Of a stretch of 64,000 nucleotides of DNA, positions 1 through 64,000 are shown in pieces (position 1 is the first letter of the stretch; every line of letters starts with the position of its first letter). Source of the DNA: Thermoleophilia bacterium (GTDB lineage Bacteria > Actinomycetota > Thermoleophilia > Gaiellales > Gaiellaceae); contig JAICJI010000004.1 in NCBI GenBank assembly GCA_025928515.1, positions 1-64,000 on the forward strand. Direction: 5' to 3'. Below the pieces are notes generated by a model, which was not told where the DNA came from, ran no database searches, and saw only the letters and a program-made list of their open reading frames with translations. Made by a program: the position numbers and the translations under genes.

Positions 1-104
1 AGATCGCCGAAGGCAAGAGTCGCCGCGACGCCACCCGACTCCTCAAGCGCTACCTCGCCCGCCACCTCTACCGACTCCTCGAACAACAACCAGCAATGAC
101 TTGA
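1..104 (+). CDS. IS110-family transposase, C-terminal fragment
   Basis: The frame opening at base 3 runs 33 codons to a TGA and is cut by the window edge. It reads IAEGKSRRDATRLLKRYLAR and then LYRLLEQQ. A basic G-K-[ST]-[KR]-x-[ED]-A-x-R-x-L-K-R-x-[LV]-[AS]-R stretch is typical of the extreme C-terminus of IS110/IS117 recombinases (DEDD plus Tnp20 domains). The catalytic domains lie outside the window, so intactness cannot be judged. The family assignment rests on this short tail only. Confidence 0.6.
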   Translation, partial: IAEGKSRRDATRLLKRYLARHLYRLLEQQPAMT

Positions 105-121
105 CAAGTCATAGGAGCTTC
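1..121 (+). mobile_element. Right end of an IS110-like insertion sequence (partial)
   Basis: The transposase tail is followed directly by TTGACAAGTCATAGGAGCTTC. IS110 elements commonly end within a few tens of bases of the transposase stop in a TTGACA..TAGGAGC-like sequence and lack terminal inverted repeats. The exact junction cannot be fixed without the left end; base 121 is an estimate. Confidence 0.45.
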
Positions 122-571
122 AATCCCGAACACTGGCCCAGCTCAGCGTCCTGTCCCGCGGGACGTGGAACGACGGGCCGGATGAAGGTTCCGGTCGAGA
201 CGCTCACGCTGATCGTCGGCCGTGCGCAGAGCAAGCAGGTCGGCAGGCGCTCCGTGTTGATATGGCGCGTCATGCGGCTGCTACGCGCTTGACGGCGAGG
301 GTGTAAGACCCCGACGGTTCCCGACTGCTCGAGCTGCGTGCTCACAGTGAGCACGCTAGACCTCGGAGCGGGCAGCCGAAACAGGGTTCCCGCAGACTTA
401 CGACCCCTCTTCGCTCCCCCGCGCCCCGCGCAGGAGCCACTCAGCTACGAAGCGGATAGAGTGAGTGGCACACGCCCTTCCGCCGCCTGCGCTCTCGACG
501 GCTCTAGGACGCATCGTTTTCCGGGCTCGAGCAGCGTGCCCCGGGGCATGCCCAAAGAAGGGACACATTCG
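122..571. other. Intergenic region downstream of the IS end
   Basis: About 450 bases with no convincing gene. The ORFs on both strands have biased, arginine-rich shadow composition, and the long ORF beginning at 338 has no ribosome binding site at its nominal start. The only clear structure is a 21-bp palindrome at 336-356. The promoter for the small genes that start at 572 is probably here, but no strong -35/-10 pair is visible. Confidence 0.4.
336..356. repeat. 21-bp perfect palindrome (10-bp arms, 1-base centre)
   Basis: The left arm GCGTGCTCAC is followed by a single A and its exact reverse complement. A 1-base centre suits a dimeric regulator operator or cruciform better than an RNA terminator, and no T-tract follows. 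It lies between the IS end and the small gene pair. Its regulator is unknown. Confidence 0.6.
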
Positions 572-823
572 ATGGATTCCTCCGAGTCCGTCCACTTCGA
601 TCTCGCTGACGGTACGAGCGTGGCTGTGGAGAGCAGTAACTATCGCCGCGTCTACGAGGGGCTATGGAAGCTCTCTAGCGTGCCGGGAGCCGTCTCGACG
701 GCCGCGCTTCTTCTCGGTGCGACCCGGCGTCCCGGCTATCCGCATGGCGTCAAGCTCGATGCAGTGCAAAGCGCGGCGCTCGGAAGCGCCATAGGCCGTT
801 CCAAGCTCAGGGACGGCGCGTGA
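572..823 (+). CDS. Small hypothetical protein (83 aa)
   Basis: Not recognised. The ORF track starts at 338, but the in-frame ATG at 572 has an AAGAAGG-like ribosome binding site about ten bases upstream and opens a sensible protein, MDSSESVHFDLADGT. The upstream part looks non-coding. The first half is acidic and beta-rich; the second half is Ala/Leu/Gly-rich, with a short hydrophobic patch around VSTAALLLGATRRP. The stop overlaps the next start as GTGA, so the two small proteins are probably translated together. The neighbouring IS end suggests an accessory locus. Confidence 0.5.
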   Translation: MDSSESVHFDLADGTSVAVESSNYRRVYEGLWKLSSVPGAVSTAALLLGATRRPGYPHGVKLDAVQSAALGSAIGRSKLRDGA

Positions 824-1032
824 GACGCGCGTGCCCGACTTGCGGCCGGCTCATCTATCTCAACCGCGAGGGCCTATACCGCCGACACTTCGGCGCCCAG
901 CCCGGCGGGAGCGTCCGCCTCTGCGCCTACGGCCCGGGCGAGATTGCGGCTATGGTGTGTGTGCGCGTAGACCTAGCGCGGAAGCCGCCGAGGCTCCGAG
1001 GTTCCCTCTCCAGCTTGCGAAACCTGGCCTAA
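820..1032 (+). CDS. Small zinc-binding protein (CxxC...H...C), 70 aa
   Basis: Starts with GTG overlapping the previous stop, and AGGGA lies five to six bases upstream. The N-terminal half carries CPTCGRLIYLNREGLYRRH followed by LCAYGPG. This resembles the short actinobacterial pattern CPxCGR...GxxxRH...CxGSG and would give a Cys-Cys-His-Cys zinc site. The C-terminal third is basic and low in complexity and may be a loose tail. A DNA- or protein-binding role is possible but not shown. Confidence 0.5.
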   Translation: MRRACPTCGRLIYLNREGLYRRHFGAQPGGSVRLCAYGPGEIAAMVCVRVDLARKPPRLRGSLSSLRNLA

Positions 1033-1095
1033 GTGCAGCAGGAGAGCTCGGCTTGAGTTCTCCAACCCTGAAGCATAAGCAGTGAGGAGCAACAC

Positions 1096-1410
1096 ATGTA
1101 CGCCACCCATAGGCGCTACGAAGGCATCGACCAGAGCCGGATCGAGGAGCTGACACGGAAGGTGAACGAGAGCCTGATCCCGCGGCTGAGCAAGCTACCC
1201 GGATTCCAGGGCTACTTCCTGACTGAGGCCGGCGACGGCGTCGTCAAGTCGGTCAGCCTGTTCGATACCTCCAGCCAGGCCGAGGACTCGACTCAGGTCG
1301 CGGCCGAGTGGACGCAGGAGGAGAAGCTCGAGAAGCTGGTCCCGAACCCGCCCAAGGTCATGACCAGAAAAGTGCTCGCGCACGAGACGAGGGCGCCGGC
1401 ACTCGTCTGA
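1096..1410 (+). CDS. ABM-like (dimeric alpha/beta barrel) protein, 104 aa
   Basis: A GAGGAGC ribosome binding site precedes the ATG. The sequence has the usual order of small antibiotic-biosynthesis-monooxygenase/Dabb proteins: an initial strand (MYATHRRYEGID), a helix with L-P-x-L-x-x-L-P-G-F (RLSKLPGFQGYFL), then a strand with VVKSVSLFDT and a helix with AAEWTQEE. Such proteins act as small monooxygenases or as ligand or stress proteins; the substrate here is unknown. A strong terminator follows, so it is the last gene of its unit. Confidence 0.65.
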   Translation: MYATHRRYEGIDQSRIEELTRKVNESLIPRLSKLPGFQGYFLTEAGDGVVKSVSLFDTSSQAEDSTQVAAEWTQEEKLEKLVPNPPKVMTRKVLAHETRAPALV

Positions 1411-1433
1411 GTCTTCGGCTTCGATGAACAAGA

Positions 1434-1461
1434 AAGAAGGCCCGCGCTCGCGGGCCTTCTT
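1434..1461 (+). terminator. Intrinsic terminator after the ABM-like gene
   Basis: A 12-bp stem with left arm AAGAAGGCCCGC, loop GCTC and the matching right arm, ending in TTCTTCGTTTCG. It is about 25 bases past the stop at 1410. This is one of the clearest intrinsic terminators in the window. Confidence 0.8.
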
Positions 1462-1570
1462 CGTTTCGCGCCACCGGGCGGACTCGCACTATCCGCAAGC
1501 CGACGGTCGTGCCGCGGGCTGGCTAGTGGGGGTGCGAAGATGCTGGTCAATCGCGACAAGGGAGGCTTAC

Positions 1571-1882
1571 ATGGCCGTAGGGATGTTGCTCGCAGGAGAA
1601 GGCGTAACCGAGGAGAGCTACCGGCAACTCACCGAAGAAATGTTCGGCAGCTACCCGATGCGCGAGGATCAAGCGCCCGACGGGTGTCTAGTCCACACCG
1701 CCGGCCAAAGCGACCAGGGCTGGTACATCTACGACATCTGGGAGTCGCAGGAACACTTTCAGCGCTTCGTCGAGGGGAAGCTGAGGCCGGCGATGGAGTC
1801 GACCGGAGCGACTGGCGGTGCCGAGCCGCCGCAGCCCCAGTTCTTCCCTGTCGCGACTTTGGTCAAAGGACCCAGCCTGTAG
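1571..1882 (+). CDS. Small ABM/Dabb-fold-like protein, 103 aa
   Basis: The ATG at 1571 has GGAGG six bases upstream, so it is preferred to the upstream ORF start at 1424, which lies in the preceding terminator. The protein reads MAVGMLLAGEGVTEESYRQL, then DGCLVHTAGQSDQGWYIYDI and WESQEHFQRFVEGKLRPAM. The W-E-S-x-E-x-F-x-x-F pattern near the end of the barrel is common in alpha/beta-barrel monooxygenase-like proteins. The exact family is uncertain. It may be a distant paralogue of the 1096 gene, since both precede signalling genes and share the fold. Confidence 0.6.
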   Translation: MAVGMLLAGEGVTEESYRQLTEEMFGSYPMREDQAPDGCLVHTAGQSDQGWYIYDIWESQEHFQRFVEGKLRPAMESTGATGGAEPPQPQFFPVATLVKGPSL

Positions 1883-2012
1883 AGCGCTGGGCCAGTGGTC
1901 GGCAATGACCGCACTGTCTATCGAGTTTCGAGCTGTCGCTAAACGCGGGATAGGCCCCGGCCGTCCGACGATCGCGGGCCACCACGGTCAGTAGCCGGCC
2001 AGGAGGCACGGT

Positions 2013-2040
2013 TTGTCCGGGTTTGGTCAACCGCTATAAC
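2013..2040 (+). promoter_or_regulatory. Candidate promoter for the PAS-GGDEF-EAL gene
   Basis: TTGTCC and TATAAC are separated by 16 bases, close to a housekeeping sigma consensus. The predicted transcript would have a leader of about 50 bases before the GTG at 2097. No alternative gene starts in between. Confidence 0.45.
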
Positions 2041-2096
2041 CCGCTACCGAGCGCCCGGCGCTTTGGTGGTGATCCAGTCCTGCCGATAAGCCACTC

Positions 2097-3860
2097 GTGG
2101 CAGCTGAGACGTTCGACCAGGCGTTCAACGCGTACGGCTCGCAGCTTCTGCAGCGGATCGCCGGGACCGTGGCGATCATGCTCTACGAGATGGAGCTCCG
2201 GCCGGACGGGAGCTTCGAGTGCCTGACGTTCGTCGGGCTCGAGACGCTGATCGGCCCCGTTCCGGAGGGCATGTCCTCGGAAGAGGCGTACGAGGCTGCC
2301 GTCCACCCGGACGATCGCGAGCTGTACGACGGGGCGACTGACGGGCTCTGGGAGCGCAAGTCGGTCGAGGTCGAGTATCGGCTGATCGACGCGAGTGGAG
2401 AGGTGCGCTGGGTGCTCGACCGGATGCGGCCCGAGCGAGAGCAGGAAGACGGCAGCCTGCGCGTGAGCGGGGTCGTTGCGGACATCAGTGAGCGGAAGCG
2501 CGTCGAGGCCGAGGCGATGGAGAAGCTCGCCCATGCGGCGCTCCACGACTCCTTGACCGGGCTGGCGAACCGCGCGTCGTTCCTCGACCATCTCGAGCTC
2601 GGCCTCAAGCGCGCCTCCCGCAACGAGAAGGGCGTCGGCGTCCTTTTCATCGATCTCGACAACTTCAAGCTCGTCAACGACAGCTTCGGCCATGCGGCCG
2701 GCGACGAGTTGCTGAAGGCGGTCGGGTCACGCCTGGAGTCGGCGGTGAGAGGGATGGACGTGGTCGCCCGCCAGGGTGGTGACGAGTTCCTGATCCTGCT
2801 CACCGACATCGAGAGCCGGTCGGGCGACGACGCCTCGGACTCACCGACCGAGGTTGTCGCGAGCAAGGTGCGCACGATCCTGCGCGAGCCGTTCCTCGTC
2901 GACGGGATCGAGATCTATGTCAGCGCGAGCGTCGGTATCAGCTCCTACCCCGCCGACGGCGCCGATGCCGACACCCTGCTCAAGCACGCGGACGTGGCCA
3001 TGTATTCGGTCAAGGACAGCGGCCGCGACGGCTACGCCCGTTACAGCCACGGCGGAGACTCGGCACTCGAGCAGATCTCGATGGCCGCCCGCCTGCGCAA
3101 ATCGGTCGAGAGCGGGCGGGGCCTCGTCCTCCACTATCAGCCGCTCATGAACCTCCAGACGGCCGAGGTGGTGGGCGTGGAGGCGCTGGTCCGGTGGCAG
3201 GACGGCAACCGCGGGCTCGTCCAGCCCGACGAGTTCATACCGCTCGCCGAGCAGGTCGGCCTGATCGGCTCCCTCAGCGATTGGGTGGTCGCGGAGGCGT
3301 GCAGGCAGGCGTCCGCCTGGCAGAAAGAGGGGATGGACTTCTACGTCTCGATCAACGTCCCGCCGTCGTATTGCCAACCCACGGGCATGGCGCACCTCGC
3401 CGCCGCGGCAAGCGCTGCCGGGATCGAGCTCGACAACCTGATGATCGAGGTGACCGAGTCCGCTCTGGCCCCCGACAGGCGCACGAACCTGGAGGACACG
3501 CTGAGCGACATGCACAGCCAGGGCCTCCGCCTGGCGATCGACGACTTCGGCACCGGCTACTCGTCGCTCGGCCGGCTCAACCAGACGTGGGTCAACATGC
3601 TCAAGATCGACCGCTCGTTCGTCCAGGAGCTGCCCGAGAGCGAGCATGCATGCAACCTCGTCTCCTCGGTCGTCCGCCTCGCCCAGTCGCTCGGCCTGGA
3701 GCCGCTCGCCGAGGGAGTCGAGACCGAGGAGCAACGCCGCTTCCTCGTCGACAACGGCTGCCGCTACGGGCAGGGCTTCCTCTTCAGCCGCCCTCTCCCG
3801 ACCGACGAGATCAAGCCGTTCTGCGACGGCGAGCGAGGAAACCGGCGCGACGTCGCCTGA
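2097..3860 (+). CDS. PAS-GGDEF-EAL cyclic-di-GMP signalling protein
   Basis: A 587-residue soluble protein that may make and/or degrade cyclic di-GMP. Residues about 20-140 form a PAS/PAC-type sensor (VHPDDRELYD, GVVADISERKRVE). The GGDEF domain follows from about 145, with HDSLTGLANR, FIDLDNFKLVND and the active-site GGDEF near 227. An RGMD motif five residues upstream matches the inhibitory I-site. The EAL domain has VEALVRW, IEVTESAL, IDDFGTGYSSL and LKIDRSFV, so the metal and catalytic positions look intact. The start is GTG without a strong ribosome binding site. No transmembrane segment is visible. The HD-GYP protein at 48097 could belong to the same signalling network. Confidence 0.92.
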   Translation: MAAETFDQAFNAYGSQLLQRIAGTVAIMLYEMELRPDGSFECLTFVGLETLIGPVPEGMSSEEAYEAAVHPDDRELYDGATDGLWERKSVEVEYRLIDASGEVRWVLDRMRPEREQEDGSLRVSGVVADISERKRVEAEAMEKLAHAALHDSLTGLANRASFLDHLELGLKRASRNEKGVGVLFIDLDNFKLVNDSFGHAAGDELLKAVGSRLESAVRGMDVVARQGGDEFLILLTDIESRSGDDASDSPTEVVASKVRTILREPFLVDGIEIYVSASVGISSYPADGADADTLLKHADVAMYSVKDSGRDGYARYSHGGDSALEQISMAARLRKSVESGRGLVLHYQPLMNLQTAEVVGVEALVRWQDGNRGLVQPDEFIPLAEQVGLIGSLSDWVVAEACRQASAWQKEGMDFYVSINVPPSYCQPTGMAHLAAAASAAGIELDNLMIEVTESALAPDRRTNLEDTLSDMHSQGLRLAIDDFGTGYSSLGRLNQTWVNMLKIDRSFVQELPESEHACNLVSSVVRLAQSLGLEPLAEGVETEEQRRFLVDNGCRYGQGFLFSRPLPTDEIKPFCDGERGNRRDVA

Positions 3861-3877
3861 ACGTCCGTCTCGGACGT
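3861..3877 (+). terminator. Short hairpin after the GGDEF-EAL gene
   Basis: ACGTCCG, a TCT loop and CGGACGT begin directly after the TGA at 3860. The stem is perfect over 7 bp but there is no T-run. It may be a weak terminator, a 3'-end stabiliser, or a palindromic site upstream of the next gene at 3895. Confidence 0.4.
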
Positions 3878-3894
3878 CCGACCGGGGGCCGAGA

Positions 3895-6800
3895 ATGCTG
3901 CCGTTGTCACGTCGCGTTGTCGTCGTCGTTGTCGCCCTGGTCGCTCTTGCCGTTCCGGGCAAGGCGCTCGCCTGTTCGCATGACGACACGAACTACTTCG
4001 AGTCGTTCGTCGACGCGACGTGCCTGCAGGCACCGCTGACCAGCACGACGCTCGACGCGCAGGGCGGCCTACGGCTCGCGACGAACGGCACGGCCACGAG
4101 CAGCACCTGGGACACCAACACCGACTTCACGAACGGCATCAGCTATCAGAGCACGCTGTTTCCTCCCGTCGGCGTCAGCACTCTGTCGATCTCCGGGACG
4201 GGACCGACCGCCACGCTGGCGCTCCCGACGACGCCGCTTCCGCTCAGCCCCGACGCCGCGAACCCGGTGCTGGGCCCGACCGCCTCGACCGTCGGCGACG
4301 GCGACGACGTCGACGACCCCACCGTGATCAAGGTCGGCGCGACGTACGACATGTACTACACCGGGTATCCCGAGGACGGGAGCGCGCCGGCGATCTATCT
4401 GGCCACGTCGGCGGACGCCACGAACTGGACGCGCGCGAACGCCGGCGCTCCGGTTCTGCAGGGCGCGGCGGGAGCGTTCGACCAGGACGGTGTCTACGGC
4501 GCCGACGTCGTCTACGACCCGACGGATCTGCTGGCGCCGTACAAGATGTGGTACTCGGGTCGGCAGGGCGTCTTCGGTGCGATCGGCTACGCGACCTCGC
4601 TCGACGGAGTGACTTGGACGAAATTCGGCGGGACCACGCCCCTGCCGGTGCTCGACCATGGCCTGGCCGGCTCCGCCGACAGCTTCAGCGCGGCCGATCC
4701 GTCGGTGCTGAAGGACGGCTCGACTTGGAAGATGTGGTACACGGGCGACGACTCGAACAAGAAGCGAATCGCCTACGCGACGTCTTCGGACGGGATGACT
4801 TGGGCGAAGGGTGGCAAGGTGATCGCGCCGGAGGATCCCGGCGTGAGCGCCAACATCGAGTTCGGCGCCTTCTCGCCGACGGTGTGGAAGACGATCGGCG
4901 GGTTCTCGATGCTGCTGACCGGGCGCAAGCTCGTCGGCTTGGGCGTGTTCCAGACGAAGATCATGGAGACCACCTCAACGGACGGTCTCGTCTGGTCGGG
5001 ACCGAGCCCCGCCGTGAACCCCGCGGGCACGAATTCGAAGTTCGACTTCTCGAACCTCAACTCGCCCGACGTCCTTGCCGACCCGGCGACGGCGAACCCC
5101 TACAAGCTCTTCTACTCGGGCAACACGATCGACACGAACGGGAACTTCCACACGCGGATCGGGCTCGCGACCTCGAGCAACGGCAGCTCGTTCAACAAGT
5201 TCACCGGCTCGAAGACGGGGGGCTCGGTGTTCGACGTCGGGACGGCCGGAACTGCGTTTGACGCACGCCAGGTGTCCGGTCTGTCGGCCACGGAGCCTGG
5301 TGGGACGGGCGCGAAGTTCGTCGGCTTCTACTGGGGCACGCGAGGCAGCGACTTCACGCCGCGGCTGGGCGAGGCGACGTCCCCCGACGGGAGCACGTGG
5401 ACGAAGGTGCCCGTGTCGGCGCCGGATGGTGGAGCGGTGCTCGGGCTCGGCAACCCGGCGGCGTTCGACAACGGCGGCGAACGGGATCCGAGCGTCCTTT
5501 TCGACTCGGGCGGTTACGACCTCTACTTCACAGCCCTCGACTCGGGTGGGCTCGACTCGATCGGCTACGCCACGGCAACCACCGTCGGGTCGGGGTCGAA
5601 CTCCCCGGACAACACGAGCTGGCCGAGCTCCGCGACCCAGGTGCTGAGCACGGGCTTCGACGGAGCCCACGTGAGCCACCCTTCGGTGATCAAAGACGGC
5701 GCGAACTTCGTCATGTACTACACCGACCTCTCGGCGACGCCCGCGATCGGCCGGACGTCCTCGGCGAGTGCGAACAGTGGCTTCGGTGCGGGGAGCTCGG
5801 TCCTCACGCACGGCGCCGCCGGGACGTTCGACGAGAAGGGCGTGAAGGATCCGGTCGTGGTCAAGGTCGCGGCGGGCGATTACCGGATGCTCTACACCGG
5901 CGTCGACGCCGACGGGATCGAGCGCGTGGGCCTCGCCACCTCGACCGACGGGTCGACCTGGACGAAGCAGGGCGTCGTGCTGAACCCGAGCCTGACCCCG
6001 TTCGCCGCCGACGAGAACGGCGTCGAGCCGACGGGGATGCTCGTCGACGGCACCACTGTCCACGTCTGGACGAGCGGCGTCGATCGCACGGGGCGCACAC
6101 GCGGAGAGCACGCCACTGCGGCCCTGTCCACGAGCGGGACGATCCCGAGCGCGTGGGCCACCTACCAGCTCGGTGACTCGTCGACGACGATCGAGGACTT
6201 CCGCCAGTTGGCCCGCACCTCGACCGGCGCCGTCGCGCTCTCGATGAGCTTCCTGCAGCCGTATTCGTCGGCAGGCAACGAGTTCTGGTCCGACTACTTC
6301 CCCGTCGCGGTGGACTCGCCGACCCAGGCCCTGAACTTCCTGCTCACCGTGCACGGCGTCCGGTGGCGCGCCCAGCTGATGACCCCGTCTTCGAGCCCGA
6401 GCCTCGACAAGGTGCAGCTGACGTACGCGCCGGTCAGCTTCGCGGCGACCGGCAGCGCCTCGTCGAGCCCGATTGCCGCCGCTCCGGGACGCAGCGTGAC
6501 CGCCTGGGGCTCGCTCTCGGTGGACACCTCGCTCTTCTCGCCGGGAGGATCGGGAACCGGGAGCGGGACCGTTCAGGTTCTCGACGCGACGAGCAACCAG
6601 CAGCTGTCGAGCACTGCGCTCAATACGAGCGGCACGACCACGGTGAGCCTCGCCACCGTTGCTGCCGCGAGCCACCCGGCCATCCGAGTGGTCTTCAACC
6701 TCCAGTCGAGCGGCCAGGCGACGCCGCTGGTGCACTCGTTCACGGTCTCCTACACGACGCAGGCAGCGCCTCCGGGCCTGACGCTCGTCGGGTCGCCGCT

Positions 6801-7317
6801 GAAGGTCGTGTTCGGCAAGGCCGTCAAGCTGAGCGGCATCTTGAGTCAGGGCGCCTCACCCGTCGGTGGGCAATCGGTCACGCTTGCGGCGAAACCGTTC
6901 GGCGCAGCGGCATTCAAGGCGTTCTCGACGGTGACGACGAGCACCGCCGGGACCTACCTGACGACCGCGAAGCCGCAGAAGCAGACGGTCTACGACGCGA
7001 GCGCGACCGGCGCGACGGTCCTGCCGACCGTCACCGTCAAGGTCGCGCAGCGGCTGAAGCTCTCCGTGCGTCGCAGCGGCGGCAAGGTCTACTTCAAGGG
7101 CAGCCTCGGGCCGAAGAAGCGCCGTCGCGTCATCGTCGTCCAGGTGCGCGCGGGCAAGCGCTGGAAGGTGCTGGCGCGGGTGAAGACGTCGCGGAAGTCG
7201 ACCTTCGAGGGAGCGCGGTCGCTCAAGGCCGGGCACGCCTATAACTTCCGGGCGAAGACGGGCAAGTATCCGGGGCTCCTGGCCGGGACGAGCCGCACCG
7301 TGCGCCTGCGCAAGTAA
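3895..7317 (+). CDS. Large secreted beta-propeller-like repeat protein (1140 aa)
   Basis: The ATG at 3895 opens a clean signal peptide (MLPLSRRVVVVVVALVALAV, then KALA). The ORF track start at 3646 lies inside the previous gene. Residues about 80-830 hold at least seven copies of a 55-100 residue unit with a core like GYATSxDGxTWTK and, between cores, DPSVLKDGSTWKMWYTG. This arrangement resembles the five-bladed propellers of GH43/GH32-type proteins, probably two in series. The C-terminal 200 residues look like Ig-like sandwich domains with a very basic end (LGPKKRRRVIVVQVRAGKRW). An extracellular glycan-binding or glycan-processing role is inferred; catalytic acids were not identified. Confidence 0.75.
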   Translation: MLPLSRRVVVVVVALVALAVPGKALACSHDDTNYFESFVDATCLQAPLTSTTLDAQGGLRLATNGTATSSTWDTNTDFTNGISYQSTLFPPVGVSTLSISGTGPTATLALPTTPLPLSPDAANPVLGPTASTVGDGDDVDDPTVIKVGATYDMYYTGYPEDGSAPAIYLATSADATNWTRANAGAPVLQGAAGAFDQDGVYGADVVYDPTDLLAPYKMWYSGRQGVFGAIGYATSLDGVTWTKFGGTTPLPVLDHGLAGSADSFSAADPSVLKDGSTWKMWYTGDDSNKKRIAYATSSDGMTWAKGGKVIAPEDPGVSANIEFGAFSPTVWKTIGGFSMLLTGRKLVGLGVFQTKIMETTSTDGLVWSGPSPAVNPAGTNSKFDFSNLNSPDVLADPATANPYKLFYSGNTIDTNGNFHTRIGLATSSNGSSFNKFTGSKTGGSVFDVGTAGTAFDARQVSGLSATEPGGTGAKFVGFYWGTRGSDFTPRLGEATSPDGSTWTKVPVSAPDGGAVLGLGNPAAFDNGGERDPSVLFDSGGYDLYFTALDSGGLDSIGYATATTVGSGSNSPDNTSWPSSATQVLSTGFDGAHVSHPSVIKDGANFVMYYTDLSATPAIGRTSSASANSGFGAGSSVLTHGAAGTFDEKGVKDPVVVKVAAGDYRMLYTGVDADGIERVGLATSTDGSTWTKQGVVLNPSLTPFAADENGVEPTGMLVDGTTVHVWTSGVDRTGRTRGEHATAALSTSGTIPSAWATYQLGDSSTTIEDFRQLARTSTGAVALSMSFLQPYSSAGNEFWSDYFPVAVDSPTQALNFLLTVHGVRWRAQLMTPSSSPSLDKVQLTYAPVSFAATGSASSSPIAAAPGRSVTAWGSLSVDTSLFSPGGSGTGSGTVQVLDATSNQQLSSTALNTSGTTTVSLATVAAASHPAIRVVFNLQSSGQATPLVHSFTVSYTTQAAPPGLTLVGSPLKVVFGKAVKLSGILSQGASPVGGQSVTLAAKPFGAAAFKAFSTVTTSTAGTYLTTAKPQKQTVYDASATGATVLPTVTVKVAQRLKLSVRRSGGKVYFKGSLGPKKRRRVIVVQVRAGKRWKVLARVKTSRKSTFEGARSLKAGHAYNFRAKTGKYPGLLAGTSRTVRLRK

Positions 7318-7322
7318 CGGGT

Positions 7323-7928
7323 CTACGCGGTCGCGCTGAAGATCGGCTTCGTGGTCGGCTTCGTCGCGCCGCCGGCACGCTCGATCGTCACGGCCACGCT
7401 GGCATGCGGCGGCACCGTCCCTTTGAGGTGGACGGTCGTGGTCGCTCCGGCGGAGAACAATCCCGCGGGTTTCGCAGGGCCGGTCGCCGGGATCACCCAC
7501 GCCTCGTACGTCTTGCCGGACGGAGCGCTGCCGAGCCCGGTGGCCGTGATGGTCGCGTTCCCGTTCCGGTCGACGAAGACGGCGAAGACCTGCTTCTGGG
7601 TCGACTGGCTCTGTGAGACGACGAGCCCGACCACGATGCAGGCCGCGGCGGCGGCGGCGACTGCGAGCCCGCGCGCGACCCAGCGGCGCCGCAGGAGCGG
7701 GACGACGTTCGCCCGCTCGGCCGCGGCGGCGTCGAGGATCGACGCACGCAGGCGCTCGGGCGGCGCGGCCGCGACGGTGCCGAACGCGAGAGCGGTGGCC
7801 GTCTCGTTGAGCTCGGCGAGCTGCTCGCGGCACTCCTCGCACTGGCCCAGGTGCCGCTCGTACGCCTCGGCCTCGTCCGCGTCGAGCGCGTCGAGCGCGT
7901 ATGCGGCCGTCAGGTCGTGGAGGTCCAT
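7323..7928 (-). CDS. Anti-sigma factor, RskA/RsrA-like with zinc-finger N-terminus
   Basis: A 201-residue protein starting at the ATG at 7928, preceded by GGAG seven bases away. The N-terminal anti-sigma domain contains YERHLGQCEECREQL, the HxxxCxxC core of zinc-binding anti-sigma factors. One membrane segment follows (ARGLAVAAAAAACIVVGLVV), and then an extracellular RskA-like domain (VFAVFVDRNGNATITATGLG, TYEAWVIP). It overlaps the sigma gene by 19 bases, as expected for a co-translated pair. It should hold the sigma factor at the membrane until a signal triggers proteolysis. The gene ends tail-to-tail with the large secreted protein. Confidence 0.9.
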   Translation of the reverse strand: MDLHDLTAAYALDALDADEAEAYERHLGQCEECREQLAELNETATALAFGTVAAAPPERLRASILDAAAAERANVVPLLRRRWVARGLAVAAAAAACIVVGLVVSQSQSTQKQVFAVFVDRNGNATITATGLGSAPSGKTYEAWVIPATGPAKPAGLFSAGATTTVHLKGTVPPHASVAVTIERAGGATKPTTKPIFSATA

Positions 7929-8491
7929 GAAATCTCCGTTCCGGGCTCCCCGAGCTGCTCGCGTAGACGCGACAGCCCCGTGAACATCCTGCTCTTGATC
8001 GTACCGAGCGGCTGGCCGAGCCTCTCGGCAAGCTCCGACTGGCTGAAGCCTCCGTAGTACGCGAGCTCGAGCGCCTCGCGCTGCGCGTCGGGGAGGTGGC
8101 GGAGCGCTTCCTGCACGCGCTCGCGCTGCAGCCGCAGCCACGCATCTTCCTCCACGCCCTCCGTCGCGGGCTCGGGAGCGAGCTCGAGCGAGTCCGCGCG
8201 CCGGCGCTGCTCGCGCCGCACGGTGTCTACGGCTCGCCGGTGGACGAGCGTGAGGATCCACGTGCTCGCCTTGCCTCGCTCGGGCACGAATCGCGCGGCG
8301 GTTCGCCAGACGGCGAGGAACGCGTCTTGCACGGCGTCCTCTGCGAGCGCCTGGTCGCGCAGCACCCGTAGCGCGAGCCCGTACGCCGCGCGGCCGTAGC
8401 GGTCATAGAGCTCTGCGAGCGCCGTCTGCTCCGAGCGGGCGGCGAGGGCGACGAGCGCCTCGTCGGAAAGATGGGCGAGCTGGCGGTTCAC
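7910..8491 (-). CDS. ECF RNA polymerase sigma factor, SigK-like
   Basis: A 193-residue ECF sigma factor. Region 2 is ALAELYDRYGRAAYGLALRV with DAVQDAFLAVWRTA; region 4 is LRHLPDAQREALELAYYGGF followed by SQSELAERLGQPLGTIKSR. The start is a GTG at 8491; the much longer ORF in the track (to 10261) is antisense to real genes. It sits divergently, 126 bases from the Tat/DUF4331 operon, which is its most likely target, as is its own promoter. Pairing with an RskA-like anti-sigma supports a SigK-type group. Confidence 0.9.
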   Translation of the reverse strand: MNRQLAHLSDEALVALAARSEQTALAELYDRYGRAAYGLALRVLRDQALAEDAVQDAFLAVWRTAARFVPERGKASTWILTLVHRRAVDTVRREQRRRADSLELAPEPATEGVEEDAWLRLQRERVQEALRHLPDAQREALELAYYGGFSQSELAERLGQPLGTIKSRMFTGLSRLREQLGEPGTEISWTSTT

Positions 8492-8617
8492 AGCGTCAGA
8501 TATTCGCCCGTCGGGGGCGGTCGGTTCAAGCCGATCGAACCGGTCCGGCGACTCGGGCGAATCAGCGCCGACCGAATTCACCACGGCGGCCGGAGCCGCC
8601 AAGAAGGGAGAGGGCAA
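8492..8617. promoter_or_regulatory. Divergent promoter region, sigma factor / Tat operon
   Basis: 126 bases separate the two divergent units. The segment contains CGAACCGG and, about 15 bases on, CGAATC, a loose match to an ECF-type -35/-10 pair on the plus strand. A GGCGGC-CGGA-GCCGCC hairpin (8585-8600) lies just before the AAGAAGGGAG ribosome binding site of the first operon gene. Direct control by the adjacent sigma factor is inferred. Confidence 0.35.
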
Positions 8618-8902
8618 ATGGAACGCCTGAGTAGGCGCTCTTTCGTCAAGATCGCCGGCGGGGCCGCCGGCGCAGCGGCGCTCGCCGCGGCGCCGCCGAT
8701 CGCGCGGGCCGCGGTCGGTGAAGAGGTAGCGCAGCCGACCCATCCGAAGTCGCGCGTGCCCGAGGAGCCGCTTGTCGCCTACGTCCGCGACGCAGAGCGC
8801 GGCGAGGTGACCGTCACCGCCGGCACCACCGAGCACACGTACCAGGACAAGACGCTCGTCAAGCGCCTCCTGCGCGCGTCCGGCAGGAAGGGAGTGAGCT
8901 AG
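8618..8902 (+). CDS. Twin-arginine signal miniprotein (94 aa), possible Tat escort
   Basis: The ATG has a strong GAAGGGAGAGG ribosome binding site. The N-terminus is a textbook Tat signal, LSRRSFVKIAGGAAGAAALA, ending near AIARAA. Only about 65 residues follow, ending EHTYQDKTLVKRLLRASG. No catalytic motif is seen. The stop abuts the ATG of the DUF4331 gene. That protein has no signal peptide of its own, so this small protein could carry it through the Tat pore as a hitchhiker complex. The escort role is inference; the Tat signal is directly visible. Confidence 0.8.
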   Translation: MERLSRRSFVKIAGGAAGAAALAAAPPIARAAVGEEVAQPTHPKSRVPEEPLVAYVRDAERGEVTVTAGTTEHTYQDKTLVKRLLRASGRKGVS

Positions 8903-10288
8903 ATGTCCTCCCATCGCGAAGCTCCGTCGATCAGCCAGGATCCCGTCGCCGACAACGCCGACACGTACGCGTTCGTCAGCCCGGACGATCCGTCGACGGT
9001 CACGATCATCACCAACTACGTCCCGCTGGAAGGACCGCCCGGCGGCCCGAACTTCTTCGAGTTCGGCGACGACGTTCTCTACTCGATCTACGTCGACAAC
9101 GATGGCGATGCCAAGCCGGAGATCGAGTACCAGTTCCGGTTCCGGACGACGTACCAGAACCCGGACACCTTCCTCTACAACACCGGGCAGATCACCTCGC
9201 TCACCGACCCGAACTGGAACAAGCGACAGCTCTACTCGGTCTCGGTCGTCCGCTCGAGCGGACGCGACAGCGACGACCCCAGAGAGGGCAAGGTCATTGC
9301 GAAGAACCTCGCGTGCCCGCCGTGCAACGTCGGGCCTCGCTCGATCCCCGACTACGAGTCCCTCGCCGCTGAGGCCGTGCATCAGTTGCCGTCCGGCGAG
9401 ACGGTGTTCGCCGGCCAGCGGAACGACGGCTTCTTCGTCGACCTCGGCGCGGTCTTCGACCTCGCAGATCTCAGGCCGTTCCAGAACCTCCACGTCATCC
9501 CGACAGGAGCGGCACCCGGTGTCGACCCGCTGAAGGACCTGAACATCCACACGATCGCGATCAAGGTCCCGATCCGGATGCTGACCCGGGACGGCTCGAC
9601 CCCGACGGACGTGTTGAGCGGGAAGTCCGTGCTCGGCATCTGGGGCGGCGCGAGCCGTCGCAAGGTGCAGGTTCGCGACGGCGACACCGTGCGCGGGAGC
9701 GGGCCGTGGGTGCAGGTCTCTCGCCTCGGAAACCCGCTCTTCAACGAGGTGATCGTCCCGATCGGCGACAAGGACCGCTGGAACGCCGTCGATCCGATCA
9801 ACGACAAGGGCTTCGAGAAGTACGTGAACCAGCCGGAGCTCGCGAAGTTGCTGCCGGGCCTCTATCCCGGCGTGTTCCCGAACCTCGCGTCGTACACGAA
9901 GGACCGAGCGGACCTCCACGCGATCCTGCTCACCGGGATCCCGAGCGGGGTCGTTCCGGGGTTCCAGAACTTCACCGGCCCCATCCCGTCGGACATGCTG
10001 CGGCTGAACGTTGCCGTCCCGCCGACGGTGAGCAACCCGAACCCGATCGGCCTGGTCGCAGGCGACCCTGCGGGCTTCCCGAACGGTCGCCGCGTGTTCG
10101 ACGACGTCGTGTCCATCGAGCTCAAAGCGGTGGCCGGCGCGACGATCCCACTCGTCGACCCGACCTACACGCCGGACGGTGCAGCTGGATTGGTCACCGA
10201 CGGCGTCGGACCGGGACCCGATCGCTATCAGGACACGTTCCCCTATCTCGGCACGCCGCACGACGGCTTCGACACGCCATCGTCGTGA
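8903..10288 (+). CDS. DUF4331 family protein (461 aa)
   Basis: Begins MSSHREAPSISQDPVADNAD, the family hallmark (SHREAPxIxxDPxADxTDxYAF), followed by a beta-rich body with FFEFGDDVLYSIYVDNDGD. It lacks an N-terminal signal peptide although relatives are usually extracytoplasmic. Two close cysteines (ACPPCNV) are near residue 135. The biochemical role of DUF4331 is not established. It starts immediately after the stop of the Tat miniprotein and overlaps the next gene as GTGA. Its position with tatA, tatC and a nickel/cobalt permease suggests export as a folded, perhaps metal-loaded protein. Confidence 0.88.
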   Translation: MSSHREAPSISQDPVADNADTYAFVSPDDPSTVTIITNYVPLEGPPGGPNFFEFGDDVLYSIYVDNDGDAKPEIEYQFRFRTTYQNPDTFLYNTGQITSLTDPNWNKRQLYSVSVVRSSGRDSDDPREGKVIAKNLACPPCNVGPRSIPDYESLAAEAVHQLPSGETVFAGQRNDGFFVDLGAVFDLADLRPFQNLHVIPTGAAPGVDPLKDLNIHTIAIKVPIRMLTRDGSTPTDVLSGKSVLGIWGGASRRKVQVRDGDTVRGSGPWVQVSRLGNPLFNEVIVPIGDKDRWNAVDPINDKGFEKYVNQPELAKLLPGLYPGVFPNLASYTKDRADLHAILLTGIPSGVVPGFQNFTGPIPSDMLRLNVAVPPTVSNPNPIGLVAGDPAGFPNGRRVFDDVVSIELKAVAGATIPLVDPTYTPDGAAGLVTDGVGPGPDRYQDTFPYLGTPHDGFDTPSS

Positions 10289-10614
10289 GCTCGAACCACG
10301 ACCACTCCACAGACGCCCGGCCCGAGCACGTGATGCTCGACCTCGGGCCGGGCGTCGGAGCGCTCGTTCTCCAGACCGGTGCGGACCTGCACGGCGCGGA
10401 GATCGAGATCAGCCCCACGGGGCGCGACGACGAGCGCTCCCACAAGCAGGTCCACGAGCGGCCGGTCGCCGGCCGGCCGCTCTACGGCGCGGTGTTCGAC
10501 CGGCTGCCTGCCGGCGAGTACACGCTCTGGCTCGACGACCGGCCGCTGCGACGCGATGTCGCCGTAGCGGGCGCGGTCGTCTCCCACCTCTCGATCAAGG
10601 AGGCACACGCATGA
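10285..10614 (+). CDS. Hypothetical beta-sandwich-like protein in the DUF4331-Tat operon (109 aa)
   Basis: Not recognised by function. The GTG start overlaps the DUF4331 stop, and the gene's own stop overlaps tatA as ATGA. The sequence has MLDLGPGVGALVLQTGADL, then AEIEISPTGRDDERSHKQVH and VFDRLPAGEYTLWLDD, an alternation of short strands and turns typical of a small beta-sandwich. No signal peptide or membrane segment is seen. Tight coupling to tatA argues that it serves the same export or assembly process. Confidence 0.65.
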   Translation: MSSNHDHSTDARPEHVMLDLGPGVGALVLQTGADLHGAEIEISPTGRDDERSHKQVHERPVAGRPLYGAVFDRLPAGEYTLWLDDRPLRRDVAVAGAVVSHLSIKEAHA

Positions 10615-10793
10615 TCGGCCTGACCAGCCCAACCCACCTCGCGCTCCTGCTCCTCATCGCGCTCTGCCTGTTCGGCGCGAAGCGCCTGCCGGAGATCGGC
10701 CGCTCACTCGGCTCCGGCATGCGCGAGTTCAAGGAGTCCGTCACGCATCAGGCTCTGCCCGAGACGACGACCGAGCACAAGCCCGTCGACTGA
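10611..10793 (+). CDS. tatA: Sec-independent translocase subunit TatA
   Basis: A 60-residue TatA/E protein: a short N-terminal membrane helix (HLALLLLIALCLFGAKRLPE) with the F-G-x-x-x-L-P-x hinge, then the amphipathic helix IGRSLGSGMREFKESV and a charged tail. It should oligomerise to form the Tat passage with TatC. It overlaps the preceding gene by four bases and tatC by one base (TGATG). No tatB-like gene is in the operon, so this is a minimal TatAC pair. Confidence 0.92.
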   Translation: MIGLTSPTHLALLLLIALCLFGAKRLPEIGRSLGSGMREFKESVTHQALPETTTEHKPVD

Positions 10794-11551
10794 TGCGAAC
10801 GCACCGGCTCGACCGCGAAGACGACGCGACCCTCGTCGAGCACCTCGAGGAGTTGCGGCAGCGCATCATGGTCGCGCTCGCCGCAGTCGCGGTGGCGACC
10901 GCCGTCGCGTTCGTCTTCCACGACAGGATCCTCGACCTGCTCGCCCGGCCGTTGCCTCCCGGGCACCGGCACGTGGTCGCGCTCGGCGTGACCGAGCCGT
11001 TCTCGGTCTCAATCGCGGTGAGCCTCTATGCCGGGATCCTCTTTGCGCTGCCGGTGCTGCTTTCGCAGGCTTGGTCGTTCCTCGCTCCGGCGCTCGACGC
11101 TGCGGCCGAGCGCCGGATTCTCCTCCTCGCCGTCTTCGGCGTCGTGCTCGGGGCGGCGGGGCTCGCGTTCGGCTACGGGATCCTGCTGCCGCGCGCCGTG
11201 CACTGGCTCACGACCTACGACACGACGCACTTCCGGCTTCTGGTCCGGGCGAGCAGCTACTACTCGTTCGTCACCTCGGTGCTGCTCGGAGTCGTCGCCG
11301 TATTCGAGACGCCGCTCGTGGTGCTCGCGGCCGTCAACCTCGGGATCCTCACCTCGGCCGGCCTGCGCCGGAACCGGCGGAAGGGCTACTTCATCGTGGC
11401 CGCGGTGGCGCTCGCGTTGCCGGGGCCCGACCCGGTCACGACGCTGCTCGAGCTGCTGCCGATGTGGGCGTTGTTCGAAGGCTCGATCTGGCTCGCCGTG
11501 CTCGCCGAGCGGCGCGCCGCGAAGCTCTCGCTCGCCGGAGCACAGGCATGA
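10793..11551 (+). CDS. tatC: Sec-independent translocase subunit TatC
   Basis: A 252-residue polytopic protein. The cytoplasmic N-terminus has LVEHLEELRQRI, the conserved L-x-E-L-R-x-R signature for twin-arginine recognition, and roughly six membrane segments follow. The region FIVAAVALALPGPDPVTTLL matches the conserved loop before the final helices. It should bind the RR signal of the miniprotein at 8618 and recruit TatA. Whether this is the genome's only tatC cannot be told from the window. Confidence 0.93.
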   Translation: MRTHRLDREDDATLVEHLEELRQRIMVALAAVAVATAVAFVFHDRILDLLARPLPPGHRHVVALGVTEPFSVSIAVSLYAGILFALPVLLSQAWSFLAPALDAAAERRILLLAVFGVVLGAAGLAFGYGILLPRAVHWLTTYDTTHFRLLVRASSYYSFVTSVLLGVVAVFETPLVVLAAVNLGILTSAGLRRNRRKGYFIVAAVALALPGPDPVTTLLELLPMWALFEGSIWLAVLAERRAAKLSLAGAQA

Positions 11552-12567
11552 CCCGCGCCGAGTGGAGGAGGCTCGGCGGCTTCTCGGCGGGAATCCTCCT
11601 GTTGCACGTGCTCGGCTTCGGGCTCTTCCTCTACTACCTGCCGCGCAACCCGGCTCTGACAGGGCTCGCCACGCTGGCATACACGTTCGGCCTGCGGCAC
11701 GCATTCGACGCCGACCACATCGCAGCGATCGACAACACGACCCGGAAGCTGCTGCAGGACGGCGAGCGCCCGCTCGGCACCGGCTTCTTCTTCTCGCTCG
11801 GCCACTCGACGATCGTCTTCTCGCTCACGGCCGGGCTTGCGGTGGCAGCCGGGACGGTGCACTCGCAGCTCCCGTCGCTGCAGACGTACGGCTCGACGAT
11901 CGGCGCGTCCGTCTCGGGCACATTCCTGCTCGTCATCGGGGCGCTGAACCTCCTCGTGCTGCTCGAGGTGGTGGGCGTCTTCCGGAGCATGAAGCGCGGC
12001 CACTACGACGAGCAGGATCTCGAGCGCGCGCTCACCAACCAGGGCTTCCTCAGCCGCTTCCTGCTCAAGCGCGTCGGCAGCCGAATCGACGCGAGCTGGA
12101 AGATGTATCCGCTCGGCGTTCTGTTCGGGCTCGGCTTCGACACGGCGACCGAGATCGCGCTGCTCGCCATCGCGGCCGGCGTCGCGACCCACCACGTCCC
12201 GTTCCTCGCGGTGATCTCCCTGCCCCTGATCTTCGCGGCCGGGATGAGCCTGATGGACACGGCCGACGGGGCGTTCATGAGCCACGCGTACGGCTGGGCG
12301 TTCTCGAGCCCGGTGCGCAAGGTCTACTACAACATCAGCGTCACGAGCCTCTCGGTCGCCGTCGCCTGGCTCGTCGGTGCGATCGAGCTCCTGCAGGTTC
12401 TCGCCGCGAAGCTTGCGCTGCACGGGGGCGTCTGGTCGCTGCTCGAGAGCCTCGACCTCGGCCGCCTCGGCTACGTCGTCGTCGGGCTGTTCGCCGCAAC
12501 GTGGCTCTGCTCCCTCACCCTCTGGAAGACGCGCCGGATCGAGCAGCGCTGGAGCGCCCTGCTCTAG
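11548..12567 (+). CDS. Nickel/cobalt permease, NiCoT (HoxN/NixA) family
   Basis: A 339-residue membrane protein with the NiCoT signatures: [17 protein letters not shown] in the second helix, [24 protein letters not shown] and [10 protein letters not shown]. These are the metal-selectivity motifs of nickel/cobalt uptake permeases. It overlaps tatC by four bases, so it is part of the DUF4331-Tat operon. This implies that metal import is linked to the exported protein or to its maturation. Its stop overlaps that of the convergent phosphoesterase at a CTAG. Confidence 0.93.
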
Positions 12568-13967
12568 CGGGGGTGCAGGGGGAGCAGGACCGGCGGTCGC
12601 GGCTGCCGGCGAAAGTCGAAGTCCTTGACGAGGTCGCCGAGGATCTTCTCGTTCTCACGGACGTCGGGTCGCGGGTCGGGGCGCCCGTCGGTCCTGGGAT
12701 CGAGCCGCCGGGCGCCCAGGAAGTCGTCCTCGATGAACTTGAGGTACGCGTCGAAGCTGAGGGTCTGGTGGTCGACGTGACCGCGCCTGGCGTACGGGCT
12801 GATCACGAGCGCCGGCACGCGCAGGCCGTAGCCCTGGGCGTCGACGACCGGGGGCCTGACGTGGTCGTAGAAGCCGCCCCAGTCGTCCCACGCGAGGAAG
12901 ATCGCCGTCCGGTCCCAGTCCGGCCCGCGCATGACGGCGTTCACGAGCCGCGTCACCCACGCCTGCCCTGCGCCGACCGGGGAGCCGGGGTGGTCGCTGT
13001 CGGCCCAGTCGGGCGTCACCCACGAGACGTTCGGCAGGCTCCCGTCCGCGGCGGCGGCATAGAACCGTGAGAGCGACTCCTGCGCTGCCGCGGTCTGGTG
13101 ATCCTGGCGCACGTCGGTGAAGTCGGGGAGCGGATCCCACATGCCCGGCGTGCTCGGTCCCTTGAGGCGCGCGTAGCAGTCGATCGGGCCCGTGAGGCAG
13201 TCGGGAGCGGCGCCTTTCTGGACGTACGACGCCCAGGTCACGTGGTAGCGGTGGAGGAGATACGTGAGGTCGGTCCAGCCGAACGCCGGCCCGGTGCGAT
13301 GCCGCCGCAAGGGCGCAATCGGGCCGTGGCCGAGGTTCGTCGTGCACGTGCTCGGCCTGTACGGGTCGCGGCACTCCGCCGACCAGCCGGAGACGAGCCA
13401 GAGATGCGCCGGCAGGCTCCAGCCCCAGTTCGGCTCGAACATGTGGTCCTGCAGGACGAAGTCCCGCGCGTACTTCCAGTAGTTCGGGATCTGGCTCGCG
13501 TCGTGGTAGCTCATGACGTTCGGCCGGCGGAGCCGGGAGCAGGCGGTGCTCTGCCGGTTGCGGCGGCACTCGCGTATGAGCTGCCGGTCGGTGACGCGGA
13601 CGAACCCGTCCATGCGCCCGCCGTCGACGTCCCTTCGGCCCGCCAGCGCACCGTGCGCGCCGCCCGAGTCGACGAGGCCGTTCGGGTCGAGGAACGGCTT
13701 CACGCACCGGCCGACGCCGTTCGGCACGCAGACCGTGGGGGCACCGCCGCGCATGGGGATCCCGTCGGCCCCGGGGTAGGTGCCGAAGAAGGAGTCGAAG
13801 GAGCGGTTCTCCTCCATGATCACGACGACGTGGCAGATCTTGTGGATGCCGCGCAGCGCTCGAGTGCAGCGGTCACGACCCGTCGAGGCGGCCCCGCAAC
13901 CTGCGCCCACGCCGGCGGCGAGCAGGAGCGAGGCGAGGCAGGCGAGGCGTCTCAGCTGAACCGTCAG
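12564..13967 (-). CDS. Exported phosphoesterase (phospholipase C/acid phosphatase-like), CTG start
   Basis: The protein contains [57 protein letters not shown] and [16 protein letters not shown], the conserved metal and nucleophile region of the phosphoesterase (PLC/AcpA) family. No ATG, GTG or TTG occurs in frame before the signal sequence. The only sensible starts are CTG at 13967, overlapping the upstream stop as CTGA, or CTG at 13955. The N-terminus [20 protein letters not shown] is a signal peptide with a weak lipobox. It is a tandem paralogue of the upstream gene and is probably translated by coupling. Confidence 0.8.
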
Positions 13968-15370
13968 CTGAATGGGGGGTGCAACGGGAGGATGAGCGGG
14001 GGACGTGGCTTCTGGCTGAAGTCGAAGTCGTCGGCGAGGTTGCCGAGGATCTTCATATTCTCGCGGACGTCGGGCCGCGAGTCGGGCCGGCCGTCGGTGC
14101 GCGGGTTGAGCCGCCTCCCGTGCAGGAAGTCGTCCTCGATGAACTTGAGGTACGCGTCGGAGCTGAGCACCTGGTGGTCGATGTAGCCCTGCTTGGCGTA
14201 GGGGCTGATCACGAGCGCCGGCACGCGGATCCCATAGCCCTCGCCGTCGACCCGCGGCGGCCTGACGTGGTCGTAGAAGCCGCCCCAGTCGTCCCACGCC
14301 AGGAAGATGGCGGTTGAATTCCAGTCCGGCCCCTCCATGAGCGCGTTGATCGCGCGCGTGACGTAGGTCTGTCCCGCGGTCACGAGCGAGGGCGGATGCT
14401 CGCTCGTCGCCTGCGAGGGCGTGAGCCAGGTGACCGCCGGGAGCTTCCCGGTTCGCGCGGCGCGGTAGAAGCGGCTGAGCGGCTGGATGTCACCGAGTTG
14501 ACGGTCGTGCTGAACGTCGTCGAAGCGCGGGAGCGGATTCCAGATGCTGGGCGTCGACGCGCTCTGAGGCGACTCCCCGCAGAACATCCCGCTGTTGGCG
14601 CAGTCGGGTTGGTTGCCGTTCGCGATGTAGTACCGCCAGCTCACGTGGTAGTGGTGGAGGAGCCAGGTGAGATCGGTCCACGGGTAGTCGACTTTCTTGC
14701 CCTGGCCCGTCGCGCCGAAGGGAGCGGTGAGCGCGGACCGGCAGCTCATCGGGTCGCCGTGCTTCGAGCAACGTGCCGTCCAGCCGGAAACGAGGGAGAA
14801 GTGCGCGGGCAGGCTCCAGGAGTTGTCCGCCTCGAACATGTGGTCCTGCAGCACGTAGGTGCGCGCGTAGTCCCAGTAGTTCGGGATCTCGTGCCAGTCG
14901 TGGTAACCCATGACGTCGGGCTTGGACGGGGTCAGCGAGCAGCCCGGGTTGTCCGTCGCGTGGCAGGCGAGAAAGCGTCCCTTGCGTGCCTCCCGCTCGA
15001 AGCCGTCCATCTTGCCGCCGTCGATGTCGCGGATCGCGTTGATCGTGTCGTGCGGGCCGCCCGCATTCCGGTCGGAGGTGTCGTGGTACGGCTCGACGCA
15101 AACGTGTGTCTTCGGGTCGGGTGAGCAGACCGTCGGATCGCCGTTCCTGACGGGGATCCCGTCCGCCCCCGGGTAGGTACCGAAATAGGAGTCGAACGAG
15201 CGGTTCTCCTGCATGACGATCACGACGTGACGGATCTTGTGGATCCCGTTGTGATCGGCCGCGCGCGCCTCGTGCCGATGTCCGGGCAGCTCGGCAGAGC
15301 CCAGGAGCAGGCCGAGGAGGAACACGCCTGCGAGGACCACGACCAGGATCCGCGTCACACTGCTTGCCAA
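13964..15370 (-). CDS. Exported phosphoesterase (phospholipase C/acid phosphatase-like)
   Basis: A 468-residue enzyme with an N-terminal membrane or signal segment ([17 protein letters not shown]). Motifs are [40 protein letters not shown] and [18 protein letters not shown]. The track start is TTG; an in-frame GTG four codons later would give MTRILVVVL and is equally plausible. The family hydrolyses phosphate mono- or diesters outside the membrane. It is close to the following gene throughout, so the pair arose by tandem duplication. Phosphate scavenging is the likely role. Confidence 0.88.
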
Positions 15371-15417
15371 GCTATGGCGCGCGGGTTAGAGCGAGGTGAG
15401 CGGCGTCTAAGACTGAG

Positions 15418-15585
15418 TTAAAGGAACATCAGCCACGTGCGGGTCGCGCCGCACGCGCAGTCCTTGTGCTTCGCGGAGCAACCGCGGCAGTCCCAGTACT
15501 CCCACCAGATCCACTTCAGGTGTTGGATCTCGAGCGCCATGAGGGCGAGAATCCAGAGGAGGATCGTGGTCCGCGACACAGCCAC
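15418..15585 (-). CDS. Small membrane protein with a CxxC...CxC zinc-ribbon-like tail (55 aa)
   Basis: Missing from the ORF track. Reading the minus strand from GTG at 15585 gives a membrane helix (TILLWILALMALEIQHLKWI) and then WEYWDCRGCSAKHKDCACG and a WLMFL end. The Cys pairs suggest a metal site just outside the helix. A shorter form would start at the ATG at 15540 (40 aa). No ribosome binding site stands out, but the Trp/Cys-rich composition is not that of random sequence. The function is unknown. Confidence 0.5.
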   Translation of the reverse strand: MAVSRTTILLWILALMALEIQHLKWIWWEYWDCRGCSAKHKDCACGATRTWLMFL

Positions 15586-15600
15586 ACGGTGGCACACGAA

Positions 15601-15625
15601 CGGGCGGCCCGCAATGGGCCGCCCG
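15601..15625 (-). terminator. Hairpin downstream of the small membrane protein
   Basis: CGGGCGGCCC, a 5-base loop and GGGCCGCCCG form a perfect 10-bp stem. It lies 25 bases beyond the stop of the 15650-15811 gene, before the next minus-strand gene. The following T content is modest. Confidence 0.6.
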
Positions 15626-15649
15626 ACTCATCCGTGAAGCTCTTGCGGC

Positions 15650-15811
15650 CTACAGGCGTCGAGCGCCGGCGCGACCGCCGAAGCCACCTGTGAACAGGCT
15701 GATCAGCCAGATCAGCGCGACCACGATGGCTGCGATGAACAACCAATGAACGACGAAGCCGACGCTGAACAGGATGATCGCCAGAATCGCCAGCACGATG
15801 AGCAACAGCAT
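15650..15811 (-). CDS. Small hydrophobic membrane protein (53 aa)
   Basis: The ATG at 15811 has a very strong AAAGGAGGGG ribosome binding site. The sequence is almost entirely two hydrophobic helices (LLIVLAILAIILFSVGFVVH and LFIAAIVVALIWLISLF) with a short Gly/Arg tail. It resembles the widespread small DUF-type hydrophobic membrane proteins linked to envelope stress, but no function can be assigned. The ORF track start (15883) is upstream of the ribosome binding site and unlikely. Confidence 0.65.
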   Translation of the reverse strand: MLLLIVLAILAIILFSVGFVVHWLFIAAIVVALIWLISLFTGGFGGRAGARRL

Positions 15812-15974
15812 TTCCTCACCCCTCCTTTGCCCGAGTGGGGGGCCTTGTTTGCGGGTTCGGCACTGAAAACGGCGAACCCCCAAAACGGGTTACGCAGGTA
15901 CCCACTCGCGGGTCTTGTCTGGGTTGCCGAATGCGCTCTACGCTGTCTTCACGAAGGACGCGGTCGAGGGAGCC

Positions 15975-16229
15975 GTGAACGCCGTGACAGGTCGTGGAGA
16001 CAAGCAAGAGCCCGACGAGCAGGACGTCCTGCTCGAGGTCAACGCGCACGTGCACGAGGCGGCCCGGCGATTCGAGTGCATCGCGCCCGGCGAGGACCGC
16101 TGGGACTTCACCTGCGAATGCGGAGCGACCGGCTGCCGCATCACGGTGTCCCTGCGGTTGGCGGAGTACGAGGCGTTGCGCGCGGAGGGCCGCCCGGTCC
16201 TGGCGCCCGGGCACGAGAAGCACCCTTAG
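15975..16229 (+). CDS. Small conserved zinc-motif protein (84 aa)
   Basis: Contains WDFTCECGATGCRITVSL, then EYEALRAEGRPVLAPGHEK. The FxCECxxxxCxxxxxL..YExxR..xxxFxVxPGHE pattern is common in uncharacterised small actinobacterial proteins and suggests a Cys-rich metal site. The GTG at 15975 has GAGGG five bases upstream and is preferred to the TTG at 15915 used by the track; the longer form would be 104 aa. The function is unknown. Confidence 0.6.
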   Translation: MNAVTGRGDKQEPDEQDVLLEVNAHVHEAARRFECIAPGEDRWDFTCECGATGCRITVSLRLAEYEALRAEGRPVLAPGHEKHP

Positions 16230-16232
16230 AGT
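16227..16232 (+). promoter_or_regulatory. Leaderless -10 element for the SDR gene
   Basis: TAGAGT ends seven bases before the ATG at 16240, and there is no Shine-Dalgarno. Transcription would start at or next to the start codon. Confidence 0.5.
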
Positions 16233-16239
16233 CAGGGCC

Positions 16240-16977
16240 ATGCCCCCCCTCGACCTGGCCGGAAAGCGGGCGATCGTCACCGGTGCTTCGTCGGGCATCG
16301 GCCGGGCGACGGCGGCGGCGCTCGCAGCCGCCGGCGTGCATGTCGCCGGAGGCGCGCGCCGCGTCGAGCGGCTCGAGACCCAGGTCGCGCTCGAGCTCGA
16401 CGTCACCGACGCCGCGAGCTGCGAGCGGTTCGTCGCGGAGGCCGTCGAGCGTCTCGAGGGGCTCGACATCCTCGTCAACAACGCGGGCCTCGCGCTCGGG
16501 CGCGCGCCGTTCGACGAGTCGAGCGAGGAGGACGAGGCGCCGGTCTTCGCCGTCAACGTCGCCGGTCTGGTCCGGATGACGCGGCTCTGCCTGCCGCATT
16601 TCGGCGACTGGGGGCACGTCGTGAGCATGGGCTCCGTCGCCGGCCGGCAGGCGTACGAGGGCGGCGCGACCTACGTCGCGTCGAAATTCGCCGAGCGCGG
16701 CTTCATGTACGCGCTGCGCGAGGACTTTCTCGGCCGGCCGATTCGCATCACGAGCGTCGACCCCGGCCTCGTGGAGACCGACTTCTCGCGCGTCCGCTTC
16801 AAGGGCGACGAGGAGAAGGCGGCGGCCGTCTACCGCGGCGTCGACGCGATGCAGCCGGAGGACATCGCCGACTGCATCCTGTTCGCGCTCACCAGGCCGT
16901 GGCACGTCAACGTGGACGAGATCGTCGTCAAGGCGCGCAACCAGTCGTCCGGCGGACGGATCCTGCGGGACGGGTGA
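16240..16977 (+). CDS. Short-chain dehydrogenase/reductase (SDR), YdfG-like
   Basis: A 245-residue classical SDR. The NAD(P)-binding motif is VTGASSGIGRA, the structural motif is ILVNNAG, and the catalytic Ser and YVASK (Tyr-x-x-x-Lys) are present (MGSVAGRQAYEGGATYVASK). The C-terminal part (SVDPGLVETDFSRVRFKGDE) matches the serine/3-hydroxy acid dehydrogenase-like branch. The substrate is unknown. It overlaps the following formyltransferase-like gene as GTGA and appears to be transcribed from a leaderless promoter. Confidence 0.9.
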   Translation: MPPLDLAGKRAIVTGASSGIGRATAAALAAAGVHVAGGARRVERLETQVALELDVTDAASCERFVAEAVERLEGLDILVNNAGLALGRAPFDESSEEDEAPVFAVNVAGLVRMTRLCLPHFGDWGHVVSMGSVAGRQAYEGGATYVASKFAERGFMYALREDFLGRPIRITSVDPGLVETDFSRVRFKGDEEKAAAVYRGVDAMQPEDIADCILFALTRPWHVNVDEIVVKARNQSSGGRILRDG

Positions 16978-17855
16978 GCTGGCGCGTCGTCATCGTGACG
17001 CGCATTCCGCCGGTGCTCGCCGGTTTCGACGCAGTCGCCCGAGAGGCGGGCCACGAGCCGGTCGCGCTGTTGACGATGCGCAACGTCGACGGCCGCTACG
17101 GCCCGATCGCGCATACGGGCGAGCTGGTGATGAGCGCCGCGGAGGAGCTCGACGTCCTCCTGCCCGCGAGCCGAGCGACAATTGCGCCGCTGCTCGCTTC
17201 GGTCGAGCCGGATCTCGTCGTCTGCATGGGCTTCCCGTGGAAGATCCCGCCCGACGCACTGGCGGTTCCACGCCTCGGCTGGCTCAACGGGCACCCGTCG
17301 CTGCTGCCCCGGCATCGCGGCCCGCTGCCCGTTGCGTGGGCGATCCGCGAGGGTGACGAGGAGATCGGGATCACGTTCCACCGCATGGACGCCGAGCTCG
17401 ACACCGGCCCGATCTTCTCCCAGGTGCGCTTTCCGGTCGGCGAGCTCGAGCCGCCTGACGTCTTCTACCCGCGGATGGGACAGTTCGTGGGCGAAGCGCT
17501 CGCACAGGCGCTCGAACGACTGGGCTCCGGCGACGAGGGCACACCACAGGCCGAAGGGGGGAATTACGAGTCGTTCTTCACGGACGACGACGTCTGGCTC
17601 GACCTTTCGCGTCCGGCGGTCGAGGTGCACCGGCTCGCCTGGGCCTGGCGCTTCGCGTTCTCGCTCGAGGGACCGCAGGGCGCGCTGCTCGAGCTCGACG
17701 GGAAGCTTGTGCGCGTGCTGGCGACGTCGCTGACCGAGGTCGAGGGCGCGCAGCTGATCGAGTGCGGCGACGGGCCGCTCTGGCTCGTCGAGGCCGAGGA
17801 GCTCAGCGAGGCAGGGGCCAGCTCGACCAGCGCTCGGGCTCCATCCACGCACTGA
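16974..17855 (+). CDS. Formyltransferase-family protein (Fmt-like)
   Basis: A 293-residue protein with the formyl-transfer core: LGWLNGHPSLLPRHRGPLPV (Asn-x-His motif) and ITFHRMDAELDTGPI (catalytic Asp). This is the 10-formyltetrahydrofolate hydrolase/methionyl-tRNA formyltransferase fold. The C-terminal region is shorter and different from canonical Fmt, and there is no def gene nearby, so a specialised sugar or small-molecule formyltransferase is possible. The GTG start overlaps the SDR stop. The 3' end overlaps the convergent PPOX gene by 53 bases. Confidence 0.8.
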   Translation: MSWRVVIVTRIPPVLAGFDAVAREAGHEPVALLTMRNVDGRYGPIAHTGELVMSAAEELDVLLPASRATIAPLLASVEPDLVVCMGFPWKIPPDALAVPRLGWLNGHPSLLPRHRGPLPVAWAIREGDEEIGITFHRMDAELDTGPIFSQVRFPVGELEPPDVFYPRMGQFVGEALAQALERLGSGDEGTPQAEGGNYESFFTDDDVWLDLSRPAVEVHRLAWAWRFAFSLEGPQGALLELDGKLVRVLATSLTEVEGAQLIECGDGPLWLVEAEELSEAGASSTSARAPSTH

Positions 17856-18204
17856 CGCGTTTCGCGTCGCGGTTGCGGAAGGGCTTGCCGTAGTAGCGGT
17901 TCGAGAGCCGGTCGATGCCGGCGAGGTCGGGATCGTCCTCGATCGAGACGATGCGCCCGAGCAGCGTGACCTGCGCGTACCAGCTGCCCTCGCCCAGGAC
18001 GGTCAGCGACACGGCAGGGTTCCGGCGCATGTAGCGCAGACGGAGGCGGCTCTCGTCCATGTTGAGGAAGACGCGGCCGTCCTCCCAGTCGTACCAGGTG
18101 GCCGCCGTATGCGGTTCGCCGTTCGGGCTCACGGTCGCGACGACGGCCGGGTTCGGCTCGGCGAGAAAGGCGTCGACCTCGGGAGGGACGGGGACGGGCG
18201 GCAC
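17803..18204 (-). CDS. Pyridoxamine 5'-phosphate oxidase-like (PPOX) F420/FMN-binding protein
   Basis: A 133-residue split-barrel protein with VVATVSPNGEPHTAATWYDW, VFLNMDESRLRLRYMRRNPA and VTLLGRIVSIEDDP, characteristic of PPOX-class proteins that bind F420 or flavin. The C-terminal YYGKPFRNRD segment is typical of the actinobacterial PPOX group. The natural substrate is unknown. A TAGGCT element seven bases before the GTG indicates a leaderless transcript. Confidence 0.85.
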   Translation of the reverse strand: MPPVPVPPEVDAFLAEPNPAVVATVSPNGEPHTAATWYDWEDGRVFLNMDESRLRLRYMRRNPAVSLTVLGEGSWYAQVTLLGRIVSIEDDPDLAGIDRLSNRYYGKPFRNRDAKRVSAWMEPERWSSWPLPR

Positions 18205-18211
18205 GCCTCCG

Positions 18212-18217
18212 AGCCTA
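18212..18217 (-). promoter_or_regulatory. Leaderless -10 element for the PPOX gene
   Basis: On the minus strand TAGGCT ends seven bases before the GTG at 18204. The short leader cannot hold a ribosome binding site. Confidence 0.5.
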
Positions 18218-19441
18218 CTGAGCGGCTACGGGCGTGGCGTCGGTCGGTGTCTCGAACTCGACCTCGCGCACCGCGGGCAGCCGGATCACGAACAGGGTGC
18301 TCGCGACGATCCAGACGGCGGCGAACGTGAGGTAGGCCTTGAGCCCGATCACCGTCGAGATCGGTCCCGCGAGGGCATAGCCCGCCGGCAGGAAGACCAT
18401 CGCTCCCATCCAGCCGTAGGACGCGACCCGGGCGAGCTTCTCCGGCGGAACCCTGCGCTGCAGCGTCGTGTCCCAGACGACCGAGCCGAGCGCGAACGCG
18501 AAGCCGGCGCCGGTGGCGGCCGGTGTCAGCACAAGCGGCGCGGGATGGAAGGCGAGGATGAGGTCCTGGACGGCGCTGATCATCAGGAGCAGCCCGGTCG
18601 CGACCATTGGCTGCCGCGCCCGCCAGCGAACGCCCGCGAGGCCGCCGAGGAGCGCGCCCACGCCTTCCCCGATCGCCACGGGCCACCACGACCGCGCCCC
18701 GTTCATCGAGTGCTGAGCGATGTAGGGCCCGAGCACGAAGAACGGCGCGTACGTGATCAGGAAGTAGAACGAGACGTAGACGACGAGCACCCAGACCCAG
18801 GTCTGCTCGACGAAGGCACTCCAGCCCTCGCGGAGCTCGCGGAAGAAGCCGGCGCCGGCCTTGGCGATCGACTCGACGTCGAGCCGTGAAAGGAGCAGTG
18901 CGCTCGAGGCATAGGTGCCCGCATCGACGAGCAGCGCCGGTCCGGTGCCGATCCACACGACGATCGAGCCGCCGATCGCGGTGCCGAGAGGGAACGCGGC
19001 GTACCGGGCGATCGCCAGCAGCCCGTTCGCCTGCTGGAGCTGCTCCTCCGGCACGATCTCCCGTACGAGCCCGTACGAGGCGGGTGAGTAGAAGGCGACC
19101 GCAGCGCCGCCGCACCCCTGGAGCGCGATCAGCTCCCACACCTGGGCGTGACCGGAGACGAGGAGCACTCCCATCGCCGTGCGGACGGCGGTGCTCGCCA
19201 CGTCGGAGCCGATCATCACGACACGCCGCGGCAGCCTGTCGCCCAGCACGCCGCCGAATGCGAGCATCGCGACCTGCGCGAGCGTCCAGGCGGCGAAGCC
19301 GAGCCCGAGGGCCGTCGCGCCTCCGCCATGACGGAGGATCGCGAACGCCACGGCGATCGGCGCGAGGTACGTCCCGACATACGAGACGGCGCGAGCCGCG
19401 AAGAGCAGGCGGAAGGCAGGAAGCCGGAGCGGGCCTCTCAT
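18215..19441 (-). CDS. MFS transporter (enterobactin-exporter/Tet-like, 408 aa)
   Basis: About twelve membrane segments. MFS markers include FGGVLGDRLPRRVVMIGSDV after helix 2 and the MFS_3-type repeat GLAGVRWRARQPM in the second half. No substrate can be read from the sequence. The ATG overlaps the stop of the upstream MBL hydrolase (ATGA), so the two are co-expressed. The 893-aa ORF in the track is this gene plus antisense extension. Confidence 0.87.
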   Translation of the reverse strand: MRGPLRLPAFRLLFAARAVSYVGTYLAPIAVAFAILRHGGGATALGLGFAAWTLAQVAMLAFGGVLGDRLPRRVVMIGSDVASTAVRTAMGVLLVSGHAQVWELIALQGCGGAAVAFYSPASYGLVREIVPEEQLQQANGLLAIARYAAFPLGTAIGGSIVVWIGTGPALLVDAGTYASSALLLSRLDVESIAKAGAGFFRELREGWSAFVEQTWVWVLVVYVSFYFLITYAPFFVLGPYIAQHSMNGARSWWPVAIGEGVGALLGGLAGVRWRARQPMVATGLLLMISAVQDLILAFHPAPLVLTPAATGAGFAFALGSVVWDTTLQRRVPPEKLARVASYGWMGAMVFLPAGYALAGPISTVIGLKAYLTFAAVWIVASTLFVIRLPAVREVEFETPTDATPVAAQ

Positions 19442-20289
19442 GTCCCTGCGCGTTTCTCGGCCCAGCGCTTCAGCCCTGCGTACGACTGCCACAGCGGCAT
19501 CGCGAAGTCGTACGTCGGCGCGTCCTCGCGGGAGTCCGTCAGCTGGGCGTGGGCGTACTCCACGAACTCCTCCTCGGTCGCGCCGCCCTCGACCGATTCG
19601 GCCCAGTCGAGCAGGTTGAGCCGCAGCTCGGTCACGTGGCGTCCGACATCCTCGGCGACGCCGAAATGGATGAGCGCGAGCCGCTCGGGGCTGCGACGGT
19701 CGATCTCGTCGAGCGTCTTCTCCCACGCTTCGACGTCGACCTCCGGCGGCGGCGTCGGCGGCATGACGAAGCGGCCCGGCAGGACGCGTACGCCGCACGC
19801 GTCGCCGGCGTAGAGCGTCCCGTCCGGGTCGAGGTAGCAGACGTGATGCGAGGCGTGGCCCGGCGACGGGAACGACTCGAGCCCGAGGACCCGGCCGTCG
19901 AGCGCGTGGACGTTCTGTTCCGGCACCGGCGCGAGCTCGCCCCAGAGCGAGTCGAACGAGTCGCCGTACAGGCGGCGCGCGCTCCGCTCCAGCCGGGACG
20001 GATCGACGAGGTGCGGCGCGCCGATCGGCGACACGTGCACCTGCAACGACGGGTGCTCGCGGACGAGCGTGCCCGCTGCACCGGCGTGGTCGAGGTGGAT
20101 GTGGCTGAGCAGGAGATGGCGGACGTCCGTCAGCGCGAGGCCGCGGTCGGCGAGCCCGGCCTTGAGCGCGTCGATCGTCGTCGAGGGTCCGCAGTCGAAG
20201 AGCGTCGGCCCGTCGTCGGTGTCGAGCAGGTAGCTCGCGATGATCTTCTCGCGGCCGAGGTGGTGGAGATCGATCGGCTCGGGGGTCAT
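19438..20289 (-). CDS. MBL-fold metallo-hydrolase (283 aa)
   Basis: The metallo-beta-lactamase signature is intact: LLLSHIHLDHAGAAG (HxHxDH), a later His in SFPSPGHASHHVCYLD, Asp in YAGDACGV and the final LALIHFG. The C-terminal helical part resembles GloB/RNase Z-unlike hydrolases of unknown substrate. It precedes and overlaps the MFS gene, suggesting modification and export of the same compound. A TAGAGT hexamer six bases upstream of the ATG supports a leaderless start. Confidence 0.87.
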   Translation of the reverse strand: MTPEPIDLHHLGREKIIASYLLDTDDGPTLFDCGPSTTIDALKAGLADRGLALTDVRHLLLSHIHLDHAGAAGTLVREHPSLQVHVSPIGAPHLVDPSRLERSARRLYGDSFDSLWGELAPVPEQNVHALDGRVLGLESFPSPGHASHHVCYLDPDGTLYAGDACGVRVLPGRFVMPPTPPPEVDVEAWEKTLDEIDRRSPERLALIHFGVAEDVGRHVTELRLNLLDWAESVEGGATEEEFVEYAHAQLTDSREDAPTYDFAMPLWQSYAGLKRWAEKRAGT

Positions 20290-20295
20290 GCGTCG

Positions 20296-20301
20296 ACTCT
20301 A
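20296..20301 (-). promoter_or_regulatory. Leaderless -10 element for the MBL hydrolase
   Basis: TAGAGT on the minus strand, six bases before the ATG at 20289. It overlaps the stop codon of ppa, so the MBL-MFS pair can be transcribed separately from ppa. Confidence 0.45.
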
Positions 20302-20778
20302 GGCGCGGTCGCGGGCCGCGGCGAGGATCTTCTCCGCCTCGTCGCGGTTGCCCCAGCCGCGCGTCTCCGTCCTCTTCGACGGCTCGAGATCCTTGTAGCG
20401 CTGGAAGAAGTGCTCGATCTCGTCGCGCAGCTCGTTCTGGACGTCGTGGATGTCCACCACGCGCTCGAATGCCGGGTCGCCGTCGGGCACACAGAGGAGC
20501 TTCTCGTCCGGCCCCTTCTCGTCGGACATGTGGAAGACGCCGATCGTCCGCACCCGGATCCGGCAGCCGGGGAACGTGGGGTCCGAGACGAGGACGAGCG
20601 CGTCGAGCGGGTCGCCGTCCTCGGCGAGTGTCCCTTCCATGTAGCCGTAGTCGGCGGGATAGGCCATCGCGGTGAACAGGCGCCGGTCGAGGACGATGCC
20701 GCCGAGCTCCGCGTCCCACTCGTACTTGTTTCGCGAGCCCGACGGGATCTCGACGAAGACGACTGCCTCGCCGCGCAT
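20299..20778 (-). CDS. ppa: Inorganic pyrophosphatase (family I)
   Basis: A 159-residue soluble enzyme that hydrolyses pyrophosphate to phosphate. Family I motifs are VVFVEIPSGSRNKYEWD, YPADYGYMEGTLAEDGDPLD (metal-binding Asps) and FFQRYKDLEPSKRTETRGWG (KxxE..K-like). The start is the ATG at 20778, which overlaps the stop of metB (ATGA). The length is normal. It is the third or fourth gene of the AlkZ-AlkZ-metB-ppa run. Confidence 0.95.
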   Translation of the reverse strand: MRGEAVVFVEIPSGSRNKYEWDAELGGIVLDRRLFTAMAYPADYGYMEGTLAEDGDPLDALVLVSDPTFPGCRIRVRTIGVFHMSDEKGPDEKLLCVPDGDPAFERVVDIHDVQNELRDEIEHFFQRYKDLEPSKRTETRGWGNRDEAEKILAAARDRA

Positions 20779-21923
20779 CAGCGGGAGCGGGCTGCCGCCG
20801 ACACGAGCGCGTCCTCGAGATCCGTGAGGAGATCCTCGGCCGACTCGATCCCGACCGAGAGCCGCACGAGGTTGGGCGGCGCGGCGAACGGCGCATCGGC
20901 GGTCGCGGCGTGCGTCATCCGCGCCGGCACCTCGATCAGGCTCTCGACGCCGCCGAGCGACTCCGCGAGCTGGAAAAGCTGCGTCCGCCCGGCGATCGCC
21001 GCCGCCTCCTCGGGCGACTCGGCGAGGAACGAGACCATGCCGCCGAAGTCGCGCATCTGGCGCGCCGCGATCGTGTGGCCTGGATGCGACGGGAGGCCGG
21101 GGTAGAAGACGCGTTCGACGCGCGAGTGCCGCTCGAGCACGGCGGCGACCTCCATGGCGTTCTGGCAGTGCTGGCGCATCCGCACCGCTAGCGTCTTGAG
21201 CCCGCGCAGAACGAGCCACGAGTCGAACGGCCCCGGCACGGCGCCGAGCGACTTCTGGAGGAACCGCAAGCGCTCGGCCACGGTCGGGTCGTTGGTGGCC
21301 GCGAAGCCGCCGACGACGTCCGAGTGGCCGCCGAGGTACTTCGTCGTCGAGTGGACGACGACGTCGGCGCCGAGCTCGAGCGGCCGCTGCAGGTACGGCG
21401 TCGCGAACGTGTTGTCGACGACGAGCAGCGCTCCCGCGGCGTGCGTCGCCTCGGCGGCGGCCGCGATGTCCACCACGTTCAGCATCGGATTCGAGGGCGT
21501 CTCGATCCAGACCATCCGGGTCGAGTCGTCGAGGTGCTCGGCGAGGTTCGGAAAGTCCTCGGCCGGCAGGTAGTGGAAGCGGTACCCCTTCGGCTCGTAG
21601 ACCTGCGAGGTCATCCGGTAGACGCCGCCGTAGACGTCGGCGATGAGGACGACGCGGTCGCCCGGGTTCAAGAGGTGCATGAGCGTCGTCGTCGCGCCGA
21701 GCCCCGAGGAGTAGGCGATGCCGTACTCGGCAGACTCGAGGGAGGCGAGCGCCGTCTCGAGCGCATGCCGCGTCGGGTTCGCGACGCGCGAGTAGTCGTA
21801 TCCCTTGTGCTCGCCGACGGCGTCCTGGACGTACGTCGACGTCTGGTAGATCGGCGTGATGATCGCGCCGGTCGCCGGATCGGGCTCCTGGCCGACATGG
21901 ATCGCGCGAGTCTCGAAGTCCAT
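20778..21923 (-). CDS. metB: Cystathionine gamma-synthase / gamma-lyase
   Basis: A 381-residue PLP enzyme of the Cys/Met metabolism family. Seen are TRAIHVGQEPDPATGAIITP, YDYSRVANPTR, the PLP contact region SSGLGATTTLMHLL, and the PLP lysine in VVHSTTKYLGGHSDVVGG. It joins O-acyl-homoserine and cysteine into cystathionine, or runs gamma-elimination; sequence alone does not separate these. A cystathionine beta-synthase lies at 29447, so the reverse pathway (lyase) is also possible. It overlaps its neighbours by one and one to three bases. Confidence 0.9.
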   Translation of the reverse strand: MDFETRAIHVGQEPDPATGAIITPIYQTSTYVQDAVGEHKGYDYSRVANPTRHALETALASLESAEYGIAYSSGLGATTTLMHLLNPGDRVVLIADVYGGVYRMTSQVYEPKGYRFHYLPAEDFPNLAEHLDDSTRMVWIETPSNPMLNVVDIAAAAEATHAAGALLVVDNTFATPYLQRPLELGADVVVHSTTKYLGGHSDVVGGFAATNDPTVAERLRFLQKSLGAVPGPFDSWLVLRGLKTLAVRMRQHCQNAMEVAAVLERHSRVERVFYPGLPSHPGHTIAARQMRDFGGMVSFLAESPEEAAAIAGRTQLFQLAESLGGVESLIEVPARMTHAATADAPFAAPPNLVRLSVGIESAEDLLTDLEDALVSAAARSR

Positions 21924-22906
21924 CAGCTCGATGCTAACCAGCGCTGCAGCTCGTCCAAAGGCTCGGCCAGGTCGATCTCCTGCTCGCCGGGCTCCCACCA
22001 GACGCCTTTCACGCCGAGCTCGCGGGTCTTCCGGTCGAACACGGGCTCGATGCGGCCGACGAGCCGGTCGCCGTGGAGGATGGGGAGGACGTAATAGCCG
22101 TACTCGCGCTTCACGGCCGGGACGTACATCTCCAGCCGGTAGTGAAAGCCCCAGAGCGCCTCGGTGCGGGCTCGGTCGTGGACGAGCCTGTCGAAGGGCG
22201 AGAGGAACGTCGTGCGCGCGGGCACCGGGCCGTCCTCGGCTTCCGGATGCACGACGAGCCGGCCACGCACGAGCCGCACGCCGAGCGCCCTGAAGCGCTT
22301 CTCGTCGTAGAGCTTCCGTGCCTTCGGGAGCGGCAGCGTCTCGGTCTCGGGGTACCAGCGCTCGGCGAGATCCCAGACGCGCTGCTTGCCGCGCCGCCCG
22401 ACGACCGCGACCTCGCCACGCGCGCCGAGGCACTCGAGCATCAGCCCCATCTTCCGCTGGCCCCACCAGCGGTGCGCCTCGCGCTTGTGGCCGGGTGCGT
22501 CCTCGATCTCGCGCGAGAGGAGCGGCCCGCGCTCGCGGAGCTCCCTCAGGACGTAGCGGCGGAAGGCCGCGTGTGCCTTGAGCCAACTGAGGATCCGCTG
22601 GTCGATCGCGCGGTCGCGGCGGCGCATGAACGCCTTCAGGATCGGCAGGTCTTCGCTCGGGTAGACGAACGCGTCCCACTCGACGAGCTTCCGTTCCTTC
22701 CAGAGCAGCCGCTCCAGCTCCGCGGCGTCGAACGGCCCGAGCCGGCTCCACAGCACGAGGTGCTGCGGCGGCGCCACCACAGAGATCGGGTCGAGCTGGA
22801 GGAAGCCGAGCCGGTGGACGGTTTCGAGCACTCCGCCCTGGCGGCGGTCGAGGCCCTGTGCTCGGATCGCGATGCGGCGCGCCTCCTCGATCGGCACGTC
22901 ACGCAT
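21923..22906 (-). CDS. Winged-helix AlkZ/YcaQ-like DNA glycosylase paralogue 1
   Basis: A 327-residue protein with the AlkZ family layout. The early motif is LGFLQLDPISVVAPPQHLVL (the Q-x-D site used in interstrand-crosslink unhooking); then come WDAFVYPSEDLPILK, GHKREAHRWWGQRK and the C-terminal REYGYYVLPILHGDRLVGR. The ATG at 22906 is chosen over the ORF track start because the upstream gene still runs there. It overlaps paralogue 2 by eight bases. DNA-repair function is inferred from the family. Confidence 0.82.
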   Translation of the reverse strand: MRDVPIEEARRIAIRAQGLDRRQGGVLETVHRLGFLQLDPISVVAPPQHLVLWSRLGPFDAAELERLLWKERKLVEWDAFVYPSEDLPILKAFMRRRDRAIDQRILSWLKAHAAFRRYVLRELRERGPLLSREIEDAPGHKREAHRWWGQRKMGLMLECLGARGEVAVVGRRGKQRVWDLAERWYPETETLPLPKARKLYDEKRFRALGVRLVRGRLVVHPEAEDGPVPARTTFLSPFDRLVHDRARTEALWGFHYRLEMYVPAVKREYGYYVLPILHGDRLVGRIEPVFDRKTRELGVKGVWWEPGEQEIDLAEPLDELQRWLASS

Positions 22907-24038
22907 GGCGCACCTCCTCGAGGCCGAGCACGCGCGCGAGACGTGTCGCGGCACGCTCGAGCTTCGTCTCGACGTTCCCGCGCACCCCCGGCTCGGGATG
23001 GAAGCGCCGGACGTGGAGCACGCCCTCGGCCCGGTCTGCCTTGAGGTCGGCGCGGCCGACGATCCGGTCACCGGTGAGCAGCGGCAGGACGTAGTAGCCG
23101 TATTCGCGCTCGTGCTCGCGCTTGTAGACCTCGATCACGTGGCGGAAGCCGAAGAGCCGCTCGAGCAGCGGCCGGTCCCAAAGCAGGTTGTCGAAGGGAC
23201 AGAGGAGGACCGGCGCAGCCGCCGAGCCGTCGAGCTCTGCTCCGGCGTCGACATAGAACGGCGCGCCGCCGTCGTCGGCGTCCACCTCCCGCAGGAGGCC
23301 TTCGTCCACGAGCGCAGCGACATGATGGTGGAGTCGTGCGCGTCCGCCCTTGAGCCGCCAGTGCTCGCGGATCGCGGGCTCGGTCAGCGCGCCGCGGGCG
23401 CGGACGGCCAGGAGGGCGAACGTGCGCAGCGTCTCGTCCTCGCCGGGCACGGGCGCGTCGAGGAGCGCGCGCGGAATCACGCGCTCCGCCAGGTCGTAGC
23501 GCCGCTGGAACGATCGGCGGCCCGCGACGGCGAGCACGCCGTTGTCCCACAGCGCTTCGAGCACCGCCTTCGCCGGCTTCCAGTTCCACATGCTCGTCCC
23601 GTCGCCCGCTCCCTCGAAGTCGCGCGAGCCGAGCGGGCCTTCCGCGCGGATCCGCTCGAGGACGGGCCCGACGAGGGCGGCGTGATCCCGCATGGCGCGT
23701 CGGTGGAACTGCCAGCGGCCGTCGCCCTCCATCGTGCGTCGGCAATGCGGCCAGAGCTCGACCGGGAGGAGACAGGCCTCGTGCGCCCAGTACTCGAAGA
23801 TACGGCCGGCGGCGAGGAGGCCTTGCAGCTCGTCCTCGGCATACGCGCCGATGCGGCTGGACAGCGTCAGGCGGTGCGCCCGTTCGACCGCTGTGATCGA
23901 GTCGAGCTGGACTGCGCCGAGCCTGCGGATCGCCGCTTCGACCTCCCCCGGCTGCGTGCGGCGGAAGCGCGGCGCGTACGACTGTGCCGACACCACGAGC
24001 CGCCGGATCGCGGTCAGCTTGACGGCGGCAGTCCTCAT
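22899..24038 (-). CDS. Winged-helix AlkZ/YcaQ-like DNA glycosylase paralogue 2
   Basis: A 379-residue paralogue of the next gene, with RRLGAVQLDSITAVERAHRL (Q-x-D), EYWAHEACLLPVELWPHCRR, GTSMWNWKPAKAVLEALW and REYGYYVLPLLTGDRIVGRA. It is the first gene of the AlkZ-AlkZ-metB-ppa run. The start is the ATG at 24038 rather than the ATG at 24122, because the promoter region shared with the cytochrome gene lies between. The two copies are well diverged, so the duplication is old and the substrates may differ. Confidence 0.83.
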   Translation of the reverse strand: MRTAAVKLTAIRRLVVSAQSYAPRFRRTQPGEVEAAIRRLGAVQLDSITAVERAHRLTLSSRIGAYAEDELQGLLAAGRIFEYWAHEACLLPVELWPHCRRTMEGDGRWQFHRRAMRDHAALVGPVLERIRAEGPLGSRDFEGAGDGTSMWNWKPAKAVLEALWDNGVLAVAGRRSFQRRYDLAERVIPRALLDAPVPGEDETLRTFALLAVRARGALTEPAIREHWRLKGGRARLHHHVAALVDEGLLREVDADDGGAPFYVDAGAELDGSAAAPVLLCPFDNLLWDRPLLERLFGFRHVIEVYKREHEREYGYYVLPLLTGDRIVGRADLKADRAEGVLHVRRFHPEPGVRGNVETKLERAATRLARVLGLEEVRHA

Positions 24039-24045
24039 GGCTGCT

Positions 24046-24060
24046 CTACCTAGCAGGTAG
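24046..24060. repeat. Inverted repeat between divergent AlkZ and cytochrome c genes
   Basis: CTACCT-AGC-AGGTAG is a perfect 6-3-6 inverted repeat eight bases upstream of the AlkZ ATG. It is a candidate operator. On the minus strand it also contains TAGGTA, an imperfect -10. Confidence 0.4.
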
Positions 24061-24086
24061 GTGCTGCGCGGCGCCACGCGACTCGA

Positions 24087-24092
24087 TAGCCT
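24087..24092 (+). promoter_or_regulatory. Leaderless -10 element for the cytochrome c gene
   Basis: TAGCCT ends seven bases before the GTG at 24100, which favours that start over the GTG at 24061 used by the ORF track. Confidence 0.5.
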
Positions 24093-24099
24093 CACGCCC

Positions 24100-24642
24100 G
24101 TGCCAGGCCCGAGACGTCGCAATCCGTGGACCTCGACAGGGGAGGTCCTGATCTGGGTGCTGTTCGCCGCGCTCCTCTTCCCGGCGGGCTTCGCCGGCTG
24201 GGCGGTCGGCCACTACACGTCGCTCGGCGGCTCGAAGTCCAACGTGCGCACGGTCACCGTCGCTGGGGGGTCATCCACCTCCTCGACGCCCTCGACGACG
24301 TCGACATCTGCGACGACTACCTCCTCGTCGGGCGGCGGCGGCGACGCTGCTGCGGGCAAGGCCCTCTTCGCCTCGAACGGCTGCGCCACGTGCCACACCT
24401 TCCAGCCCGCGGGCTCGACCGGCACCCTTGGACCGAATCTCGACACGGCGCCGACGTCCGACGCGAAGGCGGACAAGAACATGGCGCTCGCGGCGTTCGT
24501 CAAGGAGTCGATCGTCAATCCCGACGCCTATATCGCGAAGGGCTTCAACAAGGGGCTCATGCCCAAGACGTTCGGCAGCTCGATCAAGGGCGCCGACCTG
24601 AACGACCTCGTCGCCTTCATCCTCTCCGGGACGAAGAGCTAA
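24100..24642 (+). CDS. Membrane-anchored class I c-type cytochrome (180 aa)
   Basis: A short basic N-terminus and one membrane helix (VLIWVLFAALLFPAGFAGWA) precede a Ser/Thr linker, then a single haem domain with CATCH and the distal Met in GFNKGLMPKTFG. Residues SSIKGADLNDLVAFIL close the fold. It would carry electrons on the outer membrane face, probably to a terminal oxidase; no oxidase gene is in the window. The ORF track start at 24061 adds 13 residues (MLRGATRLDSLTP) with no clear role. Confidence 0.9.
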   Translation: MPGPRRRNPWTSTGEVLIWVLFAALLFPAGFAGWAVGHYTSLGGSKSNVRTVTVAGGSSTSSTPSTTSTSATTTSSSGGGGDAAAGKALFASNGCATCHTFQPAGSTGTLGPNLDTAPTSDAKADKNMALAAFVKESIVNPDAYIAKGFNKGLMPKTFGSSIKGADLNDLVAFILSGTKS

Positions 24643-24646
24643 CCGG

Positions 24647-26725
24647 CTAGCTGGTTCCGGTCGTCTCGCAGCCGCTGTAGTTGTTGACGGCGCCGCGGGC
24701 GCCGATGCACACGTCGATGCCCCCGCTGCCCTGGAGGGTGTTGACCGTTCCCGCCCCGCCACCGGCGACGAGGCAGTCGTCCCCGCTCGACCCGTTGAGG
24801 GTCTGTGAGCCAGTTGCGTTGCGCCCGAGGATCAGGTCGTTCTGCGAGGTCCCGGAGGTAGAGGACGACGTGGCGACGATGAGGTTGGTTGCGCCCGTGC
24901 TCGCGCAAAGCGCCGGTAGGAGCTGCGTGATCGTGCGCGAGACCGTCGAGCGGCCGGCGTACGAGGCAGGCACGAGGTTGCCGGACGTGAACGTTGCGGC
25001 GGAGACGGCCACCGTGAGCGCCATCGCAATCACAAGAGCGGCGACGCCGGTCGCGCGCCGGGGCACGCCCGGGAGCCGGCGTCGCGTGCGGATGGGCGTC
25101 GTGGGCGCCAGCGGTTCCGGGTGGAGCGCGCTCTCGAAGCGGTAGAGGCGTGGCGGATCGTCGACCACGAAGACCGTGCTGTCTCCGGTGGAGTGGCGAA
25201 GAATCGGACGCTCGGCCTGGCGTGCGATGCCCGCGAGCGTCTCGAGGTCGGGGACCGGCGTGACGGCGGTGCCGGAAGGCTGCGGCAGATCCGAGACGTC
25301 GAAGAGGTCGCAGCCGTAGCGATGGGCGACCCGGCGTTCCGGCGACCAGACGTCTCGCCTGCGCCGCACCTGGCCGCCGACCAGCGCCCAGCCACCGGCG
25401 AGCACGAGCAACGCGCCGGCGATCTCGAGAGCCGCGTCGGTGAAGCGCGAGCCGCCGAGGGTGAGCGTGTTTGGCACCCGCTTCGGCAGGGTTCCCTCCT
25501 GCGAAGGGTTGAGAGCCGAGGCGAGGAGCGACGCGGCGCTCGGCGTTGCGAACGTCGCTCCCGGGGGAGTCGCCGGCGCCGAGACGTCGAGCTTGAGCAC
25601 CGCCGGGGTCACCGTGAACGGAAGCGTCGGCGCGAAGGTCTTGGTGACGTGTTTGCCCGCGACCGTCCCGGTGATGTGGACGACCGGCGCAAGCTGGACC
25701 GCGTAGGAGGCGCCGGGCGTTCCTGTGCTTGCCTCGAGATTCGCCAGCGTCTTGGTGAGATCGACGAGGTCGACCCGCGCGTGCACGCCGGAGCGATCGC
25801 CGACGAACGCCTTGGGATCGTCGAGCCGGTAGAGGTGCCGCCAGGTCGAGTTTTGGTCGACCAAGAGCGCGCGCAGGGCGATCGTCCCGCGGACGTCGTG
25901 TGGAAGCCGGGAGCGGAACGCGTACGTGAACGACAAGTCGAGGTGGCGAACGGCCGCGAGGAAGATCGGCGCTCCGGTGTGTACGACGCCCGTCGGGTAG
26001 GCGGTGCTCGACGCGCTCGCGCGGCCCGCGTACGAGAAGCTTCCAGTGCTCTCGTAGCTGGGCATCTGGACGACGCGCGTCGCCGGTCGCACGACCCCGG
26101 TGCCGAATGCCGTCGCGCCGATCAGCAGCGCGATCAGTCCGAGGAGGGAGATGAGCGACCGCCGCGGGCGGCGGAGGCGCTGCACGATCGGGGAGGTCAC
26201 GACGGGCCTCCGCCGGCCGCTGCGCCCTGCGGCGTGCGAGCGCCGGCGGCGGCGGCGCGGGCGGAGCGAGACCGCTCGTCCACCGACGAGAAGCAGGAGT
26301 AGGGTCCCGGCGCCGGCGATGAGCGCAGAATGGCTCGCCTTCCCGATCCAGGTGAGGATCCCGCCGGCCCGCGGGACCCGAAACCACAGCCGGCCGAGCA
26401 GCTCGCTGCGCGTGGCGTAGCCGGCGTCGACGAAGTCGTTGTTGTCCCCCTGGAAGAAGTAGTGGCCGTCCTGGACGACCACGACGCGGTGGAGAACGGC
26501 CCGAGGAAGAACGGGGCTCTCATAGAGGACGACCTGGCCGACCTTGTACGAGCTCGCACGCCGGACGACCGCAAGGTCGCCGGCATGGAACCGCGGCGCC
26601 ATGCTCGTTCCGACGGTTGCGGAGTAGAGCGTGAAGCCGCCGAGTTGCGGGGGCGCGAGGAAGAACCACGCAGCCGCGAGGAGGAGGAATGCGGCTGCGA
26701 GTGGCGGGCGTCCTCCGATCTTCAT
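24647..26725 (-). CDS. SipW-type signal peptidase fused to DUF5305-like region and substrate-like tail
   Basis: A 692-residue multi-part protein. Residues 1-150 form a type I signal peptidase of the ER/SipW class: GTSMAPRFHAGD (Ser41), VLHRVV (His79 instead of Lys) and QGDNND, between two membrane segments. After an Arg-rich linker, residues about 185-480 form a membrane-anchored beta-rich region resembling DUF5305, closed by a helix (IAGALLVLAGGWALVGG). A cytoplasmic stretch follows, then a third helix and ATFTSGNLVPASYAG, which resembles the neighbouring substrate. The last 70 residues are Gly/Asp/Asn-rich with RTX-like GSSGDDCLVAGGG. A free SipW peptidase is about 190 aa, so this is a striking fusion. 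Confidence 0.78.
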   Translation of the reverse strand: MKIGGRPPLAAAFLLLAAAWFFLAPPQLGGFTLYSATVGTSMAPRFHAGDLAVVRRASSYKVGQVVLYESPVLPRAVLHRVVVVQDGHYFFQGDNNDFVDAGYATRSELLGRLWFRVPRAGGILTWIGKASHSALIAGAGTLLLLLVGGRAVSLRPRRRRRRSHAAGRSGRRRPVVTSPIVQRLRRPRRSLISLLGLIALLIGATAFGTGVVRPATRVVQMPSYESTGSFSYAGRASASSTAYPTGVVHTGAPIFLAAVRHLDLSFTYAFRSRLPHDVRGTIALRALLVDQNSTWRHLYRLDDPKAFVGDRSGVHARVDLVDLTKTLANLEASTGTPGASYAVQLAPVVHITGTVAGKHVTKTFAPTLPFTVTPAVLKLDVSAPATPPGATFATPSAASLLASALNPSQEGTLPKRVPNTLTLGGSRFTDAALEIAGALLVLAGGWALVGGQVRRRRDVWSPERRVAHRYGCDLFDVSDLPQPSGTAVTPVPDLETLAGIARQAERPILRHSTGDSTVFVVDDPPRLYRFESALHPEPLAPTTPIRTRRRLPGVPRRATGVAALVIAMALTVAVSAATFTSGNLVPASYAGRSTVSRTITQLLPALCASTGATNLIVATSSSTSGTSQNDLILGRNATGSQTLNGSSGDDCLVAGGGAGTVNTLQGSGGIDVCIGARGAVNNYSGCETTGTS

Positions 26726-26743
26726 CTCGCGCCCCCATCGCGG

Positions 26744-27139
26744 TTACTGAGCCGCGACGACGGTGACCGAGGTCAGCTTGTCGGTCGTCAGCTGCGGCGA
26801 GGTCGTCGCGCAGGTGACGGTCGTGCCAGGGGTATCCGTCGAGCAGGTGTAGTTGTTCGGGCCGCCCGAGGTGAGCGCGGCCTGCACCGTGACTTTTCCG
26901 CTGCCCGTGTTCGGGACGGCCGGGCTGATCGTGAAGCTCAGCGAGTCGACGTTGTTCGGCGCCGTCGAGTTGAGCGAGTAGTGGAGGTTCGTGACCGTGT
27001 AACCGGACACGGTGCCGCTACCCGAGCCTGCATTAGAGGCGGGGACTGTGTTGGCCGCAGTGAAGGCATATGCACCGCCGGCGACCACGGCCGCAACGGC
27101 CGCGACCAGCACGAGCCGCATCGGTGAGAGGAACTTCAT
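26744..27139 (-). CDS. SipW-type secreted substrate (TasA/camelysin-like), 131 aa
   Basis: The ATG at 27139 has AAGGAG nine bases upstream; the ORF track start at 27217 is too long. The signal region LVLVAAVAAVVAGGAYAFTA has the long hydrophobic core and A-x-A-F-T-A-A-N end seen in SipW-cleaved proteins. The mature part is Thr/Ser/Asn-rich and beta-predicted, with two cysteines (NYTCSTDTPGTTVTCATT). It ends 18 bases before the peptidase fusion and is probably its substrate and co-transcribed partner. A surface fibre or matrix protein is inferred. Confidence 0.7.
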   Translation of the reverse strand: MKFLSPMRLVLVAAVAAVVAGGAYAFTAANTVPASNAGSGSGTVSGYTVTNLHYSLNSTAPNNVDSLSFTISPAVPNTGSGKVTVQAALTSGGPNNYTCSTDTPGTTVTCATTSPQLTTDKLTSVTVVAAQ

Positions 27140-27331
27140 CGGAGTTTCTCCTTGATAGGCGTAACGCTTCAAGCACGTTGTCGGTGCGTGCGGGTGGATG
27201 GGCGTCCGAGGCGCCACGGGTCGTCGGTGGGTACTTCCTACGGTCGAGGCTCAACCGAACGGGTGACTCGGGTCGTCCGGCGACTGAAGAGGTTGTGACG
27301 GTCGCCGGGCCTGGCGACGTATAACGGCACG
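27140..27331. promoter_or_regulatory. Divergent intergenic region, secreted substrate / lipoprotein
   Basis: 192 bases with no gene. A GTCGCC-gggcct-GGCGAC inverted repeat lies at 27301-27318, followed by TATAAC at 27320-27325, six bases before the ATG of the lipoprotein. That start has no ribosome binding site, so it is probably leaderless, with the repeat as a possible operator over the promoter. Confidence 0.4.
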
Positions 27332-28216
27332 ATGAGGCGTTTGCTCCTGTTGGGGACTGCGTGCGCTCTCGTCGTCACAGCCTGCGGCGCCGGTGCCTCG
27401 CCGGCGCCGCGGCTGTCCAACGTCGCGGCGCGTGGTGGCCCGAGCCGGCACGCGATCGCCGCTGCGCGGAAGCACGCAGCGGGACGGGAAGCGCAGCTGC
27501 TCCTGCGGCGTGCCGTCCTGCCGCGCGGCGCGCGCCGGATCGAGAGGCCCGCCGTCGTGCGCCAGCGGGACACGGGCATCTCCCTGACCAGCGAACTTGC
27601 GTGGCGCTTCTCCTTCTGGCGCGTGTCGATGCCCCTCGAGTTAGTCTCCGGGTTCGTCAAGGCCCACCCGCCGCATGGTTTCCACTACTACGGCGGCGGA
27701 GGCGTCTACCCATCGCTCGACTTCGACAACGGTGCGGCCGGCTCGAAGAAACGGTTGCTCACGGTCGACCTGGCGCGGCAAGCGGGACGGACGGTCATTC
27801 GAGTCGAGGCGGGAGTCGCCTGGATCTACCCGCGCTCGCCGCGCGAGGTCGTTCCAGCGGGCGTGCGCGAGATCGACATTCGCAACGGGCGCCTGAGGCG
27901 GAGCGTCACGAAACCCGAGAACGTCGCGCGCATCGTCCGCTGGTTCGACGCGCTCAACGTGATCCAGCCTGGTACGACGGGCCTCGAGTGCCCACTCATC
28001 CTCGCTTCGAGGGTCACGTTCGTCTTCCGCTCGGCGGACGGTGCGGAGCTGGCGAGAGCGGTCGCGCCGTCGCGGCCGGCGTCAGCCTGCGGTGCGATCG
28101 AGTTCAGCATCGGCGGCAAACGTCAGACGCCGCTCATCGATGCCACCTGGGGGCGGCGCGCCTTCAGCAACCGCGTCCAGCGCCTCCTGGGCGTTCGGTT
28201 TACGAGACCGCGCTGA
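27332..28216 (+). CDS. Lipoprotein of unknown function (294 aa)
   Basis: The N-terminus MRRLLLLGTACALVVTACGA is a lipoprotein signal with lipobox VTAC. The mature protein is basic in its first third (RHAIAAARKHAAGREAQLLL) and then holds a beta-rich domain (FHYYGGGGVYPSLDFDNGAA, VIRVEAGVAWIYPRSPREVV). Two further cysteines (LECPL, ASACG) could pair. No known catalytic motif is recognised. The 3' end overlaps the convergent glutaredoxin gene by 17 bases. Confidence 0.75.
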   Translation: MRRLLLLGTACALVVTACGAGASPAPRLSNVAARGGPSRHAIAAARKHAAGREAQLLLRRAVLPRGARRIERPAVVRQRDTGISLTSELAWRFSFWRVSMPLELVSGFVKAHPPHGFHYYGGGGVYPSLDFDNGAAGSKKRLLTVDLARQAGRTVIRVEAGVAWIYPRSPREVVPAGVREIDIRNGRLRRSVTKPENVARIVRWFDALNVIQPGTTGLECPLILASRVTFVFRSADGAELARAVAPSRPASACGAIEFSIGGKRQTPLIDATWGRRAFSNRVQRLLGVRFTRPR

Positions 28217-28574
28217 GCACGTCGACGACGCGCTCCGAGGCGCCGTCGGAGTAGCCCGCGCCGAGCTTCTCCTCGAGGAGCCGCTTCAGCTCGCCCGTCT
28301 CCGCGAGCTCCTGCGTGATGTCGGCGCCGCCGACGAGCTCGCCCTTGACGAACACCTGCGGGATCGTCGGCCAGCCGGCGACCCCCGCCAGCTCCTGCCG
28401 GATCGACGGATCCGGGAGGACGTCGACCGCCGTCACCGGCGCGCCTGCGGCCCGCAGCGCCTCGAGCGCCCGGCCCGAGTTGCCGCACATCACGAACTGC
28501 GGCGTGCCTTTCATGAACAACACGACCTGCTCGTTCTCGATCACGTCCTTGATCCGCTCTGCTATCTCGCTCAC
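28200..28574 (-). CDS. grxD: Monothiol glutaredoxin, Grx4/GrxD type
   Basis: A 124-residue CGFS-class glutaredoxin: VVLFMKGTPQFVMCGNSGRA with CGNS at the active site (Phe replaced by Asn), then GWPTIPQVFVKGELVGGADI for glutathione binding. Such proteins carry labile [2Fe-2S] clusters. It overlaps the BolA gene by four bases, the classic Grx4-BolA iron-sulfur pair, so cluster sensing or delivery is likely. Confidence 0.92.
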   Translation of the reverse strand: MSEIAERIKDVIENEQVVLFMKGTPQFVMCGNSGRALEALRAAGAPVTAVDVLPDPSIRQELAGVAGWPTIPQVFVKGELVGGADITQELAETGELKRLLEEKLGAGYSDGASERVVDVLSAVS

Positions 28575-28804
28575 GTCGTCCCCCTCGTCTTGATCCGAAG
28601 CTCGTGGATGGTGCCGTCGCGTAGCGGCTCGGCCAGTGCGTCGTTGACGAGCCGGTGCTGCTCGAGCAGCGGCAGCCCGTCGAAGCGCGGGCTCTCGACC
28701 GTCACGTGGAAGTGGTCGCCGCCGCCCGTGCGGTCCTCGACGCGCAGCTCCGGCGCGTCGGGAAACGCATCGCGGAGCAGAGACTCGAGGCGCTCGACGG
28801 CCAT
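28571..28804 (-). CDS. BolA family protein (77 aa)
   Basis: Short BolA fold: MAVERLESLLRDAFPDAPEL, GDHFHVTVESPRFDGLP, LVNDALAEPLRDGTIHELRI. The His in GDHFHVTV and the C-terminal His (IHELRIKT) are candidate cluster ligands. It is co-translated with the monothiol glutaredoxin, with which BolA proteins form a [2Fe-2S] heterodimer. The ORF track begins upstream, but the ATG at 28804 sits six bases after a TACTCT -10 and suits a leaderless start. Confidence 0.9.
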   Translation of the reverse strand: MAVERLESLLRDAFPDAPELRVEDRTGGGDHFHVTVESPRFDGLPLLEQHRLVNDALAEPLRDGTIHELRIKTRGTT

Positions 28805-28810
28805 GCCCGG

Positions 28811-28816
28811 AGAGTA
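28811..28816 (-). promoter_or_regulatory. Leaderless -10 element for the BolA-glutaredoxin pair
   Basis: TACTCT on the minus strand, six bases before the ATG at 28804. Confidence 0.45.
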
Positions 28817-28832
28817 GCGGCGCGCTGCAGGG

Positions 28833-29447
28833 CTACTGCTCGGCACGCGCGCGCCACTCCTCGCGCGTGTTGACCCGCGGGAACGGCTCGTCGGGCACGG
28901 GCACCCCGAGCGCCTTGCAGAGCGGCTCCCAGCCGTCACGAGCCTGCCAGTCGACAAGACGGTCCGCCGGCGCCTCGCGCCGCACCTGCTCGTTGTGCCG
29001 CTCGTAGAACGCCTGCGCCCGCTCGGCGTCGTCCCAGTCGGGACCGATCTCGCGTGCTGCGAGCTCGTTCACCATCCGGTGCCACTCTTCGTTCTCGGGC
29101 TGCTCGACCGGCTTTCGCAGCACCGGGAAGACGGTCTCGTCGGCGCTCTCCCACCACTTCGCCGCGCTGTCGCGGGTCGACAGCACGATCACGGCGTCCG
29201 GGTTCGCGTCCGCGAGCTCGCGCCAGAACGCCGACGCGGGCCAGTCGACCGCCGCGACGGAATCGGGCGGGAACGAGCGCCAGTCGACCTCGTCCCCTCG
29301 CGTCGCGGCGCGCCACGTCGGCACGTCCTCGAGGTGCTGGAACACCTCGGCCATGTGGTAGCAGCGGCCGCCGAGCAGGCGCTCGAGCGCGTTCTTCAAC
29401 GAGTGCGTCGCGGTGCGTGGTAAGCCGGCGCCGACGACGCGGAGCAT
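28833..29447 (-). CDS. Sulfotransferase-family P-loop protein (204 aa)
   Basis: MLRVVGAGLPRTATHSLKNA is the P-loop-like PAPS-binding start of the Sulfotransfer_4 group, and VIVLSTRDSAAKWWESADET is the conserved R-D-P-like region. Length and motifs fit a cytoplasmic sulfotransferase; the acceptor is unknown. It overlaps cystathionine beta-synthase by one base (TGATG). The 1114-aa ORF in the track joins this real gene to antisense frames of the next two genes. Confidence 0.82.
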   Translation of the reverse strand: MLRVVGAGLPRTATHSLKNALERLLGGRCYHMAEVFQHLEDVPTWRAATRGDEVDWRSFPPDSVAAVDWPASAFWRELADANPDAVIVLSTRDSAAKWWESADETVFPVLRKPVEQPENEEWHRMVNELAAREIGPDWDDAERAQAFYERHNEQVRREAPADRLVDWQARDGWEPLCKALGVPVPDEPFPRVNTREEWRARAEQ

Positions 29448-30838
29448 CAGGAGCCTCGGTGGGCGAGGAACTCGAGCAGGTCTGAGCGCGTGAGGACGCC
29501 GACCGGCTTCCCTTCGCGCGCCACGACGACGGCGCTCATCCCGCCGGTCAGCGTCGCGAAGACCTCGTCGAGCGTGGCCGAGGCCTCGACCGCGGCGAGC
29601 GGCGGCTGCATGGCAGCTGCGACGTCCTCGTGAACGGCGTCGGGATTGCCGAAGACGCGCTCGAGCAGCGCGCGATCCTGCAGCGAGCCGATCACGTCGG
29701 CGAGCGAATCGCACTGGCCGTCGCGCACAACCGGCAGCTGCGAGATGCCGTAGCGCTGCATCGTGTCGATCCCCTCGCCGACCTTCGCGTGCGCGGTGAT
29801 CGTGACGAGCTCCGGCACCTCGCCTCCGTGCTTCGCGACGAGCAGCTCGTCGACGGTCGGCAACGCGGTCTGCCGCTCCACGAAGCCGTGCTCGAGCATC
29901 CAGTTGTCGTCGTAGAACTTCGACATGTAGGAGCGGCCCGAGTCGGGGACGATCGCCAGCACGGTTGCGTCCGCGGCCAGCCGCTCGGCGACGCGGATCG
30001 CCGCCCAGATGGTCGAGCCTGCGGAGCCGCCGGCGAGAATGCCTTCCTCCCGCGCGAGCCGCCGCGCCGTGAGGAACGAGTCGCGGTCCGGGACCCGGAT
30101 CCACTCGTCGACCACATTGAGATCGATCGTGTCGGGCCAGGTGTCCTTGCCGATGCCCTCGACGAGGTACGGGTGAAGCTCGGAGTTGTCGTGGGCTGTG
30201 TAGATCGAGCCCTCGGGATCGACGCCGATGATCTTCACCTCCGGCTTCCGCTCGTGGAACCAGCGCCCGACGCCGGAGATCGTGCCGCCCGTGCCGACGG
30301 AGATGACGAGCGCGTCGAGCTCGCCGCCGGTCTGCTCCCAGATCTCGGGCGCAGTCACGTCGTAGTGCGCCTGCGGGTTCGCCATGTTGGAGTACTGGTC
30401 GGGCTTGAAGCCGCCCGGGATCTCCTCGGCGAGCCGCGACGACACGGAGTAGTACGACTCCGGCGAGTCGTGGTCGACCGCAGTCGGTGTGATCACAACC
30501 TCGGCGCCGTACGCGCGCAGCATCGAGATTTTCTCCTGACTCATCTTGTCGGGCATGACGAAGACGCAGCGGTAGCCCTTGCCCGCCGCGGCAATGGCGA
30601 GGCCGACGCCGGTGTTGCCCGAGGTCGGCTCGACGATCGTCCCGCCCGGCTTGAGCTTCCCCTCGCGCTCGGCCTGCTCGATCATCGCGAGCCCGATCCG
30701 GTCCTTGACCGAGCCGCCGGGGTTGAGGAACTCGAGCTTGGCGAGGATCTGCGCGTGGCCGGCCGGCGAGAGCCTGTCGAGCCTGACGATCGGCGTGCCC
30801 CCGACGAGGTCGAGAACGGTCGGATATTCCCGCGGCAT
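29447..30838 (-). CDS. cbs: Cystathionine beta-synthase
   Basis: A 463-residue fold-type II PLP enzyme. Residues 1-310 carry LEFLNPGGSVKDRIGLAMIE (PLP lysine), EPTSGNTGVGLAIAAAGKG and SVGTGGTISGVGRWF. The last 130 residues form a pair of CBS domains (TMQRYGISQLPVVRDGQCD, MSAVVVAREGKPVGVLTRSD), the regulatory module of CBS enzymes. It makes cystathionine from serine and homocysteine. With the metB-like gene it suggests transsulfuration. A TACGCT hexamer eight bases upstream of the ATG is a possible leaderless promoter. Confidence 0.93.
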   Translation of the reverse strand: MPREYPTVLDLVGGTPIVRLDRLSPAGHAQILAKLEFLNPGGSVKDRIGLAMIEQAEREGKLKPGGTIVEPTSGNTGVGLAIAAAGKGYRCVFVMPDKMSQEKISMLRAYGAEVVITPTAVDHDSPESYYSVSSRLAEEIPGGFKPDQYSNMANPQAHYDVTAPEIWEQTGGELDALVISVGTGGTISGVGRWFHERKPEVKIIGVDPEGSIYTAHDNSELHPYLVEGIGKDTWPDTIDLNVVDEWIRVPDRDSFLTARRLAREEGILAGGSAGSTIWAAIRVAERLAADATVLAIVPDSGRSYMSKFYDDNWMLEHGFVERQTALPTVDELLVAKHGGEVPELVTITAHAKVGEGIDTMQRYGISQLPVVRDGQCDSLADVIGSLQDRALLERVFGNPDAVHEDVAAAMQPPLAAVEASATLDEVFATLTGGMSAVVVAREGKPVGVLTRSDLLEFLAHRGS

Positions 30839-30846
30839 CGGTGCGA

Positions 30847-30852
30847 AGCGTA
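30847..30852 (-). promoter_or_regulatory. Candidate leaderless -10 for cystathionine beta-synthase
   Basis: TACGCT on the minus strand, eight bases before the ATG at 30838; no Shine-Dalgarno is visible. Confidence 0.35.
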
Positions 30853-30883
30853 GAGCAGCAGTCGTCGTCGGAGGAACCCTGCG

Positions 30884-32326
30884 CTACGCCAAGCCCGGCG
30901 AGCTTTGAGCCGCTTCCTCGCTCGGGATCTCGTTCTTGACGAGAACGAGCGCAGCCACGACCGCAGCTGCCGAGATGCCGGCGATGACCCAGAACGCGAG
31001 CGCGTAGCCGCTCGTGAGCGCATCCGGCGGCGAGTGGCCGGTTCGCAGGAGATGCGTCGCGTGCGAGACGGCGACGCTCGTGGCGACGGCCACCCCGATC
31101 GCGCCGCCGACCTGCTGTGACGTGTTCAGCAGGCCCGAGGCCAGCCCAGCCTCGCGCGGGCCGACGCCGGCAAGTGCCGCGATCGAGACGGGAATGAACG
31201 CGAACGCGAGCCCGAAGCCGAACATGAGGTAGCCGCCGAGGAGGTCGTGCACGTACGTCCCGTGCACCGGGATCTGCGCGTACCAGAGCAGGCCGCCCGT
31301 GTTGAGCGCGAGGCCGGCCGCCATGACCGGCTTCGGCCCGATCCTCGTGCTCAGGTATTGCGAGAGGGCGGCCACGAGCACCGTCGTCCCGGCAGTCGCG
31401 AGGAACGTGATGCCGGTCTTCAGCGGGGAGTAGTGGAGGACGTTCTGCACGTAGAGCGTCAGCAGGAAGAAGTCGGCGAAGATCGAGGCGCCGAGCAGCA
31501 GGCCCACGACGTTCGCGCCCGCGAGCGTCCGGATGCGGAAGATCGAGAGCGGCATCAGCGGGTTCGCGACGCGCGTCTCCCAGGTGACGAAGAACGCGAT
31601 GAGGACGGCAGCCGCGACGAGCAGGCCGACGGTCGTCGCGTCGCTCCAGCCGTCGACCGGAGCCTTCGAGATCGCGTAGACGAGCAACGCGAGGCCGCCG
31701 GTGACCGACGACGCACCGACCAGGTCGAAGTTGCGACCGGCGTCCGGAGCGCGGCTTTCGCGCACGATCTTCGGAGCGAGCGCGAGCACGAGCGCACCGA
31801 CGGGGACGTTGACGAAGAAGATCCACTCCCAGCCGGCGTATCTCGTGAGGATCCCGCCGAAGAGCACGCCGGCGGCGGCTCCGCTGCCGCCCATCGCTCC
31901 CCAGATTCCGAGCGCCTTGTTCCGCTCGGCTCCCTCCTGGAAAGTGGTGGTGATGATCGAGAGGGTGGACGGCGACACGATCGCCGCGCCGAGGCCCTGC
32001 ACGGCGCGCGCCGCGACGAGGACTCCGGTCGAGCCCGAGAGGCCGCAGACGAGGGAGGCGAGCGAGAAGAGCGTCAGTCCGACGAGGAACATGCGCTTGC
32101 GGCCGAGGATGTCGCCGGCACGGCCGCCGAGCAGCAGGAAGCCGCCGAAGGTGATCGCGTAGGCGGTGATCACCCACTGCAAGCCGGTCTGCGAGAAGTG
32201 CAGGCTGCGCCCGATCGACGGCAGCGCGACGTTGACGATCGAGACGTCGAGCACCGTCATGAAGAACGCGACGCAGACGAGTGCGAGCGCCTGCCAGCGG
32301 CGCGGATCGGGTTGTGCGGCGTTCAT
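30884..32326 (-). CDS. DHA2-family (EmrB/QacA-type) multidrug exporter
   Basis: A 480-residue MFS protein with 14 predicted helices. Motifs are FMTVLDVSIVNVALPSIGRS (motif D1), FLLLGGRAGDILGRKRMFLV (motif A) and ARAVQGLGAAIVSPSTLSII (motif B/C). This class exports drugs or metabolites with the proton gradient. It starts with an ATG behind GGAGGAG. No regulator gene adjoins it. Confidence 0.93.
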   Translation of the reverse strand: MNAAQPDPRRWQALALVCVAFFMTVLDVSIVNVALPSIGRSLHFSQTGLQWVITAYAITFGGFLLLGGRAGDILGRKRMFLVGLTLFSLASLVCGLSGSTGVLVAARAVQGLGAAIVSPSTLSIITTTFQEGAERNKALGIWGAMGGSGAAAGVLFGGILTRYAGWEWIFFVNVPVGALVLALAPKIVRESRAPDAGRNFDLVGASSVTGGLALLVYAISKAPVDGWSDATTVGLLVAAAVLIAFFVTWETRVANPLMPLSIFRIRTLAGANVVGLLLGASIFADFFLLTLYVQNVLHYSPLKTGITFLATAGTTVLVAALSQYLSTRIGPKPVMAAGLALNTGGLLWYAQIPVHGTYVHDLLGGYLMFGFGLAFAFIPVSIAALAGVGPREAGLASGLLNTSQQVGGAIGVAVATSVAVSHATHLLRTGHSPPDALTSGYALAFWVIAGISAAAVVAALVLVKNEIPSEEAAQSSPGLA

Positions 32327-32366
32327 CGGATCTCCTCCCCTGTTGCCACGGCCATCGTACGAAGAC

Positions 32367-33899
32367 CTAGTGCCGGAAGTGGCGGCGACCCGTGAAGACC
32401 ATCGCGGCGCCGGCCTCGGCCATCGCGGCCGTCACGTCCTCGTCGCGGCGTGAGCCGCCCGGCTGGACGATCGAAGTCGTGCCGGCGTCGAGCGCGATCT
32501 GCGGCCCGTCCGGGAACGGGAAGAACGCGTCGGAGGCAAGCGCGGAGCCCGCCGCGTCGTGGCCGAACTCGGCCGCCTTCTCGACGGCGATCCGCACCGC
32601 GTCGACGCGGCTCATCTGGCCGGCACCGATCCCGATCGTCTGCAGGTCCTTGACGAGCACGATCGCGTTCGAGGCGACGTGCTTGCACACTCGCCAGGCG
32701 AAGACGAGATCGCCCCACTGCGGCTCGCTCAGCTCGCCGGTGACCAGCTCCCAATTGTCGCGGTCCTCGACCTCCGCGTCGGCGTCCTGGACGAGCATCC
32801 CGCCCAGCACACGCTTGTAGCTCCGTTCGCCGGGCTCGCCGGCGCGCCGCTCGCCGTCGAGGAGGATGCGGGTGTTCTTCTTCCGCCGCAGCGCGGTAAG
32901 CGCGTCCTCGGTGTATCCCGGCGCGAATAGCACCTCGACGAACTGCTCCGCGAGCTTCTCCCCGAGCGGTGTCTCGACCTCGCGGTTGAGGACGACGACG
33001 CCGCCGTAGGCAGACGTGGGGTCGGACGCGAGCGCCTTGTCGTACGCCTCCTCGAGCGTGGCCCCGACCGCGACCCCGCAGGGGTTCGCGTGCTTGACGA
33101 TGACGCAGGCGGGCAGCGCGAACTCGCGCGCGAGCGAGCGCGCGGCCGAGAAGTCGTTGAGGTTGTTGAACGAGAGCTCCTTCCCATGCAGCTGCTCGAC
33201 ACGCGAGAGGAGGTGGCGGCGGGTGCCGCGCTCCGCGTAGTACGCGGCCCGCTGGTGCGGGTTCTCGCCGTACGCGAGGTCGAGCACCTTGTCGAGCGAG
33301 ACGACGAGCGCGTCCGGGAACTCCTCGCGCGCGTTGAACCACGTCGCGATCGCGGCCTCGTAGGCGGCGGTGTGAGCGAACGCCTCCGCGGCGAGCCGGC
33401 GGCGCGTCTCGAGCGAGAGCTCGCCGCTCGCTCGCAGCTCCTCGAGGATCGGCCCGTACTGGTCGGGGCTGCAAACCGGCGCGCAGTGGGCGAAGTTCTT
33501 CGCCGCGCCACGCAGCATCGACGGGCCGCCGATGTCGATCATCTCGACCGCGTCGGCCTCGTTCACGCCGCGCTGCGCCGTGAACGCCTCGAACGGGTAG
33601 AGGTTGACGCAGACGAGGTCGAACGCCTCGATGCCGTGCTCCTCGAGGGTGGCTACGTCCCCGGGCTCGTCGCGGCGGGCGAGGATGCCGGCATGGACGC
33701 GCGGGTGGAGCGTCTTCACCCGCCCACCGAGCATCTCCGGGGACTGGGTGACCGCCTCGACGCGCTCCACCGGGAGGCCGATCGCCTCGAGCGCTGCCGC
33801 CGTGTTGCCGCTCGCCACGAGCCGCCACCCGAGCGCGACGAGGCCGCGCGCGAACGCATCCAGGCCGGACTTGTCCCACGTCGAGATCAGCGCGCGCAC
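32367..33899 (-). CDS. purH: Bifunctional AICAR formyltransferase / IMP cyclohydrolase
   Basis: A 510-residue PurH that catalyses the last two steps to IMP. The N-terminal IMP cyclohydrolase half is RALISTWDKSGLDAFARGLV with GGRVKTLHPRVHAGILARRD; the C-terminal half has VKHANPCGVAVG and ASDAFFPFPDGPQIALDAG. It is the last gene of a purM-purN-purH run: its start overlaps the purN stop region by 13 bases. Confidence 0.96.
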   Translation of the reverse strand: MRALISTWDKSGLDAFARGLVALGWRLVASGNTAAALEAIGLPVERVEAVTQSPEMLGGRVKTLHPRVHAGILARRDEPGDVATLEEHGIEAFDLVCVNLYPFEAFTAQRGVNEADAVEMIDIGGPSMLRGAAKNFAHCAPVCSPDQYGPILEELRASGELSLETRRRLAAEAFAHTAAYEAAIATWFNAREEFPDALVVSLDKVLDLAYGENPHQRAAYYAERGTRRHLLSRVEQLHGKELSFNNLNDFSAARSLAREFALPACVIVKHANPCGVAVGATLEEAYDKALASDPTSAYGGVVVLNREVETPLGEKLAEQFVEVLFAPGYTEDALTALRRKKNTRILLDGERRAGEPGERSYKRVLGGMLVQDADAEVEDRDNWELVTGELSEPQWGDLVFAWRVCKHVASNAIVLVKDLQTIGIGAGQMSRVDAVRIAVEKAAEFGHDAAGSALASDAFFPFPDGPQIALDAGTTSIVQPGGSRRDEDVTAAMAEAGAAMVFTGRRHFRH

Positions 33900-34420
33900 A
33901 GCTCTCTCACCACCTCGGGCAGCAGCCGGTGCTCGACCGATTTGATCCGTTCGTGGAGTGTCTCGGGCGTGTCCCCGTCGAGCACCGGGACGCGCTCCTG
34001 CGCGAGCACCGGCCCGCTGTCGACTCCCTCGTCGACGAGGTGCACCGACGCCCCCGACTCGGCGACGCCGGCGGCGAGCTGCTCCTCCACCGCGTGCGCA
34101 CCGGGGAAAGCGGGCAGCAGCGACGGGTGGACGTTGACGACGGCGCCGGGGAAACGCTCGAGGAAGGCCGGCGTGAGCAGGTGCATGTAGCCGGCGAGGA
34201 CGACGAGGCGCACTCCTTGCTGCTCGAGCCAGTCGGCCATGGCCCTGTCGCGGGCCGTGCGGTCGGGGAACTCGGAGAGCTCGAAAGCCGCCGTAGCACA
34301 GGATGCGCGGGCGAGGGCGGGAGCGTCGCGCCTGTTCGAGGCGACTGCGGTGATCGGCAGGCCGGCCTCGACGAGCGCCTGGAGGTTCGTCCCCTCGCCA
34401 CTGACGAGCACGCCGATCAC
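33887..34420 (-). CDS. purN: Phosphoribosylglycinamide formyltransferase 1
   Basis: A 177-residue folate-dependent GAR formyltransferase. Motifs are IGVLVSGEGTNLQALVEAGL, VVNVHPSLLPAFPGAHAVEE (Asn-x-His-Pro) and SVHLVDEGVDSGPVLAQE (catalytic Asp). The start is GTG overlapping the purM stop (GTGA). The longer ORF in the track is antisense to purM. Confidence 0.95.
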   Translation of the reverse strand: MIGVLVSGEGTNLQALVEAGLPITAVASNRRDAPALARASCATAAFELSEFPDRTARDRAMADWLEQQGVRLVVLAGYMHLLTPAFLERFPGAVVNVHPSLLPAFPGAHAVEEQLAAGVAESGASVHLVDEGVDSGPVLAQERVPVLDGDTPETLHERIKSVEHRLLPEVVRELCAR

Positions 34421-35310
34421 TCGATCCGCCCGATCACGAGTTCGTTCGGCGCCGGCCCGCTCACGACCGCGCAGAAGCCGATGCCGAGGTTGAAGACGCG
34501 GCGTAGCTCGTCCTCCTCGACGTGGCGCGCGAGCCAGTGGAAGACCGGGGGACGCTCCCAGGAGTCCCACTCGATCTCGGCGTGCAGCCCGTCGGGCAGG
34601 ACGCGCTCGAGGTTGCCGAGGATGCCGCCGCCGGTGACGTGCGCGAACGCGTGCGCCCGCCCGCGGAGGCGTCGCACGTCGTCGAGGTAGAGGCGCGTCG
34701 GCGCAAGCAGGTCGTCGCCGTGGTAGTCCTCGGCCTCGAGCACGCGCCGCACGAGCGTGAACCCGTTCGCGTGCACCCCGGCGGAGCGGAAGCCGACGAC
34801 GAAGTCTCCGGCCGAGATGGCCGCTCCGTCGAGCGGGCTCTCCACGATTCCGACGCATGTGCCGGCAAAGTCGAGCTCGCCTTCGCGGTAGATGCCCGGT
34901 AGCTCGGCGGCCTCTCCCCCGACGAGTGCGACGCCGGCCGAGCGGCAGGTCTCGGCAGCGCCTTCCACGAGCTCCGCGACCTCTTCGAGATCGATGCTCG
35001 CGGCGGCGACGTAGTCGAGCAGGATCAGCGGCTCGGCCCCGCACGTGATCACGTCGTTGATGCAGTGGGCAGCGAGATCGGAGCCGCAGGCGCGAAGCGC
35101 ACCGCGCTGCCGGGCGAGGATGAGCTTCGTGCCGACGCCGTCGGTCGAGGCGGCGAGGAAGCGCCCGTCGCCGAGCGGATGGAGGGCGGCGAACTGCCCA
35201 AACCCTCGCGCGCCTGTCGACTCGACCGCGGCGCGGAGCCGGTCGACGACCGCTTCGGCAGTGGCGAGCGAGACGCCTGCCGCGTCGTACGTCCGTCCTT
35301 CCTCCGCCAC
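34417..35310 (-). CDS. purM: Phosphoribosylformylglycinamidine cyclo-ligase
   Basis: A 297-residue AIR synthetase, slightly shorter than the usual 330-350. Seen are AASTDGVGTKLILARQ, ALVGGEAAELPGIY and HVTGGGILGNLERVLPD, the ATP- and substrate-binding motifs. The start is a GTG preceded by TAGACT and a six-base gap, so it appears to be leaderless and independent of the purL-purF unit. It heads purM-purN-purH. Confidence 0.95.
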   Translation of the reverse strand: MAEEGRTYDAAGVSLATAEAVVDRLRAAVESTGARGFGQFAALHPLGDGRFLAASTDGVGTKLILARQRGALRACGSDLAAHCINDVITCGAEPLILLDYVAAASIDLEEVAELVEGAAETCRSAGVALVGGEAAELPGIYREGELDFAGTCVGIVESPLDGAAISAGDFVVGFRSAGVHANGFTLVRRVLEAEDYHGDDLLAPTRLYLDDVRRLRGRAHAFAHVTGGGILGNLERVLPDGLHAEIEWDSWERPPVFHWLARHVEEDELRRVFNLGIGFCAVVSGPAPNELVIGRIE

Positions 35311-35316
35311 CCGGCG

Positions 35317-35322
35317 AGTCTA
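35317..35322 (-). promoter_or_regulatory. Leaderless -10 element for purM
   Basis: TAGACT on the minus strand, six bases before the GTG at 35310. The identical hexamer precedes purL, purB and the VOC gene at 44314. Confidence 0.55.
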
Positions 35323-35425
35323 TGGCCGCCGGGGGACGGCCGGCCATCGTGACAGAGACGCGAAGACCGCGTCACCGCCACGTACGCCACGCGTTACGTC
35401 CACGTGCGGTACGTCGTACCGGTCG

Positions 35426-36037
35426 TCAGACGAACAGCTCGCCGAAGAGCTCCGGCCGGCCTTGCGGGCCGCCGCGGACGAAGCGGACGACCGTGTCGCC
35501 CACCTCGACGCTGTCCCCGTCGTGCTCGACGTCGAGGATCATCGCGAGCGCCTGCGCCTTGCCCTTCGGATCGTCCGCCTTGAGATGGAGCTCGGACAGC
35601 CGCAGCTCGTCGCCCTGCGCGAGCAGCTCGTCGATCCACTCCCGCGGTGGATGAAGCTCGAGCCGGTAGCCGGCGTTGGTGGAGACGAACGTGCGCCGCC
35701 CGCCGTGCTCCTGCACGCGCAGGTCGTTCCGCTCGGCGCGCTCGAGGGCCGTCTCGAACTCGTCCTCGTCGAGCACGAAGCCGAGGTGATCGACGCGCGG
35801 TGTCGGCCACTGCCCCGGCTGGACCACGACGTTGACCGCCCCTTTCTCGAGCTCGGTCAACCGGAGCTTGAAGCCCATCGCGTCGAGCTCGCTCCAGGCG
35901 ACTCCCGGCTCGTACGACGTGAGCTCTTCGCCGATGCGGCCGTGGCGCGCGACGAGATCGAACGCGAGCTTGCCGATGTAGCGCGCCTCGACCTCGCGGA
36001 CGCGACTCGTGACGAGGTGGTAGTGGAAGAGCTGCAC
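35426..36037 (-). CDS. VOC-fold (glyoxalase/dioxygenase-like) protein, 203 aa
   Basis: VQLFHYHLVTSRVREVEARY and VDHLGFVLDEDEFETALERA, followed by RTFVSTNAGYRLELHPPREW, fit a double beta-alpha-beta VOC fold. Metal ligands cannot be assigned securely. The start is a GTG two bases after the purF stop, so the gene is likely read from the purL-purF transcript. It may be a metabolic accessory or a chance passenger. No close match to bleomycin or glyoxalase I families is evident. Confidence 0.7.
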   Translation of the reverse strand: MQLFHYHLVTSRVREVEARYIGKLAFDLVARHGRIGEELTSYEPGVAWSELDAMGFKLRLTELEKGAVNVVVQPGQWPTPRVDHLGFVLDEDEFETALERAERNDLRVQEHGGRRTFVSTNAGYRLELHPPREWIDELLAQGDELRLSELHLKADDPKGKAQALAMILDVEHDGDSVEVGDTVVRFVRGGPQGRPELFGELFV

Positions 36038-36039
36038 CG

Positions 36040-37419
36040 CTACGCACGCGCCGGCTCGAACCTGAGCTTCGCGGCTTCGGCGGGCACCTCGGTCGGGTAG
36101 TCGCCGGTGAGGCACCCGCGACAAAGAGCCGACGCGGGCCGTTGCGTCGCGTCGACGAGCCCGTCGTGCGAGAGGTAGGCGAGCGAGGTGGCGCCGAGAT
36201 GCTCGCGCACCTCCTCGACAGTCCGGGTCGAGGCGATCATCTCGGACGGGTCGGCGAGGTCGATCCCGTAGAAGCACTGGCCGATCACGGGCGGCGAGGA
36301 GACGCGGAGGTGCACCTCGGCCGCGCCCGCGTCGAAGAGCATCCGCACGATCTCGCGGGTCGTGTTGCCCCTCACGATCGAGTCGTCGACGGCGACGACG
36401 CGCTTGCCCGAGACCTCGGCGACGGGGTGGTACTTGAGCTTGATGCCCTGCCGGCGGAGCTCCTGGTCGGGCTGGATGAACGTGCGCTGGACGTAGCGGT
36501 TCTTGATCAGGCCCTCGCTGAAGGGGAGCCCGAGCTGGCGGGCGAAGCCAATTGCCGCCGGCGTGCCCGAATCGGGGATGGGGAGGACGAGGTCGGCCTC
36601 GACCGGAGCCTCCCGCGCAAGCTGTTCGCCCATCCGCACGCGCGCGTTGTGCACTTCCATCCCCTCGAGCCGGCTGTCCGGACGCGCGAGGTAGAAGAAC
36701 TCCCAGATGCAGAGCGCACCGCCCTCGGCGCGCTCGAGCACCTGTGTCGCGTGGAGCCCGTCGGCGTCCGCGACGACGAGCTCGCCGGGCGCGACCTCGC
36801 GGACGAGCTCCGCTCCGACCAGGTCGAGCGCGCAGGTCTCCGAGGCGAACACCAGGTCGTCCTGAATCCGACCGATCACGAGCGGGCGAAAGCCGTGCTC
36901 GTCGCGGAAGGCGACCAGCCGTCCCTCCGACAAGGCGACGATCGAATACGCACCGTCGAGGCGGCGCATCGCGTTCGCGACGGCCTCGTCGAGCGGAGCC
37001 GAATCGTTGGCGATCAACCCCGCGACCAGCTCACTGTCGGATGTCGTTCCGATCCGCACGCCGTCCGCGCGCAGTTCATCGCGGAGCTCGCCGACGTTGA
37101 TCAGGTTCCCGTTGTGACCGAGGGCGACGGTGCGCGCGCGTCCGTGCTGGACGAGCGGCTGCGCGTTCGCCCATTGCGACGAGCCCGTCGTGGAGTAGCG
37201 CGTGTGCCCGATCGCCACCTGGCCGCGCAGGCCGCCGAGCTTCTGCTCGTCGAAGACCTGGGAGACGAGGCCGAGGTCGCGCAGTGCCGTCAGGCGCCCG
37301 TGCTCGGAGACAGCGATCCCCGCCGACTCCTGGCCGCGATGCTGCAGTGCGAAGAGGCCGAAATACGAGAGCCGCGCGACGTCGCGCTCCGGTGCGTAGA
37401 CGCCGAACACGCCGCACAT
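36040..37419 (-). CDS. purF: Amidophosphoribosyltransferase
   Basis: A 459-residue PurF. MCGVFG places the catalytic N-terminal Cys directly after Met, so no propeptide is needed. Later motifs are LPIPDSGTPAAIGFARQLGL and VVAVDDSIVRGNTTREIV (PRPP site). Cysteines at ALCIWEF, GQCFYG and ALCRGCLTGDYP fit the [4Fe-4S] ligands of the Bacillus-type enzyme. It commits PRPP to purine synthesis. Its ATG overlaps the purL stop. Confidence 0.96.
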   Translation of the reverse strand: MCGVFGVYAPERDVARLSYFGLFALQHRGQESAGIAVSEHGRLTALRDLGLVSQVFDEQKLGGLRGQVAIGHTRYSTTGSSQWANAQPLVQHGRARTVALGHNGNLINVGELRDELRADGVRIGTTSDSELVAGLIANDSAPLDEAVANAMRRLDGAYSIVALSEGRLVAFRDEHGFRPLVIGRIQDDLVFASETCALDLVGAELVREVAPGELVVADADGLHATQVLERAEGGALCIWEFFYLARPDSRLEGMEVHNARVRMGEQLAREAPVEADLVLPIPDSGTPAAIGFARQLGLPFSEGLIKNRYVQRTFIQPDQELRRQGIKLKYHPVAEVSGKRVVAVDDSIVRGNTTREIVRMLFDAGAAEVHLRVSSPPVIGQCFYGIDLADPSEMIASTRTVEEVREHLGATSLAYLSHDGLVDATQRPASALCRGCLTGDYPTEVPAEAAKLRFEPARA

Positions 37420-39332
37420 CAGGCAACGACTCCGATCTGGGTGAAGCCGCGGGAGCCGAGCCGGCTCACGCGTCCCGGCCGGCAGGCGAGGATCGCGGCC
37501 CCGCGGCGGGAGTCGTAGTCGGCGGGGATCTCGACCTCCGCCTCGAGCCCGCCACTCCAGGCCGCGGCCTCGGCCAACGCCCCAGCGATTCCGCCGCTGC
37601 CGACGTCGTGGCACAGGGTCAGGTGGGGCGCCGCCTTCCAGAGGAAGCGGATCAGGGCCGTCTCGGCCGCGAGCGATCCGCCCGGCGAGGTGGCAAGCAG
37701 GACTGCGTCGCCGCTCTGCCAGCGTGCTGGAACCCTCCGCACGTCCGGCACGAGCCCGACACACCCGACGACCGGCGTCGGCGGGATCGAGGCACCGTCG
37801 GCATCGTTGTAGAGCGACACGTTGCCGGAGACGACCGGGACGCCGAGCGCCTCCGCGGCCTGCGCGATTCCCTCGATCGCCTGCGCGAGCTCGTGCGCGA
37901 TCGCCGGCTTCTCGGGGTTGCCGAAGTTGAGGCAGTCGGTGAAGCCGATCGGCTCGCCGCCGGCGCACGCGACGTTGCGGGCGGCGCCGAGCGTCGCCTG
38001 GACGCCTGCGCGGAAGCCGTCGGTCTCGCCGGGCGCGGGGCCCTGCAGCGCGACCGCGAGGCCACGCAGGGACGGCCGCAGGCGGAGGACCGCGGCGTCG
38101 AGCCCGGGGCGGCGCACAGTCCGGGAGCCGACGAGGTGGTCGTACTGCTCGATCACCTCGCGGACGTCGAGCTCGGTCGGCGTGACCTGCCGCGGCTCGC
38201 GATGCTCGGCCTGCTGCTCGACCTCGTAGCGCGGGCACTCGTCCGTGAGCAGCCGCGCCGGGATGTCGCCCACGACCTCGTCCTCGTGGAACGCGCGCAA
38301 CGCACCGGAGTCGGTTACCTCACCGATCGCGGTGCACGGCAGCTCCCAGCGGTCGCAGACGGCGCGCACCGAGTCGAGCATCTCCGGCCGCACGACCGCG
38401 ACCATCCGCTCCTGCGACTCCGAAATCATGATCTCCCACGGCTCCATGCCCTCTTCTCGCAGGGGCACAAGGTCGAGATGGACGTCGATCCCCGTGTCCC
38501 CCGCGGCCATCTCCGAAAGAGCGGACGCGAGACCTGCCGCCCCGCAGTCCTGGAGCGACTCGACGTAGCCGGCTCCGACGAGCTCGAGCGAGACCTCGAT
38601 CAGCTTCTTGCCGGTGAACGGGTCGCCGACCTGAACCGACGGGCGCTTGTCGGCGTCGTTCTCGCTCAGCTCCGCGCTCGCGAGCACCGAGGCGCCGCCG
38701 ATGCCGTCGCGGCCTGTGGTCGCGCCGTAGAGGACGACGACCCGCCCGGGCCCGCTCGCCTTCGCCGAGTGCAGCCGGTCGGCCTCGAGCAGCCCGACGC
38801 ACATCGCGTTGACGAGACAGTTCGAGGCGTATGCGGGGTCGAAGACGGTCTGCCCGCCGACCGTCGGCACGCCGACGCAGTTGCCGTAGTGGCCGATGCC
38901 CGCAACGGCCTGCTGGAACTGGAAGCCGGGCTCTCCGAACCAGAGCCCGTCGAGCAGCGCGATCGGGCGCGCGCCCATCGCGATCACGTCGCGGAGGATC
39001 CCGCCGATCCCCGTCGCCGCTCCCTGGAAGGGCTCGACGGCCGACGGATGGTTGTGCGACTCGACCTTGAACGCGACCGCTGTCCCGTCGCCGAGGTCGA
39101 GCACGCCCGCGTTCTCGCCCGGCCCCTGGAGGACGCGCGGACCAGCCGACGGCAACCGCTTGAGCAGCAGCGCCGAATGCTTGTACCCGCAGTGCTCCGA
39201 CCAGAGGAGCGAGAAGACCGCGAGCTCGAAATGGTTCGGATCGCGGCCGAGCAACTCCCGGATACGTTCCGCTTCCCAGTCGGTCAGACCGAGGGCGCGG
39301 TGCAGGGACGTCTGGGCGGCCAGCTCCGTCAG
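37419..39332 (-). CDS. purL: Phosphoribosylformylglycinamidine synthase subunit PurL, probable CTG start
   Basis: Motifs are FSLLWSEHCGYKHSALLLKR, VAFKVESHNHPSAVEPFQGA and LQDCGAAGLASALSEM. The track starts at a TTG (39254), but 26 further in-frame codons encode TELAAQTSLHRALGLTDWEA, the conserved PurL N-terminus. No ATG, GTG or TTG precedes it before a stop. CTG at 39332 lies seven bases after TAGACT, matching the other leaderless starts. The protein would be about 637 aa, against 730-760 for usual small PurL. The shortfall is in the last domain after IPPTPVVGCVGLV, although HDVGSGGIAGALAEA is kept. It works with PurQ and PurS, encoded 12 kb away. Confidence 0.88.
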   Translation of the reverse strand: MTELAAQTSLHRALGLTDWEAERIRELLGRDPNHFELAVFSLLWSEHCGYKHSALLLKRLPSAGPRVLQGPGENAGVLDLGDGTAVAFKVESHNHPSAVEPFQGAATGIGGILRDVIAMGARPIALLDGLWFGEPGFQFQQAVAGIGHYGNCVGVPTVGGQTVFDPAYASNCLVNAMCVGLLEADRLHSAKASGPGRVVVLYGATTGRDGIGGASVLASAELSENDADKRPSVQVGDPFTGKKLIEVSLELVGAGYVESLQDCGAAGLASALSEMAAGDTGIDVHLDLVPLREEGMEPWEIMISESQERMVAVVRPEMLDSVRAVCDRWELPCTAIGEVTDSGALRAFHEDEVVGDIPARLLTDECPRYEVEQQAEHREPRQVTPTELDVREVIEQYDHLVGSRTVRRPGLDAAVLRLRPSLRGLAVALQGPAPGETDGFRAGVQATLGAARNVACAGGEPIGFTDCLNFGNPEKPAIAHELAQAIEGIAQAAEALGVPVVSGNVSLYNDADGASIPPTPVVGCVGLVPDVRRVPARWQSGDAVLLATSPGGSLAAETALIRFLWKAAPHLTLCHDVGSGGIAGALAEAAAWSGGLEAEVEIPADYDSRRGAAILACRPGRVSRLGSRGFTQIGVVA

Positions 39333-39339
39333 GTGATTC

Positions 39340-39345
39340 AGTCTA
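39340..39345 (-). promoter_or_regulatory. Leaderless -10 element for purL
   Basis: TAGACT on the minus strand, seven bases before CTG 39332. Part of the divergent promoter region shared with the EamA transporter. Confidence 0.5.
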
Positions 39346-39401
39346 GCCGGGGCCGCGGCGGAATCTCACGGGAGCCGGCCACGTTGCGTTCCATTAGGTA
39401 G

Positions 39402-40307
39402 ATGCGTCGGCCGGCCGTCCTCCTCGTGGTGCTCGCGCTCATTTGGGGCGCGTCGTTCATGCTGATCAAGATCGCCGACCGGCAGCTCGCGCCGGCCACG
39501 CTGATTCTCGCCAGGATCGGCTCGGCGACGCTCCTGCTCGCGGCGGTCGCGCCGCTTCGGCTCGGCATGGAGCGGACGCTTGCAGAGTTGCGAGCCGGCT
39601 GGCGGTGGCTCGTCGTGGTCGGGCTCGTGAACACCGCGATCCCGTTCTGGCTCCTGTCGTGGAGTGAGACGCGGATCGATTCGGGCCTCGCTTCGATCCT
39701 GCAGGCGGGAGTGCCGATGTTCAGCGCGCTCCTCGCGTTCGGCTTCTTCCGCGAGTCCCGGGTGGTCGGCGTGCGCCTCGCAGGCCTCGTCGTCGGCTTC
39801 GTGGGCGTTGCGCTTCTCGTCGGGGCGCAGCCGCAGGGAAAGCTGCTCGCCGCATTCGCGGTCGTGGCCGTCGCGTTCTGTTACGCGAGCGGACAGCTGC
39901 TCGCCGGCCGCCACCTCCGCAGCACGCCGCCGCTGGTGGTGGCGCTCGGCTCGACCGCCGTCTCGACCCTCGCGGCGCTTCCCGCCGGGATCGTGCAAGC
40001 GCCCACCGGGATGTGGCACGGCGAGACGATCGCGGCGATTCTCGTCCTCGGCCTCGTGGGGACGGCGGTCGCGTACCTCCTCTTCTTCGCTCTGATCCAG
40101 CAGGCCGGCCCCGTCTACGCAGGGCTGGTGACGTACCTCGTGCCGCCGATCGCACTCGCTTACGGCGCCGTGTTCCTCGGTGAGCGCTTCGGCGCCTACG
40201 CCTTCGTCGGGCTCGTCCTGATCCTCGGCGGCGTCGCCCTGGCCACCGGATCGGTGCGGCTGGCTGCGCTGCGCGCCCGCCGAGCCGAAGCGCGCGAAGC
40301 CGCCTGA
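39402..40307 (+). CDS. EamA/DMT-superfamily transporter (301 aa)
   Basis: Ten predicted membrane helices in two EamA repeats. The first begins PAVLLVVLALIWGASFMLIK; the second ends with VTYLVPPIALAYGAVFLGER, the conserved L-x-P-x-x-x-x-x-x-x-x-x-G-E motif. It probably exports small metabolites or amino acids; no substrate can be read. It starts with an ATG close to AGGTAG and is divergent from purL. Confidence 0.9.
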   Translation: MRRPAVLLVVLALIWGASFMLIKIADRQLAPATLILARIGSATLLLAAVAPLRLGMERTLAELRAGWRWLVVVGLVNTAIPFWLLSWSETRIDSGLASILQAGVPMFSALLAFGFFRESRVVGVRLAGLVVGFVGVALLVGAQPQGKLLAAFAVVAVAFCYASGQLLAGRHLRSTPPLVVALGSTAVSTLAALPAGIVQAPTGMWHGETIAAILVLGLVGTAVAYLLFFALIQQAGPVYAGLVTYLVPPIALAYGAVFLGERFGAYAFVGLVLILGGVALATGSVRLAALRARRAEAREAA

Positions 40308-40324
40308 CGCGCTGGATTCGGGAC

Positions 40325-40666
40325 ATGGCCGACTTCCTCCACACGATGGTCCGGATCACGGATCCGCAGCGGAGCCGCGCGTTCTACGAGGCGCTCGGCT
40401 TCCGCTTCGAGCGCGACCTGGACATCGTCCGGAACGGCGAGAAGGAGGCGACGAACTATTTCTTCTCGCTCGGCGACGATGCGTCCGTGCTCGAGCTCAC
40501 GTTCAATCACGACGGCCGCAGCCACGACCTCGGCACGGGTTACGGCCACAACGCCATCGCCGCCGACGACCTCGACGAGACACTCGCGGGGCGGCTCACG
40601 AATCTGCTTCGTCCAGGATCCCGACGGCTACTCAACAATGTTGAGTTGACGACCGGATCCGGCTAG
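40325..40666 (+). pseudogene. Truncated copy of the VOC gene at 44314
   Basis: The first 88 codons match the 44314 gene (same MVRITDP..SRxFYEALGFRFER start). A deletion of 53 bases then joins GACACTCGCGG to GGCGGCTC and shifts the frame. After a last shared stretch, ATCTGCTTCGTCCAGGATCC, the sequence diverges for good at CTCAACAATGTTGAG. The predicted protein therefore ends in an unrelated 25-residue tail and lacks the second half of the fold. The 3' half is nearly identical in DNA to the intact copy, whereas the 5' half has many synonymous changes. Confidence 0.8.
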
Positions 40667-40719
40667 GACTGAACGCCACCCGCTGTGGTCGGCCACTTGG
40701 TGGTGCGCCGGTGTCGTTC

Positions 40720-40725
40720 TAGGCT
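40720..40725 (+). promoter_or_regulatory. Promoter and leaderless -10 for the cyclase-ATPase gene
   Basis: TAGGCT ends six bases before the GTG at 40732, and TTGGTG lies 17 bases upstream of it as a plausible -35. No Shine-Dalgarno is present. Confidence 0.55.
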
Positions 40726-40731
40726 TCGGGG

Positions 40732-43700
40732 GTGACTGCCTGTGTGAACTGCGGCGCCGAGAACCGCGAAGGTGCGAAGTTCTGTGGCGAGTGCGGTGTT
40801 GCTCTCGCGCTCGTCTGCCCCGCATGTGGTGCGCCGAACGCAGCAGAACGAAAGTTCTGCGACGAGTGTGGCGCTGCGCTTTCCGAGGAGGTGACCGCTG
40901 CGTCTGCGGACGCGGTTGCCACTGGGGCGACTGCTCCACCGCCCAAGGCGCCGGTGGCGGAGCGCCGTTACGTGTCGGTCTTGTTTGCGGATCTCGTGGG
41001 TTTCACCGCGGCATCGGAGCAGCGGGATGCGGAGGAGACGCGGGAGTTGTTGTCGCGGTATTTCGAGGGGTGCCGCCGGTTGATCGGCCTCTACGGGGGC
41101 ACCGTGGAGAAGTTCATTGGCGATGCCGTGATGGCGGTGTGGGGGGCGCCGCTCGCGACCGAGGACGACGCGGAGCGTGCCGTCCGGGCGGCGCTCGACC
41201 TGGTGGCGGCAGTGACCGCGCTCGGCGATGAGGTGGGGGCCACTGGGTTGCGGGCGCGGGCGGCGGTGCTGAGCGGCGAGGCGGCGGTGACGATCGGCGC
41301 CGAGGGCGAAGGGATGATCGCCGGCGACCTGGTCAACACCGCCTCGCGGATGCAGGGGATCGCTGAGCCCGGCCAAGTGCTGGTCGGCGAGGCCACGCGG
41401 CGGGCGACCGAGGCGGCGATCGTCTACGAGAGCGCCGGCAGCCACGAGCTCAGGGGCAAGACGGGACTCGTGCCGCTCTGGCGTGCAGTCCGCGTCGTCT
41501 CCGGCGCGCGCGGCACGCTCAAGTCGGAGGGTCTCGAGGCTCCGTTCGTGGGCCGCGACCGCGAGCTCCGCCTGCTCAAGGAGCTTTTCCACGCAAGCGC
41601 GGAGGAGCGCAAGGCGCACCTCGTCTCGGTGACGGGCATCGGCGGCATTGGCAAGTCGCGGCTTGCCTGGGAGTTCTTCAAGTACATAGATGGGCTCCAG
41701 CAGACAACGCTCTGGCACCGCGGCCGCTGCCTAGCCTACGGCGAGGGCGTCACATACTGGGCCCTCGCGGACATGGTGCGGATGCGCTGCCGGATCGCAG
41801 AGGACGAAGATTCAGGCCCGGCGCTCGAAAAGCTGCACGCGACGCTGACCGAGTACGTGCTCGACGAGGAGGAGCGGCGGTTCGTCGAGCCAAGGCTCGC
41901 GCACCTGCTCGGACTCGAGGAGCGCGAGGCGAGCTCGAGGGAGGAGCTGTTCGGCGCTTGGCGTCTCTTCTTCGAGCGGCTCGGCGATGCGGCGCCTGTC
42001 GCGCTTGTCTTCGAGGACATGCAGTGGGCGGACGCGAGCCTGCTCGACTTCGTCGAGTACCTGCTCGAGTGGTCGCGTGACCAGCCGCTCTACGTGATCA
42101 CGCTAGCGCGGCCGGAGCTGCTCGAGAACCGGCCGACGTGGGGCGCGGGAAAGCGCATGTTCACGGCCCTCTACATCGAACCGCTTTCTGAGCAGCCAAT
42201 GCAGGAACTCCTGGACGGGCTCGTGCCGGGGCTGCCCGACTCCCTGCGCCGCCAGATCCTCGCGCGCGCGGAGGGAGTCCCGCTGTACGCCGTCGAGACG
42301 GTGCGGATGCTGCTCGACCGAGGCCTGCTCGTCCAGGAGGGAAGCGTCTACCGACCGGTCGGGCAGGTCGAGACCCTCGAGGTGCCTGAGACGCTGCACG
42401 CGTTGATCGCGGCGCGACTCGACGGGCTCTCGGCCGACGAACGGCGGCTGCTGCAGGATGCCGCCGTGCTCGGCAAGACGTTCACGCGCCAGGCACTCGC
42501 TGCCGTCAGCGGCGTCGTCGACGCTGACCTCGCGGCGCCCCTCACCGGGCTCGTTCGCAAGGAGGTGCTCTCGATCCAGGCCGACCCGCGCTCGCCGGAT
42601 CGCGGTCAGTACGGCTTTCTCCAGGACCTCGTGCGGCGCGTCGCCTACGAGACGCTCTCGAAACGCGAACGGCGCGCCCGCCACCTCGCCGCAGCCGCAT
42701 ACCTCGAGAGCGCATTCGTCGGCGAGCAGGACGAGGTAATCGAGGTGATCGCGTCGCACTACCTCGACGCCTACCGGGTGCTCCCGGACGAGGGCGATGC
42801 CGCCGAACTGCGCGCCAACGCCCGCCGGATGCTGACGCGGGCAGGCGAGCGGGCTGCCTCGCTCGCGGCGCCGGGCGAGGCACGGCGCTACTTCGAGCAG
42901 GCCTGCGAGCTCACGGACAAGTCGCTCGAGCGGGCGGCGCTTCTCGGCCGCGCCGGCAAGATGGCGGGCCAACTCGGCCTGCCGGACGAGGCGAAGCCGC
43001 CGCTCGAGGAGTCGATCGCGATCTACGAGAGCGCCCGGATGAGCTATGTCCTCGGCCGGATCCAGGGCTTCACCGAGCGCCGCGACGAGGCGATCGCCCG
43101 CCTTCAAGACGCCTTCGACATCATCTCTCGCGACGAGCCGGACGAGGACGTCGCCCTGATCGCGGCGCTGCTTGGGCGCGGCTACTGGTTCAAGGGCGAC
43201 CTGGAGAGAGCCGCCGAGTGGACGGAGAAGGCGCTCGACGTCGCCGAGGCCTACGCCTTCCCGGAACCGCTCGCGTTCGCCCTCCGCATCAAGGGTGCGG
43301 TGGCGTTCAGTCGCGGCCACGTGAACGAATCCGACGCGCTGCTGCGCCGCTCCCTCGAGCTGGCGCTCGAGCACGACCTCCTCGAGGAGGCCGCGACCGC
43401 ATACTTCCTCCTCTCCGACGGCGAGTTCCGAAGAGACCACTACGGGGAGGCGCTCGAGTACCTTCGCGAGTCACTCGCCCTCGCCCGGCGCCGAGGGAGC
43501 CGCATAGCAGAGTGGGCCAACCTCTCCGAGCTGACATACCCGCTCTTCATGCTCGGCCGCTGGGACGAGGCGCTCGCCCTCATCCCGGAGCCGAGTGAGG
43601 AGCACACGCGCTCCGGCGCGGTGGTGCTCAGCCTGCTCAGCTCGCTCGCGGAGATTCACCTCCACCGCGGCCGGCCGGAGGAGGCGCGCAGGATCCTTTC

Positions 43701-44256
43701 TCTCTTCTCGCACCTCGAGGGCTCGAGCGACGTCCAGGACCAGTCGTGCTACCTGGCCGCGCGGGCGGCCATCGCCCGCGCCGAGGGCAGGTTCCAGGAC
43801 GCGCTGAAGGACGGCGTAGCTGCGATTGAGGCCGCCGAGACGCTCGGCTACGGACAGCAGGCCGCCAAGCAGGGATTCGTCGCGGCGACTGAGTCCGCGC
43901 TCACGCTCGGCGAGACCGAGACAGCGCGTGGCCTGCTGGCCCGGGCCACTGACGCCCCGCCCGGCCACCGCGCGCCGTTCCTCGACGCGCAGGCGTGTCG
44001 ATTTCGCGGGCGCCTGGATGCGGACGAGGCGCAGTACGGTGCGGCAGAGGCGCTGTTCAGAGAGCTCGAGCTGCCGTTCTGGCTCGCCGTCACCCGAGCC
44101 GAGCACGGCGAGTGGCTCGCCGATCAAGAACGAACCGAGGAGGCGCAGCCGCTCCTCGCAGACGCACGGGAAACGTTCGAGCGCCTCGGCGCGAAGCCGT
44201 ACCTCGATCGTCTCGAGACTGCCGAGGCCGGGCCTCGCGCCGAAGTCACCGCCTAG
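40732..44256 (+). CDS. Zinc ribbon-adenylate cyclase-AAA ATPase-TPR regulator (1174 aa)
   Basis: A multidomain protein. Residues 1-50 are a double zinc ribbon (CVNCG..CGECG, CPACG..CDECG). Residues 80-250 are a class III nucleotide cyclase domain with VSVLFADLVGFTAASEQRD, GGTVEKFIGDAVMAVWGAPL and GDLVNTASRMQGIAEPGQVL. Residues 265-560 form an AAA_16 ATPase with PFVGRDREL, Walker A GIGGIGKS and Walker B ALVFEDMQWAD. The rest is a long TPR-like superhelix. This fits soluble adenylyl cyclase-like STAND signalling proteins. The GTG start sits behind a leaderless promoter. Flanking VOC copies suggest acquisition by recombination. Confidence 0.9.
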   Translation: MTACVNCGAENREGAKFCGECGVALALVCPACGAPNAAERKFCDECGAALSEEVTAASADAVATGATAPPPKAPVAERRYVSVLFADLVGFTAASEQRDAEETRELLSRYFEGCRRLIGLYGGTVEKFIGDAVMAVWGAPLATEDDAERAVRAALDLVAAVTALGDEVGATGLRARAAVLSGEAAVTIGAEGEGMIAGDLVNTASRMQGIAEPGQVLVGEATRRATEAAIVYESAGSHELRGKTGLVPLWRAVRVVSGARGTLKSEGLEAPFVGRDRELRLLKELFHASAEERKAHLVSVTGIGGIGKSRLAWEFFKYIDGLQQTTLWHRGRCLAYGEGVTYWALADMVRMRCRIAEDEDSGPALEKLHATLTEYVLDEEERRFVEPRLAHLLGLEEREASSREELFGAWRLFFERLGDAAPVALVFEDMQWADASLLDFVEYLLEWSRDQPLYVITLARPELLENRPTWGAGKRMFTALYIEPLSEQPMQELLDGLVPGLPDSLRRQILARAEGVPLYAVETVRMLLDRGLLVQEGSVYRPVGQVETLEVPETLHALIAARLDGLSADERRLLQDAAVLGKTFTRQALAAVSGVVDADLAAPLTGLVRKEVLSIQADPRSPDRGQYGFLQDLVRRVAYETLSKRERRARHLAAAAYLESAFVGEQDEVIEVIASHYLDAYRVLPDEGDAAELRANARRMLTRAGERAASLAAPGEARRYFEQACELTDKSLERAALLGRAGKMAGQLGLPDEAKPPLEESIAIYESARMSYVLGRIQGFTERRDEAIARLQDAFDIISRDEPDEDVALIAALLGRGYWFKGDLERAAEWTEKALDVAEAYAFPEPLAFALRIKGAVAFSRGHVNESDALLRRSLELALEHDLLEEAATAYFLLSDGEFRRDHYGEALEYLRESLALARRRGSRIAEWANLSELTYPLFMLGRWDEALALIPEPSEEHTRSGAVVLSLLSSLAEIHLHRGRPEEARRILSLFSHLEGSSDVQDQSCYLAARAAIARAEGRFQDALKDGVAAIEAAETLGYGQQAAKQGFVAATESALTLGETETARGLLARATDAPPGHRAPFLDAQACRFRGRLDADEAQYGAAEALFRELELPFWLAVTRAEHGEWLADQERTEEAQPLLADARETFERLGAKPYLDRLETAEAGPRAEVTA

Positions 44257-44300
44257 CCTGGGCCGCTTCGCCGCGTACTCCGACGCGAACCGCGGCGCCT

Positions 44301-44306
44301 TAGACT
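44301..44306 (+). promoter_or_regulatory. Leaderless -10 element for the intact VOC gene
   Basis: TAGACT, seven bases before the GTG at 44314. Confidence 0.5.
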
Positions 44307-44313
44307 GCTGCGC

Positions 44314-44706
44314 GTGGCTGAGTTCCTGCACACGATGGTGCGGATCACCGATCCGGAAAAGAGTCGCACCTTCTACGAGGCGCTCGGCTTCCGTTTCGAG
44401 CGAGACATGGACATCGTACGGAACGGCGAGAAGGAGGCAACGAACTACTTCTTCTCGCTCGGCGACGACGCGTCCGTGCTCGAGCTCACGTTCAATCACG
44501 ACGGCCGCAGCTACGACCTCGGCACGGGTTACGGCCACATCGCCATCGCCGCCGACGACCTCGACGAGACACTCGCGGCGCTGAATGAGCAAGGGATCGA
44601 GCCCGAGCGCGAGCCCTATCGCGTCAACGAGGGCGGCTCGCGGATCTGCTTCGTCCAGGATCCCGACGGCTACCGCATCGAGCTGATCGACCGCAGCGGG
44701 AAGTAG
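44314..44706 (+). CDS. Glyoxalase I-like VOC protein (130 aa)
   Basis: A complete two-module VOC protein: FLHTMVRITDPEKSRTFYEA, VLELTFNHDG, GYGHIAIAADDLDETLAALN and GSRICFVQDPDGYRIELIDR. His, Glu, His and Glu at the expected positions (LHTMVRI, LELTFNH, GHIAIA, IELIDR) match glyoxalase I metal ligands. It could detoxify methylglyoxal with a thiol. It is followed two bases later by the GFA-domain gene, also glutathione-related by family, which supports a joint role. A broken copy lies at 40325. Confidence 0.88.
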   Translation: MAEFLHTMVRITDPEKSRTFYEALGFRFERDMDIVRNGEKEATNYFFSLGDDASVLELTFNHDGRSYDLGTGYGHIAIAADDLDETLAALNEQGIEPEREPYRVNEGGSRICFVQDPDGYRIELIDRSGK

Positions 44707-44708
44707 AC

Positions 44709-45164
44709 GTGCTCGAGGGCGGCTGCTCGTGCGGTTCCGTCCGCTATCGGCTCACGAGCGACCCGCTCTTCGTGCACTGCTGCCACTGCCTCGACTGCCA
44801 GCGGCAGACGGGGAGCGCGTTCGTGATCAACATCCTGATCGAGGCCGACCAGGTGGAGATCACGACGGGCGAGCCGCAGTCCGTGGCGGTGCCGCGTGGC
44901 AACGGCTCGACGCAGGAGATCCTCCGCTGCCCCAGCTGCGAGGTCGCGCTGTACAGCCACTACACCGACCCGGCGGTTGCCTTCATCCGCGCGGGGACCC
45001 TCGACGAGCCGGCGAGCGTCTCACCCGACGTGCACATCTTCACCCGTTCGAAACTGCCGTGGGTGGCGCTCCCCGAGGGCGTGCCCTCGTTCGAGACCTA
45101 TTACGACATCGACGCGCTCTGGCCCGCGGAGAGCCTCGATCGAGTCCGCGCGTCACGCGGGTAG
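44709..45164 (+). CDS. GFA-domain (glutathione-dependent formaldehyde-activating-like) protein
   Basis: A 151-residue zinc protein: EGGCSCGSVRYRL, FVHCCHCLDCQRQTGSAFVI and ILRCPSCEVALYSHY give the CxCG, CxxCxxxxG and CxxCG zinc ligands of GFA proteins. Actinobacteria generally use mycothiol, so the substrate may be another thiol adduct. It starts with GTG two bases after the VOC gene and is probably co-transcribed with it. Confidence 0.88.
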   Translation: MLEGGCSCGSVRYRLTSDPLFVHCCHCLDCQRQTGSAFVINILIEADQVEITTGEPQSVAVPRGNGSTQEILRCPSCEVALYSHYTDPAVAFIRAGTLDEPASVSPDVHIFTRSKLPWVALPEGVPSFETYYDIDALWPAESLDRVRASRG

Positions 45165-45167
45165 CAT
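45162..45167 (+). promoter_or_regulatory. Leaderless -10 element for the 45175 gene
   Basis: TAGCAT ends seven bases before the ATG at 45175 and overlaps the stop codon of the GFA gene. Confidence 0.5.
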
Positions 45168-45174
45168 CGACGCG

Positions 45175-45729
45175 ATGGTCGTCGCGCTCGCACTCGTTCT
45201 CTCGGCCGCTTTCGGCGCGGGGGATCAGTACCTCGGGAGCCTGACCGGCTCGGGGCACGCCTGGGCCGTCGGTTGGTCGAGCGACGTATCGCTCCTCTCG
45301 GCTCCGTGGCTCGTGCTGCCGTTCCTCGCCGGAACGACGCAGCGACTCCCGCGACGTGCCGCGCTCGTCGGTCTCGCGTGCACGTACGCCGCGCTCCTCG
45401 CGTACGGACTGATGACGCTCAGTCCAGTCGAGCATGCGCACATCACTGCGGCGACCGTTCGCGGCTTCGTCGTCAGCGAGCGCACCGTGCTCGTCGGAGG
45501 CATCGTGACGGGGCCGCTCTTCGGCTGGTTCGGACAGCAGTGGCGGACGCGACGCGCGATCACCGGCGCGCTCGTCACGGCCGCCGCGCTCTGTCTCGAG
45601 CCGCTCGCGCGGCGGGTGACCATCGACCCGATCGGCTATCGCGCGGTCTGGCTCGCGGAGGTCGCTGCGGGGCTGGCGCTTGCGGCCGCTGTGCTCGCTC
45701 GCCGCTTCTCGAGGGGCGTCCACGCATAG
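45175..45729 (+). CDS. Multi-pass membrane protein (DUF6518-like), 184 aa
   Basis: Five to six hydrophobic segments: MVVALALVLSAAFGAGDQYL, LLSAPWLVLPFLAGTTQ, ALVGLACTYAALLAYGLMTL, TVLVGGIVTGPLFGWFGQQW and LAEVAAGLALAAAVLARRF. The pattern resembles DUF6518 proteins of actinobacteria, but this is a tentative match. The ATG is preceded by TAGCAT and no ribosome binding site. The role is unknown. Confidence 0.7.
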   Translation: MVVALALVLSAAFGAGDQYLGSLTGSGHAWAVGWSSDVSLLSAPWLVLPFLAGTTQRLPRRAALVGLACTYAALLAYGLMTLSPVEHAHITAATVRGFVVSERTVLVGGIVTGPLFGWFGQQWRTRRAITGALVTAAALCLEPLARRVTIDPIGYRAVWLAEVAAGLALAAAVLARRFSRGVHA

Positions 45730-45759
45730 CTTTCGGCACTTTGCGGGAATGACGAGCCT

Positions 45760-47439
45760 GTGTGGCCGGAGGGTTCCACCGAGGAGCACGTCCGGCGTCT
45801 GCAGTCGGTTACGGACGCGGCCCTCGCGCACCTTCGTCTTGATGAGCTCCTAGCCGCCCTTCTCGAGCGCACGCGCCAGATCCTCGAAGTCGACACGTGC
45901 GCGATCCTCCTGCTCGACGAGGAGACGAACGAGCTCGTCGCCTGTGCCGCGCTCGGCATCGAGGAGGAGGTCGAGCAGGGCGTGCGCGTGCCGGTCGGCG
46001 GCGGCTTCGCAGGCCGCATCGCCGCCGAGAAGCGCCCCGTGATCCTCGACGACGTCGACCACGCGCACGTGCTCAACCCTCTGCTCCGGGAGAAGGGGAT
46101 CAAGTCGATGCTCGGGGTGCCGCTCGTCGTTGAGGGCGAGGTGCGCGGGGTGCTCCACGTCGGCTCTCTCGTGCTCCGGGCGTTCCAGGATGAAGAGGTC
46201 CAGCTGCTGCAGCTCGTGGCCGACCGCGCGGCGCTCGCGATCGAGCATGCCCGTCTCTTCGAGGCCGAGCGCACCGCCCGCGAGCGGATCGAGCACGTGC
46301 AGGCCGTGACCGACGCGGCGCTCGCGCACCTCGAGGTGAACGAGCTGCTTCATGTCCTGTTGCCGCGGATCCGGGACATCCTCCGCACCGACACCTGTGC
46401 CGTCCTCCTGCTCGACGAGGAGTCGAAGGAGCTCGTCGCGCGCGCGGCTCTCGGCATCGAAGAGGAGGTCGGCGTGCGCATTCCGCTCGGTGCCGGCTTC
46501 GCCGGCCGGGTCGCAGCAGAGGCGCGGCCGATGATCATCGACGTCGACGAGTACCAGGTCTACAACCCGATCCTGCGCCAGAAGCACCTCAAGACGATGC
46601 TAGGGGTGCCGCTGCTGGTGCGGGGTGCCGCGCTCGGCGTGCTGCACGTCGGGACGCTCACGCCGCGGCGATTCGCGCGCGAGGAGGTCGAGCTGCTCCA
46701 GCTCGTGGCCGAACGCGTCGCGAGCGCCATCGAGCGGGCCCAGGTCCACGAGGAGCTCATCCAACTCGACCAGCTCAAGCTGAACTTCGTCGCGATCGCC
46801 TCGCACGAGTTGCGCACGCCCGCGACAGCCGTCTACGGAGTGCTCAAGACGCTCGTCGCTCGGGGCCCGGATCTGGGCGAAGAGCTCCGCGAGGAGCTCC
46901 TGCGCGTCGGTGTCGAGCAGGGCGAGCGCCTGCGCCGGCTGCTCGAGGAGCTGCTCGACCTCTCTCGCCTCGACGCGCGGGCCATCACCGTCGAGCCACG
47001 GCCGGTCGTGCTGAAGGCGGCCCTGACGGACGTCGTCCGAGGCGCGCACTCGGTCACCGACGCAGTCGAGCTCGATATCCCGGACGACCTCGCAGCGGTC
47101 GTCGATCCCCTCGTGCTCGAGCGGGTCGTCTCGAACCTCGTCGCAAATGCGGTGCGTTACGGCGCACCGCCGATCCGGATAGTCGCGCAGACGCGCGACC
47201 GCCACCTCAGAGTGGCCGTGGAGGACTCGGGCCCCGGCGTTCCGAAGGAGCTCGAGGGGCGGATCTTCGACCGCTTCGCGCGCGGCGGCGCGGACACCGG
47301 TCACGGTCTCGGCCTTGCGATCGCCCGCGCGTACGCGCAGGCGCACGGAGGGGACCTCGTCTACGACCGCCGCCCGGGCGGCGCGCGTTTCGAGCTGCTC
47401 ATCCCGCAGGAGCGAAACGGGCTGAGCAAGCCCGGCTAG
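45760..47439 (+). CDS. GAF-GAF sensor histidine kinase (559 aa)
   Basis: Two GAF domains in tandem (about 10-165 and 180-335) that are recent-looking copies of each other: LGIEEEVEQGVRVPVGGGFA and LGIEEEVGVRIPLGAGFA share the same flanks. The kinase core follows: H-box FVAIASHELRTPATAVYG, N-box LVANAVRYG, G1 DSGPGVP, F-box IFDRFARGG and G2 GHGLGLAIARAYA. No transmembrane segment, so it senses a cytoplasmic ligand. The GTG start is the only one that keeps the first GAF helix. No response regulator gene is adjacent. Confidence 0.92.
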   Translation: MWPEGSTEEHVRRLQSVTDAALAHLRLDELLAALLERTRQILEVDTCAILLLDEETNELVACAALGIEEEVEQGVRVPVGGGFAGRIAAEKRPVILDDVDHAHVLNPLLREKGIKSMLGVPLVVEGEVRGVLHVGSLVLRAFQDEEVQLLQLVADRAALAIEHARLFEAERTARERIEHVQAVTDAALAHLEVNELLHVLLPRIRDILRTDTCAVLLLDEESKELVARAALGIEEEVGVRIPLGAGFAGRVAAEARPMIIDVDEYQVYNPILRQKHLKTMLGVPLLVRGAALGVLHVGTLTPRRFAREEVELLQLVAERVASAIERAQVHEELIQLDQLKLNFVAIASHELRTPATAVYGVLKTLVARGPDLGEELREELLRVGVEQGERLRRLLEELLDLSRLDARAITVEPRPVVLKAALTDVVRGAHSVTDAVELDIPDDLAAVVDPLVLERVVSNLVANAVRYGAPPIRIVAQTRDRHLRVAVEDSGPGVPKELEGRIFDRFARGGADTGHGLGLAIARAYAQAHGGDLVYDRRPGGARFELLIPQERNGLSKPG

Positions 47440-48026
47440 CCCTGCAGATCCTTCTGGATTTCCGCGAGCGTCTGCGGCCCGACGACGCCGTCCTCGCCCA
47501 GCCCCTTGGCGAGCTGGAACTTCTCGACCGCGATCTTTGTCGCCGGCCCGTAGTCGCCGTCAGCCGTGCCCGGCGAGAAGCCGAGCCGCGTGAGAGCCTG
47601 CTGGAGAAGCTTCACCTGCGGGCCCGTGTCGCCGGGGTTGAGCGGTTGCGCCGGACCCTGTGTCGCGGGGGGCGTGACTGTTTGCGTCGTGGTCTGCGTC
47701 GTGGTCGTGATGTGCTTCGCCGGCGGCGCGACCTGCGGCGGGGCGGGCTTGCTCCCGTTGAAGACGCCGAATGCGGCGAGGATCGCGAAGAAGACGGCGA
47801 GGACGGAGACGCCGATGATCGCAGCCTGGGCCGTCGTGAGCGTCCTGCCCGCGACCACGATGTCCCGGCGGCCCGGCCTGCCGGCGTAGTCCTCCTCCGG
47901 CAGCATCCAGACTTCGTCGGCGTCCTCGTAGGCGCCGCGGCTGACGGCACTTTGCGTCTCTGTCGGCGGCTCGGGCTCGTCGAACCAGTCGTCGTAGCCC
48001 GGGTCGCGAGGGTCGCGACCCTCCAT
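47436..48026 (-). CDS. Membrane-anchored peptidoglycan-binding domain protein (196 aa)
   Basis: An acidic cytoplasmic N-terminus, one membrane helix (TTAQAAIIGVSVLAVFFAIL), a Thr/Pro linker (HITTTTQTTTQTVTPP), then a PG_binding_1 domain (GDTGPQVKLLQQALTRLGFS, GDYGPATKIAVEKFQ). The domain binds peptidoglycan outside the membrane. The ATG sits eight bases after a TACGGT element. Its 3' end overlaps the kinase gene by four bases, so they are convergent. Confidence 0.88.
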   Translation of the reverse strand: MEGRDPRDPGYDDWFDEPEPPTETQSAVSRGAYEDADEVWMLPEEDYAGRPGRRDIVVAGRTLTTAQAAIIGVSVLAVFFAILAAFGVFNGSKPAPPQVAPPAKHITTTTQTTTQTVTPPATQGPAQPLNPGDTGPQVKLLQQALTRLGFSPGTADGDYGPATKIAVEKFQLAKGLGEDGVVGPQTLAEIQKDLQG

Positions 48027-48034
48027 GGCTCGTG

Positions 48035-48040
48035 ACCGTA
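48035..48040 (-). promoter_or_regulatory. Candidate leaderless -10 for the peptidoglycan-binding protein
   Basis: TACGGT on the minus strand, eight bases before the ATG at 48026. Confidence 0.35.
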
Positions 48041-48096
48041 CAGGGTCGGAGCCCAGGCCGACAAGAGAGGGCGCCTTGCGGCGTGTGGCGATCCGC

Positions 48097-49407
48097 TTAC
48101 AGGACGGCGAGGAGCGCGTCGACGACCTGGGGATCGAACTGCGTCCCGGCGCAGCGGCGGAGCTCTTCCTTCGCCGCTTCGAGCGAGAGCGCCTTGCGGT
48201 ACGAGCGGTCGGTCGTCATCGCGCTCCAGGCGTCGCACGTGCACACGACGCGGGCGACGAGCGGGATGCTCTCGCCGGCGAGACGGTCCGGATAGCCGTT
48301 CCCGTCCCAGTGCTCGTGGCACGAGCGGACGTACGGGCCGACTTCGCCGAGGAGGCCGCCGGCACGCTCGAGCATCTCCTGGCCGAGGATCGTGTGGGTG
48401 TTCATGAGCTCGCGCTCGGCGTCGTCGAGCGGGCCGGGCTTGTTGATGACCTCCGTCGGGATCCTCAGCTTCCCGACGTCGTGCAGGAGCGCCGTGAACT
48501 CCGCCATCCGTTGCGCGTCTGCGTCGAGCCCGAGACGGTCGGCGACGGCGAGGACGAGCTCGACGACGTCGCGGCTGTGCGAGCCCGTGTACGCGTCGTC
48601 CGACTCGATCATGTCGCCGAGGAGGTAGGTCGTCCCCTGGTACGCCTCCTTCAGCTCGAGCACCTTGTCGTTCTTCTCCTCCCGCTCCCGTCCGACGCGG
48701 GCGACGATCAGGACCATCGGCATCAAGAGGAGCAAGGCAGCCGGATCGCGGTACGCCGGGAAGGCAGCCAGGAGTCCGAGCGGTGCGAGTACGAGATCGA
48801 AGCTCCAGACGAGGGCGGTGCTCTCGAGCAGGGCACGAGGCGAGATGGGAACGATCGACCGCGTCTGGGCGTAGGTCGACGCGAAGTCGAAGGCGAACTG
48901 GGCGGCGAGCGCCGCGGCGTAGTACGGGACGTCGCTCCAGTGCGGCGCGCGCGAGCCGACGAAATAGAGGAGCAGGGCCGGCCCGACCGAGTGCCAGCAC
49001 GAGCCGACGACCAACGCCAGCCGGTCGGCGGGCATCCGGCCGCGAATGACGTCGGGCAGTCGTCCGAGCAGCATCGCCCCCACGACCGCGAGCGGCAAGG
49101 CCTGCAGCGGCAGGACGAACCACATGACGACGAAGATCGCCTCGGTCGGGATGGCCGCGAAACCCGGGAACTCGACCTCGACGCGTGACGCGATCGCGTA
49201 CGCGACGAGCGCGCTCAGCAACGCCACGAGCGAGAACGAGCGGTGTGACGGGAGCAGGAGAGCGCCGAACGCGACGACGACGAACCCTGTCGCGAGCAGG
49301 CCCGTCACGGCGGTCCGGGTCAAATGCTGCGACTCGCTCTCCCGCTGCAGCTGGAGGACGGCGTCGTCGGTCGTGCGAGGGCCAGTTGCCGCAATTGCCT
49401 CTGTCAC
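48097..49407 (-). CDS. Membrane HD-GYP domain protein (probable cyclic-di-GMP phosphodiesterase)
   Basis: A 436-residue protein. Residues 30-250 form a multi-helix membrane sensor region (TGLLATGFVVVAFGALLL, ALPLAVVGAMLLGRLPD). The C-terminal HD-GYP domain has TALLHDVGKLRIP, MNTHTILGQEMLER and SCHEHWDGNGYPDRLAG, with the HD pair and the GYP motif intact. This class breaks down cyclic di-GMP and would oppose the GGDEF-EAL protein at 2097. The start is GTG. Confidence 0.92.
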   Translation of the reverse strand: MTEAIAATGPRTTDDAVLQLQRESESQHLTRTAVTGLLATGFVVVAFGALLLPSHRSFSLVALLSALVAYAIASRVEVEFPGFAAIPTEAIFVVMWFVLPLQALPLAVVGAMLLGRLPDVIRGRMPADRLALVVGSCWHSVGPALLLYFVGSRAPHWSDVPYYAAALAAQFAFDFASTYAQTRSIVPISPRALLESTALVWSFDLVLAPLGLLAAFPAYRDPAALLLLMPMVLIVARVGREREEKNDKVLELKEAYQGTTYLLGDMIESDDAYTGSHSRDVVELVLAVADRLGLDADAQRMAEFTALLHDVGKLRIPTEVINKPGPLDDAERELMNTHTILGQEMLERAGGLLGEVGPYVRSCHEHWDGNGYPDRLAGESIPLVARVVCTCDAWSAMTTDRSYRKALSLEAAKEELRRCAGTQFDPQVVDALLAVL

Positions 49408-49560
49408 GGAACGTAGATCGGCACTCGTGCCCGGGGTGCTTGAGTCGGATCACAAGAACCCTCGTTCGAGGGAACGAAGCCCCCCACCGGAGTGATTGCC
49501 GGTCTGTTGCGGCCGCACCAGGATTCGCCGACTGTTCCTGCGGCTTTGTGAGGTATCGAG
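49408..49560. promoter_or_regulatory. Divergent intergenic region, HD-GYP / secreted protein
   Basis: 153 bases without a gene. A perfect CCCTCG-TT-CGAGGG inverted repeat lies at 49459-49472 and could be an operator for either flank. No clear -10 was identified. Confidence 0.3.
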
Positions 49561-50178
49561 ATGGGGTTGAAAAGGCGTCTGTGGCTCTTCCCTGCAGCTA
49601 CCGCTCTGGCGGTTGTGCTTTCCGTCCCGGCGGCTTCCGCCGCCCGAAGCAACAGCATCCTGCCGTCGTGCGGTGCGCAGAGCTATCCGTTCAAGACCTG
49701 GAGTGACCCTGACGCGTACTGCAAGTTCCCGAACCTCGGCTTCGAGAGCGGGGCCGTCTCCTGGAAGCTCGGGGGGAAGGCGTCTGTCGTTTCGGCGAAC
49801 GAGCCGTGGCACGTGTCGGGTGCCGGCACGCACGCTCTGCAGCTCGGTCCCGGCGCGTCGGCTCTCAGCTCGTCGTTGCCGGTCAATCTTCTCGACCCGT
49901 GGATCCGCTTCTTCGCGCGCAGCTCGGGCGCGAATGGCTCGCTCCACGTGCAAGTCCTCTTCCACGGGCTGCTCGGGAACTTGACCGGTCTGCTCAACGT
50001 CGGCAGCCTCTCGCCGGGCAGCTACTCGAGCTGGCACCCCACACCGCGCGTGCTCTCGGCTCTCGCTCTCCCGCTTCTGACGACGAGTGCGCAGGTGCAG
50101 GTCACCTCGCAGGCGACCTCGGGCAGTTGGCAGGTGGACGACGTCTACCTCGACCCCTGCGTCGCGAAGCTCGGCTAG
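49561..50178 (+). CDS. Secreted protein, carbohydrate-binding-module-like fold (205 aa)
   Basis: The ATG follows a GAGGT ribosome binding site. The signal peptide is WLFPAATALAVVLSVPAASA. The mature part has the layout of a jelly-roll CBM: NLGFESGAVSWKLGGKASVV, GTHALQLGPGASALSSSLP and SWQVDDVYLDPC. No catalytic motif is visible, so it may bind a polymer or glycan. Two cysteines near the ends could bridge. A strong terminator follows. Confidence 0.75.
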   Translation: MGLKRRLWLFPAATALAVVLSVPAASAARSNSILPSCGAQSYPFKTWSDPDAYCKFPNLGFESGAVSWKLGGKASVVSANEPWHVSGAGTHALQLGPGASALSSSLPVNLLDPWIRFFARSSGANGSLHVQVLFHGLLGNLTGLLNVGSLSPGSYSSWHPTPRVLSALALPLLTTSAQVQVTSQATSGSWQVDDVYLDPCVAKLG

Positions 50179-50196
50179 CACATTTCTCTCCCCCGA

Positions 50197-50230
50197 CCGG
50201 AAGGCGTGACGAAGCCGTCACGCCTTCCGG
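50197..50230 (+). terminator. Perfect 15-bp hairpin terminator
   Basis: The left arm CCGGAAGGCGTGACG, loop AAGC and the exact complementary right arm lie 19 bases after the stop at 50178. The stem is very strong; the following T content is low. It isolates the next gene, which starts at 50246 with its own -10. Confidence 0.8.
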
Positions 50231-50232
50231 GC

Positions 50233-50238
50233 TAGCTT
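50233..50238 (+). promoter_or_regulatory. Leaderless -10 element for the 50246 gene
   Basis: TAGCTT ends seven bases before the ATG at 50246 and immediately follows the terminator hairpin. Confidence 0.5.
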
Positions 50239-50245
50239 CATCCTC

Positions 50246-50515
50246 ATGGCGACGAGGGCGGCGACACCGTGGGGACCTGCGGATCTCGTGGAGGAGCTGA
50301 GCGTCCCGCAGCAAGCCGGGAAGAAGCGCTTCGCATCGAAGGTGCAGCTGCTCGAGACGGCAAAGGGTGAGAGGCTCGTCCGCTTCTCCTACGCCGGCCC
50401 CGGTGGCGGGACGCGCCGCCCGGTGACCCTCCGAGAGCGAGACATCGGACGGCTGAAAACCGCCCTCGCGCAACATCCGGCGCTCGCCCAGGCTCTTGGG
50501 CTGGACGCTCAGTAG
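50246..50515 (+). CDS. Small hypothetical protein (89 aa)
   Basis: Not recognised. The sequence is basic with VQLLETAKGERLVRFSYAGP, GGTRRPVTLRERDIGRLKTA and a C-terminal helix HPALAQALGL. The two-strand-plus-helix pattern suggests a compact alpha/beta fold. Its stop overlaps the convergent purQ gene by seven bases. The leaderless -10 supports expression. No link to purine synthesis is implied. Confidence 0.6.
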   Translation: MATRAATPWGPADLVEELSVPQQAGKKRFASKVQLLETAKGERLVRFSYAGPGGGTRRPVTLRERDIGRLKTALAQHPALAQALGLDAQ

Positions 50516-51189
50516 GCGGCGAGCACCCGGTCGCGGGCGGCGTCGACCAGCGAGGCGAGGAGCAGTGCTCCGTCGTCCGAGCCCAGCAGGGGGTCGACAG
50601 CGTGCTCCGGGTGCGGCATGAGGCCCATCACGTTGCCGGCCTCGTTGCACACGCCGGCGATGTTCTCGACCGAGCCGTTGGGGTTCTCGAGGTAGCGAAG
50701 CACGACCTGGGACGGATCGAGGTCCGGCGGAGGCAGGTACCGGCCGTCGCCGTGCTTGACGGGCAGCACGAGCCGCTGCTTCAGCCTGCAGCGCCGGGTG
50801 AAGGCGAGGTCGCTCCGCTCGACCGTCAGCGGCACGTCACGGCAGACGAAGCGGAGCGACTCGTTGCGGAGCAAGGCGCCGGGCAGGAGGCCGGCTTCGC
50901 AGAGGACCTGGAAGCCGTTGCAGATCCCGAGCACGAGCCCGCCCGCGTCGGCGAGCTCGCACACCGCGGCCGTCGCCGGCGAGAAGCGGGCGATTGCGCC
51001 GCAGCGGAGGTAGTCGCCGTACGAGAAGCCGCCGGGGATCACGACCGCGTCGAGGTCCGGCAGCTCGTGTTCCTCGTGCCAGACCGAAATCGCCTCGGCG
51101 TCGAGCGCCCCGAGCGCCCACAGCGCGTCGCGGTCGTCCTGCGAGCCGGGATACGTGATCACCCCGATCCTCGGCTGCGGGCTAGCCAA
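50509..51189 (-). CDS. purQ: Phosphoribosylformylglycinamidine synthase subunit PurQ
   Basis: A 226-residue class I glutamine amidotransferase that supplies ammonia to PurL. The nucleophile is in LGICNGFQVLCEAGLLPG and the His/Glu pair in MGLMPHPEHAVDP. It overlaps purS by eight bases and follows purB-purC-purS. PurL is encoded 11 kb downstream in a separate unit. Confidence 0.96.
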   Translation of the reverse strand: MASPQPRIGVITYPGSQDDRDALWALGALDAEAISVWHEEHELPDLDAVVIPGGFSYGDYLRCGAIARFSPATAAVCELADAGGLVLGICNGFQVLCEAGLLPGALLRNESLRFVCRDVPLTVERSDLAFTRRCRLKQRLVLPVKHGDGRYLPPPDLDPSQVVLRYLENPNGSVENIAGVCNEAGNVMGLMPHPEHAVDPLLGSDDGALLLASLVDAARDRVLAAY

Positions 51190-51421
51190 CGATCTCCACC
51201 TCGTACGACTCGATCAGCGGGTTCGCAAGCAGCTGCTCGCACATCTGTTCCACCTGCGCCTGGGCCGCCGCCGCGTCCGCGGCCTCGACCTCGAGGTCGA
51301 TCACCTTGCCGACGCGCGCGTCGCGCACCTCGAAGCCGAGGTGGCCGAGCGCCGAGCCGACCGCCTCCCCTTGCGGATCGAGGATGCCCGGCTTCGGCCT
51401 GACCAGGACGGTGGCCCTCAC
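51182..51421 (-). CDS. purS: Phosphoribosylformylglycinamidine synthase subunit PurS
   Basis: A 79-residue small subunit: RATVLVRPKPGILDPQGEAV, KVIDLEVEAADAAAAQAQVE and a final LIESYEVEI, the standard PurS fold. It bridges PurQ and PurL in the FGAM synthase complex. It overlaps purC by four bases and purQ by eight. Confidence 0.95.
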   Translation of the reverse strand: MRATVLVRPKPGILDPQGEAVGSALGHLGFEVRDARVGKVIDLEVEAADAAAAQAQVEQMCEQLLANPLIESYEVEIVG

Positions 51422-52275
51422 CCCAGCACCACGCTGGGATCGTCGACGTACGCCGGGAACGGGATCGTCGTCAGCCGCTCGAAGGCCTCGTGGTACTTGG
51501 CGCGGGTCACCTGCACGACTTCGTCCGGCAGCTCCGGGCCGGGATCGGTCTTGTCCCAGCCGGTCGTCTCGCAGTAGTCGCGGACGAATTGCTTGTCGAA
51601 GCTGTCCTGCGCCTTGCCCGGCTCGTACGTGTCGCCCGGCCAGAAGCGGGAGGAGTCGGGCGTCAGCGCCTCGTCGCCGAGCACGAGCCTGCCGTCGGCG
51701 TCGAGCCCCAGCTCGAACTTCGTGTCGGCGATGATGATCCCCGCACGGAGCGCGTGGTCGGCCGCAGTCTTGTAGAGCCGGAGCGAGACCCGCTCTGCCT
51801 CGCGGAGCCGTTCCTCGCCGATGAGCTCCGCGGCCTGCTCGCGCGTGATGTTCTCGTCATGGCCCTCGTGCGCCTTCGTGGCCGGCGTGAAGATCGGCTC
51901 GGGGAGCTTGTCCGACTCGCGGAGGCCTTCCGGGAGCTTGTGCCCGCAGACCTCGCCGCTCGCCCGGTAGTCCTTCCAGCCCGAGCCGGCGAGGTAGCCG
52001 CGGACGACGCATTCGATCGGCAGCATCTCGAGCCGGCGACACTCCATCGAGCGGCCGTCCTCGCGGACCGCGAGCATGTGATTCGGCACGATCGGGCCGA
52101 GGAGCGTGAACCAGTAGCCCGAGAGGCCGGTCAGGACGAGTCCCTTGTCCGGGATCTCGGTCGGCAGGACGACGTCGAAGGTCGAGATGCGGTCGGACGC
52201 GACGAGCAGCAGGCGGTCGTCGTCGATCGCGTAGATGTCCCGCACCTTTCCGGACGCGATGTGGGTTTCAGGCAT
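51418..52275 (-). CDS. purC: SAICAR synthase
   Basis: A 285-residue enzyme of the ATP-grasp-related SAICAR family: SGKVRDIYAIDDDRLLLVAS, LPIECVVRGYLAGSGWKDY, IIIADTKFELGLDADG and LGDEALTPDSSRFW. The ATG at 52275 has AGGAGG eight bases upstream and is well inside the longer track ORF. It is the second gene of purB-purC-purS-purQ and overlaps purB by eight bases. Confidence 0.96.
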   Translation of the reverse strand: MPETHIASGKVRDIYAIDDDRLLLVASDRISTFDVVLPTEIPDKGLVLTGLSGYWFTLLGPIVPNHMLAVREDGRSMECRRLEMLPIECVVRGYLAGSGWKDYRASGEVCGHKLPEGLRESDKLPEPIFTPATKAHEGHDENITREQAAELIGEERLREAERVSLRLYKTAADHALRAGIIIADTKFELGLDADGRLVLGDEALTPDSSRFWPGDTYEPGKAQDSFDKQFVRDYCETTGWDKTDPGPELPDEVVQVTRAKYHEAFERLTTIPFPAYVDDPSVVLG

Positions 52276-53575
52276 GTAGCGGCTCCTCCTTGAGTGCTTC
52301 GAGACGGGCAAAGACGGTGTCGATGTGGCGCGTGTACGCGCCGAGGTCGAACGTCGAGGCGAGGTCCAGGCGCGAGGCGATCTCCTCGTCGGCTCGACAG
52401 AGCTCGCGGAAGTCGAGCTCCTCCTCCCAGGCGCGCATCGCCGCGCGCTGGACGAGGCGGTAGGCATCGTCGCGCGCGAGCCCCGACTCGACGAGTCCGT
52501 TGAGGACGCGCTGGCTGAAGAAGAGAAAGTGGCTCGCCTCGAGGTTCCGGCGCATCCGCTCGGGTCGCACGACGAGGCCTTCCACGAGCCAGGCGAAGCG
52601 CTCGAGCATGTAGTCGAGGGCGAGAAAGGCGTCGGGGATGACGACGCGCTCCGCCGACGAGTGCGAGATGTCGCGCTCGTGCCAGAGGGCGACGTTCTCG
52701 AGGCCGACGAGGGAGTTGGCGCGCACGACCCGCGCCAGGCCGCAGATCCGTTCCGCGACGACGGGGTTTCGCTTGTGTGGCATCGCCGACGAGCCCTTCT
52801 GCCCGCGGCCGAACGGCTCCTGCACCTCGCCGACCTCGGTGCGGGCGAGGTGACGGATCTCGAGCGCGAGCGCGTCGAGCGACGAGGCGACGACGGCGAG
52901 CGCCGTCAAGAGCTCGGCGTGCCGATCGCGCTGCAGGACCTGGGTGGAAGTCGGAGCCGGCTCGAGGCCGAGCCTCTCGCAGGCCAGCCGCTCGAGCTCC
53001 GGGTCGGTCGCGGCATAGGTGCCGACGGCGCCCGAAAGCTTGCCGACGCGCATTCCCTCGAGCGCGCGCGCGACGCGTTCCCGGCCGCGGGCGAGCTCGA
53101 ACGCCCAGCCTGCGAGCTTCAGCCCGAACGTCGTCGGCTCGGCGTGGACGCCGTGTGTGCGGCCGATCTGCAGCGTCGAGCGGTGTTCCTCCGCGCGGGC
53201 GCTCACCACGCCGAAGGCATGGTCGATCCCGGCGAGGATGAGCGTCCCGGCCTCGCGTATCTGCAGGGAGAGCCCCGTGTCGACGATGTCGGAGGACGTG
53301 AGCCCGTAGTGAAACCAGCGGCCCTCCTCGCCGAGCTGCTCGGCGACGGCGTCGACGAAGGCGGCCGTGTCGTGGTGGAGCGTCGCCTCGAGCTCGGCCA
53401 CGCGCGCGGCGGTCGGTGGGGTCGCCTCGCCGATCCGCCTTGCGGCCTCTTCGGGCACGACTCCCAGCTCCGCCCAGGCCCCCGTGGCGGCGAGCTCGAC
53501 CTCGAGCCACGTGGCGAGCTTCCCCTCGTCCGACCAGATCCTGGCCATGGCCGGGCGGGAGTAGCGGGCGATCAC
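52268..53575 (-). CDS. purB: Adenylosuccinate lyase
   Basis: A 435-residue fumarase/aspartase-superfamily lyase used twice in purine synthesis. Signatures are TSSDIVDTGLSLQIREAG, QIGRTHGVHAEPTTFG and KGSSAMPHKRNPVVAERICG, the flexible active-site loop. The start is GTG preceded by TAGACT with a six-base gap, so it heads a leaderless purB-purC-purS-purQ operon. Confidence 0.96.
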   Translation of the reverse strand: MIARYSRPAMARIWSDEGKLATWLEVELAATGAWAELGVVPEEAARRIGEATPPTAARVAELEATLHHDTAAFVDAVAEQLGEEGRWFHYGLTSSDIVDTGLSLQIREAGTLILAGIDHAFGVVSARAEEHRSTLQIGRTHGVHAEPTTFGLKLAGWAFELARGRERVARALEGMRVGKLSGAVGTYAATDPELERLACERLGLEPAPTSTQVLQRDRHAELLTALAVVASSLDALALEIRHLARTEVGEVQEPFGRGQKGSSAMPHKRNPVVAERICGLARVVRANSLVGLENVALWHERDISHSSAERVVIPDAFLALDYMLERFAWLVEGLVVRPERMRRNLEASHFLFFSQRVLNGLVESGLARDDAYRLVQRAAMRAWEEELDFRELCRADEEIASRLDLASTFDLGAYTRHIDTVFARLEALKEEPLHA

Positions 53576-53581
53576 GGCTCC

Positions 53582-53587
53582 AGTCTA
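53582..53587 (-). promoter_or_regulatory. Leaderless -10 element for purB
   Basis: TAGACT on the minus strand, six bases before the GTG at 53575. Confidence 0.55.
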
Positions 53588-53695
53588 GAGCCCTCGTCCG
53601 CCGACGCCCGGTCCCTCCGACGGAGGACTGCGATCGGGCAAAACCGACGCTACTCTGGCGCGGATTTATCCCGTGAAATCTGTAGGAAGGTGCTT

Positions 53696-54766
53696 TTGAA
53701 GAGGTATGTTCTTTCCGTCGCGATCGCCCTCGCGGTCGCCCTCGCCGCCGCGGGTGGCGCGCAGGCCAAGGCCCACCACCACTTCCACCATCGCCGCGCC
53801 GCTCGCAGCCTCGTGCCGAGCTTCGCGCCGCACCCCCGGGCCTGGCTGAACGCACTCACCGAGTTTCCGCGCAACCCCACGCCTCCACACAGGGCGAAGC
53901 ATGTTCACCGGCAGGCCGCGAAGCGTCAACCGCGCTCGTTGAGCCGCCTGCGGGCGACGACCCTCTCGATCTACGAGCACCGCGCGAAGCGGTCAGTCCT
54001 CTTCGCCCAGGGGTGCTCTGCCGCGCGCCGGCACGAGAACGGCGTGGTCGTGCTCGACTTCGGCAAGCCGGCGTTCGAGCACGGCGGCTACGGGACGATC
54101 GTCTTCTCGGGCCGCTTCGCGACGAACCACAAGATCACGGCCGCCATGCTCGGCTACGCGCGCGGCTACGTGTCCTGCCTCCCGGAGACGTCGACTGCGT
54201 CGATCGAGCTTGCACGCGGCACGAGCAACTACCACCCGGCGGTCCCGAGCGCCTACGAGGCCGGCGTCCGCTGGGCCCGCGAGACGAACAAGCTCGGGCG
54301 CGAGCTCGCGCGCCACGGGCTGGACGCGCACGTCGAGGCAGCCGCGGCTGACGACGCCGAGCCGGCCTGGGATCCGTCCTTCCTCAAGACGGGCCATTTC
54401 TTCCACGGCTTCCGCGCTGCGGTGCACGGCCACACGCTCTTCGACTACGGCTCGCTCGATGGAGGCGTCGGCGCGATCTGGAGCGCGCGGCAGGCGTGGT
54501 ACGTCGCCGGCGGGATCCGCCATACCAAAGCGCTGCCCGAGATCTACAACTCTGCGATGGCGCGGGAGTGGGCGGAGCTGGCCCGGATCGCCCGTGGCCG
54601 CTACCACCGCGCCGTCCACTTCGCCGGCGTGATGACGCAGGGCACGTCGAGCTGCAATTGCGGGCTTCGGCCGCCGGAGGCGCACCGCGTCCTCGCGCAG
54701 GCGCTTGTCGCTCAAGGGGTCGCACACGTGCAGCTTCCTGTGGGCGGGACGAACATCGTCGGCTGA
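53696..54766 (+). CDS. Secreted His-rich protein of unknown function (356 aa)
   Basis: The TTG at 53696 follows TAGGAAGG with a five-base gap and opens a good signal peptide, KRYVLSVAIALAVALAAAGG; a GTG two codons earlier would overlap the ribosome binding site. After cleavage comes a His-cluster (KAHHHFHHRR), then a proline- and arginine-rich stretch. The C-terminal two thirds has GVVVLDFGKPAFEHGGYGTI, WDPSFLKTGHFFHGFRAA and a late SCNCG. The latter part may be an alpha/beta barrel. It could bind metal through the His-cluster. No known family is recognised. Confidence 0.65.
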   Translation: MKRYVLSVAIALAVALAAAGGAQAKAHHHFHHRRAARSLVPSFAPHPRAWLNALTEFPRNPTPPHRAKHVHRQAAKRQPRSLSRLRATTLSIYEHRAKRSVLFAQGCSAARRHENGVVVLDFGKPAFEHGGYGTIVFSGRFATNHKITAAMLGYARGYVSCLPETSTASIELARGTSNYHPAVPSAYEAGVRWARETNKLGRELARHGLDAHVEAAAADDAEPAWDPSFLKTGHFFHGFRAAVHGHTLFDYGSLDGGVGAIWSARQAWYVAGGIRHTKALPEIYNSAMAREWAELARIARGRYHRAVHFAGVMTQGTSSCNCGLRPPEAHRVLAQALVAQGVAHVQLPVGGTNIVG

Positions 54767-54776
54767 GGGACGCCGC

Positions 54777-55187
54777 CTAGGCCCCGAGGATCCGGAGCGC
54801 GAGAGCGGCGGCGTTCTTGGCGTTGTCGACGCCGACCGTCGCGACCGGCACGCCCGGCGGCATCTGCGCGATCGCGAGCAGTGCGTCGAGGCCGTCGAGA
54901 ACACTCAGGCTCGAGCGGAGGGGAACGCCGATCACGGGGAGGTCGGTCTGCGCTGCAACTGCGCCGGGCAGCGCGGCCGACAGCCCCGCGCCACAGATCA
55001 GGACGCGTAGGCCGCGGCCGCGAGCGCTTCTCGCGTACTCCGCGACTGCGTCCGGCGTGCGGTGAGCCGACCGCACCTCGAACTCGTACCCGACGCCTGC
55101 TTCGTCGAGCAGCGCCGTGGCGCTCTCCATCCGCTCGCGGTCGGATTCCGAGCCGACGAGGATGCCGATCCGCGGTCCCTCAGACAT
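54777..55187 (-). CDS. purE: N5-carboxyaminoimidazole ribonucleotide mutase PurE
   Basis: A 136-residue class I PurE with ILVGSESDRERMESATALLD, SAHRTPDAVAEYA and GAGLSAALPGAVAAQTDLPV (the usual loop is G-A-A-H-L-P-G; here Ser-Ala-Ala replaces Ala-His). The substituted active-site loop may affect catalysis and deserves checking. No purK partner is in the window. It overlaps purD by eight bases. Confidence 0.92.
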   Translation of the reverse strand: MSEGPRIGILVGSESDRERMESATALLDEAGVGYEFEVRSAHRTPDAVAEYARSARGRGLRVLICGAGLSAALPGAVAAQTDLPVIGVPLRSSLSVLDGLDALLAIAQMPPGVPVATVGVDNAKNAAALALRILGA

Positions 55188-56370
55188 CGGCCGCTATGTC
55201 CGTCCGGAGATGCATGCCGGCGAAATCTATGCGCGCCGCGGCTTCGTAGGCTGCGCTTCTTGCTGCCTCGGCCGTGTCACCGACGCCGACCACGTCGAGG
55301 ATGCGCCCGCCGTTCGTGACGAGCCGCCCGTCGTGCAGCGCGGTGCCGGCGTGGAAGACGAGCGCCCCGGAGCCCTCGGCATCCTCGACCCCGTCGATCG
55401 GCGTGCCCTGGTCGCCGCGCTCGGGATAGGCGGCGCCCGAGAGCACGACCGTCACGGCGGCGCGATCCGCAACGTCGGGCGGCTGTGAGAGGTCGCCGGC
55501 GAGCAGCGGCAAGAGGTCGCTCTCGAGGCGCGGCAGGAGCGACTGTGTTTCCGGGTCGCCGAAGCGGCAGTTGAACTCGATCACGCGCAGTCCGTCCTCG
55601 GTTCGCATCAGGCCGGCATAGAGGAGGCCCTGGAACGGCGTGCCGCGGCGCGCGAGCTCGCGGAGCACGGGCAGATGCACGGTCTCGAGGATCTCCTGCG
55701 CGTCGCCGTCGGGAACGTCCGGCAACGGGGAGAACGAGCCCATGCCACCGGTGTTGGCTCCGGTGTCTCCGTCCCCGATTCGCTTGTAGTCACGGGCGGG
55801 CGGGAACGGCACGGCGACCTCGCCCGCAGCCACTGCGAAGAGCGACAGCTCCGGACCCTCGAGGAGCTCCTCGACGTGGAAGGGCTGGTCGAACGCATTC
55901 GCGACCTGGAGTGCCGACTGGAGCTCCTCCTCGCTGCGACAAACCCAGACTCCCTTGCCGGCCGCGAGCCCGTCGAGCTTGAGTACGCAGGGCGGGCGGG
56001 CGACGGGCAGCGTCTGGGCAGTCGGCACGCCGGCTGCGTCCATCACCTCCTTGGCGAACGACTTCGAGCCCTCGATGCGTGCGGCCGTCGCGCTCGGCCC
56101 GAAGACGGCGATGCCGCGATGGCGCAGCTCGTCGGCGAGGCCCGCGACGAGCGGCGCCTCCGGGCCGACGACGACGAGGTCGATCCGGAGCTCGCGGGCG
56201 AGTGAGACGAGCGCGGGTTGGTCGTCCGCGCGCACGGGGTGGCAGTGGGCGAGCGCGGCGATTCCCGGGTTGCCGGGAGCCGCATGCAGCTCGGCGAGCC
56301 CGGCGCCGCGAGAAAGCGACCAGGCGAGGGCATGCTCCCGACCCCCCGAACCGACGACCAGCACCCTCAC
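55180..56370 (-). CDS. purD: Phosphoribosylamine-glycine ligase
   Basis: A 396-residue ATP-grasp ligase. Motifs are RVLVVGSGGREHALAWSLSR, VVVGPEAPLVAGLADELR and LYAGLMRTEDGLRVIEFNCR, followed by FGDPETQSLLPRLESD. It makes GAR from phosphoribosylamine and glycine. The GTG start lies six bases after TAGGAT. It leads a purD-purE pair. Confidence 0.96.
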   Translation of the reverse strand: MRVLVVGSGGREHALAWSLSRGAGLAELHAAPGNPGIAALAHCHPVRADDQPALVSLARELRIDLVVVGPEAPLVAGLADELRHRGIAVFGPSATAARIEGSKSFAKEVMDAAGVPTAQTLPVARPPCVLKLDGLAAGKGVWVCRSEEELQSALQVANAFDQPFHVEELLEGPELSLFAVAAGEVAVPFPPARDYKRIGDGDTGANTGGMGSFSPLPDVPDGDAQEILETVHLPVLRELARRGTPFQGLLYAGLMRTEDGLRVIEFNCRFGDPETQSLLPRLESDLLPLLAGDLSQPPDVADRAAVTVVLSGAAYPERGDQGTPIDGVEDAEGSGALVFHAGTALHDGRLVTNGGRILDVVGVGDTAEAARSAAYEAAARIDFAGMHLRTDIAADV

Positions 56371-56376
56371 CAGGCG

Positions 56377-56382
56377 ATCCTA
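56377..56382 (-). promoter_or_regulatory. Leaderless -10 element for purD
   Basis: TAGGAT on the minus strand, six bases before the GTG at 56370. Confidence 0.5.
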
Positions 56383-56435
56383 TTGGGCGCGTTTCCGTTC
56401 TGAGGCTTGATGGCCCGGTTACGCTGCGGGCGCTG

Positions 56436-57215
56436 ATGGACGCGCCGCCCTACTCGGCCGCCGCGGTCGACGTCCTCCGGCTTCCGGCCGGCGCGACCGA
56501 GCGCGACCGGGTGGCCGTCGAGGAGCCGCTCGAGATCCGGATCGGCGGCCGGCCGGTTGCGGTCACCATGCGGACTCCCGGCCACGACGAGGAGCTCGCC
56601 CTCGGCTTCTGCCTGTCCGAAGGGCTGCGACCGAGCGCTGCGCGCCTGCCCGGCGACCTGGCGGCGAATGCGGTCGACGTCGACGCACCGGGCTTCGATC
56701 CGGCGCGGCTACAGCGCAGCTTCTACACCTCGTCCTCCTGTGGCGTCTGCGGCAAGGGAGCGCTGGAGGCGCTCGCGGTCGAGGCGCCGCGCGTCGAGTC
56801 CGAGCTCGGACTCGAGCTGCCGCTGGTCGCGACGCTGCCTGACCGGCTGCGGGAGGCGCAGGCGGCGTTCGAGGCTACGGGAGGCCTGCACGCGACGGGG
56901 CTCTTCTCCGCCGCGGGTGAGCCGTTGTGCGTGCGAGAGGACGTCGGCCGCCACAACGCAATGGACAAGGTCGTCGGCTGGGCCTTCCGCCAGCACCTGC
57001 TCCCGCTCGCCGAGCACGTGCTCTGCTTGAGTGGGCGACTTTCGTTCGAGCTCGTCCAGAAGGCCGCCGTCGCCGGCTGCCCGGTTCTCGTCGCGGTCGG
57101 CGCGCCGTCGAGCCTCGCCGTCGACCTGGCTGCCGACCGGGGGATCACGCTCTGCGGCTTCGTCCGCGGCGGCTCCGTCAACGTCTACACGGAGCCGTGG
57201 CGGATCAAGCCCTGA
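56436..57215 (+). CDS. fdhD: Formate dehydrogenase accessory sulfurtransferase FdhD
   Basis: A 259-residue Fdh[38 protein letters not shown], the sulfur-carrying [17 protein letters not shown], and [20 protein letters not shown]. FdhD transfers sulfur to the Mo-bis-MGD cofactor of formate dehydrogenases. No formate dehydrogenase gene is present in the window, but mobA follows with a 19-base overlap, which supports a molybdenum cofactor role. The ATG is preceded in frame by a CTG codon. Confidence 0.93.
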
Positions 57216-57709
57216 GCGGGATCCTGCTCGTCGGTGGCTCGAGCACGCGCTTCGGCTCGCCGAAGGCGCTTGCAGAGCTCGAGGGCGAGACCTTGGCGGA
57301 GCGCGCGTGGCGGCTGCTCGGCCAGGTCTGCGAGGAGCGGATCGCGGTCGGTCACTGCGACGGCCTTCCGTTCCCGTCGCTCGTGGACGCAGGCACCGGA
57401 CCGGTGGCGGCGATCGCCGCCGGGCTGGGCGCGGCCGCGCACGACCTCGCAGTCGTTGTCCCCGTCGACATGCCTCTCCTGACGCCGGACGCGCTCCGGT
57501 TGCTGGCCGCCGCGTGCCGCGACGCCGCGGTTGCGCAAGCCGGCCCATTGCCCTGCGCGGTCGCGCGGCGGGCGTTGCCTGCGCTCGAGACCGGCGAACG
57601 GCGGCTGCGGACGGTCCTCGACGGTCTCGACACCGCCCGCGTCGAGGTCGATGAGCGGCTGCTCGCGAACGTGAACACGCCCGCGGATCTCTATAGGCTC
57701 GCGCCGTGA
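57197..57709 (+). CDS. mobA: Molybdenum cofactor guanylyltransferase MobA
   Basis: A 170-residue nucleotidyltransferase with GILLVGGSSTRFGSPKALAE (GGxSxRxGxxKA), AGTGPVAAIAAGLGAA and AVVVPVDMPLLTPDALRLLA (D-M-P). It adds GMP to molybdopterin, making the form that FdhD acts on. The start is GTG inside the fdhD 3' end. Confidence 0.9.
   Translation: MADQALSGILLVGGSSTRFGSPKALAELEGETLAERAWRLLGQVCEERIAVGHCDGLPFPSLVDAGTGPVAAIAAGLGAAAHDLAVVVPVDMPLLTPDALRLLAAACRDAAVAQAGPLPCAVARRALPALETGERRLRTVLDGLDTARVEVDERLLANVNTPADLYRLAP
57694..57699 (+). promoter_or_regulatory. Internal leaderless -10 for the methyltransferase pair
   Basis: TAGGCT lies in the last codons of mobA, six bases before the GTG at 57706. 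The same TAGGCT-N6-GTG arrangement occurs at 40720. Confidence 0.45.
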
Positions 57710-58452
57710 ACGGAGCCTTCAACGTCGACGGAGACGCCTACGACGATTTCATGGGCCGCTACTCCAGGCTCCTCGCCGTCCGGTTCGCGGACTTCGCCGG
57801 CGTCGAGGAAGGCATGCGCGCGCTCGACGTCGGCGCGGGCACCGGCGCGCTGACCGCCGAGCTGGTCGCCCGAGGCGCGTCGGTCGCGGCCGCGGACCCT
57901 TCGCCAGAGTTCGTCGCGGCGTTCCGCAAGCGCTTTCCGGAGGTGGAGGTGCACGAGGCGCCGGCAGAGGACATGCCCTTCGAGAGCGGCGCCTTCGACG
58001 TTGCCCTCGCCCAGCTCGTCGTCGCGTTCGTATCCGACGCTCCGGCCGCCGTGACCGAGATGGCGCGAGTCGCTCGGCGCGTCGCCGTCTGCATGTGGGG
58101 CGTCGAGGAGGTCGACATGTTCGCGGCGATCGACCGGACGGCGGAGGCCGTCGGCGCGTCGCGCGCGGCCGAGCCCCGCCGCTTCCGGACGCCTCGGGAG
58201 ATCCACGACCTCCTTGCTCCGCTCGGGGATGTCGAGTCGGCCGAGCTCGACGTGACGGCGGGATACCGGGACTTCGACGAGTTCTGGCAGGCGATGAATC
58301 GCGGTGTCGGCCCCGCCGGGCAATGGGTTGCGTCACTCGGCCCCGAGCAGCGCGAGCACGCCCGCAAGGAGCTGTCCCGCGAGCTCGGCAGCCCGCAGGG
58401 GCCGTTCGAGCTGCACGCGCGCGCATTCGCCGCCGTGGTGACGCCCGCGTGA
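57706..58452 (+). CDS. Class I SAM-dependent methyltransferase, paralogue 1
   Basis: A 248-residue UbiE/UbiG-like enzyme. The SAM motif is ALDVGAGTGALTAELVARGA; acidic motif II follows (VAAADPSPEFVAAF), then AEDMPFESGAFDVALAQLVV. The substrate is unknown. It is transcribed in the same direction as mobA but has its own -10. The next gene is a clear paralogue (shared DAYDxFMGRYS and RFADFAGV). Confidence 0.88.
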   Translation: MNGAFNVDGDAYDDFMGRYSRLLAVRFADFAGVEEGMRALDVGAGTGALTAELVARGASVAAADPSPEFVAAFRKRFPEVEVHEAPAEDMPFESGAFDVALAQLVVAFVSDAPAAVTEMARVARRVAVCMWGVEEVDMFAAIDRTAEAVGASRAAEPRRFRTPREIHDLLAPLGDVESAELDVTAGYRDFDEFWQAMNRGVGPAGQWVASLGPEQREHARKELSRELGSPQGPFELHARAFAAVVTPA

Positions 58453-59219
58453 GCGGAACCGTCTTCGGCGGGTCGAGCGACGCCTACGACCGCTTCATGG
58501 GGCGGTACTCGACCCAGCTCGCGACAAGATTCGCGGACTTCGCCGGCGTGCATGCGCCGCAGCGTGCGGTCGACGTGGGTGCCGGCACAGGCGCCCTGAC
58601 CGGAGAGCTCGTCGAGCGTCTCGGCGAGGAGAACGTCGCTGCGGCAGAGCCCTCGAGCGACTACGTGGCCACGCTGCACACACGGTTCCCGGGCCTCGAC
58701 GTCCGCGAGGCTCCCGCCGAGGAGCTGCCGTGGGCGAACGAGAGCTTCGACTGCGCGCTCGCGCAGCTGGTCGTCGCCTTCCTGAACGACGTGCCGCAGG
58801 CGGTGCGAGAGCTCGCCCGGGTGACGCGGCCCGGCGGCGTCGTTGCCACTTGCATGTGGGAGGTCGACGGCGTCGAGATGATGAGCGCGCTCAACGAGGT
58901 CCGTCGGCGGCTGACCCTGGGCGGTTGGAGTCCCTCGACCGACTACCGCGACGAGGCGTCTTTACGAACCCTGTTCGAGGAAGCCGGTCTCCGCGACGTC
59001 GAGACGACGCGACTCGAGGTCACGGTCGAGTACGAGACCGTCGACGAGCTCTGGGAGCCCGCGATCCACGTCGGCGGACCGGGCGGCCCGGCGGTCAACT
59101 CCTTCTCACCCGAACAGCTCGCCGCGGGCCGGGCGATCTTCGAGGAGGCGCTCGACCACCCGGCCGGCCGCTACGCGCTCGAGGGCCGCGCCGCGGCCGT
59201 GCGCGGCGTCACCGGCTGA
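58449..59219 (+). CDS. Class I SAM-dependent methyltransferase, paralogue 2
   Basis: A 256-residue enzyme with SSDAYDRFMGRYSTQLATRF, AVDVGAGTGALTGELVERLG, then SFDCALAQLVVAFLNDVPQA. It is close to paralogue 1 in the first 130 residues and divergent in the C-terminal half, as if the substrate-binding part changed after tandem duplication. The GTG start overlaps the first stop. Its 3' end overlaps the convergent purA by eleven bases. Confidence 0.88.
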   Translation: MSGTVFGGSSDAYDRFMGRYSTQLATRFADFAGVHAPQRAVDVGAGTGALTGELVERLGEENVAAAEPSSDYVATLHTRFPGLDVREAPAEELPWANESFDCALAQLVVAFLNDVPQAVRELARVTRPGGVVATCMWEVDGVEMMSALNEVRRRLTLGGWSPSTDYRDEASLRTLFEEAGLRDVETTRLEVTVEYETVDELWEPAIHVGGPGGPAVNSFSPEQLAAGRAIFEEALDHPAGRYALEGRAAAVRGVTG

Positions 59220-60480
59220 GGACTGCGGCGCGTTCTGCGCCCGTGCCGACGAGCGTCACCTCGACGTCGAGCTCCCGCTCCACGAAGTCGACGTAACCGC
59301 GCGCCGCACCCGGAAGCTCGTCGACGGACGAACAGCCGTCGAGCGGCTCGTCCCATCCCTCGAGCACTTCGTAGACGGGCTCTGCGGCGTGGAAGTCGCT
59401 CTGATGCGCGGGGAAGTCGCGCATCTCGGAGCCGTCGCGCGTGCGGTACCGGACGCAGACCGGCAGCTCAGCGAAGTGGGAGAGGACGTCGAGCTTCGTC
59501 AGTGCGAGCTGGTCGATCCCGTTCACGCGCACGGCGTAGCGAAGCGCGACCAGGTCGAGCCAGCCACAGCGACGCTCGCGGCCGGTGACCGTGCCGTACT
59601 CGCCGCCGAGCTCCCGCATGCGGGCCTGTTCCGGCCCGGCGATCTCGGACGGGAACGGCCCCTCGCCCACCCGGGTGACGTACGCCTTCGTGACTCCCAG
59701 CACCCGGTCGATCCGCCGTGGCCCGATTCCCACGCCCGTCGCCGCGCTGGCGGCCACCGGATTCGACGACGTCACGAACGGATACGTGCCGTGGTCGAGG
59801 TCGAGCAGCGTCGCCTGAGCGCCCTCGAACAGGACGCGCTTGCCGTCCCGCAGCGCCGTGTCGACATAGAGCGACGTGTCGGCGACGTACGGGCGGAGCC
59901 GCTGCGCGTAGCCCTCGTATTGCGCCGCAACCGTCTCTAGGTCGAACGGCTCGGTCTCGTACACGCGCTCGAGCCAGAGGTTCTTCTCGGCGAGCGCGAC
60001 CTCGATCTTCTGGCGCAGTATCTTGGGGTCGAGGATGTCCTGGACGCGGATCCCGAGGCGCATCGCCTTGTCGGCATAGCACGGGCCGATGCCGCGCCTC
60101 GTCGTCCCGATCGCGAGCTTCCCGAGCCGATGCTCACTCGCCTGGTCGATCGCGAGATGCCACGGCATGATCAGGTGCGCGTTGCCGGAGAGGTAGACCT
60201 CGCCGGTCGGATGGCCGCGGCGCTCGAACTCGTCGAGCTCCCCGATCAGCACCTCCGGGTCGACGACGCACCCGTTGCCGATCACGCACGGCGTGCCGCG
60301 GACGATCCCGCTCGGAAGGGCGCGGATCTTGTACGTCTCGTCGCCGACGACGATCGTGTGGCCGGCGTTCGGCCCGCCCTGGTAGCGGCAGACGACGTCG
60401 GAGTTCTGGGCGAGCAGGTCGACGATCTTGCCTTTCCCCTCGTCGCCCCACTGCGCGCCCACGATGACTGTTCCAGACAC
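59209..60480 (-). CDS. purA: Adenylosuccinate synthetase
   Basis: A 423-residue GTP-dependent enzyme that commits IMP to AMP. Motifs are VIVGAQWGDEGKGKIVDLLA (P-loop), RYQGGPNAGHTIVVGDE, IGTTRRGIGPCYADKAMRLG and TGRERRCGWLDLVALRYAVR. The length is normal. It sits apart from the other pur units and has the first methionine directly before the P-loop. Confidence 0.97.
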   Translation of the reverse strand: MSGTVIVGAQWGDEGKGKIVDLLAQNSDVVCRYQGGPNAGHTIVVGDETYKIRALPSGIVRGTPCVIGNGCVVDPEVLIGELDEFERRGHPTGEVYLSGNAHLIMPWHLAIDQASEHRLGKLAIGTTRRGIGPCYADKAMRLGIRVQDILDPKILRQKIEVALAEKNLWLERVYETEPFDLETVAAQYEGYAQRLRPYVADTSLYVDTALRDGKRVLFEGAQATLLDLDHGTYPFVTSSNPVAASAATGVGIGPRRIDRVLGVTKAYVTRVGEGPFPSEIAGPEQARMRELGGEYGTVTGRERRCGWLDLVALRYAVRVNGIDQLALTKLDVLSHFAELPVCVRYRTRDGSEMRDFPAHQSDFHAAEPVYEVLEGWDEPLDGCSSVDELPGAARGYVDFVERELDVEVTLVGTGAERAAVLSR

Positions 60481-60501
60481 TGGAGGAGGGTAGCGAGCGA
60501 C

Positions 60502-61224
60502 CTACGCGGCGTCGCGCTCGCGAAAGTCATCGCGTGCGTCGACGTGGACTTCGCGGGCGAGGCGGCGGAGGCGGCTTGCTGTCGGGCCGCCGACGCGGGC
60601 GGCGAGCTCGCGCCACTCGTGGTTCGTCGTCACGATCACGAGCCGCCGTTGCTGCTCGCGCTGGTTGACGAGGTTGTAGATGCGGTCGCGGGCCCAGCTC
60701 GACCAATCCTCGGCGCCGAGATCGTCGAGCACCACGACCTCATACCCGCTCGGGTTCGGCGGCGGCTCACCGTCGCCGTAGCTCTCGCGCAGGGCGTTGA
60801 GCCAGCCGGGGACGTTGAGGAAGAGCGCGGTCGGTCTTGGTTCGCGGTCGCTCCAGATCACCTCCCGCAGGATGGCCACCGCGAGGTGCGTCTTCCCTGC
60901 GCCCGGGTTGCCGCGGAGGAGGAGACCTTGGCGCAGGTCGGTGCCCGCTCGGAACTCCTTCGTCCATTGCCGGCAGACGGCGAGGGCGTTGCGCGTGTCG
61001 GGCACGGGCTCGAAGTTCTCGAAGTTGCAGTCGTCGTACGCCGACGGAACGCGCACCCGCGCCCAGCGCTCGTCGGCCCGGCGCTGCTCGTCGACGACCT
61101 CCTCGGTCGCCCGGCAGAGCTCGCAGTAGCGCTCGGCGGGAAACTTTTGGCCGAGGAGGACGACCCGCTCGGTCTCGAACTCGCGTCCGCAGCCGAGGCA
61201 TTTCGCTGTGAGGCTAGTGGGCAA
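60502..61224 (-). CDS. DnaC/IstB-like ATPase with N-terminal zinc finger (helicase loader)
   Basis: A 240-residue AAA+ protein. Residues 1-40 form a Cys4 zinc finger (CLGCGREFE, RYCELCRA). The ATPase has QGLLLRGNPGAGKTHLAVAI (Walker A) and VVVLDDLGAEDWSSWARDR (Walker B, DnaC/DnaI-like). Sensor I is RLVIVTTNHE and the C-terminus carries GGPTASRLRRLAREV. It overlaps the 3' end of dnaB by eleven bases and starts with TTG. This location argues for a DnaC-like loader of the replicative helicase rather than an IS-linked IstB protein. Confidence 0.85.
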   Translation of the reverse strand: MPTSLTAKCLGCGREFETERVVLLGQKFPAERYCELCRATEEVVDEQRRADERWARVRVPSAYDDCNFENFEPVPDTRNALAVCRQWTKEFRAGTDLRQGLLLRGNPGAGKTHLAVAILREVIWSDREPRPTALFLNVPGWLNALRESYGDGEPPPNPSGYEVVVLDDLGAEDWSSWARDRIYNLVNQREQQRRLVIVTTNHEWRELAARVGGPTASRLRRLAREVHVDARDDFRERDAA

Positions 61225-62653
61225 GGCTCGCGAACTTTGCGTACTTGCTGATGAACGCGACCTTGAAGTCGCCGGTTGGCCCGTTGCGATGCTTGGCGAC
61301 GATCACCTCGGCGATGCCCTTGTTGCTGTCCTCGGTCTCGTCGCGGTCGTAGTACTCCTCGCGGTAGAGGAACATCACGAGGTCGGCGTCCTGCTCGATC
61401 GAGCCCGACTCGCGCAGATCGGAGAGCATCGGCCGCTTGTCGTGCCGCTGCTCGGGCGAGCGGTTCAGCTGCGAGAGCGCGACGACCGGAAGGTCGAGAT
61501 CCTTCGCGATCTCCTTCAGGCCACGGGAGATGGCGGACACTTCCTGCAGGCGGCTCTCGTCGCGCATGCCGGTGGTCATCAGCTGGAGGTAGTCGACGAC
61601 GACGAGGCCGAGGTTCGGCTCGCGTCGCTTCAGCGTCTGCGCGCGGGCGCGGAGCTCGAGGAGGCTCAGGGCCGGTGTGTCGTCGACGTAGAGCGGCGCC
61701 GACTCGAGCTGGCCGCACGCCTGTGCGAGGCGCGGCCAGTCGTCCTTCGAGAGCTTGCCGGTGCGGATGTGGTGCGCGTCCACCTTGCCGCGTGAGCAGA
61801 TGAGGCGTTGCGCGACCTCCTGCCGCGACATCTCGAGGCTGAAGAACGCGCACGGCTTCTGCAGGTCGACGGCGACGTGGTTCGCGATCTCGAGCGCGAA
61901 GGCGCTCTTACCCATCGAGGGGCGCGCGGCGATGATGACGAGGTTCGCGGGCTGGAAGCCGGCGGTGATCTTGTCGAGGTCCTTGAAACCGCTCGCGAGG
62001 CCCGTGACGTCGGCGCCCGACTCGTAGAGGTGGCTGATCCGCTGGAACGTCTCGACGAGCGTGTCCTTGAAGAGGACGAGCTCGCCCTCGGCGCGGCGCT
62101 CGGCGAGCTCGAAGACGAGCTGCTCTGCCCGCGCCACGAGCTCTGCGGGCTCGCCCTCGCGGTCCCAGCCCAGTTGTGCGATCTCGCCGCCGGCGAGGAT
62201 CAGGCCGCGGAGCGTCGCGGTCTCGCGGACGATCTCCGCGTAGTGTCCGGCGTTGGCGGTCGCCGGCACGAGCCGTGCGAGCTCGTGCAGCCGGACGCGC
62301 CCGCCGATCTCTTCGAGCTCCCCGCGCTGCTCGAGCTCGTTCGTGAGCGTGATCGCGTCGACCGGCTCGTTCTTGCCGTAGAGCTGGAGCGCCGCGCGGT
62401 AGATCTTCGCGTGCGACTCCCGGTAGAAGTCGCTCGCGTCGACGATCTCGGTGACGGCCGCGATCGCGTTCGACGAGATCATCATCGCGCCGAGCACCGA
62501 CTCCTCGGCTTCGAGGTTTTGCGGCGGGACAGCGCCGGGGACGGACGCGGGCGCGGGAACAGAGGCGAGCGACATGCGTGTCGATTCCAGCACGCCGTCG
62601 GCCGGGTTTCCAGCTGTGGGAATGTCTCTTGTGAACAGGTCGTTTTTGGCCAT
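61214..62653 (-). CDS. dnaB: Replicative DNA helicase DnaB
   Basis: A 479-residue hexameric helicase: the N-terminal domain starts PPQNLEAEESVLGAMMISSN; the RecA-like part has LVIIAARPSMGKSAFALEIA (Walker A), LGLVVVDYLQLMTTGMRDES and QLNRSPEQRHDKRPMLSDL. No intein is visible. The first 35 residues are unusual and an ATG at codon 27 (MSLASVPAP) is an alternative start. The DnaC-like gene follows immediately. Confidence 0.96.
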   Translation of the reverse strand: MAKNDLFTRDIPTAGNPADGVLESTRMSLASVPAPASVPGAVPPQNLEAEESVLGAMMISSNAIAAVTEIVDASDFYRESHAKIYRAALQLYGKNEPVDAITLTNELEQRGELEEIGGRVRLHELARLVPATANAGHYAEIVRETATLRGLILAGGEIAQLGWDREGEPAELVARAEQLVFELAERRAEGELVLFKDTLVETFQRISHLYESGADVTGLASGFKDLDKITAGFQPANLVIIAARPSMGKSAFALEIANHVAVDLQKPCAFFSLEMSRQEVAQRLICSRGKVDAHHIRTGKLSKDDWPRLAQACGQLESAPLYVDDTPALSLLELRARAQTLKRREPNLGLVVVDYLQLMTTGMRDESRLQEVSAISRGLKEIAKDLDLPVVALSQLNRSPEQRHDKRPMLSDLRESGSIEQDADLVMFLYREEYYDRDETEDSNKGIAEVIVAKHRNGPTGDFKVAFISKYAKFASLAH

Positions 62654-62677
62654 TTGCAGGAGAAACAGGCATCGTTG

Positions 62678-62701
62678 CAGGCGCGCCGGACGGCGCGCCT
62701 G
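62678..62701 (-). terminator. Hairpin between rplI and dnaB
   Basis: An 11-bp perfect stem (CAGGCGCGCCG, GA loop, mirror arm) about 80 bases after rplI on the minus strand. It probably ends the rpsF-ssb-rpsR-rplI-type transcript. Confidence 0.55.
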
Positions 62702-62712
62702 GGGATGGAAGA

Positions 62713-62727
62713 GCCGCTCTGAGCGGC
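62713..62727 (-). terminator. Second hairpin between rplI and dnaB
   Basis: GCCGCT-CTG-AGCGGC, a 6-bp stem 11 bases from the larger hairpin. The two together make a tandem termination or processing region. Confidence 0.4.
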
Positions 62728-62781
62728 AACTTCATGGAGAGATCCACACCGCCCCCAGGGCGTTGTGGATGAGATCGAGCG

Positions 62782-63480
62782 CTACTCGTCGGCCAGCGCG
62801 GCGTCGGCGTCGGCCCGCCACTCGGGCTCTGCCTCCGCCTCAGCTTCGGGCTCTCCGGCCGCGGCCTCTCCGGTCTCGGCAGCTTCGGCCTCTTCGGCTT
62901 CTGCCGCCTCGGCGGCGTCGACCTCGGCGAGGATCTCGTCGAGCTCGACGGCGGGCTCGGCCTCCTCGGCCTCCTGTTGCTCGGCGCGCTCGGCCGCCTC
63001 CAGCTCCGCGAGCTCCTCGTCGGACGGCAGCTCGCCGCCCTCGGGGATGACCTCGGTCTTGACCTCGACGCGCACATTCTCGAACAGCCCGATCGGGACT
63101 TCGTAGCGACCGATCCGCTTGATCGGATCGGTCTCGATCTTGCGCCGGTCGACGCGGATCTTCTTCGCGGCCCAGAGCTCGTCGGCGATGTCGGTCGGCG
63201 TCACCGAGCCGAAGAGGGAGCCGGTCGGGCCGGCCTTGACCTCGAATCGGAGCACGGTGCTGGACAAGGCATCCGCGATCTCCTGAGCCTGGTCGGCGTT
63301 CTTGGCCTCGTGACGGGCGCGTAGCGTGTCGCGCTTCTGCAGCTCCGCCACGCGTGCCGGCGTCGCCTCCTCGGCGAGCTTGCGGGGCAGGAGGAAGTTG
63401 CGGGCGTAGCCGCGCGCCACCGAGACGACGTCGCCGCGCAGGCCCACGTGCTCGACGTCCGAGAGGAGGATCACCTCCAT
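62782..63480 (-). CDS. rplI: Ribosomal protein bL9 with long acidic C-terminal extension
   Basis: Residues 1-148 are a standard bL9: MEVILLSDVEHVGLRGDVVS, VARGYARNFLLPRKLAEEAT, then the C-terminal domain ending EVPIGLFENVRVEVKTEV. About 80 further residues are almost only Glu, Ala and Asp (ELEAAERAEQQEAEEAEPAV and similar). Typical bL9 ends near 150, so this tail is an addition. It is likely disordered and strongly acidic. The gene lies two bases after rpsR. Confidence 0.95.
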   Translation of the reverse strand: MEVILLSDVEHVGLRGDVVSVARGYARNFLLPRKLAEEATPARVAELQKRDTLRARHEAKNADQAQEIADALSSTVLRFEVKAGPTGSLFGSVTPTDIADELWAAKKIRVDRRKIETDPIKRIGRYEVPIGLFENVRVEVKTEVIPEGGELPSDEELAELEAAERAEQQEAEEAEPAVELDEILAEVDAAEAAEAEEAEAAETGEAAAGEPEAEAEAEPEWRADADAALADE

Positions 63481-63482
63481 GC

Positions 63483-63815
63483 TCAGCGGTCTCCCCGGTC
63501 GCCGCGGTCTCCGCGATCACGCCGCCCGCCGCCGCGCTCGCGGTCGTCGGATCCCTCCGCGACGTACGGCAGGAGCGCCATCTCCCGCGCCCGCTTGACG
63601 GCCGTCGCCACCTGTACCTGGTGCCGGCGGCACGCGCCGGTGATGCGACGGCTGCGGATCTTCCCCTTCTCGGAGATGTAGCGGCGCAGCTGAGTCACGT
63701 TCTTGTAGTCGATCTCCGCGATCTTCTCCTTGCAGAAGAAGCAGTTGCGGCGCTTGATCTGGCCGGCCGGCCCGCCCGGCCGCCGGCGCTGTTGCTGGGT
63801 CTTCTCTCTCGCCAT
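63483..63815 (-). CDS. rpsR: Ribosomal protein bS18 with C-terminal RGD repeat tail
   Basis: A 110-residue bS18: [40 protein letters not shown] and [20 protein letters not shown]. The NCFFC and GACRRH residues form a zinc-binding (C+) type. A normal bS18 ends soon after LLPY; here a 24-residue tail adds an acidic start and [13 protein letters not shown]. This tandem RGD is unusual. The gene sits between ssb and rplI. Confidence 0.95.
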
Positions 63816-63822
63816 GCTTCTC

Positions 63823-64000
63823 CTAGAACGGGATGTCGTCGTCGGCCGCAGCGGGGAAGTCGGCGCTCTCCTGCTGCGCCGCGCCCGCGGGCACGAATTG
63901 ATTGCCGCCGCCCTCGCCGTCGCCGCGGCTGCCGAGGAACTGGACGCTCTCGGCGATGATCTGCACGGCCTGCCGCTTGCCCGAGCCGTCGGTCGCTTCC
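63823..64000 (-). CDS. ssb: Single-stranded DNA-binding protein, C-terminal part
   Basis: The minus-strand frame starts inside the gene at the window edge and ends ADDDIPF, the acidic tip by which SSB binds its partner proteins. The preceding [20 protein letters not shown] is the last strand of the OB fold followed by the linker. The rest of the gene lies beyond 64000. Gene order ssb-rpsR-rplI is conserved in bacteria. Confidence 0.92.

Follow-up and report, generated by a model that had tools for sequence, protein, structure and literature searches.

Repeat-bounded duplications with hybrid junctions are formed in pneumococcus by homologous recombination (PMC3784515), and gene conversion between bacterial paralogues, for example between rRNA operons, is well known (PMC8022953). 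The locus described here bears a resemblance to both. It lies in a window of 64,000 nucleotides, the whole stretch of DNA that was analysed, from a 2.0-Mb draft MAG (G000; 66 contigs, 78.7% complete) whose relatives are labelled Thermoleophilia/Gaiellaceae, and it consists of two copies of a detoxification-type, glyoxalase-like VOC gene, A and B, placed as direct repeats on either side of a gene for a 1174-aa cyclase-ATPase. As in the Streptococcus pneumoniae merodiploids (PMC3784515), direct repeats surround a segment, the repeat junctions are hybrid and the recombination would be of the RecA type; the tandem duplications of that system, however, were made in the laboratory by transformation, whereas the window has a foreign gene, whose entry route we infer, between diverged and decaying copies. 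The likeness to paralogue conversion is that of a homogenised tract with unlike ends, but here one of the two copies is a pseudogene, and one of the unlike ends falls at DNA imported from another species.

The VOC copies and the cyclase gene

Over 264 bp, copies A (40325-40631) and B (44314-44706) are 92% identical (blastn E 3e-106), after which a 53-bp gap in A is followed by 43 bp at 95%; to the left of the copies, no similarity was found between the two flanks. These alignments agree with the first-pass annotation, which had described a broken copy A and an intact copy B as direct repeats around the cyclase gene, with a 53-bp deletion in A and unrelated sequences to the left of each. Taken to its last alignable part, copy A is a pseudogene at 40325-40666 (plus strand) in which the deletion, situated after 40588, shifts the frame and a 5-nt insertion follows at 40632-40636. 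Its Pfam Glyoxalase match is limited to residues 5-87, the frame is not intact and the C-terminal Glu ligand is missing, DPDGYRIEL being replaced by DPDGYSTMLS and a stop; copy A is dead.

Copy B (44314-44706, plus strand) is intact and encodes a glyoxalase-I-like protein of 130 aa with a full-length match to the VOC fold family (PF00903, 8.6e-21 over residues 5-124). All four metal-ligand positions are present as H6, E57, H75 and E123; the ligands of E. coli glyoxalase I are H5, E56, H74 and E122. The protein aligns end to end with E. coli GloA (PDB 1f9z, 1.2e-19) but falls below the NCBIfam cut-offs for GloA and glyox_I (91 and 90 bits vs 165 and 120, respectively). Copy B is a homologue, not an assigned lactoylglutathione lyase, and because it scores below the curated cut-offs for that enzyme its activity is putative.

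The 3' end of copy A had been considered lost at CTCAACAATGTTGAG, a palindrome at 40631-40645 (plus strand) with a single copy in the genome. This part of the first-pass annotation does not hold, since the tail can be aligned beyond the palindrome (GAGTTGA-CGACCGG vs GAGCTGATCGACCGC in B). The palindrome is instead the product of the 5-nt insertion (TAC[TCAAC]AATGTTGAG), with which the original frame ends in a stop at 40647-40649 and the codon for the last metal ligand is lost. A VOC relic at the native locus of the sister species G006 (L107, 10517-10539) has the same tail as window copy A, TCAACAACATTGAGCTGACG, and the first VOC copy of the G006 unit described below (L044A) has an A-type tail of the same length, diverged in sequence. 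Homology with the normal tail is borderline for window copy A alone (p 0.05) and significant for the G006 relic (p 0.0015); the value for the relic against the window A tail is 0.0005. Single-copy VOC genes have normal tails, without A-type relics. The palindrome was rejected as a dispersed repeat or IS end, because it occurs once in the genome and the exact tail pattern is found, among family genomes, only in G000 and the G006 relic. Palindrome-making insertions are known as quasipalindrome template switches (PMC7202029), in which, as here, a short insertion makes imperfect inverted repeats perfect; in contrast to that described process, we infer the window event from its product alone, and it predates the two species compared.

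Between the copies, at 40732-44256 (plus strand), lies the gene for the 1174-aa protein, which combines a zinc ribbon, a class III nucleotidyl cyclase, an AAA_16 ATPase and TPR (Pfam Guanylate_cyc and AAA_16 matched; PDB adenylate cyclases, 2w01, 4e-19). The catalytic motifs are intact (FADLVGFT at 85, VEKFIGDAVM at 125, GDLVNTASR at 198), and the metal, base-recognition and transition-state motifs expected of a class III adenylyl cyclase with ATPase/TPR are accompanied by a P-loop (GIGGIGKS at 302). Against the TOMM kinase/cyclase fusion model TIGR03903 the protein scores 234 bits, below the cut-off of 706. For each half of the protein the nearest homologue is that of L044 (81% and 91%, ahead of 77% and 80% for the next), so that an N-terminal half swapped in from a paralogue need not be invoked. 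A plasmid origin was rejected, all plasmid matches to the cyclase being below 60% identity, and the 79-aa ORF to the left of the G006 unit had no plasmid match; a role in defence was set aside on the sequence of the cyclase itself, whose similarity to Pycsar cyclases is weak. Elsewhere, cyclase-ATPase paralogues are arranged in head-to-tail arrays of three (L103 in G086 and L105 in G098).

Native gene order and the shared unit

All compared genomes are draft MAGs, and those bearing the unit number two. The left flank is common to the relatives: purL (37419-39254, minus strand) is followed by an EamA transporter gene (39402-40307, plus strand; Pfam EamA 1.8e-34), the native left neighbour of the VOC gene, with 72-88% nucleotide identity over the purL/EamA stretch in G001, G004, G006, G007 and G010, in all of which EamA occupies the same place. 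The native order in relatives is purL(-), EamA, GNAT, VOC, then the histidine kinase and purQ/purC(-). In the window, the GNAT acetyltransferase gene between EamA and VOC is deleted, and a residual native VOC leader is found at 40308-40324 on the plus strand (ATTCGGGACATGG vs ATTCGGCCCATGG in G004; window 40301-40587 corresponds to L035 3035-3320). The right flank is formed by a GFA-family gene (44709-45164, plus strand; Pfam GFA 3.6e-30) and a GAF-GAF histidine kinase gene (45760-47439, plus strand; Pfam; 81-86% nucleotide identity in G001, G004, G006, G007 and G010). GFA was rejected as incoming DNA, since its order with the kinase gene is native in G006 (L166, 81% nucleotide identity); with GFA native, the extra genes of the window are the cyclase and one VOC copy alone. 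Within the kinase gene, at 45800-46735, the two GAF domains form an internal duplication that is recognisable in the DNA (~72-73% from half to half in the match to G004).

Relatives without the cyclase, which the first-pass annotation had expected to carry a single VOC gene, do so: at the same locus, G004 (L035) and G007 (L050) each have a lone VOC gene and lack the cyclase (EamA-GNAT-VOC-...-HK), and a single VOC is the rule there in more distant family members too. Four window segments match L035 in order, namely 37738-40311, 40301-40587 (copy A with its leader), 44315-44699 (copy B) and 45185-48065. An apparent second VOC in G001 proved to be a one-gene contig overlap (99.4% over 333 bp).

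In G006, an arrangement VOC_A-cyclase-VOC_B with both VOC frames open is carried by a 5.3-kb contig (L044). Its similarity to the window covers 40333-44697, going no further than the outer VOC ends, and the flanks beyond are unrelated; among 103 family genomes, the cyclase/VOC junction was found only in G000 and G006. Because G006 carries the same unit, the event is neither private to the window genome nor recent. The proposal that the regulator entered by recombination at a VOC homologue is consistent with shared sequence that ends at the outer VOC borders, but not as an event of this genome alone. Relatives with two complete VOC genes and the cyclase in an ancestral position had been named as evidence against that proposal; G006 comes close, with its two open VOC frames, but an ancestral chromosomal position is unsupported. 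The purL tree is star-like and does not settle the sister relation of G000 and G006.

The left flank of the L044 unit holds a short dispersed repeat of ~32 bp (AGGGGTCATTCCGGAACACTTGGCC type; L044:307-376), which is present in G001, G006 and G010 in several copies per genome. The native VOC gene of G006 survives as an A-type relic; it has no cyclase beside it and is followed by a serine-recombinase element. Large serine recombinases of this family (e.g. L107:10570-12045 in G006) occur in 11 of the 103 family genomes. Immediately upstream of the gene they have a conserved end of ~55 nt (...GCGCATGCGAGTGTTCGTGTATGTTCCCTGA type), past which the host sequences of the different sites are unrelated; this suggests low target specificity.

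Two further genomes show variation in the VOC gene. G029, from a different genus, bears a VOC copy whose tail is altered in another way and which adjoins an AAA_25 gene (L113:4600-4990), as well as a second, full VOC on a purQ-bearing contig (L112:240-620), possibly an independent VOC duplication around foreign DNA. In G020, two contigs (L110:1-681 and L111:10037-10588) have a common EamA end and VOC start, but the remainder of the VOC gene is diverged between them, as though recombination at the 5' end had joined two alleles or copies of the gene.

Mosaic structure and exchange between species

The near-identical 3' halves and divergent 5' halves of A and B had been described as a mosaic, and following identity along the copies confirms it: MaxChi places a break at nt 57, with 13/57 mismatches to the left and 11/250 to the right (permutation p = 0.0008). 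Mismatches in the first 264 bp number 22, 17 of them within the first 105 bp and most at third positions. The pattern is not a constraint effect, because ten single-copy orthologues diverge equally in their 5' and 3' parts (0.189 vs 0.196), as compared with 0.162 vs 0.031 for A and B. In a tree of nt 58-264 the two window copies are sisters (100/97), nearest to G004 rather than to L044.

Two-state HMM segmentation delimits a block exchanged with the G006 lineage at 41509-44357 (plus strand), with 91.6% identity vs 76.5% to its left and 79.7% to its right, the background being ~80%. Fourfold-site identity to G006 is 0.67-0.87 for the block vs 0.55-0.62 in EamA/purL; within the cyclase gene it is 0.51-0.57 over codons 1-250 and 0.77-0.87 beyond codon 350. 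Outside the block, the unit is diverged at background level. The right edge of the block is nt 44 of copy B, near the A/B break; these 44 nt at the start of B look like an import, while the remainder of the two copies is homogenised. Most simply, A and B were homogenised along their length, and the 5' end of B was afterwards overwritten by exchange with the G006 lineage. The mosaic that the first-pass annotation attributed to recombination or gene conversion is thus real, but the 5' difference is better explained by import (cyclase residue ~260 to nt 44 of B) than by conversion between A and B alone.

Origin of the arrangement

We hypothesize, with a confidence somewhat better than even, that homologous recombination, with VOC sequence acting as the arm, brought the cyclase gene and another VOC copy into a native VOC locus, and that conversion and inter-species exchange followed. 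The starting point would be a single-copy glyoxalase-like VOC gene between purL-EamA and the histidine kinase gene, into which the cyclase-ATPase gene and a second VOC would have entered by insertion-duplication. The unit would already have been present when the window and G006 lineages exchanged DNA. Copy A would then have lost its C-terminal metal ligand through the palindrome-making insertion and, in the window genome, the 53 bp, with copy B retaining the enzyme, and gene conversion would have homogenised both copies. Later, the 2.85-kb block would have been replaced by G006-like DNA, which would account for the present difference between the two copies at the 5' end; the order of these steps and the direction of the exchange are presumptive. 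As in a RecA-type insertion-duplication, gene-length direct repeats bound the extra segment and relatives without the segment are single-copy. The VOC copies share a similar TAG-AT leader, their 5' ends are overwritten by the later exchange, and the putative capture crossover is without an unambiguous trace. The preferred reading needs an extra rearrangement for G006, where the native relic lacks the cyclase and the unit lies on a separate contig.

Less probable, though deserving some weight, is that the VOC gene had already been duplicated in tandem when the cyclase arrived between its copies, by an unrelated route to which VOC homology contributed nothing. The earlier statement that simple tandem duplication does not fit is true of the present state but does not cover an early duplication whose copies were then separated by the cyclase. 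VOC duplication without this cyclase does occur, as in the altered-tail and full copies of G029 (L113 and L112), and cyclase paralogues form tandem arrays elsewhere (L103, L105); however, no genome of the genus has two adjacent VOC copies without the cyclase, and this order of events does not require a shared unit ending at VOC borders on both sides, as is observed.

It is rather improbable that VOC-cyclase-VOC was ancestral to the six-species clade and that recombination between the direct VOC repeats removed the cyclase from the relatives with a single VOC. The star-like purL tree of the clade, the ease with which direct repeats would allow such loss and the background divergence of the unit outside the exchanged block are all compatible with it, but distant family members are also single-VOC at the locus, and the normal tails of single-copy VOC genes, free of A-type relics, argue against it.

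A site-specific integrase using VOC codon 120 as its attachment site, with A and the palindrome as the left junction and B as the right, is very improbable. The large serine recombinase gene that starts ~90 bp downstream of the A-type VOC relic in G006 speaks for it; however, recombinase homologues have their conserved end just upstream of the gene and a host sequence beyond that varies by site and is not VOC, and in G006 this element end lies ~40-60 bp past the VOC tail. The conserved end led us to reject CTCAACAATGTTGAG as a serine-recombinase attachment site. The tail of copy A is moreover a mutated normal tail, and the window unit is without an integrase; no VOC fragments were detected beside recombinase homologues outside G006, and no tRNA attachment site at 30-55 kb of the window. 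Least credible of all is an assembly artefact joining two strains or loci at the VOC repeat, for which the draft state of the MAG could be cited, since A and B share no exact run longer than 42 bp and both junctions recur in the independent MAG G006.

On present evidence the locus is an ordinary gene insertion or rearrangement, a new example and not a new kind. It offers a readable example of how, in an uncultured soil actinobacterium, a large signalling gene becomes fixed at a conserved locus: the enzyme gene beside it is now present twice, as a decaying copy and as one that has undergone repeated exchange. We also entertain, as a distinctly long shot, that the unit is a mobile gene without a mobility enzyme, in which the cyclase gene would loop out via the VOC repeats and re-enter any resident VOC by homologous recombination. 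If this is true, a signalling gene would spread between species with a housekeeping gene as its docking site, and should VOC repeats turn out to act as docking arms in further genomes, they would provide a simple transposase-free model of gene movement.
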